From NCBI RefSeq assembly GCF_039634785.1, contig NZ_JBBIAB010000033.1, forward strand, positions 1 to 48,219: 48,219 nucleotides of DNA. Reading direction: 5' to 3'. How positions within the stretch are numbered: the first letter of the stretch is position 1; each line of letters starts with the position of its first letter. This DNA is from Tistrella mobilis. Lineage in GTDB: Bacteria > Pseudomonadota > Alphaproteobacteria > Tistrellales > Tistrellaceae. A program made the translations under genes and the position numbers. Shown here one piece after another: positions 1 through 48,219 of this stretch. The notes under the pieces are model-generated. The model saw only the letters and a program-made list of their open reading frames with translations. It had not been told where the DNA came from and did no database searches.

Positions 1-237
1 TCCCGGCAAACGGGACAAAACGAGTCCGAAACCACCCCCCGCATGATGTCGCAACTGATCGGCTTCATCTCTACAGCTGAAATCAGGCGGCTTCTCTCCA
101 GGCTTCTGTTCGCGACACAACACCACGCAGGGGACGTCTGGGCATGGTTTCGGTGGCGGCAGTCACATCAAGCGGTTGCGGCCATTTCGCATCGGGCGAA
201 AGATATAATATGCAACTGTAGTACTAAGCCGAGATGA
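1..237 (+). pseudogene. C-terminal remnant of an IS701-like transposase (partial at window edge)
   Basis: The frame is open from base 1 to the TGA at 235-237, so the visible part may be the end of a longer gene lying outside the window. The C-terminal residues show an EIRRLL stretch followed by a WAWFRWRQSHQA segment and a basic tail. This resembles the C-terminal EVRRLL...LAWSWWRRRHQA tail I associate with IS701-type DDE transposases. The stretch is less GC-rich than its neighbours and no terminal inverted repeat could be recognised. Whether it is a live copy cut by the window edge or a decayed remnant cannot be told. The family assignment is from memory. Confidence 0.42.
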
Positions 238-239
238 TT

Positions 240-269
240 GCGCCGGGCCAGGTTCGTCGGGCCCGGCGC
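240..269 (-). terminator. GC-rich hairpin after the acyl-CoA ligase gene
   Basis: A perfect 10-bp inverted repeat, gcgccgggcc (240-249) and ggcccggcgc (260-269), encloses a 10-nt loop. It starts 13 nt beyond the stop codon of the ligase gene, reading leftward. Only a weak T-tract follows on the minus strand, so it is a likely but not classic intrinsic terminator. Confidence 0.6.
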
Positions 270-282
270 ATGTTGCTGAGCG

Positions 283-1848
283 TCAGCCCGCCCGATGCGT
301 GTCGCGCAGGGCCTTGCGGTTCAGCTTGCCGACCGCGGTTTTGGGGATCGCATCCACCACGATCACCCGGCGCGGCTTCTTATAGCCGGCGAGGCGTTCG
401 CCCGCGAAGCTGCGGAGTTCCTCGGTGAAGGCCTCGGGCTCGGCCGCGGCGCGGGCGCGGTGGTCGGGGCGGAGCGCCACCACCGCGGTCACCGCCTCGA
501 CCCATTGCGGATCGCTGAGGCCGATCACCGCGCATTCGGCGACGGCCGGATGGGCGGCCAGCACGTCTTCCACCTCGCGCGGATAGACGTTGTAGCCGCC
601 GGTGACGATCATGTCCGAGGTGCGGTCCAGAAGGTGCAGATAACCGCGGTCGCAGATCCGGCCGATATCGCGGGTGCGCATCCAGCCCTCGGGCAGCAGG
701 GTTTCGGCGTTGAGCGCCGGCGCGTCCAGATAGCCCTTCATCCGCTGGGGCGCGCGGACCGCGATCTCACCGGGTTCACCCGCCGGCACGTCCTGGCCGG
801 CGGCATCGACGATGCGGAGTTCGACATCCAGCGCCGGCCGGCCGGCGGCGCCCAGCAGCTCCGGCACATGGTCTTCGGGGCGCAGCACCGAGATGGTCAG
901 CGGGCATTCGGTCTGGCCGTAATACTGCCAGAAGCGGTGCTGCCCCCACATCGCCATCGCCCGCTCGATCACCGGCCGCGGCATGGGCGAGGCGCCGTAG
1001 ATGATCGTCTTCAGCCGGCTGTCCGCCACGGCGGCCGCCCCCGGCCGGTCGAGCAGCATGCCCAGCATGGTCGGCACCATGTTGATCGCGGTGATGCCGT
1101 CCTCGACGATCCGGGCCAGATAGGCGTCGGGTTCGAAGCCGCGCATGATCACCGTGCGGCCGCCGCGCAGCCAGAAGGGCAGAACGAACACGCCGCTCGC
1201 ATGGATCAGCGAGGCGGCATGGAGCATGGCGTCGTCGGGCCCGGCCGGCAGCAGGTTCAGCAGCACGTTGCGGCAGATCGCGGCATAGGAGGCCTGGGTG
1301 TGCTGGGCGGCCTTGAGCGTGCCGGTGGTGCCCGAGGTGAAGAGGGTCAGCACCACGTCGTCGGCTTCAACCCGGATCGCGGGCGGGGTGGTGGGCTGGT
1401 CGGCCGCGGCCGCCACGATGTCGCTGCCACCGCCCTCGGTCGTGCCAAGGCCGAGCAGGGTGAGATCAGGCAGTTCGGCGGCAAGCTCTGCTGCCCGTCC
1501 CGCGAGTTCCGGCCCGTAGACCAGGGCGCCGACCGGGGTTTCGCGCAGCATATGGGCGTGTTCGCGCAGCGACAGCCTGGAATTCAGCGGCACGCGGTCG
1601 ATGCCGGCGCGCACGCAGGCGAAATCGACCGGCACGCTCATCAGCCCGTTGTCGAGCAGCAGGGCCACGCGGGTGCGGTGCCCGAGCCCTGCGGCATGGA
1701 AGGCATTGGCGAGCCGGGCGGAGAGCTGGTCGACCTCGGTGAAGGTCAGGCTCCGGCCTTCGAACTCGATGGCGGTGCGCGGGCCGTGCCAGCGCGCACC
1801 CTGGTCGATCAGGTCGCGGTAGAGAGGTCCACAGGTGGTGGCCGACAT
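283..1848 (-). CDS. AMP-dependent acyl-CoA synthetase/ligase
   Basis: This 521-residue member of the ANL adenylate-forming superfamily would activate a carboxylic acid with ATP and join it to CoA. The family marks appear in order: the phosphate-binding loop LFTSGTTGTLKAA, the YGQTE motif, the hinge region GGYNVYPREVEDVL, and a C-terminal lysine motif PKTAVGKLNRKAL. The start at 1848 (MSATTCGPLY) is chosen over an upstream in-frame codon because the upstream residues are Arg/Pro-rich and unlike the family, and an AGGGAG box precedes it. It follows an enoyl-CoA hydratase gene with a 93-nt gap, so the two probably form one unit controlled by the divergent PaaX-like regulator. The substrate (fatty or aromatic acid) cannot be read from sequence. 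Confidence 0.88.
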   Translation of the reverse strand: MSATTCGPLYRDLIDQGARWHGPRTAIEFEGRSLTFTEVDQLSARLANAFHAAGLGHRTRVALLLDNGLMSVPVDFACVRAGIDRVPLNSRLSLREHAHMLRETPVGALVYGPELAGRAAELAAELPDLTLLGLGTTEGGGSDIVAAAADQPTTPPAIRVEADDVVLTLFTSGTTGTLKAAQHTQASYAAICRNVLLNLLPAGPDDAMLHAASLIHASGVFVLPFWLRGGRTVIMRGFEPDAYLARIVEDGITAINMVPTMLGMLLDRPGAAAVADSRLKTIIYGASPMPRPVIERAMAMWGQHRFWQYYGQTECPLTISVLRPEDHVPELLGAAGRPALDVELRIVDAAGQDVPAGEPGEIAVRAPQRMKGYLDAPALNAETLLPEGWMRTRDIGRICDRGYLHLLDRTSDMIVTGGYNVYPREVEDVLAAHPAVAECAVIGLSDPQWVEAVTAVVALRPDHRARAAAEPEAFTEELRSFAGERLAGYKKPRRVIVVDAIPKTAVGKLNRKALRDTHRAG

Positions 1849-1941
1849 CGGACGTCTGGTCTCCCTGTCACGGGGCCGCGGGCTTGGGCGCGGCCGGCAT
1901 GGTTGCATGGTTCTGCCCCGGTGAGGTCCGGGGTTCTTCCG

Positions 1942-2745
1942 TCAGTCCTCGAAACTGCCATGGCGCCCGGCCCCGGCGGCGAAACGGCCGGCCCCGGCGA
2001 TGGCTTCCTCGAACACGATCGGATAGCCGCCGGCGCCTTCGCGCGCCAACGCCTCGGCCATCGGCAGATCCCATTGGCCGATCGCCGATCGCCGGTCGGC
2101 GCGCATGCAGGCCTGCGGGAAGGCGGCAATCTGGCGGGCGAGCGCCTCTGCCGCTGCGCGGGCCTCTCCCTTCGGCACCACACGGTTGGCGAGGCCGATC
2201 GCCAGCGCCTCTGCCGCATCGACCGGGCGGCCGGTCAGGATCATGTCCATGGCCCGGCCATGGCCCACGATCCGCGGCAGGCGTACCGTGCCGCCATCGA
2301 TCAGAGGCACGCCCCAGCGGCGGCAGAACACGCCGAACACGGCATCTTCTTCGGCAACCCGCAGGTCGCACATCAGGGCCAGTTCCAGCCCGCCGGCCAC
2401 GGCATGGCCTGCAACCGCGGCGATGACCGGCTTGTCGATCACCATCCGGCTGGGCCCCATCGGCCCGGGCCCGGTGCCGGTCGGCTCCACCTCGTTGCGC
2501 AGATCCGGGTCGCCCAGGGCGCGCAGATCGGCCCCGGCGCAGAAGGTACCACCCGCCCCCCAGAGCACGATCACCCGCACATCGGGATCAGCATCGGCGG
2601 CGGCGAAGGCGGCGCGCAGCGCCTGGGCCGTGGGCCGGTCCACCGCATTGCGCCGTTCGGGGCGATCCAGGATGATGGTTGAAATCCCGGCGGCGGTTTC
2701 GACCCTGACGGGCTGGCGTTCGGACGTGGTATCATCTGGGTTCAT
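1942..2745 (-). CDS. Enoyl-CoA hydratase/isomerase (crotonase) family protein
   Basis: This 267-residue crotonase-fold protein probably hydrates a 2-enoyl-CoA during beta-oxidation-like breakdown. Visible marks are the N-terminal LDRPERRNAVD strand-turn, the first oxyanion-hole segment GTFCAGADL and the second, AGHAVAGGLELALMCD, with its glycine pair. An acidic residue follows the VFGVFCRRWGV segment. The ATG at 2745 is preferred because GGAGG lies nine bases upstream; an earlier in-frame ATG adds only Arg residues. It sits upstream of the CoA ligase gene in the same direction and is divergent from the PaaX-like gene, with 48 bp between the two starts. That spacing suggests control by that repressor through an acyl-CoA ligand. 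Confidence 0.86.
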   Translation of the reverse strand: MNPDDTTSERQPVRVETAAGISTIILDRPERRNAVDRPTAQALRAAFAAADADPDVRVIVLWGAGGTFCAGADLRALGDPDLRNEVEPTGTGPGPMGPSRMVIDKPVIAAVAGHAVAGGLELALMCDLRVAEEDAVFGVFCRRWGVPLIDGGTVRLPRIVGHGRAMDMILTGRPVDAAEALAIGLANRVVPKGEARAAAEALARQIAAFPQACMRADRRSAIGQWDLPMAEALAREGAGGYPIVFEEAIAGAGRFAAGAGRHGSFED

Positions 2746-2763
2746 CGGGCGCCTCCGTCGCAT

Positions 2764-2774
2764 CAAACCGTTTG
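2764..2774. promoter_or_regulatory. Candidate operator between the hydratase and PaaX-like genes
   Basis: The short intergenic stretch contains the palindrome caaac-c-gtttg, with 5-bp arms around one base. It lies between the two divergent start codons and could be bound by the PaaX-like protein. The site is short and no second copy was found, so this is inference from position and symmetry. Confidence 0.35.
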
Positions 2775-2793
2775 CTTCAGTCTATGGTATTTA

Positions 2794-3663
2794 ATGACGA
2801 TCGACGAAACATCGCAAGCCGACGCTTCAGTTTCCACCGAAACGGTCACGAATCCAACCCCGCCCAACGCGCGGGAGATGGTTCTGGATCTTCTGACGAC
2901 ACATGACGCCCATGAACTGCCGCTGAAGGCGCTGGTCCGGGCCGGCAATCTGTTCGGCTATACCGATCAGACGGTGCGGGTGGCGCTCAGCCGGCTGAAG
3001 GCGGACGGGGTGATCGCCTCGCCGGCGCGGGGCGTTCATGCACTGGCCGCGGCCGGCGCGCTGGTGCGCGAGGTGGAAGGCTGGCGGCGGCGGGAAGGGC
3101 GTCTGGTCGCCTGGTCCGGTGCCTGGATCGGCGTCGCCGATGCGGCGATCGACCGGACGGACCGGCCGCAGCTTCGCCGCCACGACCGCGCGCTCAGGCT
3201 GCGCGGCTTCCGGCAGCTGACCCAGGGGGTGTGGATCCGGCCCGACAATCTGGCCGGCGGCACGACGGCGCTGCGGGATGATCTGGCGCAGCTGGGTCTG
3301 GCGCCCCTCGCGACCGTGTTTCGCCTGGATGATCTGGCCCCGGAGGATGAACGTCGCGCCCGCGCCCTCTGGGATGCCGCCTCCATGGACCGGACGGAGG
3401 CCGATCTCGACCGGCTGCTGGTGCTCGGCAATGCGGCGCAGGATGCGGTGGAGCGCGGGGAAGCGGCGCCCGAGCCGGTGGCGGCGGACTCGCTCGCCAT
3501 CGGCCGCACGGTGATCCGCAATCTGGTGCGCGATCCGCTGCTGCCCGACGAACTGCGCCCGGGCGAGACGCGGCGCCGGCTGACCGAGGGCATGATCGCC
3601 TATCAGCTCCGCGCCAAGGCGCTCTGGATCCGGCTGCTCGACCAGTGGGCGGCGGGCGGCTGA
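2794..3663 (+). CDS. PaaX-family transcriptional regulator
   Basis: This 289-residue protein matches the PaaX family, whose best-known member represses phenylacetate catabolism and is released by phenylacetyl-CoA. The N-terminal winged-helix part (about residues 29-75) carries VLDLLTTHD and YTDQTVRVALSRLKADG, typical of the family. The middle and C-terminal parts contain the LRGFRQLTQGVWIRPDNL segment and a helical end. The first 28 residues are Ser/Thr-rich and not family-like. No Shine-Dalgarno sequence precedes the ATG at 2794, so the true start may differ or the message may be leaderless. It is divergent from the hydratase and CoA-ligase genes, its probable targets. Its inducer is unknown. 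Confidence 0.86.
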   Translation: MTIDETSQADASVSTETVTNPTPPNAREMVLDLLTTHDAHELPLKALVRAGNLFGYTDQTVRVALSRLKADGVIASPARGVHALAAAGALVREVEGWRRREGRLVAWSGAWIGVADAAIDRTDRPQLRRHDRALRLRGFRQLTQGVWIRPDNLAGGTTALRDDLAQLGLAPLATVFRLDDLAPEDERRARALWDAASMDRTEADLDRLLVLGNAAQDAVERGEAAPEPVAADSLAIGRTVIRNLVRDPLLPDELRPGETRRRLTEGMIAYQLRAKALWIRLLDQWAAGG

Positions 3664-3687
3664 ACATGACCGGGGGAGAATGGGCAA

Positions 3688-3718
3688 CGGGGGAGAATGG
3701 CCATGCCATCCTCCCCCG
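3688..3718. terminator. Bidirectional hairpin between paaX-like and hpaI
   Basis: Arms at 3688-3701 (cgggggagaatggc) and 3705-3718 (gccatcctcccccg) pair over 14 positions with one mismatch around a 3-nt loop. It sits between two convergent genes. The left arm's first 13 bases are also present as a direct repeat at 3671-3683. Confidence 0.6.
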
Positions 3719-3743
3719 CACCTCGTTCCGATCGCGTCAGATG

Positions 3744-4511
3744 TCAGCTGCCGCGAACCTCGGCCAGCATGGCCTTCGCACCGGCCATCAGCACGCCGAT
3801 ATCGACCCCGGCGGCCACGAAGCGATAGCCCCAGTCGACATAGCGCCGGGCATCGGCGGCGTTGGTCGCCAGGATGCCGGGGGCCTTGCCGGTGGCGGCG
3901 ATACGGGCGGCGGCGTCCTTCAGTGCGGCCTGCACCTCGGGATGGCCGGGCCGGCCCAGATGACCCATCGAGGCCGCGAGGTCCGAGGGGCCGATGAACA
4001 CGCCGTCGACCCCGTCGACCGCCGCGATTTCTTCCAGCCGGCCCAGCGCCTCGCCGGTTTCCACCTGAACGAGGACGCAGATCTCCCGGTTGGCGACCGC
4101 GAAGTAATCCTCGGTCTGGCCATAGCGGCTGGCGCGGGTGGCACCGGCGACGCCGCGCACGCCATGGGGCGGGTAGCGCGAGGCCAGCACGGCGGCAGCG
4201 GCTTCTTCCGCCGACTGGACGAAGGGCACCAGCAGGGTCTGGGCGCCGATGTCGAGCAGGCGCTTGATCAGCACCTTGTCGTTCCAGGCCGGGCGCACCA
4301 CCGCCGAGGCGGTGCCGGTGGCGGCCGCCTGAAGCAGCGGCTGCACGCCGGCCACATCCACCGGCGAATGCTCGCCGTCGAAAAGCAGCCAGTCGAAGCC
4401 GGCCAGCGACAGGGCTTCCGAGGCGACGGGGCTTGCCAGCGACAGCCAGAAGCCGTTCAGAACCTCACCGGCGGTAAGCCGGCGCTTGAAGTCGTTGCGG
4501 GGGGCCTTCAT
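3744..4511 (-). CDS. hpaI: 4-hydroxy-2-oxo-heptane-1,7-dioate aldolase (HpaI)
   Basis: This 255-residue class II pyruvate aldolase of the HpcH/HpaI family would split 4-hydroxy-2-oxoheptanedioate into pyruvate and succinic semialdehyde, the last step of the homoprotocatechuate meta pathway. The expected residues are present: His48 in DGEHSP, Arg73 in VVRP, and metal ligands Glu150 (VQVETG) and Asp176 (FIGPSDLA). These correspond to His45, Arg70, Glu149 and Asp175 of the E. coli enzyme as I recall it. It is the last gene of the minus-strand operon, 8 nt after hpaH, with GAGG before its ATG. A succinate-semialdehyde dehydrogenase gene nearby would handle one product. Confidence 0.92.
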   Translation of the reverse strand: MKAPRNDFKRRLTAGEVLNGFWLSLASPVASEALSLAGFDWLLFDGEHSPVDVAGVQPLLQAAATGTASAVVRPAWNDKVLIKRLLDIGAQTLLVPFVQSAEEAAAAVLASRYPPHGVRGVAGATRASRYGQTEDYFAVANREICVLVQVETGEALGRLEEIAAVDGVDGVFIGPSDLAASMGHLGRPGHPEVQAALKDAAARIAATGKAPGILATNAADARRYVDWGYRFVAAGVDIGVLMAGAKAMLAEVRGS

Positions 4512-4519
4512 CGCGCACC

Positions 4520-5302
4520 TCAGACGAACTGCACGGCGACGGCGCCGAGCGGGCCGAAATCGGCATGCAGCGTGTCGCCCTTCTTCGCCCAGACCGGCCG
4601 GGTGAAGCTGCCCGAGAGCAGCATATGGCCGGGTTCCAGCGTCACGTCGAAGGGGGCGAGCTTGTTGGCGAGCCAGGCCACCGCCATGGCCGGATGGCCG
4701 AGCACACCGGCGGCGAGGCCGGTCTCCTCGATCTCGGAATTGCGGTAGAAGATGGCGCCCACCCAGCGCAGATCGACATCGGTCGGCCGCACCGGCCGGC
4801 CGCCCAGCACCAGGCCGGCGGCAGCACCGTTATCGGCGACGGTGTCGAAGATCCGGCGCGGCTCGGTCACCCGGGCATCGATGATCTCGATTGAGGGCAC
4901 GACCCATTCGGTGGCGCGCAGCACGTCGACCAGGCCGACATTCGGGCCCTTCAGCGGTTCCTTCAGGATGAAGGTCAGCTCGGGCTCGACGCGGGGGACG
5001 CAGAAATCCTCGAACCGCACCTTGGCGCCGTCGGCGAGCACCAGATCGTCGAACATATAGCCGTAATCCGGCTCGTCGATCTTCGATGCCGCCTGCATGG
5101 CCTTGGAGGTGAGGCCGATCTTGTGGCCGATGATCTTCGCCCCGGCCTTCACCTTGGCGGCAGCCACGGCCGAGGAAATCGCATAGCTGTCGGCGATCTC
5201 GATCTCGGGGAACATCTCGGACGGGCGCTGGCCCTGCACCTTGGTGCGGTGGCTTTCAAGCAGGCTTTCGACGCAGCGTGCGCGCTGTTCTTCGGTCAGC
5301 AT
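4520..5302 (-). CDS. hpaH: 2-oxo-hept-4-ene-1,7-dioate hydratase (HpaH)
   Basis: This 260-residue protein of the FAH-like hydratase fold adds water to 2-oxo-hept-4-ene-1,7-dioate, giving the HpaI substrate. It resembles E. coli HpaH/HpcG closely over long stretches, for example HKIGLTSKAMQA, EPDYG, GLVLGGRPV and LSGSFTRPV. The predicted metal ligands Glu106, Glu108 (VPRVEPEL) and Glu139 (SIEIID) fall at the positions I recall for HpcG. It lies between hpaE (19-nt gap) and hpaI (8-nt gap) in the operon. Related hydratases of catechol pathways share the fold, but the similarity here favours HpaH itself. Confidence 0.92.
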   Translation of the reverse strand: MLTEEQRARCVESLLESHRTKVQGQRPSEMFPEIEIADSYAISSAVAAAKVKAGAKIIGHKIGLTSKAMQAASKIDEPDYGYMFDDLVLADGAKVRFEDFCVPRVEPELTFILKEPLKGPNVGLVDVLRATEWVVPSIEIIDARVTEPRRIFDTVADNGAAAGLVLGGRPVRPTDVDLRWVGAIFYRNSEIEETGLAAGVLGHPAMAVAWLANKLAPFDVTLEPGHMLLSGSFTRPVWAKKGDTLHADFGPLGAVAVQFV

Positions 5303-5321
5303 GGGAAACCCGATCCCTCTC

Positions 5322-6785
5322 TCAGAGCTTGATGCAGACGTTGCGGAGTTCGGTATAGAACTCCATCGAATGGATGCCGCCCTCGCGGCCGATGCCCGAC
5401 GCCTTGGAGCCGCCGAAGGGCGTGCGCAGATCGCGCAGGAACCAGCAGTTCACCCAGGCGATGCCGACCTCGATCGCCTTGGCGGTGCGATGGGCGCGGC
5501 CGAGACTGGTGGTCCAGATCGAGGTGGCGAGGCCGTAGGGGGTGTCGTTGGCGAGCGCCAGCGCCTCCTCCTCGGTGTCGAAGGGCGTGACATGGGTGCA
5601 GGGGCCGAAGATCTCGTCGCGGACCACGGCCGCATCCTCGGGCAGGCCGGTCCAGACGGTGGGCTCCACCCAGTAGCCGCCGGCATAGCCCGCCACATCC
5701 GGCGTGCCGCCGCCGGCGATCAGCGTGGCGCCGGCCGCACGCGCCTTGTCGTAATAGGACAGCACCTTGGCGCGATGCTCGGCGCTGATCACCGGGCCCA
5801 TGGTGGTGGCGGGGTCGAAGGGGTCGCCGAAGCGGTAGCTGCGCGCCTTGGCCGCCAGCCCCTCGACGAAGCGGTCGAAGATGCCGCGCTGGACATAGAG
5901 CCGTTCGGTCCCGAGACACACCTGGCCGGTATTGGCGAAGCAGGCGCGGCCCAGGCCTTCCAGCGTCGCCTCCAGATCGGCATCGTCGAACACGATGCCG
6001 GCATTCTTGCCGCCGAGTTCCAGCGACACCGGACGGATGCCGCCGGCGGCCGCGCGCATGATCGCCTCGCCGGTCCGGGTCTCGCCGGTGAAGGTGATGC
6101 CGTCGACATCCGGATGGGTGGTCAGGAATTCACCCGCCGCCCCCGGCCCCATGCCGTGGACGACGTTGTAGACGCCGCGCGGGATGCCGACCGCATTCAT
6201 CACCTCGCCCAGCAGGGTGGCGGTGGCGGGGGTTTCTTCCGAGGGCTTCACGACCACGGTGTTGCCGCAGGCGAGTGCCGGGGCAACTTTCCAGGTCATC
6301 AGCAGCAGCGGCAGGTTCCAGGGGCAGACCACCGCGATCACGCCGCGCGGCAGGCGGAGCGCATAGTTGAGCGCGCCGGCCCCGTCCGGGGTCGCCATCT
6401 CGAAGGTTTCGGTCGAGGCGGTCAGGATCTGATCTGCGAAGACGTTGAAATTGGCCGCCCCGCGCGGAATGTCGATATGCGAGGCGATCGAGCGCGGCTT
6501 GCCGGTGTCGCGGATCTCGGCCGCCAGGAACTCGTCGAAGCGGGCGTTGATGCCGTCGGCCAGCTTGCGCAGCAGGGCGACCCGTTCGGGGATCGACATC
6601 CGGCCCCAGGGGCCCTTCAGCGCCGCCTTTGCAGCACCGACCGCCGCATCCACTTCCGCCCGGCCGGCCGCGGAGACCTCGCCGATGACTTCACCCGTGG
6701 TCGGAAAATGATTGGCGAAAGCCTCGCCGCTGCCGGCGACGAATTCGCCGTCGATGAAGTTCAGGAAACGGGTCAAGTCGGTCAT
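5322..6785 (-). CDS. hpaE: 5-carboxymethyl-2-hydroxymuconate semialdehyde dehydrogenase (HpaE-like)
   Basis: A 487-residue NAD-dependent aldehyde dehydrogenase, the same length class as HpaE. The catalytic set is complete: Asn157 (CPWNLP), Lys180 (VVVKPSEE), Glu256 (LELGGK) and nucleophile Cys290 (NTGQVCLG). In the homoprotocatechuate pathway it oxidises the ring-cleavage semialdehyde. The start at 6785 (MTDLTRFLNF) overlaps the stop of the upstream class II aldolase-like gene by four bases (ATGA), implying coupled translation. The family also includes 2-hydroxymuconic semialdehyde dehydrogenases. The HpaE choice rests on the flanking hpaH and hpaI. Confidence 0.82.
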   Translation of the reverse strand: MTDLTRFLNFIDGEFVAGSGEAFANHFPTTGEVIGEVSAAGRAEVDAAVGAAKAALKGPWGRMSIPERVALLRKLADGINARFDEFLAAEIRDTGKPRSIASHIDIPRGAANFNVFADQILTASTETFEMATPDGAGALNYALRLPRGVIAVVCPWNLPLLLMTWKVAPALACGNTVVVKPSEETPATATLLGEVMNAVGIPRGVYNVVHGMGPGAAGEFLTTHPDVDGITFTGETRTGEAIMRAAAGGIRPVSLELGGKNAGIVFDDADLEATLEGLGRACFANTGQVCLGTERLYVQRGIFDRFVEGLAAKARSYRFGDPFDPATTMGPVISAEHRAKVLSYYDKARAAGATLIAGGGTPDVAGYAGGYWVEPTVWTGLPEDAAVVRDEIFGPCTHVTPFDTEEEALALANDTPYGLATSIWTTSLGRAHRTAKAIEVGIAWVNCWFLRDLRTPFGGSKASGIGREGGIHSMEFYTELRNVCIKL

Positions 6786-7486
6786 TCCTTTCGGTCGGCC
6801 GGCGGCGTGGCGATGTCGCGCTCGGGATCGCCGTCGGTCAGGTAGTCCCACATGCGTTCGAAGATCAGGCCGGCACGGGTGGCGCGGGCGGCGGCGGCCT
6901 CGGGGCCGATCACCGGGGCGGTATCGCCGAGACCGGTGGAAAGGGCGGCAAGCTCGATCCGGCAGACGTCTTCCAGATACCAGGCAAGGCCCACGGCCTC
7001 TTCCAGGCTGGCGCCGGCGACGACCGCGCCATTGCCGCGCATCAGCACGCCGGCGCTCTCGCCCATCGCCTCGATCACGCCCGCCGCCTTCTCGTCGTCG
7101 CGGACCAGCTGGATGTCGTCCCAGAGCCCGACGCCCGGGGCGAAATAGGTGCCGAAGCCATGGCGCATGCGCGGCACCCGGCCCAGCGCCGCCAGCGCCA
7201 TCATGCTGGGCGACATGAAGCGCACCACGCCCTGCGCCTCGGGGCGCTTTGCATAAATCCGCTGGTGCAGCCGCACCTCGCCCAGCACGCCCGCCGGCAG
7301 GGGGCCATCGACCGGCACCACGGTGCAGGCCTCGCCCGGGCGCACCAGCCCCATCGGCCGCGACGGGCAGACCAGGAAGCGGTCGGCATCGATCCGCGCC
7401 GAGCAGTGGCCATAGGCATGCACCAGCCCGGCCCGTCCGAGTGCGCGGGCAGCGACCCGGACGGTTGCAGCAAGACGGTCGGTCAT
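6782..7486 (-). CDS. Class II aldolase/adducin-fold protein with altered metal site, possible decarboxylase
   Basis: This 234-residue protein has the class II aldolase/adducin fold. Family enzymes bind a divalent metal with an HxH pair and a later His. Here Glu70 (GEVRLHQ) is kept, but the HxH position reads VVRFMSPSM (Arg89 and Met91 replace the His pair) and the usual GHG reads RGNGAVV (Asn152). All three metal His are therefore missing, while the fold motifs around them stay intact. Some members of this family decarboxylate aromatic or muconate acids, so a decarboxylase role in the ring-cleavage route is possible, but this is inference. It follows the extradiol dioxygenase gene by a few bases and overlaps hpaE. 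Confidence 0.75.
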   Translation of the reverse strand: MTDRLAATVRVAARALGRAGLVHAYGHCSARIDADRFLVCPSRPMGLVRPGEACTVVPVDGPLPAGVLGEVRLHQRIYAKRPEAQGVVRFMSPSMMALAALGRVPRMRHGFGTYFAPGVGLWDDIQLVRDDEKAAGVIEAMGESAGVLMRGNGAVVAGASLEEAVGLAWYLEDVCRIELAALSTGLGDTAPVIGPEAAAARATRAGLIFERMWDYLTDGDPERDIATPPADRKE

Positions 7487-7490
7487 GATC

Positions 7491-8348
7491 TCAGTCCTTG
7501 AAGGCGGCGATGTTCGGTGCCGAACCCCACTGGCAGAAGCCCTTGGGAGCGAAATGGAACTGGCGGTCCCGCCACAGCGGCTCGTCGTGGATCTCGCAGA
7601 CCCCGGTCGAGTATTCGAAGGTCATGCCGTCGGGGCCGGCGAAATACAGGAACTGCGCCGAAGACGTCGGGTGCCGGCCGGGGCCGAAGGTCACCGTCAC
7701 CTGGTTGCGGCGCAGATGCGCCAGCGAGCGCTGGATGTCGTCGGTGCTCGCCACCTGGTGGTTGACGTGCTGGATGCCCGGCTGGTGGAAGGGGAACAGC
7801 GCCACCGAGTGATGGATGGTGCCGAAGCGCATCAGCGGCGCATCGCCGATCCGGTCCGACACCCGCGCCTTGCAGACATCGGTCCAGAACAGCTCGTCGC
7901 GCGCCGGGTCGGTGGAGCAGAGCCCGACATGGGAAAAGCCGGTGATGCCGGCATCGCGGCTGCCGTGATAGCGCTGCGCCGTGGTTTCCGGCCGGACCAC
8001 GAATTCGATGTGGTTGCCGCTCGGGTCGTCGAAGCGGATGAATTCGCGGACATGGCGGGCATCGCATTCGGCCGGGGTGCCGTAATGGACGGCATGGCCC
8101 AGATTCTCCAGCACCGCACCCGCGTTCTGGAGGTCGGCGGAGGTCGCGATCTCGAAGGCCGTCGCCTCCTGCTCGCGGCCGCCCTCGACATAGCACAGCG
8201 TGTGGGCGCGGGCGTCGGACTTGAAGTAGATCGCGCCCTTGCGGCGCTCGGCCACCTCAAGCCCCAGGATGTTGACCGCGAACCATTCGGCACCGGCCAG
8301 ATCGCGGGTGCCGAGACGGCAATAGACGACGTCCTTGAGACCGATCAC
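7491..8348 (-). CDS. Type I extradiol ring-cleavage dioxygenase (VOC family)
   Basis: A 285-residue, two-module vicinal-oxygen-chelate protein like BphC-type catechol dioxygenases. Spacing against BphC predicts a full iron site: His140 (FSHVGL), His194 (IQHVNH) and Glu245 (FEYSTG). The acid-base helpers His179 (IHHS) and Tyr235 (FLYFAG) are at the same offsets as BphC His195 and Tyr250. It should open a catechol-type ring next to its hydroxyls, using Fe(II) or Mn(II). The start is GTG at 8348, overlapping the stop of the upstream paralogue (GTGA), so the two are translationally coupled. HpaD of E. coli is of a different (LigB) fold, so this is a non-orthologous cleavage enzyme. The exact catechol is unknown. 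Confidence 0.88.
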   Translation of the reverse strand: MIGLKDVVYCRLGTRDLAGAEWFAVNILGLEVAERRKGAIYFKSDARAHTLCYVEGGREQEATAFEIATSADLQNAGAVLENLGHAVHYGTPAECDARHVREFIRFDDPSGNHIEFVVRPETTAQRYHGSRDAGITGFSHVGLCSTDPARDELFWTDVCKARVSDRIGDAPLMRFGTIHHSVALFPFHQPGIQHVNHQVASTDDIQRSLAHLRRNQVTVTFGPGRHPTSSAQFLYFAGPDGMTFEYSTGVCEIHDEPLWRDRQFHFAPKGFCQWGSAPNIAAFKD

Positions 8349-9220
8349 CTCTCATCCCTCCCCAGAAATTCGGGCGTCGTGCAGGGTGACCCCCAGGCGC
8401 AATGCGACAGGGCGGCATCGGCGAACTGGCGGGGCCCACGGCCGGTTACCGCCTCACCCCGCTCCATGCCATGGGCGTAGGAATGCAGCAGGCCGCCGGG
8501 GCCGCGGGCGGTGACGAACATGGCGCCCGAGGTCGGCTGGCGGCCGGGGCCGTGGACCACCGGTACCTGGCGGGCCTGGAACAGATACCAGCCCTGCATC
8601 ACCGCATTGATCCCGTCCACCTCCCACACCGCGCCCAGCAGGCCGTCGCGATCCGAGGGGTAGAGGGCGATGCGGTGATGGGCATCGTCGATGCGCAGGA
8701 AGACGGCATCACCCGCCCAGTCCGAGACCTCGGCGCCGATGCCGCGGGTCCAGAAATCCTCGTTCGCCGCCATGTCGGTGCAGGCAAGCTGGACCGATTG
8801 CAGACCGGTGATGCCGGCATCGCGCGTCCCGTGATAGCGCCAGCCCGAGGTGAGCGGTCGCCAGACGATCTCGACCGCCACGCCATTGGGGGCGATGACC
8901 GACAGCCCGGCCTTGATCTGCCGGGCGGCGCAGGCCGCCGCATCCAGGCGCTGCCGGGGCAGGCCGGGACAGGCGGCTTCAAGCCGCGCCTCGGCCTCGT
9001 CCAGCTCGCGGGCATGGGCGACGGTGAGCGCCACCGCGGCGGGGCCGGCCTCGGCCGTGTAGCAGATCGCATAATTGCGCGCATCCGAACGGAAGCGGCG
9101 ATTGGCATCGTCGTGATCGCCCGGCTGCAGGCCGAAAATGCCGGTGGCGAAGGCCTCGGCGCCGTCCAGATCCTCGACGGGCACCCGCAGATAGCGCAGA
9201 TCCCGGTAGATATCGGTCAT
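8345..9220 (-). CDS. Extradiol dioxygenase paralogue lacking all iron ligands (VOC pseudoenzyme)
   Basis: This 291-residue protein is a tandem paralogue of the next gene. Shared blocks include YHGTRDAGITG, EVSDWAGDAVFLRI, DDAHHRIALYP and VHGPGRQPTS. Aligned by these blocks, every metal ligand is changed: FSHVGL becomes LQSVQL, IQHVNH becomes LLGAVW, and FEYSTG becomes LHSYAH. The Tyr250 equivalent is also lost (FVTARG), while the His179 equivalent is kept. The gene is full length with no frameshift and has a good AGGAGG site ten bases before its ATG, so it is probably expressed. It may be a non-iron enzyme such as a tautomerase or a partner subunit. Function is unknown. Confidence 0.85.
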   Translation of the reverse strand: MTDIYRDLRYLRVPVEDLDGAEAFATGIFGLQPGDHDDANRRFRSDARNYAICYTAEAGPAAVALTVAHARELDEAEARLEAACPGLPRQRLDAAACAARQIKAGLSVIAPNGVAVEIVWRPLTSGWRYHGTRDAGITGLQSVQLACTDMAANEDFWTRGIGAEVSDWAGDAVFLRIDDAHHRIALYPSDRDGLLGAVWEVDGINAVMQGWYLFQARQVPVVHGPGRQPTSGAMFVTARGPGGLLHSYAHGMERGEAVTGRGPRQFADAALSHCAWGSPCTTPEFLGRDER

Positions 9221-9293
9221 CTCGATCGTCCTCCTGGCCGGCCGTCCCCGGGGGGCGGGGGACGGCGGCCGTGGCAGTGGGAAAGAAGGCGGA

Positions 9294-10265
9294 TCAGAGG
9301 CCCGCGGCTTCCTTCTCCAGTTCCTTCAGCAGCGGGGTCTTCTCGCGCCAGGACTGGTACCAGAGGTCGACGGCGCTGCCGAAGAAGGCGCGATCGGCGT
9401 TCACCACCGGCACGCTGGTGGTCTTCAGCTTGTCGAGATAGGTGGCGTCGATCTCGGCATAGGCGCCGACGATGCCGTCCAGCTCCTCGGCCATGATCTT
9501 TTCGATCACCGCCTGATCTTCCTTGGGCACGGTCTGCCACTTGCGGCCCGAACCCACCGCGATCATCGGGAACATCATGTGGTTCGACGCCACGATGGTG
9601 CCGGCATGCTCGTAATACTTCGAGTTCCAGGTGCCCTCGAAATCGATCTGCATGCCGTCGACCTGGCCGTTGGCGAAGGCGTCATAGAGCGCCGGCAGCG
9701 GCATGGGGGTGGGGGCCGCACCCAGCCGGGTCCAGAAATCCAGCTCCTGGGCGAAGGGCACGGTGCGCACCTTCTTGCCCGACAGATCCTCGACCGAGGC
9801 CACGGGGCCGCGCATCACGATCTGCCGCATGCCGGCCATACCCCAGCCGAAGCCCTTGAGCGCGAATTTGGACACGCCGCCCAGCAGCTTCTGCGCCACG
9901 CCGCCCTTCAGGATCTGCCGCGCGCCGGCGGCATCCTTGACGATATAGGGGGCGAGGAAGACGCCGTAATCGGCATCGCGGTTGGCGAATTCACCCAGCG
10001 TCAGGAAGGCGAAGTCGAGCGCGCCGGTCTGCAGCTGCTGTAGCATCTGCGCCTCGTTGCCAAGCTGGCCCGAGGGGAAGACCAGAATCTCGACCCGGCC
10101 GTTGGTGGCTTCTTTGATGCGCTCTGCGACCGTCACCGCGCTCTTCGACCACTGATGCGGCGGCGGGGTGATCAGGCCCAGCCGATACTGTTCTGCCTGG
10201 GCCTCGGCGCCGATCAGGCCGACCATCAATGCGGCGGCGGCGGTCAGGATGCGTGCTGCTTTCAT
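9294..10265 (-). CDS. dctP: TRAP transporter periplasmic solute-binding protein (DctP family)
   Basis: This 323-residue secreted binding protein has a Sec signal peptide (about residues 1-24: Lys/Arg start, alanine-leucine core, AEAQA end). DctP-family marks follow: the YRLGLITPPPHQWSKSA start, NGRVEILVFPSGQLG, and an LSGKKVRT segment whose Arg usually grips the substrate carboxylate. It would capture an organic acid and hand it to the DctQM membrane unit. Its ATG overlaps the stop of the upstream dehydrogenase gene by four bases. Placement in the ring-cleavage operon suggests an aromatic acid ligand, which is inference. Confidence 0.92.
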   Translation of the reverse strand: MKAARILTAAAALMVGLIGAEAQAEQYRLGLITPPPHQWSKSAVTVAERIKEATNGRVEILVFPSGQLGNEAQMLQQLQTGALDFAFLTLGEFANRDADYGVFLAPYIVKDAAGARQILKGGVAQKLLGGVSKFALKGFGWGMAGMRQIVMRGPVASVEDLSGKKVRTVPFAQELDFWTRLGAAPTPMPLPALYDAFANGQVDGMQIDFEGTWNSKYYEHAGTIVASNHMMFPMIAVGSGRKWQTVPKEDQAVIEKIMAEELDGIVGAYAEIDATYLDKLKTTSVPVVNADRAFFGSAVDLWYQSWREKTPLLKELEKEAAGL

Positions 10266-11215
10266 CCCTGGTTTCCTCTCGGGGTCTCGTTATGGGGGGT
10301 GGCTTCCTTCTTGGAGAGGAAGACCATGAGGTTGGTCAGGCCGGCATCGCGGCTGGCGGCGATCTCGGCCACCGGCCGCGGATCCGCCTCGGCCATGCCG
10401 GAGACGAGGCGGGCGCGGGTGGCGGCGTCCAGGCGCGGTGCGCCCAGCGTCGCCCACCAGCGTTCGAATTCGGGGCCGAGGGCGTCGACGAAACGCCCGA
10501 TGCCGCCCTCGGCACCCGCCAGATGGAAGACGGTGGAGGGGCCGACGATGCACCAGCGCGGCGCCAGACCCTGGATCACCGCCTGTTCGATATCGGCGAG
10601 GCTGGCGATGCCCTCGCTCGCCAGATGCACCGCCTCGCGCCAGAGCGCGGCCTGCAGGCGGTTGACCAGATGGCCGGGCACCGGCCGGGTCAGCGTCAGC
10701 ACCGTCTTGCCCATCGCCCGGAAGAGGTCGGCGGCGCGCGCCACCATTTCGGGCGCGGTCAGCGTGCCGCCCGACAGCTCCACCACCGGCATCAGATAGG
10801 GCGGGTTGCAGGGATGGGCGATCAGCAGGCGCTCCGGCCGGGCCAGCCCGTCGGCCATGTCGTCGGGCGACAGGCCCGACGAGGACGAGGCGATGATGCT
10901 GTCCGGGGCCAGATGCGGTTCCAGCGCCGCCAGCGCCCGGCGCTTCAGATCGAGCTTTTCGGGCAGGTTCTCCTGCACCAGCACCGGCGGCGGGCCGGCC
11001 TCGGCCGCGGTCGCGACATGGGCCGGCGCGGTCGCCCGCGGGCTGAGCGTGCCCAGGCCCTGCAGCACCGGCAATGCCTGCGCCTGGACGGTGGCGATGC
11101 GATCGGCCACCGCCGGATCGGGGTCGATCACGGTCACGTCATGGCCGGCGCCGGCGAAGGCGGCGGCCCAGCCGCAACCGATCAGTCCGCCACCCAGAAT
11201 CCAGATGCGTGCCAT
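10262..11215 (-). CDS. 3-hydroxyacyl-CoA dehydrogenase-like NAD-dependent oxidoreductase
   Basis: A 317-residue protein with an N-terminal Rossmann domain (GGGLIGCGWA, residues 8-17) and a dimer domain of the 3-hydroxyacyl-CoA dehydrogenase superfamily. The catalytic His lies in LIAHPCNPPYLMPVVE, the usual HxxNPP motif with a Cys before the Asn. Single-domain relatives include L-carnitine dehydrogenase, L-gulonate dehydrogenase and 3-hydroxybutyryl-CoA dehydrogenases. The NPPYLMPVVE ending is nearer to the carnitine and gulonate type, so a free hydroxy acid may be the substrate. The gene is wedged between the TRAP membrane and binding-protein genes, overlapping both (TGATG and ATGA). It probably oxidises a side-chain hydroxyl of the imported compound, which is inference. 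Confidence 0.82.
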   Translation of the reverse strand: MARIWILGGGLIGCGWAAAFAGAGHDVTVIDPDPAVADRIATVQAQALPVLQGLGTLSPRATAPAHVATAAEAGPPPVLVQENLPEKLDLKRRALAALEPHLAPDSIIASSSSGLSPDDMADGLARPERLLIAHPCNPPYLMPVVELSGGTLTAPEMVARAADLFRAMGKTVLTLTRPVPGHLVNRLQAALWREAVHLASEGIASLADIEQAVIQGLAPRWCIVGPSTVFHLAGAEGGIGRFVDALGPEFERWWATLGAPRLDAATRARLVSGMAEADPRPVAEIAASRDAGLTNLMVFLSKKEATPHNETPRGNQG

Positions 11216-12486
11216 CAGAGCAGATCCTTAAGGCCGGTGGAGAGAACGGGGAAGACGACCAGCAGCAACAGGACCGACAGCACCGCGAAGAAGAACGGCA
11301 TCAGCAGCACCGCCAGACGTTCGGCCTTCACCTTGCCCATCAGCGAGGCGACGAACAGCCCTGTGCCGACCGGTGGTGTCAGCAGACCCAGTGTCAGGTT
11401 CAGGCAGAGCACGACGCCGAAATGGAAGGGATCGATGCCGTAGACGCCTGTGGCGACCGGCAGGAAGACCGGCACGATCAGGATGATGGCGGGGATCGGG
11501 TCGCTGATCATGCCCAGCACCAGCAGCAGCACGTTCAGCATCAGCAGGAAGACGATCGGCGAAGCGGTCATCGCCTGCATGGTCTCCGCCACCAGGGCCG
11601 GCAGGTTTTCGAAGGTGATGACCCAGCTGAACACCTGGGCGGCGGCGATCAGGAACAGCACGGTCGCCGAGCCGCGCGCGGCATTCAGGAAGGCGGGGAG
11701 GATGTCGGCCAGCGTCATCTCGCGATAGACGAACAGGCCGATCAGCACCGCGGCGAGGCTGGCGATCGCGGCCGATTCGGTGGGGGTGGCAAGGCCGCCC
11801 AGGATCGAGCCGACGATGATCACCGGAATGGCGGCCGCCGGCAGGGCATCGAGCACGGCGCGGAAGCGGGCGCGGATCGGCATCGCCTCGGTCTTGGGAA
11901 AGCCGTGGCGGCGGCCCAGCCACATGATCACGCCGATGAAGGCGAGGAAGATCAGCAGGCCCGGCACGATGCCCGAGATGAACAGGTCGCCGATCGGGAT
12001 CTGTGCGATCACGCCGAAGATGATGAACAGCATCGAGGGCGGGATGATCGGCGCCAGCAGGCCGCCGGCGGCGGTGATCGCCACCGACACGTCGCGCGGA
12101 TAGCCGGCCTTTTCCATCTCGGGCACCGCCAGCCGCGACATGATGGTGATCTGCGCCACCGTCGAGCCCAGGATCGCCGCCATCATCATATTGGCGACCA
12201 GGTTGACATAGGCGAGCCCGCCGCGGATCGAGCCCAGCATGGCCAGCGCCAGCGCCATCAGCCGTCGGCCGATGCCGCCGGCATTCATGAACTCACCCAG
12301 CAGGATGAACAGCGGCAGGGCGAGCAGGCCGTAATTCTCCAGCCCCCCGAACATCTGCTGGCCATAGGACTGGAGCAGGATCAGGTTGCCGGTGGCGAAG
12401 ATGTAGATCAGGCCGAGGGCGGCGAGCGCGAAGGCGATCGGCATGCCGACCGCCAGCATGGCGAGGAATGAGACGCCCGCGATCAT
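11215..12486 (-). CDS. dctM: TRAP transporter large permease (DctM family)
   Basis: This 423-residue integral membrane protein has about a dozen hydrophobic helices and is the Na+-coupled transport unit of a TRAP system. DctM-family segments are GMPIAFALAALGLIY at the N-terminus, LFILLGEFMNAGGIGRRL, the VANMMMAAILGSTVAQI region, PPSMLFIIFGV and TPPVGTGLFV near the end. The ATG at 12486 overlaps the dctQ stop codon by four bases; a much longer open frame upstream is only an antisense-like read-through of dctQ in another frame. Its own stop overlaps the next start as TGATG. Confidence 0.93.
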   Translation of the reverse strand: MIAGVSFLAMLAVGMPIAFALAALGLIYIFATGNLILLQSYGQQMFGGLENYGLLALPLFILLGEFMNAGGIGRRLMALALAMLGSIRGGLAYVNLVANMMMAAILGSTVAQITIMSRLAVPEMEKAGYPRDVSVAITAAGGLLAPIIPPSMLFIIFGVIAQIPIGDLFISGIVPGLLIFLAFIGVIMWLGRRHGFPKTEAMPIRARFRAVLDALPAAAIPVIIVGSILGGLATPTESAAIASLAAVLIGLFVYREMTLADILPAFLNAARGSATVLFLIAAAQVFSWVITFENLPALVAETMQAMTASPIVFLLMLNVLLLVLGMISDPIPAIILIVPVFLPVATGVYGIDPFHFGVVLCLNLTLGLLTPPVGTGLFVASLMGKVKAERLAVLLMPFFFAVLSVLLLLVVFPVLSTGLKDLL

Positions 12487-13100
12487 GCCGCCATTTCCTC
12501 CCCGCCGGTCAGGCGGCCGGCGAGCGAGGCCAGCACATGGATGGTGGCGGTGACGCAGAAGACCGGCATCACCAGCCAGAACCAGACCTTGTGCATGCCC
12601 AGCGTCACGGTCGGCTCCTGATAGATGAAGTTGAAGGTCGAGGCGGTGAAATCCTCGATCGAGGCGGCCTGCAGCACGCCCACCGGATCGAACCAGCGCC
12701 AGATCTGCACCGAAAGCACGGCCAGGAAGACCAGCAGCGCCACATCCACCAGGATCGCGAGCCGGCGCCGCGCGGCGGGCCTGAGCGCATCCGGCAGCAG
12801 GGTGATCGCAATGTGCTGGCGCCGCGCGAGACCGAGCGAGGCGCCGATGAAGGCCGCCCAGGCCATCAGGAACACGGCCAGTTCGTCGGTCCAGATCAGC
12901 GGATTGCCCAGGCTGCGCGAGACGACGTTGCCGAGCAGCAGGCAGAAGATGCCGAACACCGTCAGCCCCGCCGCCCAGGCTTCGACCCCGGCGATGCGGT
13001 TGCTGAGTGTCTGCAGGCAGGCGACCGGACCAGGGACGCCGCGGGTGCCGGTGTGCAGCGGGGACTGCGACGCGCCGGCCTCTTCGAGGATTTTTGTCAT
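12483..13100 (-). CDS. dctQ: TRAP transporter small permease (DctQ family)
   Basis: This 205-residue protein has four predicted membrane helices (about residues 37-60, 70-92, 113-132 and 168-190), the DctQ layout. The family mark is NPLIWTDELAVFLMAWAAFI, followed by LARRQHIAITLLPD. It joins DctM in the membrane. It is the first gene of the ten-gene operon, with GGGAGG upstream of the ATG at 13100. Its promoter region carries palindromes likely bound by the divergent GntR protein. The first ~30 residues are polar and cytoplasmic. Confidence 0.9.
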   Translation of the reverse strand: MTKILEEAGASQSPLHTGTRGVPGPVACLQTLSNRIAGVEAWAAGLTVFGIFCLLLGNVVSRSLGNPLIWTDELAVFLMAWAAFIGASLGLARRQHIAITLLPDALRPAARRRLAILVDVALLVFLAVLSVQIWRWFDPVGVLQAASIEDFTASTFNFIYQEPTVTLGMHKVWFWLVMPVFCVTATIHVLASLAGRLTGGEEMAA

Positions 13101-13120
13101 CGATATTCCTCCCTGCGGGC

Positions 13121-13168
13121 ATAAAATATCGATATTTTGAGCGTGTCAATTTGGAAATTGATATTTTC
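13121..13168 (-). promoter_or_regulatory. TRAP/hpa operon promoter overlapped by palindromic GntR operators
   Basis: On the minus strand TTGACA (13144-13149) is followed 17 nt later by TTTTAT (13121-13126), a good vegetative-type promoter for dctQ. A perfect 16-bp palindrome, aaaatatcgatatttt (13123-13138), covers the spacer and -10. A second, caattt-gg-aaattg (13147-13160), overlaps the -35. An imperfect copy of the first is centred about 13161, three helical turns away. Binding of the divergent GntR/FCD protein here would block the operon. On the plus strand TTGATA (13158-13163) may serve gntR. Promoter strength and protein assignment are inference. Confidence 0.6.
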
Positions 13169-13223
13169 GGGCAGCCGAACTAGCCTGCCTCTGATTTCAA
13201 TCTCGCCGGGAAACCGACACCGC

Positions 13224-13970
13224 ATGGACAAGCGATCGCCCGTCCGCCCGGATAGCCCCGCCCGACCGGATATTGAAGACAAGACCCAGGCCGAACGCGC
13301 CTACCGCCTGATGCGCGAGGACATCGTCACCGGGGCGCTGCCGCCCGATCTGAAGCTCAAGATCGAGATGCTGCGCGACCGCTATCAGATCGGGGCGGGG
13401 CCGCTGCGCGAGGCGCTGGCCCGGCTGTCGGGGGAATATCTGGTGCAGATGCAGGGCCAGCGCGGCTTCGTGGTGGCGCCGATGTCGGCGACCGATGCCC
13501 GCGAGATCGGCCATCTGCGCAAGATCTTCGAAGCCGATGCCCTGGCCCAGTCCATCCCGGCCGGCGATGTCGCCTGGGAAGAGCGGGTCATCACCACCTA
13601 TCACCGCCTGGAGCGGCTGGAACTGGCCGACCGCCAGGGCGTCGAGCAGATGTCGGAATGGGAACGGCTGAACCACGATTTCCACGAGGCGCTGGTCTCG
13701 GCCTGCGCCTCGACCTGGCTTCTGCGCATGCGGGCGATGATGTTCCGCCATCATGAACGCTATCGCCGCCTGTCGCGCGCCAAGACCGTGATGACCCGCG
13801 ACATCCATCTGGAACATCGCGCCCTGCTGGATGCCGCACTCGACCGCAATGTCGACCGCGCGGCCGAGGTGATCCGCCGCCATATCGAACACACCACCGG
13901 CGCCGTGGTGGCGGCGCTGGCCCGGGATCCGGCCGTGGACGCGCCTGCGCAGGCGACCGGCACCGACTGA
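13224..13970 (+). CDS. GntR-family regulator with FCD domain
   Basis: This 248-residue repressor-type protein has an N-terminal winged helix (about residues 22-85; AYRLMREDIVTGALPPDLKL, then GPLREALARLSGEYLV) and a C-terminal all-helical FCD ligand domain. The FCD domain keeps metal/ligand His positions in LNHDFHEAL, LEHRALLDAA and RRHIEH. Such proteins usually sense an organic acid from the pathway they control. The ATG at 13224 is chosen as the first codon fitting the domain; an in-frame upstream start at 13137 would lie inside the operator. It is divergent from the TRAP/hpa operon, its most likely target, and is followed by a strong terminator. Confidence 0.9.
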   Translation: MDKRSPVRPDSPARPDIEDKTQAERAYRLMREDIVTGALPPDLKLKIEMLRDRYQIGAGPLREALARLSGEYLVQMQGQRGFVVAPMSATDAREIGHLRKIFEADALAQSIPAGDVAWEERVITTYHRLERLELADRQGVEQMSEWERLNHDFHEALVSACASTWLLRMRAMMFRHHERYRRLSRAKTVMTRDIHLEHRALLDAALDRNVDRAAEVIRRHIEHTTGAVVAALARDPAVDAPAQATGTD

Positions 13971-13992
13971 CATCGACCGCCCGTCGGGCGCA

Positions 13993-14026
13993 GAAAGGGC
14001 CGGGATGTCGCCATCCCGGCCCTTTC
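13993..14026. terminator. Strong bidirectional terminator between gntR and the aldehyde dehydrogenase
   Basis: A perfect 15-bp stem (13993-14007 with 14012-14026, gaaagggccgggatg and its complement) encloses a tcgc loop. The A-rich start and T-rich end make it suitable for both of the convergent genes. Confidence 0.85.
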
Positions 14027-14053
14027 GGTGTGTCTGCTGCCGACGGTGCCCCG

Positions 14054-15490
14054 TCAGAAGGTCGTGTTGTGGGCGGTGAACTTGGTGATCAGATAGGGCT
14101 CCATCGCCTCGATGCCGCCTTCCGAGCCGTAGCCGGAATCCTTGATGCCGCCGAAGGGCACCTCGGGCAGGGCCAGCATGCCCTGGTTGATCGAGATCAT
14201 GCCGCTTTCGATATCGGCCGAAAGTGCGGCCGCGGTCTTCGACGACGAGGTGTAGGCATAGGCCGCCAGGCCATAGGGCAGGCGGTTGGCTTCGGCAATC
14301 AGCGCGTCATAGCCGCTGAAGGTCGAAACCGGCACCACCGGGCCGAAGGGCTCTTCATTCATGATCCGGGCCGCGAGCGGCACGCCGGTCATCACCGTCG
14401 GCTGGAAGAAATAGCCCTTGTTGCCGATGCGCTCGCCACCGGTGCGGATGGTGGCGCCATTGGCGACGGCGTCGGCGACCAGGGCTTCCATCGCGTCCAC
14501 GCGGCGCGAATTGGCCAGCGGCCCCATGCGGGTCTCGGGATCGAGGCCGTCACCGACCTTGATCGAGGCCACCGCCTCGGTGAATTCGCCGACGAAGCGG
14601 TCGGCGACGCTCTCTTCCACCAGGAAGCGGGTCGGCGAGACGCAGACCTGGCCGGCATTGCGGAACTTCTGTGCCGCCAGCGCCTTGGCCGCCTTCGAGA
14701 CGTCGACATCGCCGAACACGATCGCCGGCGCATGGCCGCCGAGCTCCATGGTCGCGCGCTTCATGTGCTGGCCGGCCATCGCCGCCAGATGCTTGCCGAC
14801 CGCGGTGGAGCCGGTGAACGAGATCTTGGCGATCACCGGATGCGGGATCAGATAGGACGAGACCTCGGCCGGAATGCCGTAGACCAGGTTGATCACGCCG
14901 GCCGGCACGCCGGCATCGGCATAGGCGCGGATCAGCTCGGCGCAGCTTGCCGGGGTCTCTTCCGGGCCCTTCACGATGATGGTGCAGCCGGTCGCGATCG
15001 CGGCCGAGACCTTGCGGACCACCTGGTTGATCGGGAAGTTCCAGGGCGTGAAGGCGGCGACGACGCCCACCGGCTCGCGCGTCACGGTCTGGAGATGACC
15101 CACGGCGCGGGACGGGATCACCCGGCCATAGGTGCGGCGACCTTCCTCGGCGAACCAGTCGATGAGGTCGGCGGCGGCCAGCGTCTCGACCTTGGCTTCG
15201 GCCAGTGGCTTGCCCTGTTCCATGGTCATGATGCGGGCGATGGTGTCGGCCCGCTCGCGCAGCAGATCGGCCGCCTTGCGCATCACCTTGGACCGGTCAT
15301 AGGGCGAGACCTTGCGCCAGGTCTTGAACGCCCGGGCGGCAGCCTCGAGTGCGCGGTCCAGATCGCCGGTCGACGCATGGGCGACGCGGCCGATCTCCTC
15401 GGCGGTGGCCGGGTTCAGGACGGCCTCGTCCTTGCCCGTCGAGCCCGGAGCCCAGGTGCCGTCGATGAAGAGGCTGGTATTCGGATACAT
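14054..15490 (-). CDS. gabD: Succinate-semialdehyde dehydrogenase-like aldehyde dehydrogenase
   Basis: A 478-residue NAD(P)-dependent aldehyde dehydrogenase of the GabD type. Catalytic residues are Asn151 (TPWNFP), Lys174 (IIVKGPEE), Glu249 (MELGGH) and Cys283 ([12 protein letters not shown]). The C-x-S-P-T-R sequence after the nucleophile and the KGPEETP segment are typical of succinate-semialdehyde dehydrogenases. The ATG at 15490 follows a GAGGAG box; a longer open frame upstream overlaps the diguanylate cyclase gene and is not real. It is convergent with gntR and close to hpaI, whose product is succinic semialdehyde, so it would feed succinate to the TCA cycle. 2,5-dioxovalerate dehydrogenases are close relatives. 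Confidence 0.85.
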
Positions 15491-15579
15491 CTCTCGCTCC
15501 TCGGGAGGGGACATGTGGCCCCGTGGGGCCGGGCGGGGGTGAGGGTGAAGGTGAAGGGGTGGGGATGAGTGCGGATCGG

Positions 15580-17010
15580 TCAGCGGCCGCCGGCGACCAC
15601 CACGCGGTTGCGGCCCGCGCGCTTGGCCTGATACATGGCGCTGTCGGCGGCCTCGACCAGATGGTTGTAATCGGGATGGCCGTCGAACACCGCGACACCG
15701 ACCGAGGCGCCGAGCCGGATGCGGGTATCGCCCGACAGCACGATTTCGGTTTTGCCGATGGCTTCGCGCAGCCGTTCGGCCAGCGCACGCGCGGCCGCTT
15801 CGCCGGCCTCGACCGCGACGACCAGAAACTCTTCGCCGCCATAGCGGAAGACCAGATCGCTGCTGCGGCAGGTGCCGAGGATGGTTTCCGCCGCCTGGCG
15901 CAGCGCCGCATCGCCCGCACTGTGGCCGTGGCTGTCGTTGATCGCCTTGAAATGGTCCAGATCGACCATGATCACCGCGAAGGGATGGTCGCGGCGCATC
16001 GCCAGCGTGATCTCGCGCTTCAGAATCGCGGGAAGGAAGCGGCGGTTGAGCGTCCGGGTCAGTGCATCGCGGCCGGCCTCGGCGCCGATCAGGGCCTGGA
16101 AGGCATCGTTCAGGATGAAGCGGATCTCGTTCACGGCATTCTGGATCGGGCCCAGTGTCGGGCCGAAACCGTTGCCGGCCGCACGTGCCGCATCGGTCTC
16201 GGGCAGGATGCCCTCGTCCAGCTGCTGCATCAGCTCGTTCACCCGGTCCAGCACCGGCGTGCCGTCGAACATGATGCCGCCGCGATGATGGAACCAGAGG
16301 CCGAAATCGGACCGGCCGATCCGGGGCAGGGGCTCGGTCGAACCGCTGCCGCCGGCCAGCGCCAGCAGCACCGCCTGGTTCCATTCCAGCAGCGAGGCGC
16401 GCTGGCTTTCGCGTTCCAGCGACAGGTCCTGGCTCAGGAAGAACAGCCGATAGGCTTCCTCGTCGCGGCTTTGATGGGCCAGGCCCGAAACGAAGACCGT
16501 GCCCATCAGCTCGATGGCGATGTCGATCACGGTTTCGACATGCAGCAGCAGCCGGACCAGATCGTCGCGGCTGACCCGGCTGCCGGCGATCCGCCCGGCG
16601 ATGCCGGCCTTGATCAGCCGCGCGCCGCGGCTGACCAGATGCAGGGGCACCCGGACCCGGGCATGAACCTCGCCCACGCGGGTCTGCACGGTGGCCATGC
16701 TGTCGAAATCGGGTGCGGGGCCGGCCGGAAACAGGCTGCGGATCCAGCCGGCCAGCGAGCCGCGCAGCCGGGTCTGGACGATCTCGTTCGACAGCAGCGG
16801 CGCCGCCTCGGCATCGGCCATCAGCACGTCGTAGAAATCCCGCGCCAGCTCGTCGGAGGAGGCACTGACCAGCCCGGCCAGCCAGTCCCGCATCTCGGGC
16901 GCCAGCGCGGCCTGAAGCCGGTGCCAGTCACGCCGGGCGGCCATGAGTGACGGATTGGGGTCGGCGGCGATGTCGTGACGGGCGGCCGTCTTGCCGGCGG
17001 TGGTGGGCAT
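15580..17010 (-). CDS. Globin-coupled diguanylate cyclase
   Basis: A 476-residue sensor protein with a DosC-like architecture. The N-terminal globin (about residues 24-175) keeps the predicted proximal haem His116 in [14 protein letters not shown] and a Tyr60 in the distal region (DFYDVLM). The middle helical domain spans about residues 175-310. The C-terminal GGDEF domain has the active motif GGEEF (RYGGEEFL) and an inhibitory I-site RSSD five residues before it. It should make cyclic di-GMP under control of oxygen or another haem ligand, with product feedback. The start at 17010 is chosen from domain fit. The gene stands apart from the catabolic units, so its link to them is unknown. Confidence 0.9.
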
Positions 17011-17117
17011 CTGTGGGCGGGGGCCTGACTTTCCTGCGGTTCGGCCCCCGCCGGCCGGCGGAGACGCCCGCGCATGATGCGGCGGGAAACCGGCCGCCGC
17101 AAGTGTCGCGCGCGTCC

Positions 17118-17714
17118 TCAAGGGCGGCGGTCGAGGATCCGGTCGATCAGCCCCCAGTCCAGCGCCTCTTCCGCGGTCATGAACCGGTCGCGGTCGAGCG
17201 TGCGTTCAACCTCTTCAGGGGTGCGACGGCAGTGTTCGGCATAGAGCCGGATCATGCGCTGCTTCACCCGCAGCGTTTCCTCGGCATGGATCAGGATGTC
17301 CGAGGCCTGGCCCTGGAACCCGCCTGAGGGCTGGTGGACCAGAATGCTGGCATTGGGCAGGGCCGCCCGCTCTCCGGCAGTGCCGGCCATCAGCAGGAAC
17401 GAGCCCATGGAGCGGGCGGTGCCCATGCACAGCGTGTGCACCGGCGAGCGGATATAGCGCATGGTGTCGTACATCGCGAAGCCGCTGGTGACCACGCCGC
17501 CGGGCGAGTTAATGTAAAGATTGATCGGCCGGCCGGGGTCTTCCGCCTCCAGGAACAGCAGCTGGGCGCAGACAACGGCCGCGACATCGTCGTCGACCTG
17601 GCCGTTCAGGAAGATGATCCGTTCCTTCAACAGCCGGGAATAGATGTCGAAGGCCCGTTCGCCCCTGGTCGACTGTTCCACGACCATGGGGACGAGCTGC
17701 ATCGTGCCGCGCAT
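17118..17714 (-). CDS. clpP: ClpP-family ATP-dependent protease subunit (paralogue)
   Basis: This 198-residue serine peptidase matches ClpP along its length, starting [21 protein letters not shown] with no visible propeptide. The triad is present: Ser in [11 protein letters not shown], His in ILVHQPSGG, and Asp in the LDWGLID region. The usual GQAASMG around the Ser reads GTARSMG, and no clpX or tig gene is adjacent, so this is probably an extra ClpP copy rather than the housekeeping one. ClpP works as tetradecamers with an unfoldase such as ClpX or ClpA. A GGAGG box precedes the ATG at 17714; a second ATG four codons later is also possible. Confidence 0.9.
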
Positions 17715-17760
17715 CGGCGACCTCCGCTCTGATTGGATTTTGTGAAAAGCTGTGCCGCGT

Positions 17761-18093
17761 CTAGGCGGCGCGCATCATCGCGCCGCTGCGGTCATTGGCG
17801 GCGGCCATGCGGCGATGGACGACCCGAAGCCGGGTGCCACCGGTGGTGTTGGGTGCGATGGTGAAGGTCACCAGGCTTTCGGTGAAGGGCGGTGCCTGTT
17901 CCCGCATGCGATAGCTGAGTTCGCGCCCGGGCGTGACCGAGGCCGGTTCGGCCGCCGCCAGATCCGCGGCCGGCAGCCAGTGCGCCCGAAGTTCCGGAAT
18001 GCTGATCGCCCGCCAGACCTTCTGCGGCGGGGCGTCGAGATCGTAATCCTGCACGATGCGATCGGCGCCGGGCGTGGAGGCGGGGGTGGTCAT
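17761..18093 (-). CDS. SRPBCC (AHSA1-like) domain protein
   Basis: A 110-residue protein whose N-terminal half matches activator-of-Hsp90-like SRPBCC proteins: [26 protein letters not shown], a strand with PGRELSYRM, and [13 protein letters not shown] near the middle. It is shorter than the usual 140-150 residues and lacks the last long helix in typical form, ending in an Arg/Ala-rich tail. Its ATG overlaps the arsR-type stop by four bases. ArsR-SRPBCC pairs are common in bacteria, and the SRPBCC partner is thought to bind a small hydrophobic ligand. The ligand is unknown. Confidence 0.75.
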
Positions 18094-18404
18094 TGGTCCA
18101 TCTCCTTCAGCAGCGCCTTCAGGGCATCGATCCGCGCCGGCCAGTATGCGCGATACTTCGCCAGCCAGTCCGCCACCACGGCCAGACCGTCGGGATCGAC
18201 CTCGTAATCGACGAACCGGCCCTGGCGTTCTTCCCGCACCAGCCCGGCGGCACGCAGCACGGCCAGATGCTGCGATATCGCCGGCTGGCTGATCGCCATG
18301 CCGTCCCTGAGCGCGCTGGCATTCATCCGCCCCGCGGCCAACTTCTCGAAGATGGCGCGGCGGGTAGGATCGGCGAGGGCTTTGAACACATCGGTCTCGG
18401 TCAT
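18090..18404 (-). CDS. ArsR-family winged-helix regulator
   Basis: This 104-residue repressor starts VFKALADPTRRAIFEKLA and has the recognition-helix segment ISQPAISQHLAVLRAAGLV, the standard ArsR/SmtB fold. No Cys-rich metal motif (ELCVCDL) is present, so it is probably of the non-metal type that accompanies SRPBCC proteins. It overlaps the SRPBCC gene (ATGA). Its start codon lies only a few bases below a predicted promoter and palindrome, so it is likely autoregulated. Confidence 0.87.
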   Translation of the reverse strand: MTETDVFKALADPTRRAIFEKLAAGRMNASALRDGMAISQPAISQHLAVLRAAGLVREERQGRFVDYEVDPDGLAVVADWLAKYRAYWPARIDALKALLKEMDQ

Positions 18405-18412
18405 GCCAATAG

Positions 18413-18439
18413 ATAAGCAGATACTTATATGACGTGCAA
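18413..18439 (-). promoter_or_regulatory. arsR promoter with palindromic operator, possibly leaderless message
   Basis: On the minus strand TTGCAC (18434-18439) could be a -35. Palindrome arms ataag (18413-18417) and cttat (18424-18428) lie in the spacer and -10 region. The arsR ATG at 18404 is only eight bases beyond the palindrome, leaving no room for a Shine-Dalgarno site. The -10 (about TATCTA or TTATCT) is weak. Confidence 0.45.
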
Positions 18440-18458
18440 GCCCTCTCTGCGCGCGCCG

Positions 18459-19496
18459 TCACCTGCCCATGGTCAGCACCAGCCGGCCGGTCACCTCGCC
18501 GCGGCGCAGCCGGGCCAGGGCCTCGTCGATCCGGGCGAAGGGCAGGGGGGTGACCTCTGCCCGAACATGGCCGCGGAGCGCGAAATCCACCGCTTCCTGC
18601 AGGTCGCGGCGCGTGCCGACATTGGATCCGCGGATGGAGCGTTCCCAGTTGGAGATCCGGGCGATCGACACCCGGATGGCATCGCGTTCGCCCCCCGGCA
18701 GGCCGATGAACACCGTGGTGCCGCCGGGGCGGGTCATGGCGATGGCCTGTTCGAAGGCCGCGGGTGCGGTGGCGGTGACGATTGCGGCATGGGCGCCGCC
18801 GCCGGTCGCCGCCTGCACGCCGGCCACGGGGTCACCGGCCGCGGCATCGACCACGGCTTCGGCGCCGAGCGTCAGGGCATGGTCCAGCCGGGCGGGCGAA
18901 ACGTCGACCGCGACCGGACGCAGCCCCATCGCCCGGGCATACTGGATCGCGACATGGCCGAGCCCCCCCGCGCCCACGATCGCCACATGCTCCCCCGCCC
19001 GCGCTTCCGACCGCTTGAGGCCGCGCCAGGTGGTGACGCCGGCGCAGAGGATCGGCGCGATCGCCACCAGATCGGCATCGGCGGGCAGGCGGGCGACGAA
19101 GGCGGCCTCGGCCAGCATATACTCGGCATAGCCGCCATCGCGGCTGAAGCCGGTGGCGCCGCCGGCCTCGCAGATCGTCTCCATCCCGGCCAGGCACCAG
19201 GCGCAGCGTCCGCAGGCATGGGCCATCCAGGGCACGCCCACCGCGTCGCCGATGGCGATGCCCGACACGCCGGCACCCAGCGCCGCGACATGGCCGGTGA
19301 CTTCGTGGCCGGGGATCAGCGGCAGTTTCGGCGGCGTGCCCCAGTCGCCATCGACGATGTGCAGGTCGGAGTGGCAGACACCGCAGGCTGCCACGCGGAT
19401 CAGCACCTCGCCCGGGCCGGGTTCCGGGCGCGCGACCTCCATTATCCGCAAGCCCTCACCCGGCCGTTCGACCACTGCCGCCTGCATGCGCGCCAT
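18459..19496 (-). CDS. Zinc-dependent alcohol dehydrogenase
   Basis: A 345-residue medium-chain dehydrogenase that interconverts an alcohol and an aldehyde using NAD(P). The catalytic zinc site is in CGVCHSDLH and PGHEVTGHV. The structural zinc site is complete (CGRCAWCLAGMETIC, four Cys). The nucleotide-binding motif is GAGGLGHVAIQ. The overall pattern (GDWGTPPKLPLIPGHE, PWMAHACGRC) is that of AdhA/AdhP-type primary alcohol dehydrogenases. The ATG at 19496 is chosen because AGGAG lies nine bases upstream, whereas the earlier in-frame ATG directly abuts that box. It is separated by 54 nt from arsR. Confidence 0.9.
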   Translation of the reverse strand: MARMQAAVVERPGEGLRIMEVARPEPGPGEVLIRVAACGVCHSDLHIVDGDWGTPPKLPLIPGHEVTGHVAALGAGVSGIAIGDAVGVPWMAHACGRCAWCLAGMETICEAGGATGFSRDGGYAEYMLAEAAFVARLPADADLVAIAPILCAGVTTWRGLKRSEARAGEHVAIVGAGGLGHVAIQYARAMGLRPVAVDVSPARLDHALTLGAEAVVDAAAGDPVAGVQAATGGGAHAAIVTATAPAAFEQAIAMTRPGGTTVFIGLPGGERDAIRVSIARISNWERSIRGSNVGTRRDLQEAVDFALRGHVRAEVTPLPFARIDEALARLRRGEVTGRLVLTMGR

Positions 19497-19788
19497 GTCT
19501 GCCATCTCCTGGTTGTCGTCCGTCAGTGCCGGCCGGACAGGGTTCCGGCCGCCTGCCAGCAGAGCGCAGGGGCGTGCGGGCTGTAAAACAGGAAACGCGC
19601 CGGGTCCGGTATCGGCAAAGCCGATGGCAGTTGCATCCGTCCGCGGTTGGCCCTGCCGGTGCGTTCGGCTTTTCCGATAGCGCAATCCGGGATTTTGAAT
19701 TGGTCATGCCGCCCCCGCCGGCCGCAGGCTGATCGGGGGACGGGTCTGGGGAGATCCGTCCGCCTGCGCGGGAGGCATTCGCAGATCC
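19497..19788. other. Divergent intergenic region without a gene
   Basis: About 290 bases lie between the alcohol dehydrogenase and the ABM-domain gene. Besides the dehydrogenase ribosome-binding site and a short atcggcaaagccgat hairpin (19607-19621), I see no convincing promoter boxes, repeat or RNA. Open frames here have no family resemblance. Confidence 0.5.
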
Positions 19789-20085
19789 ATGATCACCATC
19801 ACGGCCATCATCACCGTCACGCCCGGCGCCGAAGCGCTTGCCGAGGCCGAGCTGCTCAAGGTTGCGGCGCATGTCCGGGCCAACGAGCCCGAGACGGTCG
19901 ACTTCTTCATCAGCCGGTCGCGGGACAATCCCTGCCGGTTCACGACCTATGAACGCTTCACCGACGTCGCGGCCATGGATCGTCATAACGGCTCGGAGGC
20001 GGTGGCGGTGTTCTTCGCCGCGGTCTCGCCGCATTTCGACGGGCCGGTGATCCTGGAAACCTGCACCGAACTTTCGGCGAAGTGA
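19789..20085 (+). CDS. Antibiotic biosynthesis monooxygenase (ABM) domain protein
   Basis: A 98-residue protein of the dimeric alpha-beta barrel fold. It begins ITITAIITVTPGAEALAEAELL and has the ETVDFFISRSRDNPCRFTTYERF central strand region typical of small ABM monooxygenases such as quinol monooxygenase YgiN. Some members oxidise quinols without a cofactor; others are not enzymes. It precedes an aldehyde dehydrogenase gene by ten bases in the same direction, so the two are likely co-transcribed. GGGAGG occurs about 14 bases before the ATG, a long spacing. Confidence 0.78.
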   Translation: MITITAIITVTPGAEALAEAELLKVAAHVRANEPETVDFFISRSRDNPCRFTTYERFTDVAAMDRHNGSEAVAVFFAAVSPHFDGPVILETCTELSAK

Positions 20086-20095
20086 GGCGGCACCC

Positions 20096-21601
20096 ATGCC
20101 CTTTGATCTGAAGACCGCCGGATACTGGACGGCGCTCGCCGGCCGGCTCAAACCCGATACCGGCCTGTTCATCGATGGCGATTTCGTCGAGGCCCGGGGC
20201 GGCGGCCGCTTCGCCACCATCAACCCGGCGACCGACGCGGTTCTGGCCGAGGTCGCCCGCGGCGGTGCCGCCGATATCGACCGGGCGGTCGCCTCGGCCC
20301 GGCGGGCCTTCCGCACGGCGCCCTGGGCGCGCATCCCGCCCCGTGCCCGCATGGAGGTGCTCTACCGCTTCGCCGATCTGATCGAGGCACATGCCGAGGC
20401 ATTTGCGGTGCTGGATGCCCAGGATATGGGCAAACCGATTGCCGAGATGCTGACCATCGATGTCCCGGGCAGCCTCGCCTGCTTCCGCTTCATGGCCGAA
20501 GCCGCGGACAAGATCACCGGGTCTACCACCGCAACGGGAGAACAGGCTCTCCACTACATCCTCAGGCAGCCGCTTGGGGTGGTGGGCTGCATCGTGCCCT
20601 GGAATTATCCGCTGATGATGGCGGCATGGAAGATCGCGCCTGCCCTCGCCGCAGGCAATGCGGTGGTGCTGAAGCCTGCGGAACAGTCACCGCTGAGCGC
20701 CCTGCTGCTCGGCCGGCTGTTCGTCGAGGCCGGCGGCCCGCCTGGTATCCTGAACGTGGTGCCGGGCTTCGGCGAAGAGGCCGGTCAGGCGCTGGCCCGC
20801 CATATGGATGTCGACAAGATCGCCTTCACCGGCTCGGGCGAGGTCGGCGGGCTGATGATGGAATATGCCGGCCAGTCGAACCTGAAACATGTCTCCACCG
20901 AATGCGGCGGCAAGTCGCCCCATGTGATCATGGCCGATGCGCCCGATCTCGAGGCGGCGGTGAACACGGCCGTGGCGGGCATCTACGGCAATCAGGGCGA
21001 GGTGTGCAGCGCCGGCTCGCGGATTCTGGTCGAACGGGCGATCCTGCCCGACGTCCTCGACGCCTTCGCCGCCCGCACCCGCGAGACCGTCCGGGTCGGT
21101 GATCCGCTCGACCCCGCAACCACGCTGGGGCCGCTGGTCACCCGCAGCCATCAGCGCCGGGTGCTGGACTATATCGACACCGGCCGGGCGGAAGGCGCGC
21201 GCCTGGCCTTCGGCGGCGTGGTGCCGCCGGGATGCGAGGGCGGCGCCTATGTCGCCCCCACCCTGTTCGCTGATGTAGACAATGGCATGCGGATTGCATC
21301 GGAAGAGATCTTCGGTCCGGTGGGCGCGGTGATCCCGTTCGACGGGCTGGACGAAGCGTTGCGCATCGCCAACGACACGGTCTATGGCCTCGCGGCGGGG
21401 CTGTGGACCCGGGATCTCACCAAGGCCCACCGGTTCGCGGCGGGGGTGGAGTGCGGCATGGTCTGGATCAACGGCTATATGAACGGCGACATGACCCAGC
21501 CCTGGGGCGGGTGGAAACAGACCGGCAATGGTCGCGACAAATGTTTCGAGGCCGTTGTCGCCCATACCCAGACCAAGAGCGTCTGGGTGACGCTCGGCTG
21601 A
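20096..21601 (+). CDS. NAD-dependent aldehyde dehydrogenase (PuuC/betaine-aldehyde type)
   Basis: A 501-residue aldehyde dehydrogenase. Catalytic positions are Asn170 (VPWNYP), Lys193 (VVLKPAEQ), Glu269 (STECGGK) and Cys304 (NQGEVCSAGSR). The ECGGKSPHV and EVCSAGSR sequences are typical of the PuuC/aminoaldehyde branch. It lies between the ABM gene (ten bases) and a LysR gene in the same direction. Likely substrates are amino- or aliphatic aldehydes, but context gives no firm answer. The second aldehyde dehydrogenase after the LysR gene suggests a shared pathway. Confidence 0.86.
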   Translation: MPFDLKTAGYWTALAGRLKPDTGLFIDGDFVEARGGGRFATINPATDAVLAEVARGGAADIDRAVASARRAFRTAPWARIPPRARMEVLYRFADLIEAHAEAFAVLDAQDMGKPIAEMLTIDVPGSLACFRFMAEAADKITGSTTATGEQALHYILRQPLGVVGCIVPWNYPLMMAAWKIAPALAAGNAVVLKPAEQSPLSALLLGRLFVEAGGPPGILNVVPGFGEEAGQALARHMDVDKIAFTGSGEVGGLMMEYAGQSNLKHVSTECGGKSPHVIMADAPDLEAAVNTAVAGIYGNQGEVCSAGSRILVERAILPDVLDAFAARTRETVRVGDPLDPATTLGPLVTRSHQRRVLDYIDTGRAEGARLAFGGVVPPGCEGGAYVAPTLFADVDNGMRIASEEIFGPVGAVIPFDGLDEALRIANDTVYGLAAGLWTRDLTKAHRFAAGVECGMVWINGYMNGDMTQPWGGWKQTGNGRDKCFEAVVAHTQTKSVWVTLG

Positions 21602-21607
21602 CCTCTG

Positions 21608-21632
21608 CCACCCCGGGAAGCCACCCCGGGAA
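21608..21632. repeat. Short direct repeat before the LysR gene
   Basis: The 12-mer ccaccccgggaa occurs at 21608-21619 and again at 21621-21632, one base apart. Each copy holds a ccccggg core. It lies between the aldehyde dehydrogenase stop and the lysR start and may be a duplication or a weak regulatory repeat. Confidence 0.5.
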
Positions 21633-21660
21633 ACCGGGCCGGAAAGGCCACCATCGCGCC

Positions 21661-22587
21661 ATGGACCTGTCCTTCCGTCACATCCGATATTTCGTCGCCG
21701 CCGCGGAAGCGGGCTCGGTGACGGGGGCGGCCGCGCTGGTCGGCGTGTCGCAATCGGCGGTGACCGAGGCCATCAAGTCGATCGAACATCAGCTGGGGGT
21801 GCCGCTGCTGCAGCGGCACCCCCGCGGCGTGTCGCTGACCCATGAAGGGCACCAGTTCCTGCGCCATGCCCATGCGATGATCGAGGCGCTGACCGCCGCC
21901 GGGCGCACGCTGTCGGCCGCCGGCCGCAAGCTGACCGGCCGGCTGGGGCTGGGCGTCTCGCCCATGGTGGCGGGCTATTTCCTGGCCGATCTGCTGGCGC
22001 GTTTCCGGCGCACTTTTCCGGGGGTCGAGGTGGCACCCTCGGAGGATCGCCGGCCGTTCATCGAACAGCTGCTGATCAATGGCGAGCTGGATGTCGCCAT
22101 CCTGATCGTCTCGGAAATCGAGGAGAAGGCCGCGCTGGCACACGAGGTGCTGGCACGGTCGCAGAACCGGCTCTGGCTGCCGCCCAATCACCGCTTCCTG
22201 AAGCGCGACCGGGTGACGCTGTTCGACATCTGCGAGGAACCGTTGATCGTGCTGAGCGCGGATGATTACGGCGATGCGCTGGCGCGGATCTTCCGCAGGG
22301 CCGGGCTGAGCCCCCGCGTGCTGTTCGAAACCGGATCGGTGGAGGCGGTGCGCAGCATGGTCGCGACCGGTGCCGGCATCGCCATCGCGCCGGACCTCGC
22401 CTACCGGCCCTGGTCGCTGGAAGGCGACCGGCTGGAGGTGCGGGCGATCGCCGATCCGCTGCCGGTGCTGGATGTGGGCGTGGTCTGGCGGCGGGGGCTG
22501 GAGCGGATGCCGGCGGTGGAGCATTTCCTGCAATCCTGCCGCCAGGGCCAGCGGCCGGGCCATCGCGCCGGGGAGATGACGGCATGA
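21661..22587 (+). CDS. LysR-family transcriptional regulator
   Basis: This 308-residue regulator begins with an N-terminal helix-turn-helix ([22 protein letters not shown], then [17 protein letters not shown]) and continues into a two-lobed periplasmic-binding-like effector domain (about residues 95-295; [31 protein letters not shown]). It lies in the same direction as the genes on both sides rather than divergent. Its stop overlaps the start of the following aldehyde dehydrogenase (ATGA), so the regulator and that enzyme are co-translated. The start at 21661 is chosen from the family N-terminus; upstream frame is another frame of the preceding gene. It probably controls both aldehyde dehydrogenases. 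Confidence 0.9.
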
Positions 22588-24041
22588 GACCGGCCGGGCA
22601 GATCGAGAACACCGCCCTGCTGATCGCCGGCCGGCTGGTGGCGGGCGAGGGGCCCGAGCGCATGGTGATCGACCCGTCGACCGGTGCCGGGATCGCGACG
22701 CTGCGCGATGCCGCCCTGGTCCAGGTCGACGAGGCGGTGGCGGCGGCAGAGCGGGCGGCACCCGGCTGGGCGGCGCTGACCCCCGGCGAGCGGGCGCGCG
22801 CCCTGCTGGCGCTGGCCGATGCCATAGATCGCCACACGCCTCTGCTTGCCGGGATCGAGGCGCGCAATTGCGGCAAGCCGCTGGCGGCGTCGCGCGATGG
22901 TGAACTGCCGCGGGCGGCGGATGTCTTCCGCTTCTTCGCCGGTGCCGCCCGCACCCGCACCGATATGGCCGCCGATGCCTATCTGCCCGGCCGGACCAGT
23001 ATTCTGCTGCGCGAGCCGCTGGGGGTGGTTGCGGCGATCATCCCCTGGAATTATCCGTTGATGATCGCAGCCTGGAAGCTGGCCCCGGCGCTGGCGGCGG
23101 GCAATACGGTCGTCCTGAAACCGGGGGAGGAGGCGCCGCTCTCGGTGCTGGCGCTGGCGGCGCTGGCGGCCGACCTGCTGCCGCCCGGCGTGCTCAATGT
23201 CGTGGCAGGCTCGGGCGAGGTGGTGGGCCAGGCCCTGGTCCGCCATCCGGGCGTGGCGCTGGTCACCGTCACCGGCGATCTGGTCACGGGCCGCAAGGTG
23301 CTGGACGGGGCGGCGTTCGGGGTGAAGCGCAGCCTGCTGGAACTGGGCGGCAACGCCCCGGTGATCGTGGCCGAAGACGCCGATGTCGACCGCCTGGTGG
23401 CCTGCATCCGCCGTGCCGGCTTTTACAATGCCGGCCAGGACTGCACCGCCGCGGCCCGGCTGTTCGTGGCACCCGGCATCCATGACCGGCTGGTGGCCCG
23501 GCTGGCCGAGGCGGTGGCGGCGATCCGCATCGGATCACCCTTCGACCCGGCGACCGAGATGGGGCCGCTGATTTCCGCGCGCCAGCGCGACCGGGTGGCG
23601 AGCTATGTGGAACGCGCCCGTGCCGCCGGCACGGCCGAAATCGTCGCCGGCGGCCGGGTGGTGCCGGGCAATGGCTGCTTTTACGAACCGACCCTGATCG
23701 TCAACACCAGCCCCCAGGACGAGATCGTCACCCGCGAGGTGTTCGGCCCGGTGATCACCGTCACGCGCTGCGCCGATGTGGACGAGGCGCTGCGCTTCGC
23801 CAACCGTTCGGAACACGGCCTGGCGGCGTCGCTCTGGACCCGCGATATCGGCCGCGCCATGCGGCTGGGTCGCGGGCTGGCCTATGGCTGTGTGTGGATC
23901 AACGACCACATGGTGTTCCCGGCCGAAATGCCCCATGGCGGCCGACGCCGGTCGGGCTTCGGCTACGACATGTCGATCCATGCGCTCGACCAGTATTCGG
24001 TGGCCAAGCATATTCTGCTGAACGAGGGTGGGGCGGAATGA
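22584..24041 (+). CDS. NAD-dependent aldehyde dehydrogenase (gamma-aminobutyraldehyde type)
   Basis: A 485-residue aldehyde dehydrogenase. Catalytic residues are Asn156 (IPWNYP), Lys179 (VVLKPGEE), Glu253 (LELGGN) and Cys287 ([12 protein letters not shown]). The GQDCTAAAR sequence and the [12 protein letters not shown] segment are characteristic of aminobutyraldehyde dehydrogenases such as PatD. It is coupled to the lysR gene by a four-base overlap. Together with the PuuC-like enzyme upstream, it hints at oxidation of aminoaldehydes from polyamine or amine breakdown, although no amine oxidase is present in the window. Confidence 0.85.
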
Positions 24042-24046
24042 TGCGG

Positions 24047-24466
24047 TCAGGCGCGGGTCAGATCGTCGAGCATGCGGCAGAGCCGGTTGACATCCGCCGT
24101 GCCCATCGCCGCCTCGATGCGCTGCTGCTGGCGGGCGATGGCGGGCGCGATGCGCTGCCACAGCTCTTCGCCGCGCGGGGCCATGAAGATCAGCACCCGC
24201 CGCCGGTCATCCGGGTCGGGGGCGCGGAAGACCAGGGATTGAGAGACCAGCCGGTCGATCATCTTGGTCATGGTCGGCGGATCGACCAGCACCGCATCGG
24301 CCAGTTCCGACATCGGCCGGCCCTGGTCGTCGGCGAGCAGGGCCAGCACGCGCGCCGTCGAGACCGGGATCTTTTCGGGCCGCAACGCCTCTTCCAGGTC
24401 GCGCTCCAGATGGCGGGCGACACGGGCGGCGATGTAGGCCACGTTATGTTCGATGGACGTCGGCAC
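24047..24466 (-). CDS. MarR-family regulator (copy 1), beside AmiC-like gene
   Basis: A 139-residue winged-helix protein of the MarR family. The recognition part reads DPPTMTKMIDRLVSQSLV, followed by the wing DPDDRRRVLIFMAPRGEEL. The start is a GTG at 24466, as no ATG fits the family N-terminus. It is divergent from the AmiC-like gene across 219 bp. A second MarR protein at 36764-37222 is similar in sequence (DRRRVRVLLTQKG, LIDASTLTKVIDRMI) and also lies beside an AmiC-like gene, so the two pairs look like a duplicated regulatory module. Confidence 0.87.
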   Translation of the reverse strand: MPTSIEHNVAYIAARVARHLERDLEEALRPEKIPVSTARVLALLADDQGRPMSELADAVLVDPPTMTKMIDRLVSQSLVFRAPDPDDRRRVLIFMAPRGEELWQRIAPAIARQQQRIEAAMGTADVNRLCRMLDDLTRA

Positions 24467-24685
24467 GAAGAATCTGCACCCTCTTTCCGGCGCGTGTCGG
24501 GTGGGACCACGGGGGAACGCGCGCGATCATTTATCCGACGTCGACATGTCTGTGCAAGTGACTGCGGCGCTTTGCGCGTCGCAGACGAGAGTGACAGGGG
24601 ATAGGGGAGCGGTCCGGCGACCGAAAAATCCAAGAAAAGTCGCCACCGTTTCAGGGCCTGACTGGCAATCGAGGGAGTTCCGCCG
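24467..24685. promoter_or_regulatory. Divergent control region between marR copy 1 and the AmiC-like gene
   Basis: This 219-bp stretch holds two short perfect palindromes that adjoin each other: cgacgtcg (24537-24544) and gacatgtc (24543-24550). They may form a MarR operator. GGGAG nine bases before 24686 is the ribosome-binding site of the AmiC-like gene. No clear -35/-10 pair was seen. Confidence 0.35.
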
Positions 24686-25723
24686 ATGAACATCGGACTG
24701 CTGATTCAGCTCCAAGGTCCCGCCGGCATCTGGGGACCGTCCTGCGAAACCAGTGCCCGGCTGGCGGTGCACGAGATCAATGCCGCCGGCGGCATCGGCG
24801 GGCACGAAATCGCGCTGGAAGTGCTGGATGCCGGCCTGCCGCCGGATCAGGTGGCGGCAAGGGTGTCGAAGGCGGTGGCCGAACGGCGCATCGATGCGGT
24901 GGTGGCGATGCATCCCAGCGACCTGCGGGCGCGGATCGCCGCCTCCATCGCCGGCCGCGTGCCCTATGTCTACACCCCGCAATACGAGGGCGGCGAGCGC
25001 CATCCCGGGGTCTATACCATCGGCGAGACCAGCCGCGAGCTGCTGCCGCCGGCCATGAGCTGGGTGGCGGAGCATGAACGGGTGCAGCGCTGGTTCATTC
25101 TGGGCAACGACTATGTCTGGCCCCGGCGCTCGGCGGCGCTGGTCAAGGCGCTCGCGGCACGAACCGGTGCCCGGCTGGTGGGGGAGCGCTATGTTCCCTG
25201 GCTCTATTCCGAACGGTCGGATTTTTCGGAAGAGCTGGCCGCGATCCACGCCAGCGGCGCCGATGGCGTGCTGGTGATGCTGCTGGGCGAGGATGCGATC
25301 ATGTTCCACCGCGCCTTCGGCGAGGCGGGCATGGCCGGACGGGCGGCGCGGCTGTGCCTGGCCTTCGACGAGAACCTGCTCTATGCGGTGGGCGAGGAAA
25401 ACACCGAGCGGCTCTACAGCGTCTCGGCCTATTTCGCCAATCTCGACACCCGCGCCAACAACCGCTTCCTGGACCGCTATCTGGCGCTGTTCGGGGCGCG
25501 CTCGCCCGTGCCCAACATGCTGGGGCAGTCGTGCTACGAGGGCGTGCACTTCCTGAAAAGCCTGGTCGATGCGGTTCCCCGCGGCTACGGCCCCTTCAAG
25601 CGGCGCGACCGCTTCCATCTGGCGCATCTGTCGGCGCGCAGCGAGGACAGCCTTGAAATGCCGAGTCATGTCCATATCGCCACCGTGCAAGGTATTGACT
25701 TCAAACATGTCGCATCGTTCTGA
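24686..25723 (+). CDS. AmiC-like amide-sensing receptor without signal peptide (copy 1)
   Basis: A 345-residue type I periplasmic-binding fold protein related to AmiC, the cytoplasmic amide receptor of Pseudomonas. It starts directly at the first strand (MNIGLLIQLQGPAGIWG) with no signal peptide, so it should stay in the cytoplasm. Ligand-region segments match AmiC: YVYTPQYEG (AmiC has a YPTPYEG-type sequence) and ILGNDYVWPRRS (AmiC GSDYIYPR). No AmiR-type antiterminator is in the window; a MarR gene is divergent instead. It precedes an amide-type ABC transporter and an amidase and is likely their sensor. How it would act on the MarR partner is unknown. Confidence 0.82.
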   Translation: MNIGLLIQLQGPAGIWGPSCETSARLAVHEINAAGGIGGHEIALEVLDAGLPPDQVAARVSKAVAERRIDAVVAMHPSDLRARIAASIAGRVPYVYTPQYEGGERHPGVYTIGETSRELLPPAMSWVAEHERVQRWFILGNDYVWPRRSAALVKALAARTGARLVGERYVPWLYSERSDFSEELAAIHASGADGVLVMLLGEDAIMFHRAFGEAGMAGRAARLCLAFDENLLYAVGEENTERLYSVSAYFANLDTRANNRFLDRYLALFGARSPVPNMLGQSCYEGVHFLKSLVDAVPRGYGPFKRRDRFHLAHLSARSEDSLEMPSHVHIATVQGIDFKHVASF

Positions 25724-25739
25724 GACCACCTTCCGCAGC

Positions 25740-25779
25740 GCCGGCCGCTAGCCCCCCGGGGGCTCCCCGCCGGCCGGCG
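25740..25779 (+). terminator. GC-rich hairpin after the AmiC-like gene
   Basis: Outer arms gccggc recur on both sides of an agccc/gggct inner stem in a C- and G-rich run just beyond the stop codon. A T-run appears only further downstream (25808-25812). This is a weak terminator candidate. Confidence 0.35.
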
Positions 25780-25828
25780 CCGCCGGTCCTGGTCTGATCA
25801 TCCCTCATTTTTGCAGCGCGTCATATAG

Positions 25829-25857
25829 TTGACTTTTCAATAAGGGCGTTTTCAAAT
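25829..25857 (+). promoter_or_regulatory. Candidate promoter of the ABC transporter operon
   Basis: TTGACT (25829-25834) is followed after 17 nt by TCAAAT (25852-25857). The stretch is AT-richer than its surroundings and leaves a leader of about 70 nt before the binding-protein start at 25932. The -10 matches consensus at four of six positions. Confidence 0.45.
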
Positions 25858-25931
25858 GCCTGTCAGGGAGTCGTCGAGGAACCCGGGGAGCGCGTTCCGA
25901 AAGACGGCCATTGGCAGGGAGCAGCCGACAC

Positions 25932-27185
25932 ATGTCCAACGACCGGACGACCTTCACCCGCCGGAGCTTTCTCCGCAGCACCGCACTCGCCACCGGCGGC
26001 CTGATCGCGGCGCCGATGATCATGCGCCACGCCGCCCTGGGTTCGGACGATCCGATCCTGATCGGCAGCCTGCACGACCAGTCGGGCCCGGTCGGCACCT
26101 CAGGCGTGCCGATGGTGCGGGCGCTGGAACTGGGCATCGAAGAAGTGAACGCGGCCGGCGGCGTGCTCGGCCGGCCGCTCAAGCTGGTGCATTACGACAC
26201 CCAGTCGAACATCCAGCTCTACACCCAGTACGCCCAGCAGATCGCGCTCAAGGACAAGGTCGCGGTGATCCATGGCGGCATCACCTCGGCCTCGCGTGAG
26301 GCGATCCGGCCGATCTTCGATCGCTACAAGACGCTCTATTTCTACAACACGCTCTACGAGGGCGGCGTCTGCGACCGCAACATCTTCTGCACCGGCACCA
26401 CCCCGGCCCAGACGGTGGAAAAGCTGGTGCCCTATTCGCTGGAGCGCTGGGGCAAGAAGGTCTACATCCTGGCCGCCGACTATAATTACGGTCAGATCAC
26501 CGCCAAGTGGATGGAGAAGTACACCCGCGACAATGGCGGCGAGGTGCTGGCCATCGACTTCTTCCCGCTCGACGTGACCAATTTCGGCTCGACGATCAGC
26601 AAGATTCAGCAGGCCAAGCCGGATGTGGTGTTCTCGGCCCTGGTCGGCGGCAACCACACCGCCTTTTATCGCCAGTGGGCGGCAGCCGGGCTGAAAGGCT
26701 CGATCCCGATCTCGTCGACCACCTTCGGCCTGGTCAACGAGCTGGCGGCGCTGGAGCCTGCGGAAAGCAACGGCATCGTCTCGGGCTATGGCTATTACGA
26801 AGAGCTGAAGACCGATGCCAGCGTGAAATTCGTCTCGGCGCTGAAGGAGAAGTTCCCGGGCATTCCCTATATCTCGGAACTGGCGGCCGGCACCTATGAA
26901 GGCTTCCATCTCTGGGTCAAGGCGGCACAGCAGGCGAAGTCGATCGACCGCATGAAGGTGATCGAGGCGCTGGAGACCGGGCTCAGCTTCGACGGCCCCA
27001 CCGGCAAGGTCACGCTGGACAAGGCGACCCATCATTCGGTGCGCAACGCCTTCCTGGCCGAGGCGAAGGACAAGCTCTGGGACGTGGTGGCGAGCTATCC
27101 CGATCAGAAGCCTTCGGACACTGCCGCGGTCTGCGATCTGGTCAAGAATCCGAACGACAACAAGCAGTATGTGATCTCGCTCTGA
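25932..27185 (+). CDS. Urea/short-chain-amide ABC transporter substrate-binding protein (Tat-exported)
   Basis: A 417-residue binding protein of the UrtA/FmdD type. The N-terminus has a twin-arginine signal (FTRRSFLRST with Arg10-Arg11, then an Ala/Gly/Leu core ending near residue 37), so it is exported folded. Mature-domain marks include ILIGSLHDQSGPVGTSG, EEVNAAGGVLGRPL, the YNTLYEGGVCDRNIF segment and LAADYNYGQ. The start at 25932 follows an AGGGAG box. It heads a five-gene transporter operon followed by an amidase, so an amide ligand is likely. Urea is the main alternative. Confidence 0.9.
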   Translation: MSNDRTTFTRRSFLRSTALATGGLIAAPMIMRHAALGSDDPILIGSLHDQSGPVGTSGVPMVRALELGIEEVNAAGGVLGRPLKLVHYDTQSNIQLYTQYAQQIALKDKVAVIHGGITSASREAIRPIFDRYKTLYFYNTLYEGGVCDRNIFCTGTTPAQTVEKLVPYSLERWGKKVYILAADYNYGQITAKWMEKYTRDNGGEVLAIDFFPLDVTNFGSTISKIQQAKPDVVFSALVGGNHTAFYRQWAAAGLKGSIPISSTTFGLVNELAALEPAESNGIVSGYGYYEELKTDASVKFVSALKEKFPGIPYISELAAGTYEGFHLWVKAAQQAKSIDRMKVIEALETGLSFDGPTGKVTLDKATHHSVRNAFLAEAKDKLWDVVASYPDQKPSDTAAVCDLVKNPNDNKQYVISL

Positions 27186-27201
27186 CCCGGGGGACAGGCT
27201 C

Positions 27202-28068
27202 ATGGATCTCGCAGCCGTCCTGACCCTGGATGTGCTGAACGGCGTGGCCTCGCTGATCCTGCTCTGCACCGGCCTCGCCGTCATCTTCGGGATGATGAAG
27301 ATCATCAACCTCGCCCATGGCGAATTCCTGATGCTGGGCGCCTATGCCACCGTGGTGGCGGTGGAGGCCGGCATCAATATCTGGATCGCCATGCTCGTGG
27401 TCTCGCCGGTCTTCGTGGGGCTGGTCGGGCTGGTCGTGGAACGCACCTTCATCCGCCTGCTCTATGGCCGGCTGGTGGATTCGATGCTCGCCACCTGGGG
27501 CCTGAGCCTGTTCCTCGTCGGCCTGATCACCACCATCTTCGGCAACACGATCAAAAGCGTGCCGTCGCCTTTGGGCGGCTTCACCATCGGCGCCTATCGC
27601 AGCAGCCTCTACACCGTCTTTCTGGTGGCGGTGGCGATCATCCTGCTCGGCGGGCTCTGGCTGCTGATGCGCCGCACCCGCTTCGGCCTGATCGCGCGTG
27701 CCACCATGCAGAACCCGGACATGGCCGCGGCCATGGGGGTCAGCCCGCCCCGGGTCTATATGGCGACCTTCGGCCTCGGCGCCGCGATCACCGGCCTGGC
27801 CGGCGGGCTGCTGGCGCCGGTGGCGGGCGTGCTGCCGACCATGGGCGCCGCCTATATCGCCAAGGCCTTCATCACCGTGGTGGCGGGCGGCACCTCGATC
27901 ATCGCCGGCAGCGCCACCGCCTCGGGCCTGTTCGGTTTCATCAACCAGACCGCTTCGTATCTGACCACCCCGGTGATCGGCGAAGTCTTCCTGTTCGTCG
28001 CCGCCATCATCCTGATCCGCCTGCTGCCCCAGGGCATTTCCGGGCGCTTCTTCAGGGGGAGCCTCTGA
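27202..28068 (+). CDS. Branched-chain/urea-type ABC transporter permease (LivH/UrtB family)
   Basis: A 288-residue membrane protein with about eight hydrophobic helices. The N-terminal IFGMMKIINLAHGEFLMLGAY segment is the hallmark of LivH/UrtB permeases, and RRTRFGLIARATMQNPDMAAAMG is the cytoplasmic coupling loop that contacts the ATPases. It lies 16 bases after the binding-protein gene and three bases before the second permease. Together these form the membrane channel for the captured amide. Confidence 0.92.
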   Translation: MDLAAVLTLDVLNGVASLILLCTGLAVIFGMMKIINLAHGEFLMLGAYATVVAVEAGINIWIAMLVVSPVFVGLVGLVVERTFIRLLYGRLVDSMLATWGLSLFLVGLITTIFGNTIKSVPSPLGGFTIGAYRSSLYTVFLVAVAIILLGGLWLLMRRTRFGLIARATMQNPDMAAAMGVSPPRVYMATFGLGAAITGLAGGLLAPVAGVLPTMGAAYIAKAFITVVAGGTSIIAGSATASGLFGFINQTASYLTTPVIGEVFLFVAAIILIRLLPQGISGRFFRGSL

Positions 28069-28071
28069 TCC

Positions 28072-29139
28072 ATGGGCCTCGACATCCGGACCCTGTCCAA
28101 AACCGGCCAGACCATCGGCGTGGTCATCGCCGCCCTGCTGATCGTGTTCATGCCGGCGATGGTCGAGCTGTTCGATCTGATGCAGTACACGATCTTCGTG
28201 GTGATGGGCGTGCTGGCGCTCAGCCTCGGCTTCATCTGGGGCTTCGGCGGCATCCTCTCCTTCGGCCAGACCGCCTTTTTCGGCCTGGGCGCCTATACCT
28301 TCGCGGTGACCGCGATCAATACCGACGGCAGCTGGGCCGCGGTCGGTCTGGCGGTGCTGGTGCCGGCGGTGTTCGCCGCCATCCTCGGCTACTTCATGTT
28401 CTACGGCCGGATCAGCGACGTCTATCTGGGTGTCATCACGCTGACGGTGACGCTGATCCTGTTCAACGTGGTCAACAGCACCGCCGGCGACGCCTATACC
28501 ATCGGCAATGCGGCGCTCGGCGGTTTCAACGGCATTCCGGCGGTTCCCGGGCTGTCGATGCCCGGCGATCCCGACTTCTTCTTCGGGCCGGAAGAGAACT
28601 GGTATCTCTCGGCCGGCTGCCTGCTGCTGGTCTATCTGGCGCTGAAGGGGCTGCTGCGCACCCATTTCGGCCGGGTGGTGGTGGCCGTGCGCGAGAACGA
28701 GACCCGGGCGGCGCTGCTCGGCTACGACCCGCGGATCTACAAGCTGATGGTCTTCGTGGTCGGCGGTGCGGTGGCGGGGCTGGCCGGCGGGCTGTTCACC
28801 AATTGGGGGGCCTTCGTCAGCCCCACCGTGTTCAGCCTGTCGACGGCGGCCCAGATCATCATCTGGGTGACCATCGGCGGTCTCGGCACCCTGGTCGGCC
28901 CGGTGCTCGGCTGTTTCATCATGCAGTATCTGGTGATGCAGATCGGCACCCAGCAGACCTTCAATGCCGATCTGGTGATGGGGGCCATCCTGCTCGGCTT
29001 CGTGATGGCGATCCCGATGGGGCTGGTGCCGCTTATGCGCCTGGGGCTGGTCGGGCTGATGATGCGGCTGCTGCCTGGCAAGGCCCGTGCATCCGATGCC
29101 ACCGTCACCGAAACCACGGCTGTCGAGGGGGCGAAGTGA
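28072..29139 (+). CDS. Branched-chain/urea-type ABC transporter permease (LivM/UrtC family)
   Basis: A 355-residue permease with roughly ten helices. Family marks are GFGGILSFGQTAFFGLGAYTF near the start and the coupling-loop segment VAVRENETRAALLGYDPRIYK. It pairs with the LivH-type protein. The C-terminal tail after about residue 335 is polar. Its stop codon is one base before the next start. Confidence 0.92.
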   Translation: MGLDIRTLSKTGQTIGVVIAALLIVFMPAMVELFDLMQYTIFVVMGVLALSLGFIWGFGGILSFGQTAFFGLGAYTFAVTAINTDGSWAAVGLAVLVPAVFAAILGYFMFYGRISDVYLGVITLTVTLILFNVVNSTAGDAYTIGNAALGGFNGIPAVPGLSMPGDPDFFFGPEENWYLSAGCLLLVYLALKGLLRTHFGRVVVAVRENETRAALLGYDPRIYKLMVFVVGGAVAGLAGGLFTNWGAFVSPTVFSLSTAAQIIIWVTIGGLGTLVGPVLGCFIMQYLVMQIGTQQTFNADLVMGAILLGFVMAIPMGLVPLMRLGLVGLMMRLLPGKARASDATVTETTAVEGAK

Positions 29140-29140
29140 C

Positions 29141-29884
29141 ATGACCATCCAGGAAACCACCCCCTCCGACGGCATCCTGCTCCAGACCCGCGACCTCACC
29201 ATGCGCTTCGGCGGCGTGGTCGCGGTGTCGGAGGTGGATTTCACCCTGCGCGAGCTGGAGCTGCGCTGCCTGATTGGCCCCAACGGCGCCGGCAAGAGCA
29301 CTTTCTTCAAGATGCTGACCGGCCAGTTGAAGCCCTCGACGGGGGCGATCGCCTTCCGCGGGGCGCCGATCGCGGGCGACGAACCCCATGCGATCGCCCG
29401 GCGCGGCATCGGCATCAAGACCCAGGTGCCCAATGTCTTCGACGGGCTTTCGGTGCGCGAACATGTCTGGCTCGCCGCCCGCCGCCAGCATCTGGACCGC
29501 AAGGCCCGCGACGTGGCCGACGAGGTGCTGGCGCGGATCCGCATGACCGAACTGGCCGATGCCCAGGTCGGCCGGCTCTCCCATGGTCAGCGGCAATGGG
29601 TGGAGATCGGCATGGTGATCGCGGGCGATCCCGAACTGATCCTGCTCGACGAGCCCGCCGCCGGCATGACCCATGACGAGGTGCTGCGCACCGCCGAGAT
29701 CATCCGCGACATCAACCGGACCAAGGCGTTGATCGTGGTCGAACACGACATGCAGTTCATCCGGATGATCGCCAAGACCGTCACCGTCTTCAATCAGGGC
29801 AAGGTGCTGGTCGAGGCGGGGGTCGATCAGGTGCTGGCGGATCAGCGGGTGCGCGACGTCTATCTCGGCAAGAAGGTGCACTGA
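29141..29884 (+). CDS. ABC transporter ATP-binding protein (LivG/UrtD family)
   Basis: A 247-residue ATPase with Walker A GPNGAGKST, ABC signature LSHGQRQWVEIG, Walker B LILLDEPAAGM and switch His in VVEHDM. The LSHGQRQW form is typical of UrtD rather than LivG of amino-acid systems, supporting a urea/amide transporter. The start at 29141 is chosen because upstream residues overlap the permease gene and do not fit the family. It is one base after the permease stop. Confidence 0.93.
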   Translation: MTIQETTPSDGILLQTRDLTMRFGGVVAVSEVDFTLRELELRCLIGPNGAGKSTFFKMLTGQLKPSTGAIAFRGAPIAGDEPHAIARRGIGIKTQVPNVFDGLSVREHVWLAARRQHLDRKARDVADEVLARIRMTELADAQVGRLSHGQRQWVEIGMVIAGDPELILLDEPAAGMTHDEVLRTAEIIRDINRTKALIVVEHDMQFIRMIAKTVTVFNQGKVLVEAGVDQVLADQRVRDVYLGKKVH

Positions 29885-29885
29885 C

Positions 29886-30599
29886 ATGACCGCATTGCTG
29901 GAGGTTCAGGGCCTGAAATCCGGCTATGGCCGGATCCCGATCCTGATGGGCGTCGATTTCACCCTGGGCGCCGGGGAATTCCTCGGCATCCTCGGCCATA
30001 ACGGCATGGGCAAGACCACGCTGATCCGCACGCTGATGGGCTATCTGCCGGCGACCGGTGGGCGGATCGTGCTCGACGGCCGCGACGTCACCGCCGCGAA
30101 GCCGGCGGCCAAGGCTGCGGCCGGTATCGGCTATGTGCCGCAGGGCCGCCAGATCTTCCCGGATCTGTCGGTCTACGAAAACCTGCGCATGGGTCAGGCC
30201 GGCAAGAGGCGGGAATCCCGCGAGGTCATCGACCGGGTGTTGACCATGTTCCCGCGGCTGACCCGGCTGCTCGACCGGCGCGGCGGCGCGCTTTCGGGCG
30301 GCGAACAGCAGCTGCTGGCGCTGGCCCGCTGCCTGTGCACCGAACCGCGCATGATCCTGCTCGACGAACCGACCGAGGGCATCCAGCCCAACATCCTGGA
30401 CGAGATCGTCGAGACCCTGCACGAGCTGCGCCGCCAGACCGGGATCGCCATGATCCTGGTCGAACAGAATCTCGAATTCCTGACCGCCCTCTCGGACCGG
30501 CTGCTGATCATCCAGAAAGGGGTGATCACCGACGAGGTCTCGCCGGAGCTGATGGCGGATCCGGAACGCATCGCCGATTTCGTCGGCATGCACGCCTGA
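29886..30599 (+). CDS. ABC transporter ATP-binding protein (LivF/UrtE family)
   Basis: A 237-residue ATPase with Walker [10 protein letters not shown], signature [12 protein letters not shown], Walker [15 protein letters not shown] and the following VEQNLEF. The [11 protein letters not shown] stretch is typical of UrtE. It completes the five-part transporter: binding protein, two permeases, two ATPases. The amidase gene follows after a 179-base gap. Confidence 0.93.
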
Positions 30600-30698
30600 C
30601 CGACAGGAGACCTCGGACCACCACTCCCCACACCCACGGCCCCCGCCCGATTTTTCCCAAGAGACGACCGGGCCAGAACCCGGGGAGCATGCAGACCG

Positions 30699-30727
30699 CC
30701 GGCGCGAGAACAGGGACTCGGCGCCGG
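30699..30727 (+). promoter_or_regulatory. Leader hairpin upstream of the amidase gene
   Basis: Arms ccggcgcgag (30699-30708) and ctcggcgccgg (30717-30727) pair with one bulged G, followed by a C- and T-rich stretch including ccccctttgtcttt. It lies in the 179-base gap between the transporter and the amidase. It may be a terminator or attenuator that sets amidase level. No separate promoter was evident. Confidence 0.35.
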
Positions 30728-30778
30728 GCCGCTCCCCCTTTGTCTTTCGCTTCACGTTCAAGGACAACGGAGACCAAG

Positions 30779-32293
30779 ATGTCCGTCACCCGCCCGAATA
30801 CCGACCAGCTGATCGATCTCGCCGCCGATCTCGGCATGACGCTCTCCGCCGACGAGGCGGCCGAGTATCTCACCCTGATGGCCGGCAATTTCGCCGCCTA
30901 TGACGCGCTCGACGCGATGCCCGACAACATCCCGGTCGTGAAATACCCCCGCACCCCCGGCTATCGCCCGGAAGGTGCTGAGAACAAATACGGCGCCTGG
31001 TATGTGAAGTCCGAGGTGAAGGGCGCCGCCACCGGCAAGCTCGCCGGCAAGACCGTGGTGCTGAAGGACAATGTGGCGCTGGCCGGCGTGCCGATGATGA
31101 ACGGCGCCTCGACGCTGGAAGGCTATATCCCGGCGCTGGATGCGACCATCGTCACCCGCATGCTGGACGAGGGCGCCACCATCGTCGGCAAGGCGACCTG
31201 CGAGTATTTCTGCCTGTCGGGCGGCAGCCACACCTCGTCGCCGGCCCCGGTGCACAACCCCTATAAGATGGGTCATATCGCGGGTGGCTCGTCGTCGGGC
31301 AGTGCGGCGCTGGTCGCCTGCGGCGAGGTCGACATGGCGATCGGCGGCGATCAGGGCGGCTCGATCCGCATGCCGTCGGCCCTGTGCGGCCTCTATGGCA
31401 TGAAGCCGACCCATGGTCTGGTGCCCTATACCGGCGTGATGCCGATCGAGGCGACCATCGACCACACCGGCCCGATGACCTCGTCGGTGGCGGACAACGC
31501 CCTGATGCTGGAGGTGATCGCCGGTGCGGACGGGCTGGATCCGCGCCAGTATGCGCCGGTGACCGCGCCCTATACCGAGGCGCTGGGCAAGGGCGTCCAG
31601 GGCATGAAGATCGCCATCCTGAAGGAGGGTTTCGAGGTCGCGAACGGCGATCCGGCGGTCTACGAGAAGGTGCGCGCCGCGGCGAAGAAGCTGGAAGAGG
31701 CGGGCGCGGTGCTCACCGAAATCTCGATCCCCGAGCACCACACCGCCGCGGTGATCTGGGGGCCGATCGCGCTGGAAGGTCTGCAGTGGCAGATGATGGC
31801 CGGCAACGGCATGGGCATGAACTGGAAGGGGCTCTACAATGTCGGCCTGCTGGATGCCCATGCCGGCTGGCGCCAGCGTGCCGACGAGCTGTCGCCCTCG
31901 CTGAAGATCTCGATGTTCATCGGCGAGTACTTCATCCAGAAGTATAATGGCCGCTTCTACGCCAAGGCCCAGAACATCGCCCGCAAGGTGAAGGCCGCCT
32001 ATGACGCCGCCTTCGCCGAGTACGACCTGCTGCTGATGCCGACCTGCCCGATCGTGGCGCCGGCCATCCCGGCCGCCGATGCCTCGCTGACCGAGATCAT
32101 CACCACCGCCTTCTCGGTGCTGGGCAACACCCAGCAGTTCGACGTGACCGGCCATCCGGCGATGACGGTGCCCTGCGGCCTGATCGACGGCCTGCCGGTC
32201 GGCATGATGCTGGTCGGCAAGGACTATGCCGAAAGCACCATCTACGCCGCCGCGGCCGCTTTCGAGGCGGCGGGCGACTGGAAGACCTTCTGA
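30779..32293 (+). CDS. Amidase-signature family amidase, nitrile-hydratase-associated type
   Basis: A 504-residue amide hydrolase of the amidase signature family, turning amides into acids and ammonia. The Ser-cisSer-Lys triad is complete: Lys96 (VVLKDN), Ser171 ([10 protein letters not shown]) and Ser195 ([11 protein letters not shown]). I recall the same numbering for the amidase of Rhodococcus N-771, which works with nitrile hydratase. The ATG at 30779 is chosen because the N-terminal helix pair ([20 protein letters not shown]) then fits that subtype; the open frame upstream overlaps the ATPase gene. It is downstream of the amide transporter and about 7 kb from the nitrile hydratase, whose products it would use. 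Confidence 0.92.
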
Positions 32294-32370
32294 TCCTGAC
32301 CATGCCTGCGCATCTGCACCAGAACCCGGAACGGGTTGATCTGAACGGGCAGGGTGGGCTGAACAGGTGG

Positions 32371-32408
32371 GGCAGGGGCCGGTCCTTCGGGACCGGCCCC
32401 TGCCTTTT
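32371..32408 (+). terminator. Strong intrinsic terminator after the amidase gene
   Basis: A perfect 15-bp stem (32371-32385 with 32390-32404, ggcaggggccggtcc and its complement) closes a stable ttcg tetraloop and runs straight into tttt (32405-32408). This is the clearest terminator in the window and ends the transporter/amidase unit. Confidence 0.9.
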
Positions 32409-32508
32409 GGGGGTGCGGACGGGTGGGGGCCCGATCGTCACCCGCAGGGCCATGTCGCCGCTCAGGCGCGGGAACGCGGCCCTGCCTTTTCAAAAGATCA
32501 CCGGCCCT

Positions 32509-33948
32509 TCAGGACCTGCCGCGCGGTGCCGCCAGCGGCGGCAGGTGGATGGCCTGCGGCACGGTATATTCCAGCAGCCCTTCCATGCCGTTCTCGACGC
32601 CGAAACCGCTCTGCTTATGGCCGGCAAAGGGCGTGTCGGGGCGGATGTTGAGAGCGTGGTTGATCCAGACGGTGCCGGTCTCCAGCCGTTCGGCGATGGC
32701 AATCGCCGCCCCCTCGTCCGCCGACCAGACCGCGCCGGCCAGGCCATAGGGGCTGTCATTGGCGCGCATGATCACCTCATCGACATCCGAGAAGCGCATC
32801 ATCGGCAGCACCGGGCCGAAAGCCTCTTCCTGCACCACGCGCGATGTCTCGGGCGGGTTGTCGACGATGGTCACCGGGATGAAATACCCCGATGCGGGCA
32901 CGTCTGCGCCCTGAAGCAGGGTCAGCCCGTTCCGCCGGGCGTCGTCCAGCAGTTCCATCACCCGGTCGAACTGGCGCCGGTTCTGGATCGGCCCCAGAAC
33001 CGTGCCCTGTTCGGTGCCGTCACCCATCCTGACCGATCGGGCGATCGCAACCAGCCGGTCGCGCAGCGCGTCGTAGATGTCTTCATGGACATAGAGCCGC
33101 TTGGTCGCGACACAGATCTGGGCGGTGTTGAAGAAGGCGCCGAAAAAGATCTTCTGGGCGACCGCATCGACATCGACATCGGGCATCACGATCGCCGCAT
33201 CATTGCCGCCCAGTTCCAGGGTCACGCGCTTCAGATCGGCGGCGGCGCTGGCCAGCACCGCCTTGCCGGTGGCGGTGGATCCCGTGAACGAGATCTTGGC
33301 GAAACCCGGATGCGCAGTCATCCAGGGGCCCAGCCGGTCGCCGCCGCTGATCACGTTCAGCACGCCCGCCGGCAGAACGTCGCGCAGCAACTCGCCGATC
33401 CTGAGCGTGCAGAGCGGGGTGAAGGGCGACGGCTTCAGCACCATGGTGTTGCCGGCCACCAGCGCGGGACCCAGCTTCCACATCGCCAGGCTGACCGGAA
33501 AGTTCCAGGGGGCGATCGCGCAGATCACGCCCAGCGGCACGTGGCGGGTATAGATCCGCTGGCCGTCCGGCCTTTCGGTCAGATGCTCGGGCGGGTTCAT
33601 GCCGGCCACCACATCCAGCCAGTCGGCGGCACCGGTGATTTCCTGCCGGGCGGCCTTCAGCGGCCGGCCCTGTTCGGCCGTGAACAGCCGCGCCAGTTCG
33701 TCGGCATGATCGCGCAGCACCCCGGCCACGCGCCGCACGGCCGCCTGCCGGTCGCCCAGGGGTGTGCGGCGCCAGCCTTCCCAGGCGCGCCGGGCCGTCT
33801 CCACCGCGTCGTCCAGCTGTTCAGGGCTGCAGTCAGGCGCGGTTGCAAACACCTCGCCGGTCGCTGGGTTGATCACCTCGATCACCTGGGGCGAGGTCAC
33901 GCCGCGACCGTTGATGGTCATGGTCGGGTTCGGCTGATGGTCCGACAT
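32509..33948 (-). CDS. NAD-dependent aldehyde dehydrogenase, TetR-controlled
   Basis: A 479-residue aldehyde dehydrogenase. Catalytic residues are Asn149 (APWNFP), Lys172 (VLKPSPFT), Glu245 (LELGGND) and Cys279 (NTAQICVATKR). The LGGNDAAIV and QICVATKRLYVH segments place it in a general aldehyde/vanillin-like branch of unclear specificity. The start at 33948 has an AGGAAGGA box. It is divergent from the FAD oxidoreductase-tetR-DUF1330 unit, and its predicted -10 lies in a palindromic operator, so the TetR protein should repress it. Confidence 0.86.
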   Translation of the reverse strand: MSDHQPNPTMTINGRGVTSPQVIEVINPATGEVFATAPDCSPEQLDDAVETARRAWEGWRRTPLGDRQAAVRRVAGVLRDHADELARLFTAEQGRPLKAARQEITGAADWLDVVAGMNPPEHLTERPDGQRIYTRHVPLGVICAIAPWNFPVSLAMWKLGPALVAGNTMVLKPSPFTPLCTLRIGELLRDVLPAGVLNVISGGDRLGPWMTAHPGFAKISFTGSTATGKAVLASAAADLKRVTLELGGNDAAIVMPDVDVDAVAQKIFFGAFFNTAQICVATKRLYVHEDIYDALRDRLVAIARSVRMGDGTEQGTVLGPIQNRRQFDRVMELLDDARRNGLTLLQGADVPASGYFIPVTIVDNPPETSRVVQEEAFGPVLPMMRFSDVDEVIMRANDSPYGLAGAVWSADEGAAIAIAERLETGTVWINHALNIRPDTPFAGHKQSGFGVENGMEGLLEYTVPQAIHLPPLAAPRGRS

Positions 33949-34008
33949 CTCTGGGCCGTCCTTCCTGTCCGGTCTGTGTGGGGCTCTGGTCTCCTCGATG
34001 ACGTCTGT

Positions 34009-34025
34009 AGTATACGAACGTATAC
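34009..34025 (-). promoter_or_regulatory. TetR operator 1 over the aldehyde dehydrogenase promoter
   Basis: The perfect inverted repeat gtatacg-aa-cgtatac occupies 34010-34025. On the minus strand TATACT (complement of 34009-34014) is a good -10 for the dehydrogenase gene. A near-identical palindrome lies 120 bp away in the same intergenic region. Confidence 0.65.
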
Positions 34026-34129
34026 AAGGCAAGACGCGATGCTTAGCGACCGCATTTTGCGGAATTTGATCGAATGTCGGGCAATTTGCGGGCCAAGAAT
34101 CTGTCTTGATCGATGATGACCATATGATA

Positions 34130-34145
34130 GTGTACATACGTACAC
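34130..34145 (+). promoter_or_regulatory. TetR operator 2 before the FAD oxidoreductase
   Basis: The palindrome gtgtac-atac-gtacac (34130-34145) shares its design with operator 1 (gt.tac at one end, gta.ac at the other, 16 bp). It lies just upstream of the oxidoreductase ribosome-binding site (gggagg, 34153-34158) and follows a TATGAT (34123-34128) that could be its -10. Binding would block this operon, including tetR itself. Confidence 0.62.
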
Positions 34146-34162
34146 AAAAATCGGGAGGACGC

Positions 34163-35782
34163 ATGTATACGCAAGGGCGGCCCTACAGGCGCAGGGACGG
34201 CATTCCCCATGGCTTCGATGCCATCGTCATCGGCTCGGGCATGGGCGGGCTCGGGGTCGCCTCTGTCCTGGCGCAGCAGGGGATGCGCATGCTGGTGCTG
34301 GAGCAGAACGCCGTGATCGGCGGCCTGACCCAGAGCTATGACCGGGCCGGGTATCGCTGGACGGTGGGCATGCACTATATCGGCGACGTCGCATCGCCAC
34401 GGACGCTGACCTGGAAGATGTTCGACTACGCGGCCCGGGGCGGGATCCGCTGGGCGCATCTGCCCCCGATCTACAACCGGATGAACATTGCCGGGCGCGA
34501 ATACCGGATTCCGGCGGGTGTCGAGGCCTATCGCGCGGCGCTCCACGGCTGGTTCCCGCAGGAAACGGCGGCGATCGACCGCTATCTGGAGCTTCTGGCC
34601 GCGGCCTCGAAATCCTCGGGCCCCTTCTTCGCGCTCAAGGCCTTTCCGGCCGACCGGCCGATGCCGGCGCTGGAGGCGATGACCGCACCCTTCCGCGATT
34701 TCGCCCGCCGCACCACCCGCGAGGTGATCGCCGATCTGACCGCCGATCCGGAACTGACCGCGGTGCTCACGGCCAATTGGGGCGATTACGGGATAGAGCC
34801 GGCGCGGAGTTCCTTCGCCATGCATGCCATGCTGGCCAAGCACTATATGAACGGCGCCAGCTATCCCCATGGCGGCGGCCGGGCCTTTGCGGATGCGATC
34901 GTGCCGGTGATCGAGGCGGCGGGCGGGCTGGTCCTGCATGGTGCCGAGGTGGCGCGGATCCTGGTCGAGGACGGCCGGGCGACCGGTGTGGTGATGGCAT
35001 CGGGCGAAGAGGTGCGCGCCGGGGTCGTGATCAGCGGCGCCGGCCTGCGCAACACCTTCGGCCGGCTGATGGCGCCCGAGGCGCGTGCGGCGGCCGGGCT
35101 GGACCGGATGCGCGAGAGCGTGACCTATACCAATACCGTGGTCGGGCTGCATATCGGGCTGGAGGGGGATGCGGCGACGCTGGGCCTGGAGCCTGCGAAT
35201 ATCTGGGCGCATCCGGGGACCGATTTCGACGCCAACCTGGCGGCGCACCGTGCCGATTTCGACGCGCCGTTTCCGTTTCACTTCATCACTTTCGCCTCGG
35301 CGAAGGATCCGACCTGGAACGAGACTTTCCCGAACCGGTCGACGATCGAGATGCACGCCCTGACCGACTACCGGCATTTCGCCCGCTGGCAGGGTACGCG
35401 GTGGATGAAGCGCGGCGCCGATTACGAGGCGATGAAGGCCAGGGTGCAGGAACGCCTGCTGGCCGATCTCTATCGTCTGGTGCCGGCGACCCGCGGTGCC
35501 GTGCGCTATGTCGAGGTCTCGACCCCGCTGACCTACGAAACCTTCGTGCGGCAGCAATATGGTGACTTCCTCGGCGTGGAAAGTTCGCCGCAGCGCTACG
35601 AACAGGACTGGCTGCGGGCGCAGACCCCCGTACCGGGCCTGTATCTGACTGGACAGGACGTGACCAGCGACGGCATCATCGGCGCGTTGTTCGGTGGTGT
35701 GCTCTGTGCCTCTGCCGTCACTGGCAGGGACATGGTCGATGAGATCAAGAAGGCGCCGGTTTTCGCTCAGGACGTCTCATGA
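34163..35782 (+). CDS. FAD-dependent oxidoreductase of the phytoene-desaturase/retinol-saturase superfamily
   Basis: A 539-residue flavoprotein. The dinucleotide-binding motif IVIGSGMGGLGVASVLAQQG is followed by an acidic strand end (LVLEQ) and GGLTQSYDRAGYRWTVGMHY, the pattern of carotenoid isomerase, phytoene desaturase and retinol saturase-like proteins. The C-terminal FAD-closing segment reads PVPGLYLTGQDVTSDGIIGALFGG. These enzymes saturate, desaturate or isomerise C=C bonds in hydrophobic compounds. The substrate is unknown. The ATG at 34163 is four bases after GGGAGG. Its stop overlaps the tetR start (ATGA), tying it to that regulator. Divergent from an aldehyde dehydrogenase. Confidence 0.85.
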   Translation: MYTQGRPYRRRDGIPHGFDAIVIGSGMGGLGVASVLAQQGMRMLVLEQNAVIGGLTQSYDRAGYRWTVGMHYIGDVASPRTLTWKMFDYAARGGIRWAHLPPIYNRMNIAGREYRIPAGVEAYRAALHGWFPQETAAIDRYLELLAAASKSSGPFFALKAFPADRPMPALEAMTAPFRDFARRTTREVIADLTADPELTAVLTANWGDYGIEPARSSFAMHAMLAKHYMNGASYPHGGGRAFADAIVPVIEAAGGLVLHGAEVARILVEDGRATGVVMASGEEVRAGVVISGAGLRNTFGRLMAPEARAAAGLDRMRESVTYTNTVVGLHIGLEGDAATLGLEPANIWAHPGTDFDANLAAHRADFDAPFPFHFITFASAKDPTWNETFPNRSTIEMHALTDYRHFARWQGTRWMKRGADYEAMKARVQERLLADLYRLVPATRGAVRYVEVSTPLTYETFVRQQYGDFLGVESSPQRYEQDWLRAQTPVPGLYLTGQDVTSDGIIGALFGGVLCASAVTGRDMVDEIKKAPVFAQDVS

Positions 35783-36405
35783 CTGAGGGCGGGGCTCCGT
35801 CGGACACGCGCAGCCGGATCCTCGCCATTGCCGTCGATGCCCTGCTCGACCTGGGGGCGGCGTCGCTGTCGCTGCGGGAGATCGCCAAACGGGCCGGCCT
35901 TTCGCCCATGGCGATCTACCGCCACTTCGCCGACAAGGAAGCCCTGATGCGTGCCCTGATCGAAGAGGGCTTCCGGATCTATGAAGGCTATCTCGCGATC
36001 GAACGGCACGAGGCGGACCCGGTGCGCCATCTGGAGGCGCTGGCGGCCCGTGTCTTCGACTTCGCGATCGAGAAAAGTGCCTGTTTCGAGCTGATGTTCC
36101 TGTCCTCCGGCACGCTGAGCGGGCTGAAGGACCGGCGCCCGATCGAGGGGATCCATCTGCCCACCTACGACATGGCCCGCGACGCCGTCCGGGAATGCGT
36201 CGAGGCCGGCCGGCTTCAGGCCGGCAATCTGCGGCATATGACGACCGACCTGCTGGCCTACTGCATCGGGTTCGGCGCGTTCTACATGTCGGGTGCGATC
36301 ACCTCTGATCCGGTGGTCGCGCGCCGGCAGTTCGCAGACGGGTTCAGGCGGATGGTCACCTTGATGTCAAGACCAGACCAGACCCATGGAGGAGATGCCC
36401 CGTGA
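35779..36405 (+). CDS. TetR-family transcriptional regulator
   Basis: A 208-residue repressor with an N-terminal helix-turn-helix (RSRILAIAVDALLDLGAASLSL, then IAKRAGLSPMAIYRHFADKEAL) and a variable helical ligand domain of the WHG type. It overlaps both the oxidoreductase gene before it and the DUF1330 gene after it, so it is part of the operon it probably represses. The two matching palindromes in the 214-bp control region are its likely operators. Its inducer is unknown but probably a substrate of the oxidoreductase or the aldehyde dehydrogenase. Confidence 0.9.
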   Translation: MTEGGAPSDTRSRILAIAVDALLDLGAASLSLREIAKRAGLSPMAIYRHFADKEALMRALIEEGFRIYEGYLAIERHEADPVRHLEALAARVFDFAIEKSACFELMFLSSGTLSGLKDRRPIEGIHLPTYDMARDAVRECVEAGRLQAGNLRHMTTDLLAYCIGFGAFYMSGAITSDPVVARRQFADGFRRMVTLMSRPDQTHGGDAP

Positions 36406-36689
36406 CCGCCTATGTCGTGATGATCCGCGAGAAGATGCGCGACGAAGACGCCTTCAAGGACTATGCCGCCGGCGCCCGTGCCGCGCGCGGCGACCACCCC
36501 ATCACCCCGCTTGCCTTCTATGGCCCCCATCAGGTGCTGGAAGGTGCGGCGGCGGAAGGCGTGGTGATCCTGTCCTTCCCCGACATGGATGCCGCCCGCG
36601 CCTGGTATGACAGCCCGGCCTATGCCGAGGCCCGCGCCCACCGTTATCGTGCAGCCGACTATCGCGTGCTGCTGGTCGACGGCGTCTGA
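36402..36689 (+). CDS. DUF1330 domain protein
   Basis: A 95-residue small alpha-beta protein of the DUF1330 family, of no established function. Visible marks are YVVMIREKMRDEDAFKDYAAGA at the start, FYGPHQVLEGAAAEGVVILSFPDM in the middle and AYAEARAHRYRAADYRVLLVDGV at the end. The start is GTG at 36402, overlapping the tetR stop, with GGAGGAG eight bases upstream, a strong site. It is the last gene of the TetR-controlled unit. Confidence 0.85.
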   Translation: MTAYVVMIREKMRDEDAFKDYAAGARAARGDHPITPLAFYGPHQVLEGAAAEGVVILSFPDMDAARAWYDSPAYAEARAHRYRAADYRVLLVDGV

Positions 36690-36763
36690 CCGGCGACGAC
36701 CCGGGGGCCGGAGGGGAGACCCGCCGGCTCCTTCCGTCTGCACGCCGGATCATGTCGTGGGGC

Positions 36764-37222
36764 TCAGGTCTGGGGCGCGCTGCGCTTGCAGAAGTGCTCC
36801 AGCAGTTCGGCGAAATTCCTGGGGGTCTGGTCGTCCATCAGATCGTCGAAGGTGCGCCGAAGCTCTTCCTCCTGCCGGTCGAGCATCGGGCGCAGCGTCT
36901 TCAGAAGGGCGGCGCCTTTCTGGGTCAGCAGCACGCGGACCCGGCGGCGATCGGCCGGATCGGCGGCCCGATAGACCAGGCTGTCCGAGATCATCCGATC
37001 AATCACCTTGGTCAGGGTCGAGGCATCGATCAAAATCGTTCGGGCGATTTCCGACATGCTGAGCCCGTCGGCCGCCTCGTCGGAGGCCAGCGTCTGAAGG
37101 ACCCGGAGCTGGTCGACCGGCAGCTTCAGCGGCCGCAGATTCTCTTCCAGCTCGCGTTCGAGCTGGCGGTTCAGATTGGCGACCAGAAAGCCGATGGTCG
37201 TGTGGAGAGACTCGCCGGACAT
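36764..37222 (-). CDS. MarR-family regulator (copy 2), beside AmiC-like gene
   Basis: A 152-residue MarR protein, about 13 residues longer than copy 1. The recognition helix lies in LIDASTLTKVIDRMISDSLV and the wing in DPADRRRVRVLLTQKGAALL. The ATG at 37222 has AAGGA about eight bases upstream; a GTG one codon earlier is also possible. It follows the AmiC-like copy 2 gene by 60 bases in the same direction and probably shares its message. It is the most likely DNA-binding partner controlling the nitrile hydratase operon on the other strand. Confidence 0.88.
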   Translation of the reverse strand: MSGESLHTTIGFLVANLNRQLERELEENLRPLKLPVDQLRVLQTLASDEAADGLSMSEIARTILIDASTLTKVIDRMISDSLVYRAADPADRRRVRVLLTQKGAALLKTLRPMLDRQEEELRRTFDDLMDDQTPRNFAELLEHFCKRSAPQT

Positions 37223-37282
37223 CACTGTTTCCTTGTCGTTTCCCGGGCGGGGCCGGAAGACGGTGTATTCATATCAGACTCC

Positions 37283-38335
37283 TCAGAACCGGGCGACGAC
37301 ATCGAAGGACAACCCGTCTGCCGCTGCGATATAGATCGGCAGGCGCTGCGAGAGCGTGCCGGTGGCGGTGTCGAACCGGGCGGATCGATATTCCACCCCA
37401 TGCGGCGGCAGGCTGAGCAGGCGGCGCGGGTCGGCGGACCGGCACCGGCCGATGAGGCCGAGCGCGAAGCTGACGCCTTCATAGCAGGATTGCCCATAGG
37501 CGTTGGGGATCGGCGCCAGGCTTCCGAAGGACGACCAGTAGCGTTCCATGAACGCGGTATTGGGCGCGGTCCGGGCCGCGGCGAAATAGCAGGCCCCGGC
37601 GAACAGCCCTTCCATGGCTGCGGGTGAGAGGCTGGTGAGGATGGTTTCGTCGGTGGCGATGGCGCATCTCGGGATCCTGCCGGCAAGACCGGCCTCGCCA
37701 TAGATCCGGTAGAAGGGGATGCCCTGATCCCCGACCAGAAAGCAGAGAACGACGTCGGGATCCGCCTTGCGGATGTCTTCGACGGCGCGCCGGTCCCAGT
37801 CTTCCGGCGCATCCAGCGGCCGGGACAGCATGCCGACCACGGTGCCGCCCGCCGCCGCGATCATCCGCCCGGTCATCGGCATGGTCCGCTGCGGCCAGCG
37901 ATAATCGCTGCCGATCATCAGAAACCGGCGGGCCTGAAAGCGCTGTTCGATCCAGGCGAGCATGGGCGGGATCAGGCGGTCATCGGTGGCGCTGAGCGCG
38001 ATGGTCGGCTCGGGCGCGTCCATTTCATAGTTCGGCGTATAGATGAAGGGCACACGCCCGGCGATCGCGAACGAGATCCGCCGCCGGGCATTGGATGCCA
38101 CCATGGCGACGATCACCGAGACATTGTCGATCTCAACCAGATCCCGGGCGATGCGCGCCGCCACGGCCGGATCCCAGCCGGCATCCCGCACCACCAGGTT
38201 GACCTCCCGGCCATGGACGCCTCCGGCGGCGTTTGTCTCGGCGGCGCTCAGGATGGCGCCGTTCAGACAGGACGGCGCCCAGATACCGGTCGGGCCGCTT
38301 TGCGAGATCAGCAATCCGATATTCACTTTGGACAT
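37283..38335 (-). CDS. AmiC-like receptor without signal peptide (copy 2)
   Basis: A 350-residue paralogue of the AmiC-like protein at 24686. Shared segments are VNIGLLISQSGPTGIWAPSC at the start, FIYTPNYEMD, MIGSDYRWPQRT and the YGQSCYEGV stretch near the end. No signal sequence is evident, so it should be cytoplasmic. An alternative start at 38386 (MIQVVSMLKT) has a slightly better ribosome-binding site but adds no export signal. It is divergent from the nitrile hydratase operon and followed by its own marR gene. By analogy with regulators of rhodococcal nitrile hydratases, of which I recall AmiC-like members, it probably senses the amide product. Confidence 0.8.
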   Translation of the reverse strand: MSKVNIGLLISQSGPTGIWAPSCLNGAILSAAETNAAGGVHGREVNLVVRDAGWDPAVAARIARDLVEIDNVSVIVAMVASNARRRISFAIAGRVPFIYTPNYEMDAPEPTIALSATDDRLIPPMLAWIEQRFQARRFLMIGSDYRWPQRTMPMTGRMIAAAGGTVVGMLSRPLDAPEDWDRRAVEDIRKADPDVVLCFLVGDQGIPFYRIYGEAGLAGRIPRCAIATDETILTSLSPAAMEGLFAGACYFAAARTAPNTAFMERYWSSFGSLAPIPNAYGQSCYEGVSFALGLIGRCRSADPRRLLSLPPHGVEYRSARFDTATGTLSQRLPIYIAAADGLSFDVVARF

Positions 38336-38664
38336 GGTCACCGGCCCCCGCTGATTTGTTTTCAGCATAGAAACCACCTGAATCATCTTCAAGGCTCCCG
38401 GTCAGTGATTGGTCTGTCGGCTCGCCTGTACGGGGTGCTGCGGGCGGGGCGGGATTCCTCTGCGGCGCACCCGACATGTTCAGGGGTGATCCACCGACAT
38501 ACAGATATATTTCCTTTGCAATAGTGTCATCTGACAATTATGAATAAGACAGCATCCGGCGCGGCAGCCGGGGCCATGATCCCGGGAAGGCGCGCGGGGG
38601 AAGAGCGCGTTCTGAGTGGATGACATGCGCGCGGGTGCTCTCCATAAAAAACAGGAGGCGGACG
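38336..38664. promoter_or_regulatory. Divergent control region of the nitrile hydratase operon
   Basis: This ~330-bp gap has no gene. Its left part overlaps the alternative start of the AmiC-like gene. An AT-rich core at about 38500-38550 carries the promoter described separately. The last 25 bases hold a strong AGGAGG ribosome-binding site for the cobalt permease. Confidence 0.6.
38516..38544 (+). promoter_or_regulatory. Nitrile hydratase operon promoter with operator in the spacer
   Basis: TTGCAA (38516-38521) and TATGAA (38539-38544) are 17 nt apart, a good vegetative-type promoter. The spacer contains the perfect palindrome tgtca-tc-tgaca (38525-38536), placed where a MarR dimer would block RNA polymerase. 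The leader to the first start codon is about 115 nt. Confidence 0.6.
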
Positions 38665-39333
38665 ATGCACATCGAACCGGGCATCGTGGATGGCGCAAAG
38701 GCCATCCTGGGATATGCGACGGCGGCCGGGGCAGGGCTGGCGACGCTCAAATTCGGTTATGACGAGGCCCGTCGCCGGGGCGGCGCGTCACTCGCCGCCC
38801 GCAGCGGCATCGCGGCGGCCGTCGTGCTTGGCCTTTTCCAGCTGCTGCCGCATCCGGCGGTCGGCGTATCGGAGGTTCATCTGATCCTCGGCTCCACGCT
38901 GTTTCTGATGTTCGGCCTCGCCCCTGCGGCCATCGGCCTGGCATCGGGGCTGCTGGTGCAGGGGCTGCTCTTCGCGCCCTTCGATCTGCCGCAATACGGC
39001 ATGAACGTCACGACGCTTCTGGTGCCGCTCTTTGCGCTGTCCTGGGCCGCGCGGCGTCTGATCGCCCCGGGCACGCCCTATGTCGACCTCTCCTATCGTC
39101 AGGTGCTGGCGCTTTCGGCCACCTACCAGGCCGGCATCGTCTCGTGGGTGGCGTTCTGGGTGTTTTACGGCCAGGGCGTCGAGCTTTCGGTTCTGCAGTC
39201 GGTCTCGGCGTTCGGGGCGGCCTATCTGGCGGTCATTCTGGCCGAACCTCTGATCGATTTGGGCGTTCTGGCGCTCGCGAAGTCGCTCCGCAACGGCATG
39301 CTGCTGGAGCGTCGTCTCCACGCACCGGCCTGA
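38665..39333 (+). CDS. CbiM-family cobalt permease subunit, nitrile hydratase-associated
   Basis: A 222-residue membrane protein with about six hydrophobic segments. The N-terminus MHIEPG keeps the Met1-His2 start that binds the metal in CbiM/NikM proteins, which is also why the ATG at 38665 is chosen; AGGAGG lies six bases upstream. Other segments include GVSEVHLILGSTLFLMFGLA. In ECF systems CbiM acts with CbiN, CbiQ and CbiO, but none is present here, so it may use distant partners or work alone. It heads the nitrile hydratase operon and should supply cobalt. Confidence 0.8.
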   Translation: MHIEPGIVDGAKAILGYATAAGAGLATLKFGYDEARRRGGASLAARSGIAAAVVLGLFQLLPHPAVGVSEVHLILGSTLFLMFGLAPAAIGLASGLLVQGLLFAPFDLPQYGMNVTTLLVPLFALSWAARRLIAPGTPYVDLSYRQVLALSATYQAGIVSWVAFWVFYGQGVELSVLQSVSAFGAAYLAVILAEPLIDLGVLALAKSLRNGMLLERRLHAPA

Positions 39334-39370
39334 TGGTCCCGGGGCCGGTCCTGCAGCAGGGAGATAAGCC

Positions 39371-40057
39371 ATGAACGGTATTCACGACCTCGGCGGCATC
39401 GACGGGATGGGGCCGGTCGGCCCCACCGCCTGGGAGCCGCCCTATCATGCCGAATGGGAAAAGGCGGCCTGGGCGCTGTTCCCCTTCGCGGCCCGGGCCG
39501 GGATGTTCGGCCTGGACGAATTCCGCAAGCATCTGGAGGGGATGCACCCGCTCCATTACCTCACCGCCTTCTATTACGAGCATTGGGTGGATGCGGTCGA
39601 ACGGATCGGCTGCGAAAAGGGTCATTGGACCCGCGAGGAGCTGGACAAGCGGACGGCCTATTATCTTCAGTATCCGGATGCGCCATTGCCGCCGAATGAC
39701 GACCCGGCCCTCGTCGACTTCGCCGATTGGGCCGTGAAGAACGGCTTCCCGGCCGCCCGGCCGATCGAGGCGGCGCCGAAATTCCGGATCGGAGACAAAG
39801 TCGTCGTCGATGCCTCGGTGCCCCGCCATCACCATCGCCGGCCCCGCTATGCCATGGGGCGTGTCGGCGAGATCGTGATGCATCACGGCGCCCATGTCTT
39901 TCCCGACACCACCGCCGCCGGCGGCGGAGAGACCGCCGAACATCTCTACACCGTCCGTTTCGCCCAGTCAGAACTCTACGGGGCGGAACATGCCGATCCC
40001 AACGCATGTCAGCATGTCGACATGTGGGAGCCCTACATCACCCTGGCGCGGTCCTGA
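39371..40057 (+). CDS. nthB: Nitrile hydratase beta subunit
   Basis: A 228-residue beta subunit. It begins [18 protein letters not shown], the family signature. It continues with a helical part ([16 protein letters not shown]) and ends in an SH3-like barrel ([20 protein letters not shown]). It pairs with the alpha subunit to form the active site that hydrates nitriles to amides. The order beta then alpha is usual for cobalt-type enzymes; iron-type operons normally have alpha first. A 14-base gap separates it from alpha. Confidence 0.96.
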
Positions 40058-40071
40058 AGGGAGGACGATGC

Positions 40072-40683
40072 ATGACCCGAGTCAATCTGGTCTACACACC
40101 CCGCACCGAGGAAGAGATCGCGGCCCGCGTGAAGGCGATCGAGGCCATCCTGATCGAAGGCGGGCTGATGTCGGAAGCGGGTGTCGACCGCTTCGCCGCC
40201 GTCTATGAAAACGAGGTCGGCCCGCGGCTCGGCGCCTCTGTGGTGGCCAGGGCCTGGACCGACCCCGAGTTCAAGGCCCGGCTTCTGGCGGATGCCAGCG
40301 CCGCCTGCCACGAATTGGGGATCGGCGGCCTGCAGGGCGAGCACATGATCGTCGTCGAGAACACCGATACGATCCATAACGTCGTCGTCTGCTCGCTCTG
40401 CTCCTGCTATCCCTGGCCCGTGCTCGGCCTGCCGCCGAACTGGTTCAAGTCGATGCCCTATCGCGCCCGCATCATCCGCGAGCCGCGCCTCTGCCTGAAA
40501 GAGGATTTCCGGCTCGACATCCCGCAGGAAACCGAGATCCGGGTGTGGGATTCGAATTCCGAAATCCGCTACTGGGTGCTGCCGCAGCGCCCCGCGGGCA
40601 CCGACGGGATGGGGGCTGACGAGCTTGCGGCCCTGGTCACCCGGGATTCGATGATCGGCACCGGCTTCCCCCGGGCGGCCTGA
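40072..40683 (+). CDS. nthA: Nitrile hydratase alpha subunit (probably cobalt type)
   Basis: A 203-residue alpha subunit carrying the metal-binding claw VCSLCSCY, with Cys107, Cys110, Ser111 and Cys112 as ligands. Cys110 and Cys112 would be oxidised to sulfenic/sulfinic forms. Tyr113 after the claw is the cobalt-type residue, whereas Ser108 is the residue usual in iron-type enzymes (cobalt type usually has Thr), so the motif is mixed. Gene order and the adjacent CbiM-like permease favour cobalt. The ATG at 40072 has GGGAGG nine bases upstream. Confidence 0.95.
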
Positions 40684-40706
40684 ACGACCGGCAAGGGACA
40701 TCGCAG

Positions 40707-41096
40707 ATGATGCCTGTATCGACAAGTTGCAGCACCGATCTGGCCGTTCTGCTTGAGCGGCGCGAGGGCCAGGTGCCCTTCGACAAGCCCTGGGAATTGC
40801 GGGCCTTCGCCATCGCCGTTGCCGCCTGCGAGGCGGGCGAATTCGCCTGGGGCGAATTTCAGGAAGCGCTGACCGATGCCATCCGCAATTGGGAGGCGGC
40901 CAATCCGGGGTTCGGGCCCGACCAGTGGAACTACTACGAGCACTTCGTCACGGCGCTGGAAGTGGTCCTCGCGCAGCATCGGCGGCTTGCCGCCGATGGG
41001 CTGGATGACCGGGCGCGACACATCCTCGCGACACCACCGCACAAGCACCATGTCGCCCGCTACGATCCGATCACGATCGATCGGGCCGGTCACTGA
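40707..41096 (+). CDS. Nitrile hydratase accessory/activator protein (beta-N-terminus-like)
   Basis: A 129-residue protein related to the P14K/NhlE-type maturation factors of cobalt nitrile hydratases, which resemble the N-terminal part of the beta subunit. Marks are VPFDKPWELRAFAIAVAACE, FAWGEFQEALTDAI and YYEHFVTALE. The C-terminus has a PPHKHH cluster that may bind metal. It likely delivers cobalt-loaded alpha subunit by subunit exchange. It is last in the operon, 23 bases after alpha. Confidence 0.9.
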   Translation: MMPVSTSCSTDLAVLLERREGQVPFDKPWELRAFAIAVAACEAGEFAWGEFQEALTDAIRNWEAANPGFGPDQWNYYEHFVTALEVVLAQHRRLAADGLDDRARHILATPPHKHHVARYDPITIDRAGH

Positions 41097-41117
41097 GCCG
41101 AACGGCCAGAGGTGAGA

Positions 41118-41160
41118 TGAAGCGCCGGCGGGCGGATGCCGTTTCGCCCCCGGCGCTTCA
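41118..41160. terminator. Hairpin after the nitrile hydratase operon
   Basis: A perfect 11-bp inverted repeat tgaagcgccgg (41118-41128) and ccggcgcttca (41150-41160) encloses 21 nt that can form an inner gggcg/cgccc stem (41130-41134 with 41145-41149). It begins 21 bases after the accessory gene. The T-tract is weak. Confidence 0.6.
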
Positions 41161-41237
41161 CCTTGCATCGGCGGCATTCTATTCTCGGGAGAGTGCCTCT
41201 CGCAGAGAGGTGCCGCTGCCGCGAGGAGATGCCCTTT

Positions 41238-41756
41238 ATGACCGCCCCTGTCGAGGCTCCCCCCCATCTCGATCCGGCGCCGATGCGCCCGCTCGGCCCC
41301 GCCGATATTCCGCCGCTCGCCCGGCTCTGGCATCAGGGCTGGCGCGACGGACATCTGGCATCGGCGTCGGCGGGGCTTGCCCGGGCGCGGCGGCTGGAGA
41401 GTTTCCTGGCCCGCCTTGAAGCAGCGCCCGCGGGCGAGATCCAGGTCACCGGGCCGGAGGGAAAACCCTCGGGCTTCTTCTGGCTGAAGGGCCCCTGCCT
41501 CGACCAGTTCTATGTCGACCCCGCCCTGCGTGGCCAGGGGCTGGCGATGCCGCTGATGGCCGCCGCCGAAGCCCGGCTGGCCGCCGCCGGTGTCGAGACC
41601 GCCTGGCTGCTCTGCGTGGTGGGCAACGACCGCGCCGCGCGCTTCTATGAAAAGGCGGGCTGGCATCGCGCCGCCACCACGCCCATGCAGCTTCAGACAG
41701 CCGACGGCGCGTTCGAGATCGTGGTCTGGCGTTACGAGAAGCGGCTGTTGCCTTAA
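41238..41756 (+). CDS. GNAT-family N-acetyltransferase
   Basis: A 172-residue acetyltransferase. The acetyl-CoA binding segment reads DQFYVDPALRGQGLAMPLM (RGQG loop), followed by the typical end NDRAARFYEKAGWHR. The acceptor cannot be deduced. The ATG at 41238 is chosen because AGGAG lies nine bases upstream; an ATG three codons earlier overlaps that box. A cctct-cgcag-agagg hairpin (41196-41210) lies in the leader. Its stop overlaps the convergent aldo/keto reductase stop. Confidence 0.86.
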   Translation: MTAPVEAPPHLDPAPMRPLGPADIPPLARLWHQGWRDGHLASASAGLARARRLESFLARLEAAPAGEIQVTGPEGKPSGFFWLKGPCLDQFYVDPALRGQGLAMPLMAAAEARLAAAGVETAWLLCVVGNDRAARFYEKAGWHRAATTPMQLQTADGAFEIVVWRYEKRLLP

Positions 41757-42787
41757 ACCGCCGGCGGGTCGAGCCGCGCGAAAGCCTCCTGCCGCCGATA
41801 GGGGAAATGCGGATAGGGGGCGTCCCGGGTGCCGGCGGCATCCAGCCGGGCGATCTGGTCCGGGGTCAGCTGCCAGCCTGTGGCGCCCAGATTGTCGCGC
41901 AGCTGCGCCTCGTTGCGCGCGCCGATGATCACCGAGGTGACCGTCGGGCGGCCGAGCAGCCAGTTGATCGCGATCTGCGGCACCGTCCGCCCGGTCTCGG
42001 CGGCAATCTCGTCCAGAACGTCGGTGACGCGGTAGAGCAGGGCCTCGTCGACCGGGGGCGCGAAGGCGGCGGTGTCGTGCAGCCGGCTGCCGGCAGGGAC
42101 CGGCCGGTTGCGGCCGATGCGGCCGGTCAGCCGCCCCCAGCCCAGCGGGCTCCAGACCAGGGCGCCGACCTTCTGGTCCAGCCCCAGCTTCATCAGCTCC
42201 CATTCATAGTCGCGGCCGATCAGGGAATAATAGACCTGATGGGCGACGAAACGGCTGCGGCCGGTGCGGTCGGCGGCCGCCAGCGCCTTCATCAAGGCCC
42301 AGCCGGGATAGTTCGACACCCCGGCATGGCGCAGCTTGCCCGCGCGGATCAGATCATCCAGCGTTGCCACCACCTCGTCCACCGGGGTGGCGGCGTCATG
42401 GGCGTGGAGCTGCAGGATGTCGATCCGGTCGGTCCCAAGCCGGCGGAGTGCCGCGTCCACGCCGCGGATCAGCCGGTCGCGACCGACGCCTGCGTCATTG
42501 GCACCGGGGCCCATGGGCAGGCCCATCTTGGTCGACAGGATCACCCGGTCGCGCCGGCCGCGGATCGCCTGGCCCAGAACCTCTTCCGAGGCGCCGTCGG
42601 AATAGACGTCGGCGCTGTCGAACAGGGTGACGCCGGCCTCCAGGCAGATGTCGATCAGCCGCCGGGCCTCTGCGACATCGGTATTGCCCCAGGCGCCGAA
42701 CAGCGGCCCCGTGCCGCCGAAAGTGCCGGTGCCGAGCCCCAGAACCGGCAGCTTAAGGCCCGAGGCGCCGAGCTGACGATGTTCCAT
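41753..42787 (-). CDS. Aldo/keto reductase
   Basis: A 344-residue NADPH-dependent oxidoreductase of the aldo/keto reductase barrel. The catalytic tetrad is visible: Asp57 (FDSADVY), Tyr62, Lys87 (STKMG) and His128 (LQLHAHD). The C-terminal cofactor segment reads SVIIGARNEAQLRDNL. It is similar to the YajO/Tas-like and L-glyceraldehyde-reductase-like families. Its stop shares four bases with the GNAT stop on the other strand. Substrate is unknown. Confidence 0.9.
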   Translation of the reverse strand: MEHRQLGASGLKLPVLGLGTGTFGGTGPLFGAWGNTDVAEARRLIDICLEAGVTLFDSADVYSDGASEEVLGQAIRGRRDRVILSTKMGLPMGPGANDAGVGRDRLIRGVDAALRRLGTDRIDILQLHAHDAATPVDEVVATLDDLIRAGKLRHAGVSNYPGWALMKALAAADRTGRSRFVAHQVYYSLIGRDYEWELMKLGLDQKVGALVWSPLGWGRLTGRIGRNRPVPAGSRLHDTAAFAPPVDEALLYRVTDVLDEIAAETGRTVPQIAINWLLGRPTVTSVIIGARNEAQLRDNLGATGWQLTPDQIARLDAAGTRDAPYPHFPYRRQEAFARLDPPAV

Positions 42788-42905
42788 CGATCCGTCCTTC
42801 CATCAGGGTGACTGTTTCACCCCGCCAGATGGGCCTGGAACCCAAAGCCCGGTACCGCCTGCCCGGGCACATCATCTGGTCCCCGTATTCCAGAATCATG
42901 AGGAT

Positions 42906-42917
42906 CGGTCATGACCG
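42906..42917. promoter_or_regulatory. 12-bp palindrome upstream of the acyl-CoA dehydrogenase
   Basis: The perfect palindrome cggtcatgaccg sits in the 227-bp gap between the aldo/keto reductase and acyl-CoA dehydrogenase starts. It may be an operator for an unlinked regulator. A TTGACC nearby (42925-42930) has no convincing -10 partner. Confidence 0.35.
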
Positions 42918-43014
42918 GGACGCCTTGACCGCGGATGGATGCTATGCCATCTTCAATTCAAACGAACGTATGAATGATATCGGTCCCGGTCCGGCAGAGA
43001 GAAAGAACAACAAG

Positions 43015-44271
43015 ATGCAGTTCGATCACCCGCCCCATGTCGAGGCGCTGCGCCAGCGGCTGACGGATTTCATGGACCATTACATCCTGCCGGCCCATGG
43101 GGCGGTGACCCGCACTTTCCTTGAGGGCGGCCACCCGACCGAGGTGATCGAACGGTTGAAGGCGCGGGCCTGGGAGGCGGGGCTGTGGAACCTGTTCCTG
43201 CCCTCGCTTGCCGACGACCAGCCGGGGGTCCGGCTGTCCAATGCCGATTATGCGCCGCTGGCCGAAATCATGGGCCGGGTGCCCTGGGCGTCGGAGGTGT
43301 TCAACTGCGCGGCGCCGGACAGCGGCAATATGGAGCTGCTGCAGCTGTTCGGCACGGCGGATCAGAAGGCGCGCTGGCTGGATCCGCTGCTGCTGGGCGA
43401 GATCCGGTCGGTCTTCTGCATGTCGGAACCGGATGCGCCGTCATCCGACCCCACCTCGCTTGCCACCACCATCCGTCGGGACGGCGACGAATACGTGGTG
43501 GAGGGGCGGAAATGGTTCATCACCGGCACCCGCCATCCGCATCTGACCTTCGCCATCGTCTTCGGCGTCTCTGACCCGGACGGTCTGGCGGAGCGCCACC
43601 GGCGGCATTCTTTCGTGATCGTGCCGATCGATGCCCCCGGCGTGAAGATCGTGCGCGACATCACGCTGATGGGCGCGCATGCCGCCGACGGCCATGGCGA
43701 GATCGTGTTCCGCAATGTCCGGGTGCCGGCGGAAAACCTGATCGGCACCGAGGGCGAGGCTTTCGCCATCGCCCAGGCGCGGCTGGGCCCCGGGCGGGTG
43801 CATCATGCCATGCGCTCCATCGGCCAGTGCGAACTGGCGCTGGAGCTGATGACCGAGCGGGCGCTGGAACGCCGGATCGGCGGCACGCCGCTCGCCGATC
43901 GCGCCAATATCCGCGAGTGGATCGCCGAAAGCCGGATCGAGATCGACCAGTGCCGGCTGCTGGTGATGCAGGCGGCCTGGCTGATGGACACGAAAGGCAA
44001 TGCGGCGGCGCGCACGGCGGTCTCTGCGATCAAGCTTGCAAGCGCGCGGTTGCAGACCCGGGTGCTGGACCGGGCGATGCAGGTCTTCGGGGCTGCCGGC
44101 CTGTCGCCCGATACGCCGCTTGCCGGGCTCTGGAGCTGGGGCCGGGCGCTCAGGGTGCTGGACGGGCCCGACGAGGTGCATCTGCAGACGGTGGCGAAGG
44201 CGGAGCTGAAGGCGGCGCGGGCGGCGATCGGGCGGAACACCCGCCACTTCACCGGACCCGCCGGACTTTAA
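43015..44271 (+). CDS. Acyl-CoA dehydrogenase (ACAD10/11-like)
   Basis: A 418-residue flavoenzyme of the acyl-CoA dehydrogenase family. The FAD and substrate segment FCMSEPDAPSSDPTSLATTI, the RKWFITGTRHP stretch, the ARLGPGRVHHAMRSIG helix and the C-terminal VFGAAGLSPDT...LDGPDEVHL pattern are typical of the ACAD11-like branch, which handles long or hydroxylated acyl chains. The start at 43015 (MQFDHPPHVEAL) fits the family; the open frame upstream is not family-like. It stands alone on the plus strand, seven bases before a convergent gene. Confidence 0.88.
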   Translation: MQFDHPPHVEALRQRLTDFMDHYILPAHGAVTRTFLEGGHPTEVIERLKARAWEAGLWNLFLPSLADDQPGVRLSNADYAPLAEIMGRVPWASEVFNCAAPDSGNMELLQLFGTADQKARWLDPLLLGEIRSVFCMSEPDAPSSDPTSLATTIRRDGDEYVVEGRKWFITGTRHPHLTFAIVFGVSDPDGLAERHRRHSFVIVPIDAPGVKIVRDITLMGAHAADGHGEIVFRNVRVPAENLIGTEGEAFAIAQARLGPGRVHHAMRSIGQCELALELMTERALERRIGGTPLADRANIREWIAESRIEIDQCRLLVMQAAWLMDTKGNAAARTAVSAIKLASARLQTRVLDRAMQVFGAAGLSPDTPLAGLWSWGRALRVLDGPDEVHLQTVAKAELKAARAAIGRNTRHFTGPAGL

Positions 44272-44278
44272 GCGGGGC

Positions 44279-44872
44279 TCACATCAGCCAGCCGCGGGCG
44301 GGCGGGCCGTCTTCGGCCATCAGTGGCGGACGGCCGGCGGGCGGCCCCTCGCGGTCGATCCGGGCGCGCAGCAGCAGCCGGCGGAGCAGGCGGCGCAGCA
44401 CCGGCCGGTCGTCGTCGCCGCCAAGCTCCACCCGTTCCGCGCACCAGCAGAGCGCCAGCCGCTTCAGCCGGGCGTCATCCATCCAGGGATCCCCCGGACG
44501 GGCGGCGACGATGGTGGGGAAGGGCAGCTGGCCGCGGGGCAGGGGGCCGTGGTCTTCAAGCCCGGGGCGCTGTTCGACATCGGCGGGGGCCAGCAGCAGC
44601 AGGCCGCCCACGGCCCGGGCGACCGGCCGGTCCGCCAGATGCAGGGCAAGGGTCGCCCCCAGATTATGGCCGCAGACCACCACACCCGGTGCGGCAGCCA
44701 CCATCCGGCAGACCCTGGAGAGCATGTCGTCATGGGTGCCGGCAAGGCGCAGCACCCGGGCATCGCCGGCATCCGCCGCCAGGCGGCGCAGCAGGCGGCC
44801 CGACCTGCTGGCATGGGGACCGGCATCCAGGATCAGTGTCCGGAGACCGCTGAGGCGGGCGACGTCCGTCAT
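44279..44872 (-). CDS. RBBP9/YdeN-like alpha/beta-hydrolase-fold protein lacking the catalytic Ser and His
   Basis: A 197-residue protein with the small RBBP9-like hydrolase fold. The nucleophile elbow reads VVCGHNLGAT, with Asn70 where the GHSLG Ser should be. The Asp position is kept (ARPGDPW, Asp128), but the catalytic His segment, usually GGGH, reads GGDDD. Two of three triad residues are therefore absent and it is unlikely to be a serine hydrolase. The C-terminus is Arg-rich. The start at 44872 fits the fold. It may be a binding or decoy protein. Confidence 0.72.
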   Translation of the reverse strand: MTDVARLSGLRTLILDAGPHASRSGRLLRRLAADAGDARVLRLAGTHDDMLSRVCRMVAAAPGVVVCGHNLGATLALHLADRPVARAVGGLLLLAPADVEQRPGLEDHGPLPRGQLPFPTIVAARPGDPWMDDARLKRLALCWCAERVELGGDDDRPVLRRLLRRLLLRARIDREGPPAGRPPLMAEDGPPARGWLM

Positions 44873-44973
44873 TGCATGGTCCTCCCCGCTCGGGCCGGCA
44901 TGGCCTGCCATGCTGCCCCCATTCTGGGGGCTGTCCCGAAGGGGCCATCCCGACGGATGGCGGGGCCGGCAGA

Positions 44974-45444
44974 TCAGGGCAGGATAACGTCGTCCAGCGC
45001 GCCTCTCAAGAAGCCGGTAAAGCTGCCGGTCAGGCGGCGGATCGGCTCCCCCGTCGCCGGAATCCGGACAACGGCGAGCGCGTCCGCCCGGTCGAAGGCA
45101 TAGCAGGCGCCGCTGCCGTCGGTGGCGAAGATCGCATGGCGCCCGCCATCCTCCCGGCCATAGACCTCGTCGAAATCGAGCGGGCAGCAGAACATCACCA
45201 GCCCCTCCGCCGGCAGTGGCCCGGCGCCGGCCTCGCTCAGGAAGCGCAGATAATCGGCGGGCAGTTCATCCCGGCAGAGCGCGAGCAGTTCCTCGGCCCC
45301 AAGGCGCAGCAGGCCGTCCAGACGTCCGTCATCGCGCCAGCGGGTGATGCAGTCCTCGATGGCCGGCAGCACCGGCTGAAGGGTGCCGAGCGGTACGAAG
45401 CCGGTGGTGGGCGTGGTTGTGTCGACTTCCTGCATCCTGGACAT
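44974..45444 (-). CDS. SMI1/KNR4 (SUKH) family protein
   Basis: A 156-residue protein of the SUKH superfamily: LPADYLRFLSEAGAGPLPAEGLVMF and CPLDFDEVYGREDGG in the first half, IFATDGSGACYAFDRAD in the middle, and a final SFTGFLRGALDD helix. Members are often immunity proteins to polymorphic toxins, but others have housekeeping roles. No toxin gene is adjacent, so it is an orphan or of another function. The start could also be the ATG three codons later. A 17-bp tandem repeat lies just upstream. Confidence 0.75.
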   Translation of the reverse strand: MSRMQEVDTTTPTTGFVPLGTLQPVLPAIEDCITRWRDDGRLDGLLRLGAEELLALCRDELPADYLRFLSEAGAGPLPAEGLVMFCCPLDFDEVYGREDGGRHAIFATDGSGACYAFDRADALAVVRIPATGEPIRRLTGSFTGFLRGALDDVILP

Positions 45445-45463
45445 CCATGATCTGGGACAGCCT

Positions 45464-45497
45464 CGCGAGAGGGAGAGGGCCGCGAGAGGGAGGGGGC
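45464..45497. repeat. 17-bp tandem repeat upstream of the SUKH gene
   Basis: Two adjacent copies, cgcgagagggagagggc (45464-45480) and cgcgagagggagggggc (45481-45497), differ at one base. They lie 19 bases upstream of the SUKH start, in the likely promoter or leader. Confidence 0.65.
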
Positions 45498-45566
45498 TGC
45501 GACAGATGGATGCTAGTCTGCCTGCATGTCATCGACCGATGTTCTTCCGGTGTCATAGATGCGACG

Positions 45567-45592
45567 AAGGGCGTATCCAATGATACGCCCTT
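45567..45592. terminator. Hairpin between the MaoC and SUKH genes
   Basis: A perfect 11-bp stem, aagggcgtatc (45567-45577) with gatacgccctt (45582-45592), closes a caat loop. It lies between two minus-strand genes and may end the MaoC-CitE unit. The T-tract is better on the plus strand (tttgtgtt). Confidence 0.55.
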
Positions 45593-45651
45593 TGTGTTCC
45601 CGAATGACGGGTGGTCACCGGCGGGTCGACTTGGGGGAGATGCGAAACCGG

Positions 45652-46170
45652 TCAGTAACCGGCCTTCTCTTCCACGTCGTAACCTTTTTTCGCGATCAGC
45701 ATGGTGCGGTCGAATTCGCAGACCACCTTGCCGTGCTGGTTCATGCCCCGCGTGCGCACGGTAACGATGCCGGCATTGGGGCGCGACTTGCTCTCGCGCT
45801 TGTCCAGCACCTCCGATTCCGCCTCCAGCGTGTCGCCGGCGAAGACCGGATGGGTCAGCTTGATCTCTTTCCAGCCCAGATTGGCGATCGCCTTCTGGCT
45901 GACATCGGTGACGCTCATGCCCACCAGCAGGGCGACGGTGAAGGGCGAGCACACGATGCACTGGCCGAATTCGGAGTGTTTGGCGAACTCCTCGTCGAAA
46001 TGCATCGGGTGGGTGTTCATGGTCAGCAGGGTGAACCAGATGTTGTCGTTCTGGGTGATGGTCCGCTTCGGGCGGTGCTCGTAGATGTCACCGACGCTGA
46101 AATCCTCGAAATAGCGGCCGAAGCTTTCGCGATAGCGGTTTTCGCCGACGGCCACGTGGGTCTGCACCAT
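45652..46170 (-). CDS. MaoC-like hydratase
   Basis: A 172-residue single hot-dog-fold protein. Its active-site region reads TLLTMNTHPMHFD. In R-specific enoyl-CoA hydratases the catalytic pair is Asp and His in a GD.NP.H pattern. Here the His is kept but the Asp position is Asn, as I recall for some mesaconyl- or itaconyl-CoA-type hydratases. The GQCIVCSPFTVALLVGMSV and HPVFAGDTLEAESEVLDKRES segments are family-typical. It follows the CitE-like gene in the same direction, 58 bases away, so the pair probably acts on one C4-C5 CoA thioester. Confidence 0.82.
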   Translation of the reverse strand: MVQTHVAVGENRYRESFGRYFEDFSVGDIYEHRPKRTITQNDNIWFTLLTMNTHPMHFDEEFAKHSEFGQCIVCSPFTVALLVGMSVTDVSQKAIANLGWKEIKLTHPVFAGDTLEAESEVLDKRESKSRPNAGIVTVRTRGMNQHGKVVCEFDRTMLIAKKGYDVEEKAGY

Positions 46171-46228
46171 GGGGGAGGTCTCCCGTTCTTGTCTCTGGGG
46201 GTCAGGCTGGTCTGGTAGGAAAGGCGGA

Positions 46229-47092
46229 TCAGGCAGCGAGCAGGCCGGCGGCCCGGGCGCGCGACAGCACCCGGCGCTGGGCGGCGACCACCGGCTTCTC
46301 GATCAGTTTGCCGTCGAGCACGGCGACGCCGCCGGCCGAGGCCTCGAAGCTCTCGATCACCCGGCGGGCCCAGGCGATCTCGGTCGCATCGGGTGTGAAG
46401 GCGGCATTGACCAGGGCGACATTGGCGGGATGCAGGGTGGCCTTGCCTGTGAAGCCCAGATCCCGGGCGCGGGCTGCGTCTTCGGCCACGGCATCGGGGT
46501 TGCGGAAATCCAGCGCCGGCACGTCGATCAGATCGATGCCGGCGCCGCGCGCGGCCTGGACCAGCCGGGCGCGGGCATAGGCCATCGGCTCCGGCGCCAC
46601 CCGGGTGCCGAGTTCGGCCGCAAGATCGGCCCCGCCGAACATCATCAGGTCCAGCCGCGGCGTGGCGCCGGCGATGGCATGGGCCGCTTCGATCCCGCGC
46701 ACGCTTTCGACCAGGGCGGCCAGCTTCAGCATGCTGCCGGCCTCGGTCAGCACCGCATCGGCCAGGCGCAGCTCTTCCGCGCTTTCCACCTTGGGCAGCA
46801 TCACCATGCCGGCGGCGATGCCGGCATCGGCCAGGGCCGACAGGTCGCGCAGCCCGGCGATGGTCTTCAGCCCGTTGATGCGCAGGATGCGTTCGGGCCC
46901 GCCGGCGCCGTCGCCCGCGGCGGCGCGCAGGAAGTCGAAGCCGGCCGGGCGGGCGGCCTGCTTCAGGTCGGGGGCCACGGCGTCTTCCAGATCGACACAG
47001 ACCAGGTCGGCGCCCGAGGCCAGGGCCTTGGCGAAGATCTCCGGGCGCGTCGCGGGGGCGAACAACAGGCTGCGGCGTGCGGATTGGGACAA
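46229..47092 (-). CDS. CitE-like CoA ester lyase (HpcH/HpaI superfamily)
   Basis: A 287-residue protein of the CitE/malyl-CoA lyase branch. Marks: RRSLLFAPATRP, VDLEDAVAP (acid pair), Arg71 (RILRING), metal ligands Glu129 (ALVESVRG) and Asp156 (FGGADLAAELG), and GFTGKATLHPANV. Such enzymes cleave malyl-CoA, beta-methylmalyl-CoA or citramalyl-CoA. The start is TTG at 47092, with GGAG about eight bases upstream; no ATG fits. With the MaoC gene after it, a hydratase-lyase pair on a methyl-branched C5 acyl-CoA is plausible. Divergent from an Asp/Glu-racemase-fold gene. Confidence 0.83.
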   Translation of the reverse strand: MSQSARRSLLFAPATRPEIFAKALASGADLVCVDLEDAVAPDLKQAARPAGFDFLRAAAGDGAGGPERILRINGLKTIAGLRDLSALADAGIAAGMVMLPKVESAEELRLADAVLTEAGSMLKLAALVESVRGIEAAHAIAGATPRLDLMMFGGADLAAELGTRVAPEPMAYARARLVQAARGAGIDLIDVPALDFRNPDAVAEDAARARDLGFTGKATLHPANVALVNAAFTPDATEIAWARRVIESFEASAGGVAVLDGKLIEKPVVAAQRRVLSRARAAGLLAA

Positions 47093-47145
47093 GGACGGTC
47101 TCCGGCGGCTGGGGTGATCGGCTGGATGGTCGTCGCAGATCAGTT

Positions 47146-47161
47146 ATTTGTCCAGACAAAT
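47146..47161. promoter_or_regulatory. Palindromic operator between the citE-like and racemase-fold genes
   Basis: A perfect inverted repeat atttgtc-ca-gacaaat (47146-47161) contains a TTGTC/GACAA core of the kind bound by many GntR/FCD regulators. It lies in the 160-bp divergent gap, in a local AT-rich patch. No regulator gene is adjacent. Confidence 0.55.
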
Positions 47162-47252
47162 TTTCCGTGTAGCATAGCCGGGACGACGCGCCGCGCAAGG
47201 GGCGTCATGGGCGGGCCCCGATCGGGCGGCCGCCGGGCAGAGAGGAGCGGAG

Positions 47253-48002
47253 ATGTTCGAGCAGGAAGGGCGCCGCCTGAAATTCGGCGTGATGGTGCCG
47301 TCGACCAACACGGTGGTGCAGACCGAATTCGCCCGCATGCGGCCCGGCGGGGTGAGCAATCATGTCTCGCGCATCCACATCTCCGACCGGCCGCTGACCA
47401 CCGAGGCCGATTTCGCCGCCTTGATGGAACGGGTGCAGGCCGAGCTCATGGCGGCGGTCGACCGGGTGATGACCTGCCGCCCCCATGCCCTGATCATGGG
47501 CATGTCGGCCGAAACCTTCTGGGACGGCCCCGAGGCCTCGGCACGGCTGGCGGCGGACCTGGCCGCCCGCGCGGGCGGCATCGAGGTAACGCTCGCCTCC
47601 GACGCCTTCGGCCCGGCGATCCGCGCCCATGGCGACATCCGCCGGCTGGCGGTGCTGACCCCCTATCAGAAGGCGGGGGAGGACAAGGTCGTCCGCTTCT
47701 TCGAAGGGTTGGGCTTCGAGGTCGTGGCCGTGGGCGGCGTGCAGGCGCCGGGGCCGGTCGAAATGGCCGATCTGTCACCCCGGGTCATCCGTGACGCGCT
47801 GATCCGCCTGAACGATCCGGCCGTGGAGGCGATCGTCCAGCTGGGCACCAACCTGCCGATGGCGCGTCTGGCGGCCGTGGCCGAATTCTGGCTCGACAAG
47901 CCGGTGATCGCGGTCAACACCGCGCTCTACTGGCACGCCCTGCGCCGCGCCGGGATCACGGACCGGGTGGAGGGCTTCGGGACGCTGCTGGCGGCGCATT
48001 GA
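47253..48002 (+). CDS. Asp/Glu racemase superfamily protein (arylmalonate decarboxylase/maleate isomerase-like) without the Cys pair
   Basis: A 249-residue protein of the family that includes maleate isomerase and arylmalonate decarboxylase. The N-terminal PSTNTVVQTE motif is typical. The two active-site loops read MGMSAETFW (about residues 82-90) and VQLGTNLPM (about 195-203). Neither has the Cys found in racemases, isomerases or decarboxylases of this superfamily. The only Cys, Cys75, lies before the first loop. It may act on a carboxylate by another mechanism. It is divergent from the CitE/MaoC pair and has AGGAG six bases before the ATG. Confidence 0.8.
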   Translation: MFEQEGRRLKFGVMVPSTNTVVQTEFARMRPGGVSNHVSRIHISDRPLTTEADFAALMERVQAELMAAVDRVMTCRPHALIMGMSAETFWDGPEASARLAADLAARAGGIEVTLASDAFGPAIRAHGDIRRLAVLTPYQKAGEDKVVRFFEGLGFEVVAVGGVQAPGPVEMADLSPRVIRDALIRLNDPAVEAIVQLGTNLPMARLAAVAEFWLDKPVIAVNTALYWHALRRAGITDRVEGFGTLLAAH

Positions 48003-48006
48003 GCGG

Positions 48007-48041
48007 GGCAGGGACGCCGACCGACTGCCGGCGTCCCTGCC
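48007..48041 (+). terminator. Hairpin after the racemase-fold gene
   Basis: A perfect 13-bp stem (48007-48019 with 48029-48041, ggcagggacgccg and its complement) closes a 9-nt loop six bases after the stop codon. The downstream T content is moderate. Confidence 0.7.
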
Positions 48042-48111
48042 GCCTGTTCTGGTAAAGCCGCCATCACAGGGAGGCCGGCCCGATCACGATTATAATATCA
48101 ATCTGCAATAA

Positions 48112-48219
48112 TCAGAACCCATGAGCCCAGCGCCTCAGCCCGATGGACATGATCTTCCATGGCTGGCTGATGAGCTTGTTCCAGGCATGGCAGCACATGG
48201 CGATGATCTGGTCGTAGGA
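48112..48219 (-). mobile_element. IS630-family transposase, C-terminal end (partial at window edge)
   Basis: The minus strand reads 35 residues from the window edge to a TGA at 48112-48114. The sequence contains YDQIIAMCCHAWNKLI and IMSIGLRRWAHGF, the familiar end of IS630-type DDE transposases. The rest of the element lies outside the window. Its inverted repeat should fall between about 48042 and 48111, in an AT-rich stretch, but could not be fixed. Confidence 0.85.

Follow-up and report, generated by a model that had tools for sequence, protein, structure and literature searches.

The locus and its paired genes

The window, i.e., the whole stretch of 48,219 nucleotides from Tistrella mobilis that was analysed, carries on its minus strand two overlapping genes of the extradiol dioxygenase type. 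The gene transcribed first (9220 to 8345) encodes P0003, a ligand-less type I extradiol dioxygenase paralogue of 291 aa, and the gene transcribed second (8348 to 7491) encodes P0002, an intact type I extradiol dioxygenase of 285 aa. Both starts are preceded by a Shine–Dalgarno sequence of the GGAGG type, AGGAGG ahead of 9220 for P0003 and GGGGAGGG ahead of 8348 for P0002, and the two genes are coupled by a stop/start overlap of four bases, GTGA, at 8345..8348 of the minus strand. The window compares with a gene of the Tistrella mobilis plasmid pTM2 at 98% protein identity, and its intact gene is identical in sequence to the intact gene of T. mobilis.

Transcription of the minus strand starts near a divergent GntR-type regulator (13137..13970, plus strand) and runs from TRAP transporter genes through the pair into catabolic genes. 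The order, all on the minus strand, is a DctQ-like small membrane subunit (12483..13100), a DctM-like large membrane subunit (11215..12480), a 3-hydroxyacyl-CoA dehydrogenase-like protein (10262..11215), the solute-binding protein DctP (9294..10265), P0003, P0002, a class II aldolase/adducin-family protein (6782..7486), a 2-hydroxymuconic semialdehyde dehydrogenase (5322..6785), an HpaH-like hydratase (4520..5302) and an HpaI-like aldolase (3744..4511). DctP matches PF03480 and lies above the cut-off of NF037995. The names GntR, DctM, DctQ, PaaX, acyl-CoA synthetase and enoyl-CoA hydratase were assigned to neighbours in the window by eye, and same-place relatives of the regulator and of the DctM-like protein were found by BLAST. 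The 3-hydroxyacyl-CoA dehydrogenase-like gene is present in all 10 context loci in which DctQ, DctM and DctP adjoin the pair.

On the catabolic side, the 2-hydroxymuconic semialdehyde dehydrogenase passes TIGR03216 (825.5 bits; cut-off 693.25), the HpaH-like hydratase lies slightly below the cut-off of TIGR02312 (349.2 vs. 351.5 bits), and the HpaI-like aldolase scores 335.7 bits with TIGR02311, the cut-off of which is 368.8. The open reading frame of the dehydrogenase also offers an earlier start at 6851; the start at 6785 was chosen by eye. The class II aldolase/adducin-family protein reaches 51.1 bits with the PhtC model, which has a cut-off of 200, and is a non-member by that test; by analogy with DhbB, as described in PMC6362003, it is likely a decarboxylase of a carboxylated ring-fission product of the DhbB/CmtD/PhtC kind. 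A candidate CHMS decarboxylase and a TIGR03216-passing HMS dehydrogenase thus lie downstream of the pair, which is the make-up of a DhbA/OpaC-like operon.

A type I fold without its metal site

Alignment with 3b59 and HsaC places the metal site of P0002 at H140, H194 and E245, a 2-His-1-Glu site of the type I kind, with H179/H180, H226 and Y235 as further site residues (H180, H226 and Y235 in the second sphere). Judged from its sequence, P0002 belongs to the type I (vicinal oxygen chelate, VOC) extradiol dioxygenases and is predicted to be ring-cleaving. In an alignment of 82 rows, all 250 residues or longer, 34 rows are ligand-less and 48 are intact (the two proteins of the window included, three fragments dropped); H/H/E is invariant in 48/48 of the related intact rows, a group which is itself defined by these residues. 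Modelling of the P0002 structure gave a poor result (pLDDT 66.7), and the geometry of the site therefore rests on the sequence alignment. A profile search of the same genome with the HsaC model, made for an outgroup, matched only P0002.

P0003 is 37% identical to P0002 over 279 aligned columns (E 3e-51), and both proteins match the Pfam families Glyoxalase and BphC_D1, i.e., VOC/glyoxalase families. At the ligand columns, P0003 has S142 for H140, G196 for H194 and S247 for E245, and in the second sphere it has Q228 for H226 and T237 for Y235, with H181/H182 and S231 retained. Its structure model, built on 11 sequences (pLDDT 84.1, pTM 0.86), shows the two-domain VOC fold, and the first 15 matches of this model among known structures are all type I-like dioxygenases (Z 31.5–32.6, rmsd 2.1–2.5, 266–279 residues). 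The type I extradiol dioxygenases 5znh (Z 32.6) and 3b59 (Z 32.1) match it end to end, and 3b59 is also its top Foldseek match. This Mn(II)-bound glyoxalase/dioxygenase from Novosphingobium aromaticivorans, for which we know of no reported partner, is the best sequence match of both P0002 and P0003, and it ranks first (E 2e-30) against a profile of the ligand-less family. Unlike P0003, however, 3b59 has all three ligands (H, H and E); these residues face the lost columns of the family profile, and the same columns stand opposite them when P0003 alone is aligned. Since the model matches type I enzymes end to end and the profile columns face H, H and E of 3b59, the type I fold is present in P0003 and the metal site is absent. 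With BphC models, the strongest stretch pairs the C-terminal domain of P0003 with the ligand-less N-terminal part of BphC.

No 2-His-1-Glu site was found in P0003, and in the 34 ligand-less rows no substitute His, Glu or Asp is conserved three residues or fewer from a ligand column. A hidden metal site was considered and rejected, the nearest acidic or His residues lying at +2 from H194 in 38% of the rows and at −1 from H140 in 29%.

The loss can be followed column by column (in P0002 numbering). Fifty columns are invariant in the 48 intact rows, and ten of these (H140, L172, Q193, H194, Q198, H226, Y235, E245, S247 and V250) are lost in every one of the 34 ligand-less rows; with columns taken as independent, the hypergeometric probability that the three ligands fall among the lost ones is 0.006. 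On this estimate, the joint loss of all three ligands is more than chance. No case of partial loss occurs among the 82 rows or 8 further proteins. Columns kept in 34/34 ligand-less rows include H179, H180, S229 and C272 as well as the non-ligand residues R131, W155, D165 and W274, and R262 is kept in 97%; H179–H180, GPG and S229 do not vary in the intact enzymes either. At the ligand positions themselves, the E245 column holds small residues throughout (S, G, T or A, 34/34) and the H140 column A, S, G or C in 33/34 with D in one, while the H194 column holds A, G, E, S, Y or N. The H226 column has turned to R, Q, E, N or A, and the Y235 column to T, H, S, R, V, L and others.

An earlier note on this DNA had described a tandem pair at 7491–8348 and 8345–9220, one member of which keeps H140, H194, E245, H179 and Y235 and the other of which has lost the whole iron site and the Tyr, with an intact frame, a ribosome-binding site and translational coupling. 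The coordinates are correct, and the minus strand is added here; the alignment bears out the residues of P0002, and S142/G196/S247 and T237 the loss in P0003, with the refinement that H179–H180 is kept. The open frame, the AGGAGG and the 4-base overlap are likewise as described. The same note proposed alignment to type I enzymes as a test of the loss, and that alignment brought out no other conserved His, Glu or Asp at the metal site of P0003.

Distribution, pairing and selection

At E 1e-25, P0003 was searched against 385 class and 398 phylum genomes, and at 1e-20 against 3 genomes of the family; an 11-sequence profile of the ligand-less type was run at E 1e-40 in the families around the matches (198, 14, 198, 199 and 7 genomes), together with a scan of genome contigs and plasmid records. 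The ligand-less type is uncommon, a member being found in at least 6/385 class genomes and 5/398 phylum genomes, the window's own being counted in both. The survey as a whole gave 37 ligand-less loci, all in Alphaproteobacteria and one of them on a conjugative plasmid; given the E limits and the sampled genomes, all these counts are lower bounds. Three of the 37 are later finds (genomes G1623 and G1625 and a Pseudosulfitobacter plasmid). Outside the Alphaproteobacteria, the profile (E 1e-40) was run against 321 genomes of the class of G639, where the sole match was the intact gene of G639. None of the 37 loci keeps any of the three ligands (0/37), and the frames are open in all of them; an apparent internal stop in the G378 copy was discarded, as the TGA is the gene's own end and a later profile match at the same place has no inner stop. 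Besides the named genomes, conservation of the pair spans 19 genus and 6 family codes.

P0003 matched 44 plasmid records, four of which were taken up: a Tistrella plasmid (H1, already counted), a Cupriavidus plasmid (H2) and a Caballeronia plasmid (H3) with one intact gene each, and a Pseudosulfitobacter plasmid (H4) with the pair. The remaining 40, including 37 more from Pseudosulfitobacter and two from Paraburkholderia, stand outside the count. On the conjugative plasmid of Pseudosulfitobacter pseudonitzschiae, an S/S/S gene adjoins an H/H/E gene.

In 36/37 ligand-less loci (the window, 32 context loci, G1623, G1625 and the Pseudosulfitobacter plasmid), an H/H/E dioxygenase lies directly downstream on the same strand. 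Counted in bases, the intergenic gap in the 32 context loci is −4 in 14 loci, −8 in 2, between 7 and 43 in a further 14, and 228 in one, the last being the second pair of G1213, whose partner gene is broken by a run of N with its ligands kept. The exception is G1208, in which the ligand-less gene is followed by a damaged dioxygenase that matches in part only; another contig of that genome carries an intact dioxygenase with no ligand-less neighbour in the stretch examined. No natural gene fusion of the P0003–P0002 type was seen among the loci examined.

In the unrooted 82-row tree, a single branch (SH-aLRT 99) separates the 34 ligand-less rows from all the intact ones, and a 41-row tree gives the same split between intact and ligand-less sequences with support 100/100. 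The intact rows with His197 form a group of 34 (support 85), 33 of which, all but G639, cluster at 99, and each of these 33 genes adjoins a ligand-less gene, except that of G1208. His197 by itself is no mark of pairing, since intact H197-type genes without a ligand-less neighbour occur in G639 and on the Cupriavidus and Caballeronia plasmids. No ligand-less-type partner accompanies the 14 intact rows of the sister clade. Nor does tandem duplication alone bring ligand loss, since the tandem intact paralogues of three genomes of family f102 (G208, G297 and G375) both keep H/H/E.

The distances among 32 ligand-less proteins correlate with those among their partners (r = 0.88; 0/2000 permutations as high), and in 23/32 the nearest relative is the same pair. 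Because linked genes share their history, such matching distances mean joint inheritance and are no proof of contact. Sequence change is about 1.8 times faster in the ligand-less set than among the partners. Across 11 comparisons of related pairs, dN/dS was 0.057 to 0.346 for the ligand-less gene and 0 to 0.159 for the partner, with looser selection on the former in 10/11; these values come from a simple counting method, with some synonymous distances near saturation and some genomes reused. By this measure, the ligand-less gene is under purifying selection.

The gene surroundings fall into five settings. The first, shared by the window and 10/32 context loci and including Paracoccus haematequi, combines TRAP genes, the 3-hydroxyacyl-CoA dehydrogenase-like gene, class II aldolase, semialdehyde dehydrogenase, HpaH and HpaI. 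The second has a Rieske ring-hydroxylating dioxygenase, a diol dehydrogenase-like SDR, a ferredoxin reductase and an amidohydrolase (G265, G169, G551, G865 and others), and the third lacks the TRAP genes but has the class II aldolase and the semialdehyde dehydrogenase (G654, G678, G1062, G1250 and G1174). In the fourth, that of the Pseudosulfitobacter plasmid, ABC transporter genes lie upstream and an amidohydrolase downstream of the pair. The fifth comprises eight genomes of family f171, some with the pair on short contigs, in which no such catabolic set lies near the pair and genes close by encode a molybdopterin oxidoreductase, a UbiD-type decarboxylase or other proteins. Since the pair is the constant element while the transporter, the decarboxylase and the downstream genes change, P0003 appears to go with the dioxygenase and not with any single later step.

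Known relatives and the role of the ligand-less protein

The 2,3-dihydroxybenzoate 3,4-dioxygenases DhbA and OpaC are type I enzymes like P0002, and, according to PMC6362003, OpaC has 285 aa and both keep the same company as P0002, namely a DhbB- or OpaD-type decarboxylase and a 2-hydroxymuconic semialdehyde dehydrogenase. By length and gene context, P0002 may be called DhbA/OpaC-like. In the same source, DhbB (a class II aldolase) and OpaD (of the amidohydrolase type) both decarboxylate the product that the type I enzymes DhbA and OpaC form by ring fission of 2,3-dihydroxybenzoate. Because the class II aldolase and amidohydrolase neighbours of the pairs resemble DhbB and OpaD, the substrate of the pair is likely 2,3-dihydroxybenzoate or a similar 3-carboxycatechol.

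In contrast to the P0002/P0003 pair, OpaC and DhbA appear without a partner in PMC6362003, and Table 1 of that paper has no second ring-cleavage dioxygenase among the opa genes. For the cmt genes, which include the type I 2,3-dihydroxy-p-cumate 3,4-dioxygenase CmtC/PsbC2, no second ring-cleavage dioxygenase is named in the passages of PMC5224996 consulted. The name PsbC2, which occurs in PMC6362003, suggests that a psbC1 exists. The psbC1/psbC2 naming in R. palustris might thus be an earlier sighting of such a pair. For the p-cumate genes of R. palustris, PMC5224996 cites Puskas et al. 2000.

The closest parallel in design comes from 2-aminophenol 1,6-dioxygenase of Micromonospora, in which, according to PMC10470539, the iron site lies in the beta subunit, alpha and beta co-purify as a heterotetramer, and neither subunit is soluble alone; amnB and amnA adjoin, as stated in PMC3790839. 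AmnA/AmnB, an extradiol dioxygenase encoded by two adjacent genes with iron in one subunit (beta), thus resemble the arrangement proposed for our pair. They differ in being type II enzymes of the LigB superfamily, whereas P0002 and P0003 are of the VOC/glyoxalase kind and show no LigB fold, and likening P0003 to a type II alpha subunit is therefore a likeness of design, not of homology or membership. Type II thus has known two-subunit extradiol dioxygenases in which one subunit carries the iron. For type I, no description of a pair with a ligand-less partner was found by title or opening of the abstract among the open-access papers listed, which is weak evidence of novelty.

We favour, with moderate confidence, the reading that P0002 as catalytic subunit and P0003 as iron-less homologous subunit form one ring-cleavage enzyme for a 2,3-dihydroxybenzoate-type substrate. 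P0003, translated first and coupled to P0002 via the overlap, would be delivered in step with it and is predicted to assemble with it as a homologous, metal-free subunit, the physical complex and its stoichiometry both being predictions. P0002 would perform the ring cleavage, and P0003, with neither iron nor chemistry of its own, may give the complex stability, shielding or regulation. In favour of this reading are the complete ligand loss, the purifying selection, the single branch, the nearly invariable pairing and gene order, the kept non-ligand residues and the type II parallel; against it speak the relatives that manage without a partner (OpaC, DhbA, the sister clade, and the genes of G639 and of the Cupriavidus and Caballeronia plasmids) and the arrangement in G1208. 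A more tentative proposal, to which we give somewhat less than an even chance, is that these pairs are obligate two-component enzymes and form a hitherto undescribed class among the type I extradiol dioxygenases. The dead VOC subunit would then complete the active site of the catalytic one or control it, as a convergent counterpart of the alpha subunit of type II aminophenol dioxygenase.

The retention of H181–H182 in all 34 rows could reflect a pocket function still in use instead of a purely structural P0003; together with the small residues that replace the first and third ligands, it leaves room for a ligand-binding or catalytic role. P0003 might accordingly be a separate metal-free enzyme, i.e., an isomerase, tautomerase or decarboxylase acting on the ring-fission product with H181–H182 as acid/base, an idea which would fit the H179–H180 and S229 columns kept in 34/34 rows despite the lost metal site. 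The window has no match to the tautomerase family PF01361, which is also in favour of this idea, although contigs C6 and C17 of the same genome carry three such matches between them. The familiar 4-oxalocrotonate tautomerase has a small beta-alpha-beta subunit with a catalytic Pro1, whereas P0003 begins MTD, has 291 aa and adopts the VOC fold. We consider a separate enzyme unlikely: the pocket columns vary widely among the ligand-less rows, unlike those of a shared new active site, the ligand-less gene stays while the downstream pathways differ between settings, and H179–H180, GPG and S229 may be structural, being as invariant in the intact enzymes. Thus, of the roles offered in the earlier note, a dedicated pseudoenzyme partner agrees with our preferred reading, whereas the example of a tautomerase fares poorly, since the gene tracks the dioxygenase while the downstream enzymes differ.

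It is distinctly improbable that P0003 is instead a ligand-sensing regulator or subunit, which would bind the catechol or the ring-fission product uncleaved and tune the activity of P0002. The small residues at E245 (34/34) and H140 (33/34) could leave an open cavity for such a ligand, and the fold of the model is complete, but the larger E, Y and N also occur at H194 and several pocket columns are unconserved among the ligand-less rows. Extradiol dioxygenases lose activity through oxidation of their iron, and P0003, being upstream and translationally coupled, might be a helper for the folding, iron loading or oxidative recovery of P0002 that forms no stable subunit; we think this very unlikely, as no His, Glu or Asp is conserved near the lost ligands and an enzyme homologue would be an unusual chaperone. 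A decaying duplicate, to which the roughly 1.8-fold faster evolution might point, is hardly credible given dN/dS of 0.06–0.35, open frames in 37 loci and constant order across genera. Selection rather than decay was also the view of the earlier note, with which the 19 genus and 6 family codes agree, and the search of related genomes that it had set as a test found the ligand-less gene carried intact.

Iron-dependent oxygen chemistry has standard models in the type I extradiol dioxygenases, which to our knowledge are treated as homo-oligomers. If the two-subunit reading is true, a conserved dead partner would make part of the type I family heteromeric, and the active gene expressed alone, as is usual in screens, could yield an inactive or unstable enzyme. 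The pairs also offer a natural test case for selection on pseudoenzymes, with complete ligand loss, 37 divergent loci, a nearly fixed partner and partnerless relatives as control. What began as one odd gene has thus widened to a conserved class of enzyme/pseudoenzyme pairs.

The C-terminal domain of the ligand-less paralogue

The C-terminal domain of P0003, the ligand-less type I extradiol dioxygenase paralogue encoded at 8345-9220, matches the ligand-less N-terminal part of BphC models. The PF22632 match covers residues 145-188, and positions 1-74 of TIGR03213 match residues 137-209. On these profile matches, the domain looks as if it were a second N-terminal-like domain.

Position 197, tandem copies and irregular loci

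Among the 82 aligned proteins, the paired group comprises 33 intact rows, all with a His three residues past the second ligand (position 197 in the numbering of P0002, the intact H/H/E dioxygenase encoded at 7491-8348), and Phe occupies this position in the 14 rows of the sister clade. Position 197 is likewise His in G639, Cupriavidus and Caballeronia, whose genes are unpaired. Three further genomes, G208, G297 and G375 (loci L033, L034 and L035), carry tandem dioxygenases of the same wider group with H/H/E in both members; they are duplications without ligand loss and provide a useful contrast to the ligand-less pairs.

Two genomes have irregular loci. In G1208 (L132, L133), the ligand-less gene adjoins a dioxygenase with only a partial match, and a second, intact dioxygenase stands alone on a different contig; this split arrangement is either an assembly error or a real rearrangement. 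G1213 (L120, L121) holds two ligand-less/intact pairs within a single genome, with a run of N inside one of the two intact partners.

Genes around the pair

The meta-cleavage operon of the window includes a 3-hydroxyacyl-CoA dehydrogenase-like protein (10262-11215), which scored under the cut-off for each NCBIfam model among the best 25 of 27. Each of the 10 context loci having the TRAP transporter genes DctQ, DctM and DctP beside the pair carries such a gene. At 283-3663 the operon is flanked by genes for an acyl-CoA synthetase and an enoyl-CoA hydratase, together with a divergent regulator of PaaX-like type, all named by eye; close relatives occupy the same place in the Tistrella loci only, among the loci compared.

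A pair on a conjugative plasmid

The pair is also present, as S/S/S plus H/H/E, on plasmid P1 of Pseudosulfitobacter pseudonitzschiae (NZ_CP087074.1; L136, 2989-4730), where both members are annotated merely as VOC family protein. A plasmid record search returned P0003 matches in 38 Pseudosulfitobacter records, with the pair itself verified in one of the 38. Plasmid P1 was typed as conjugative, and conjugation may be a route by which the ligand-less/intact pair spreads.
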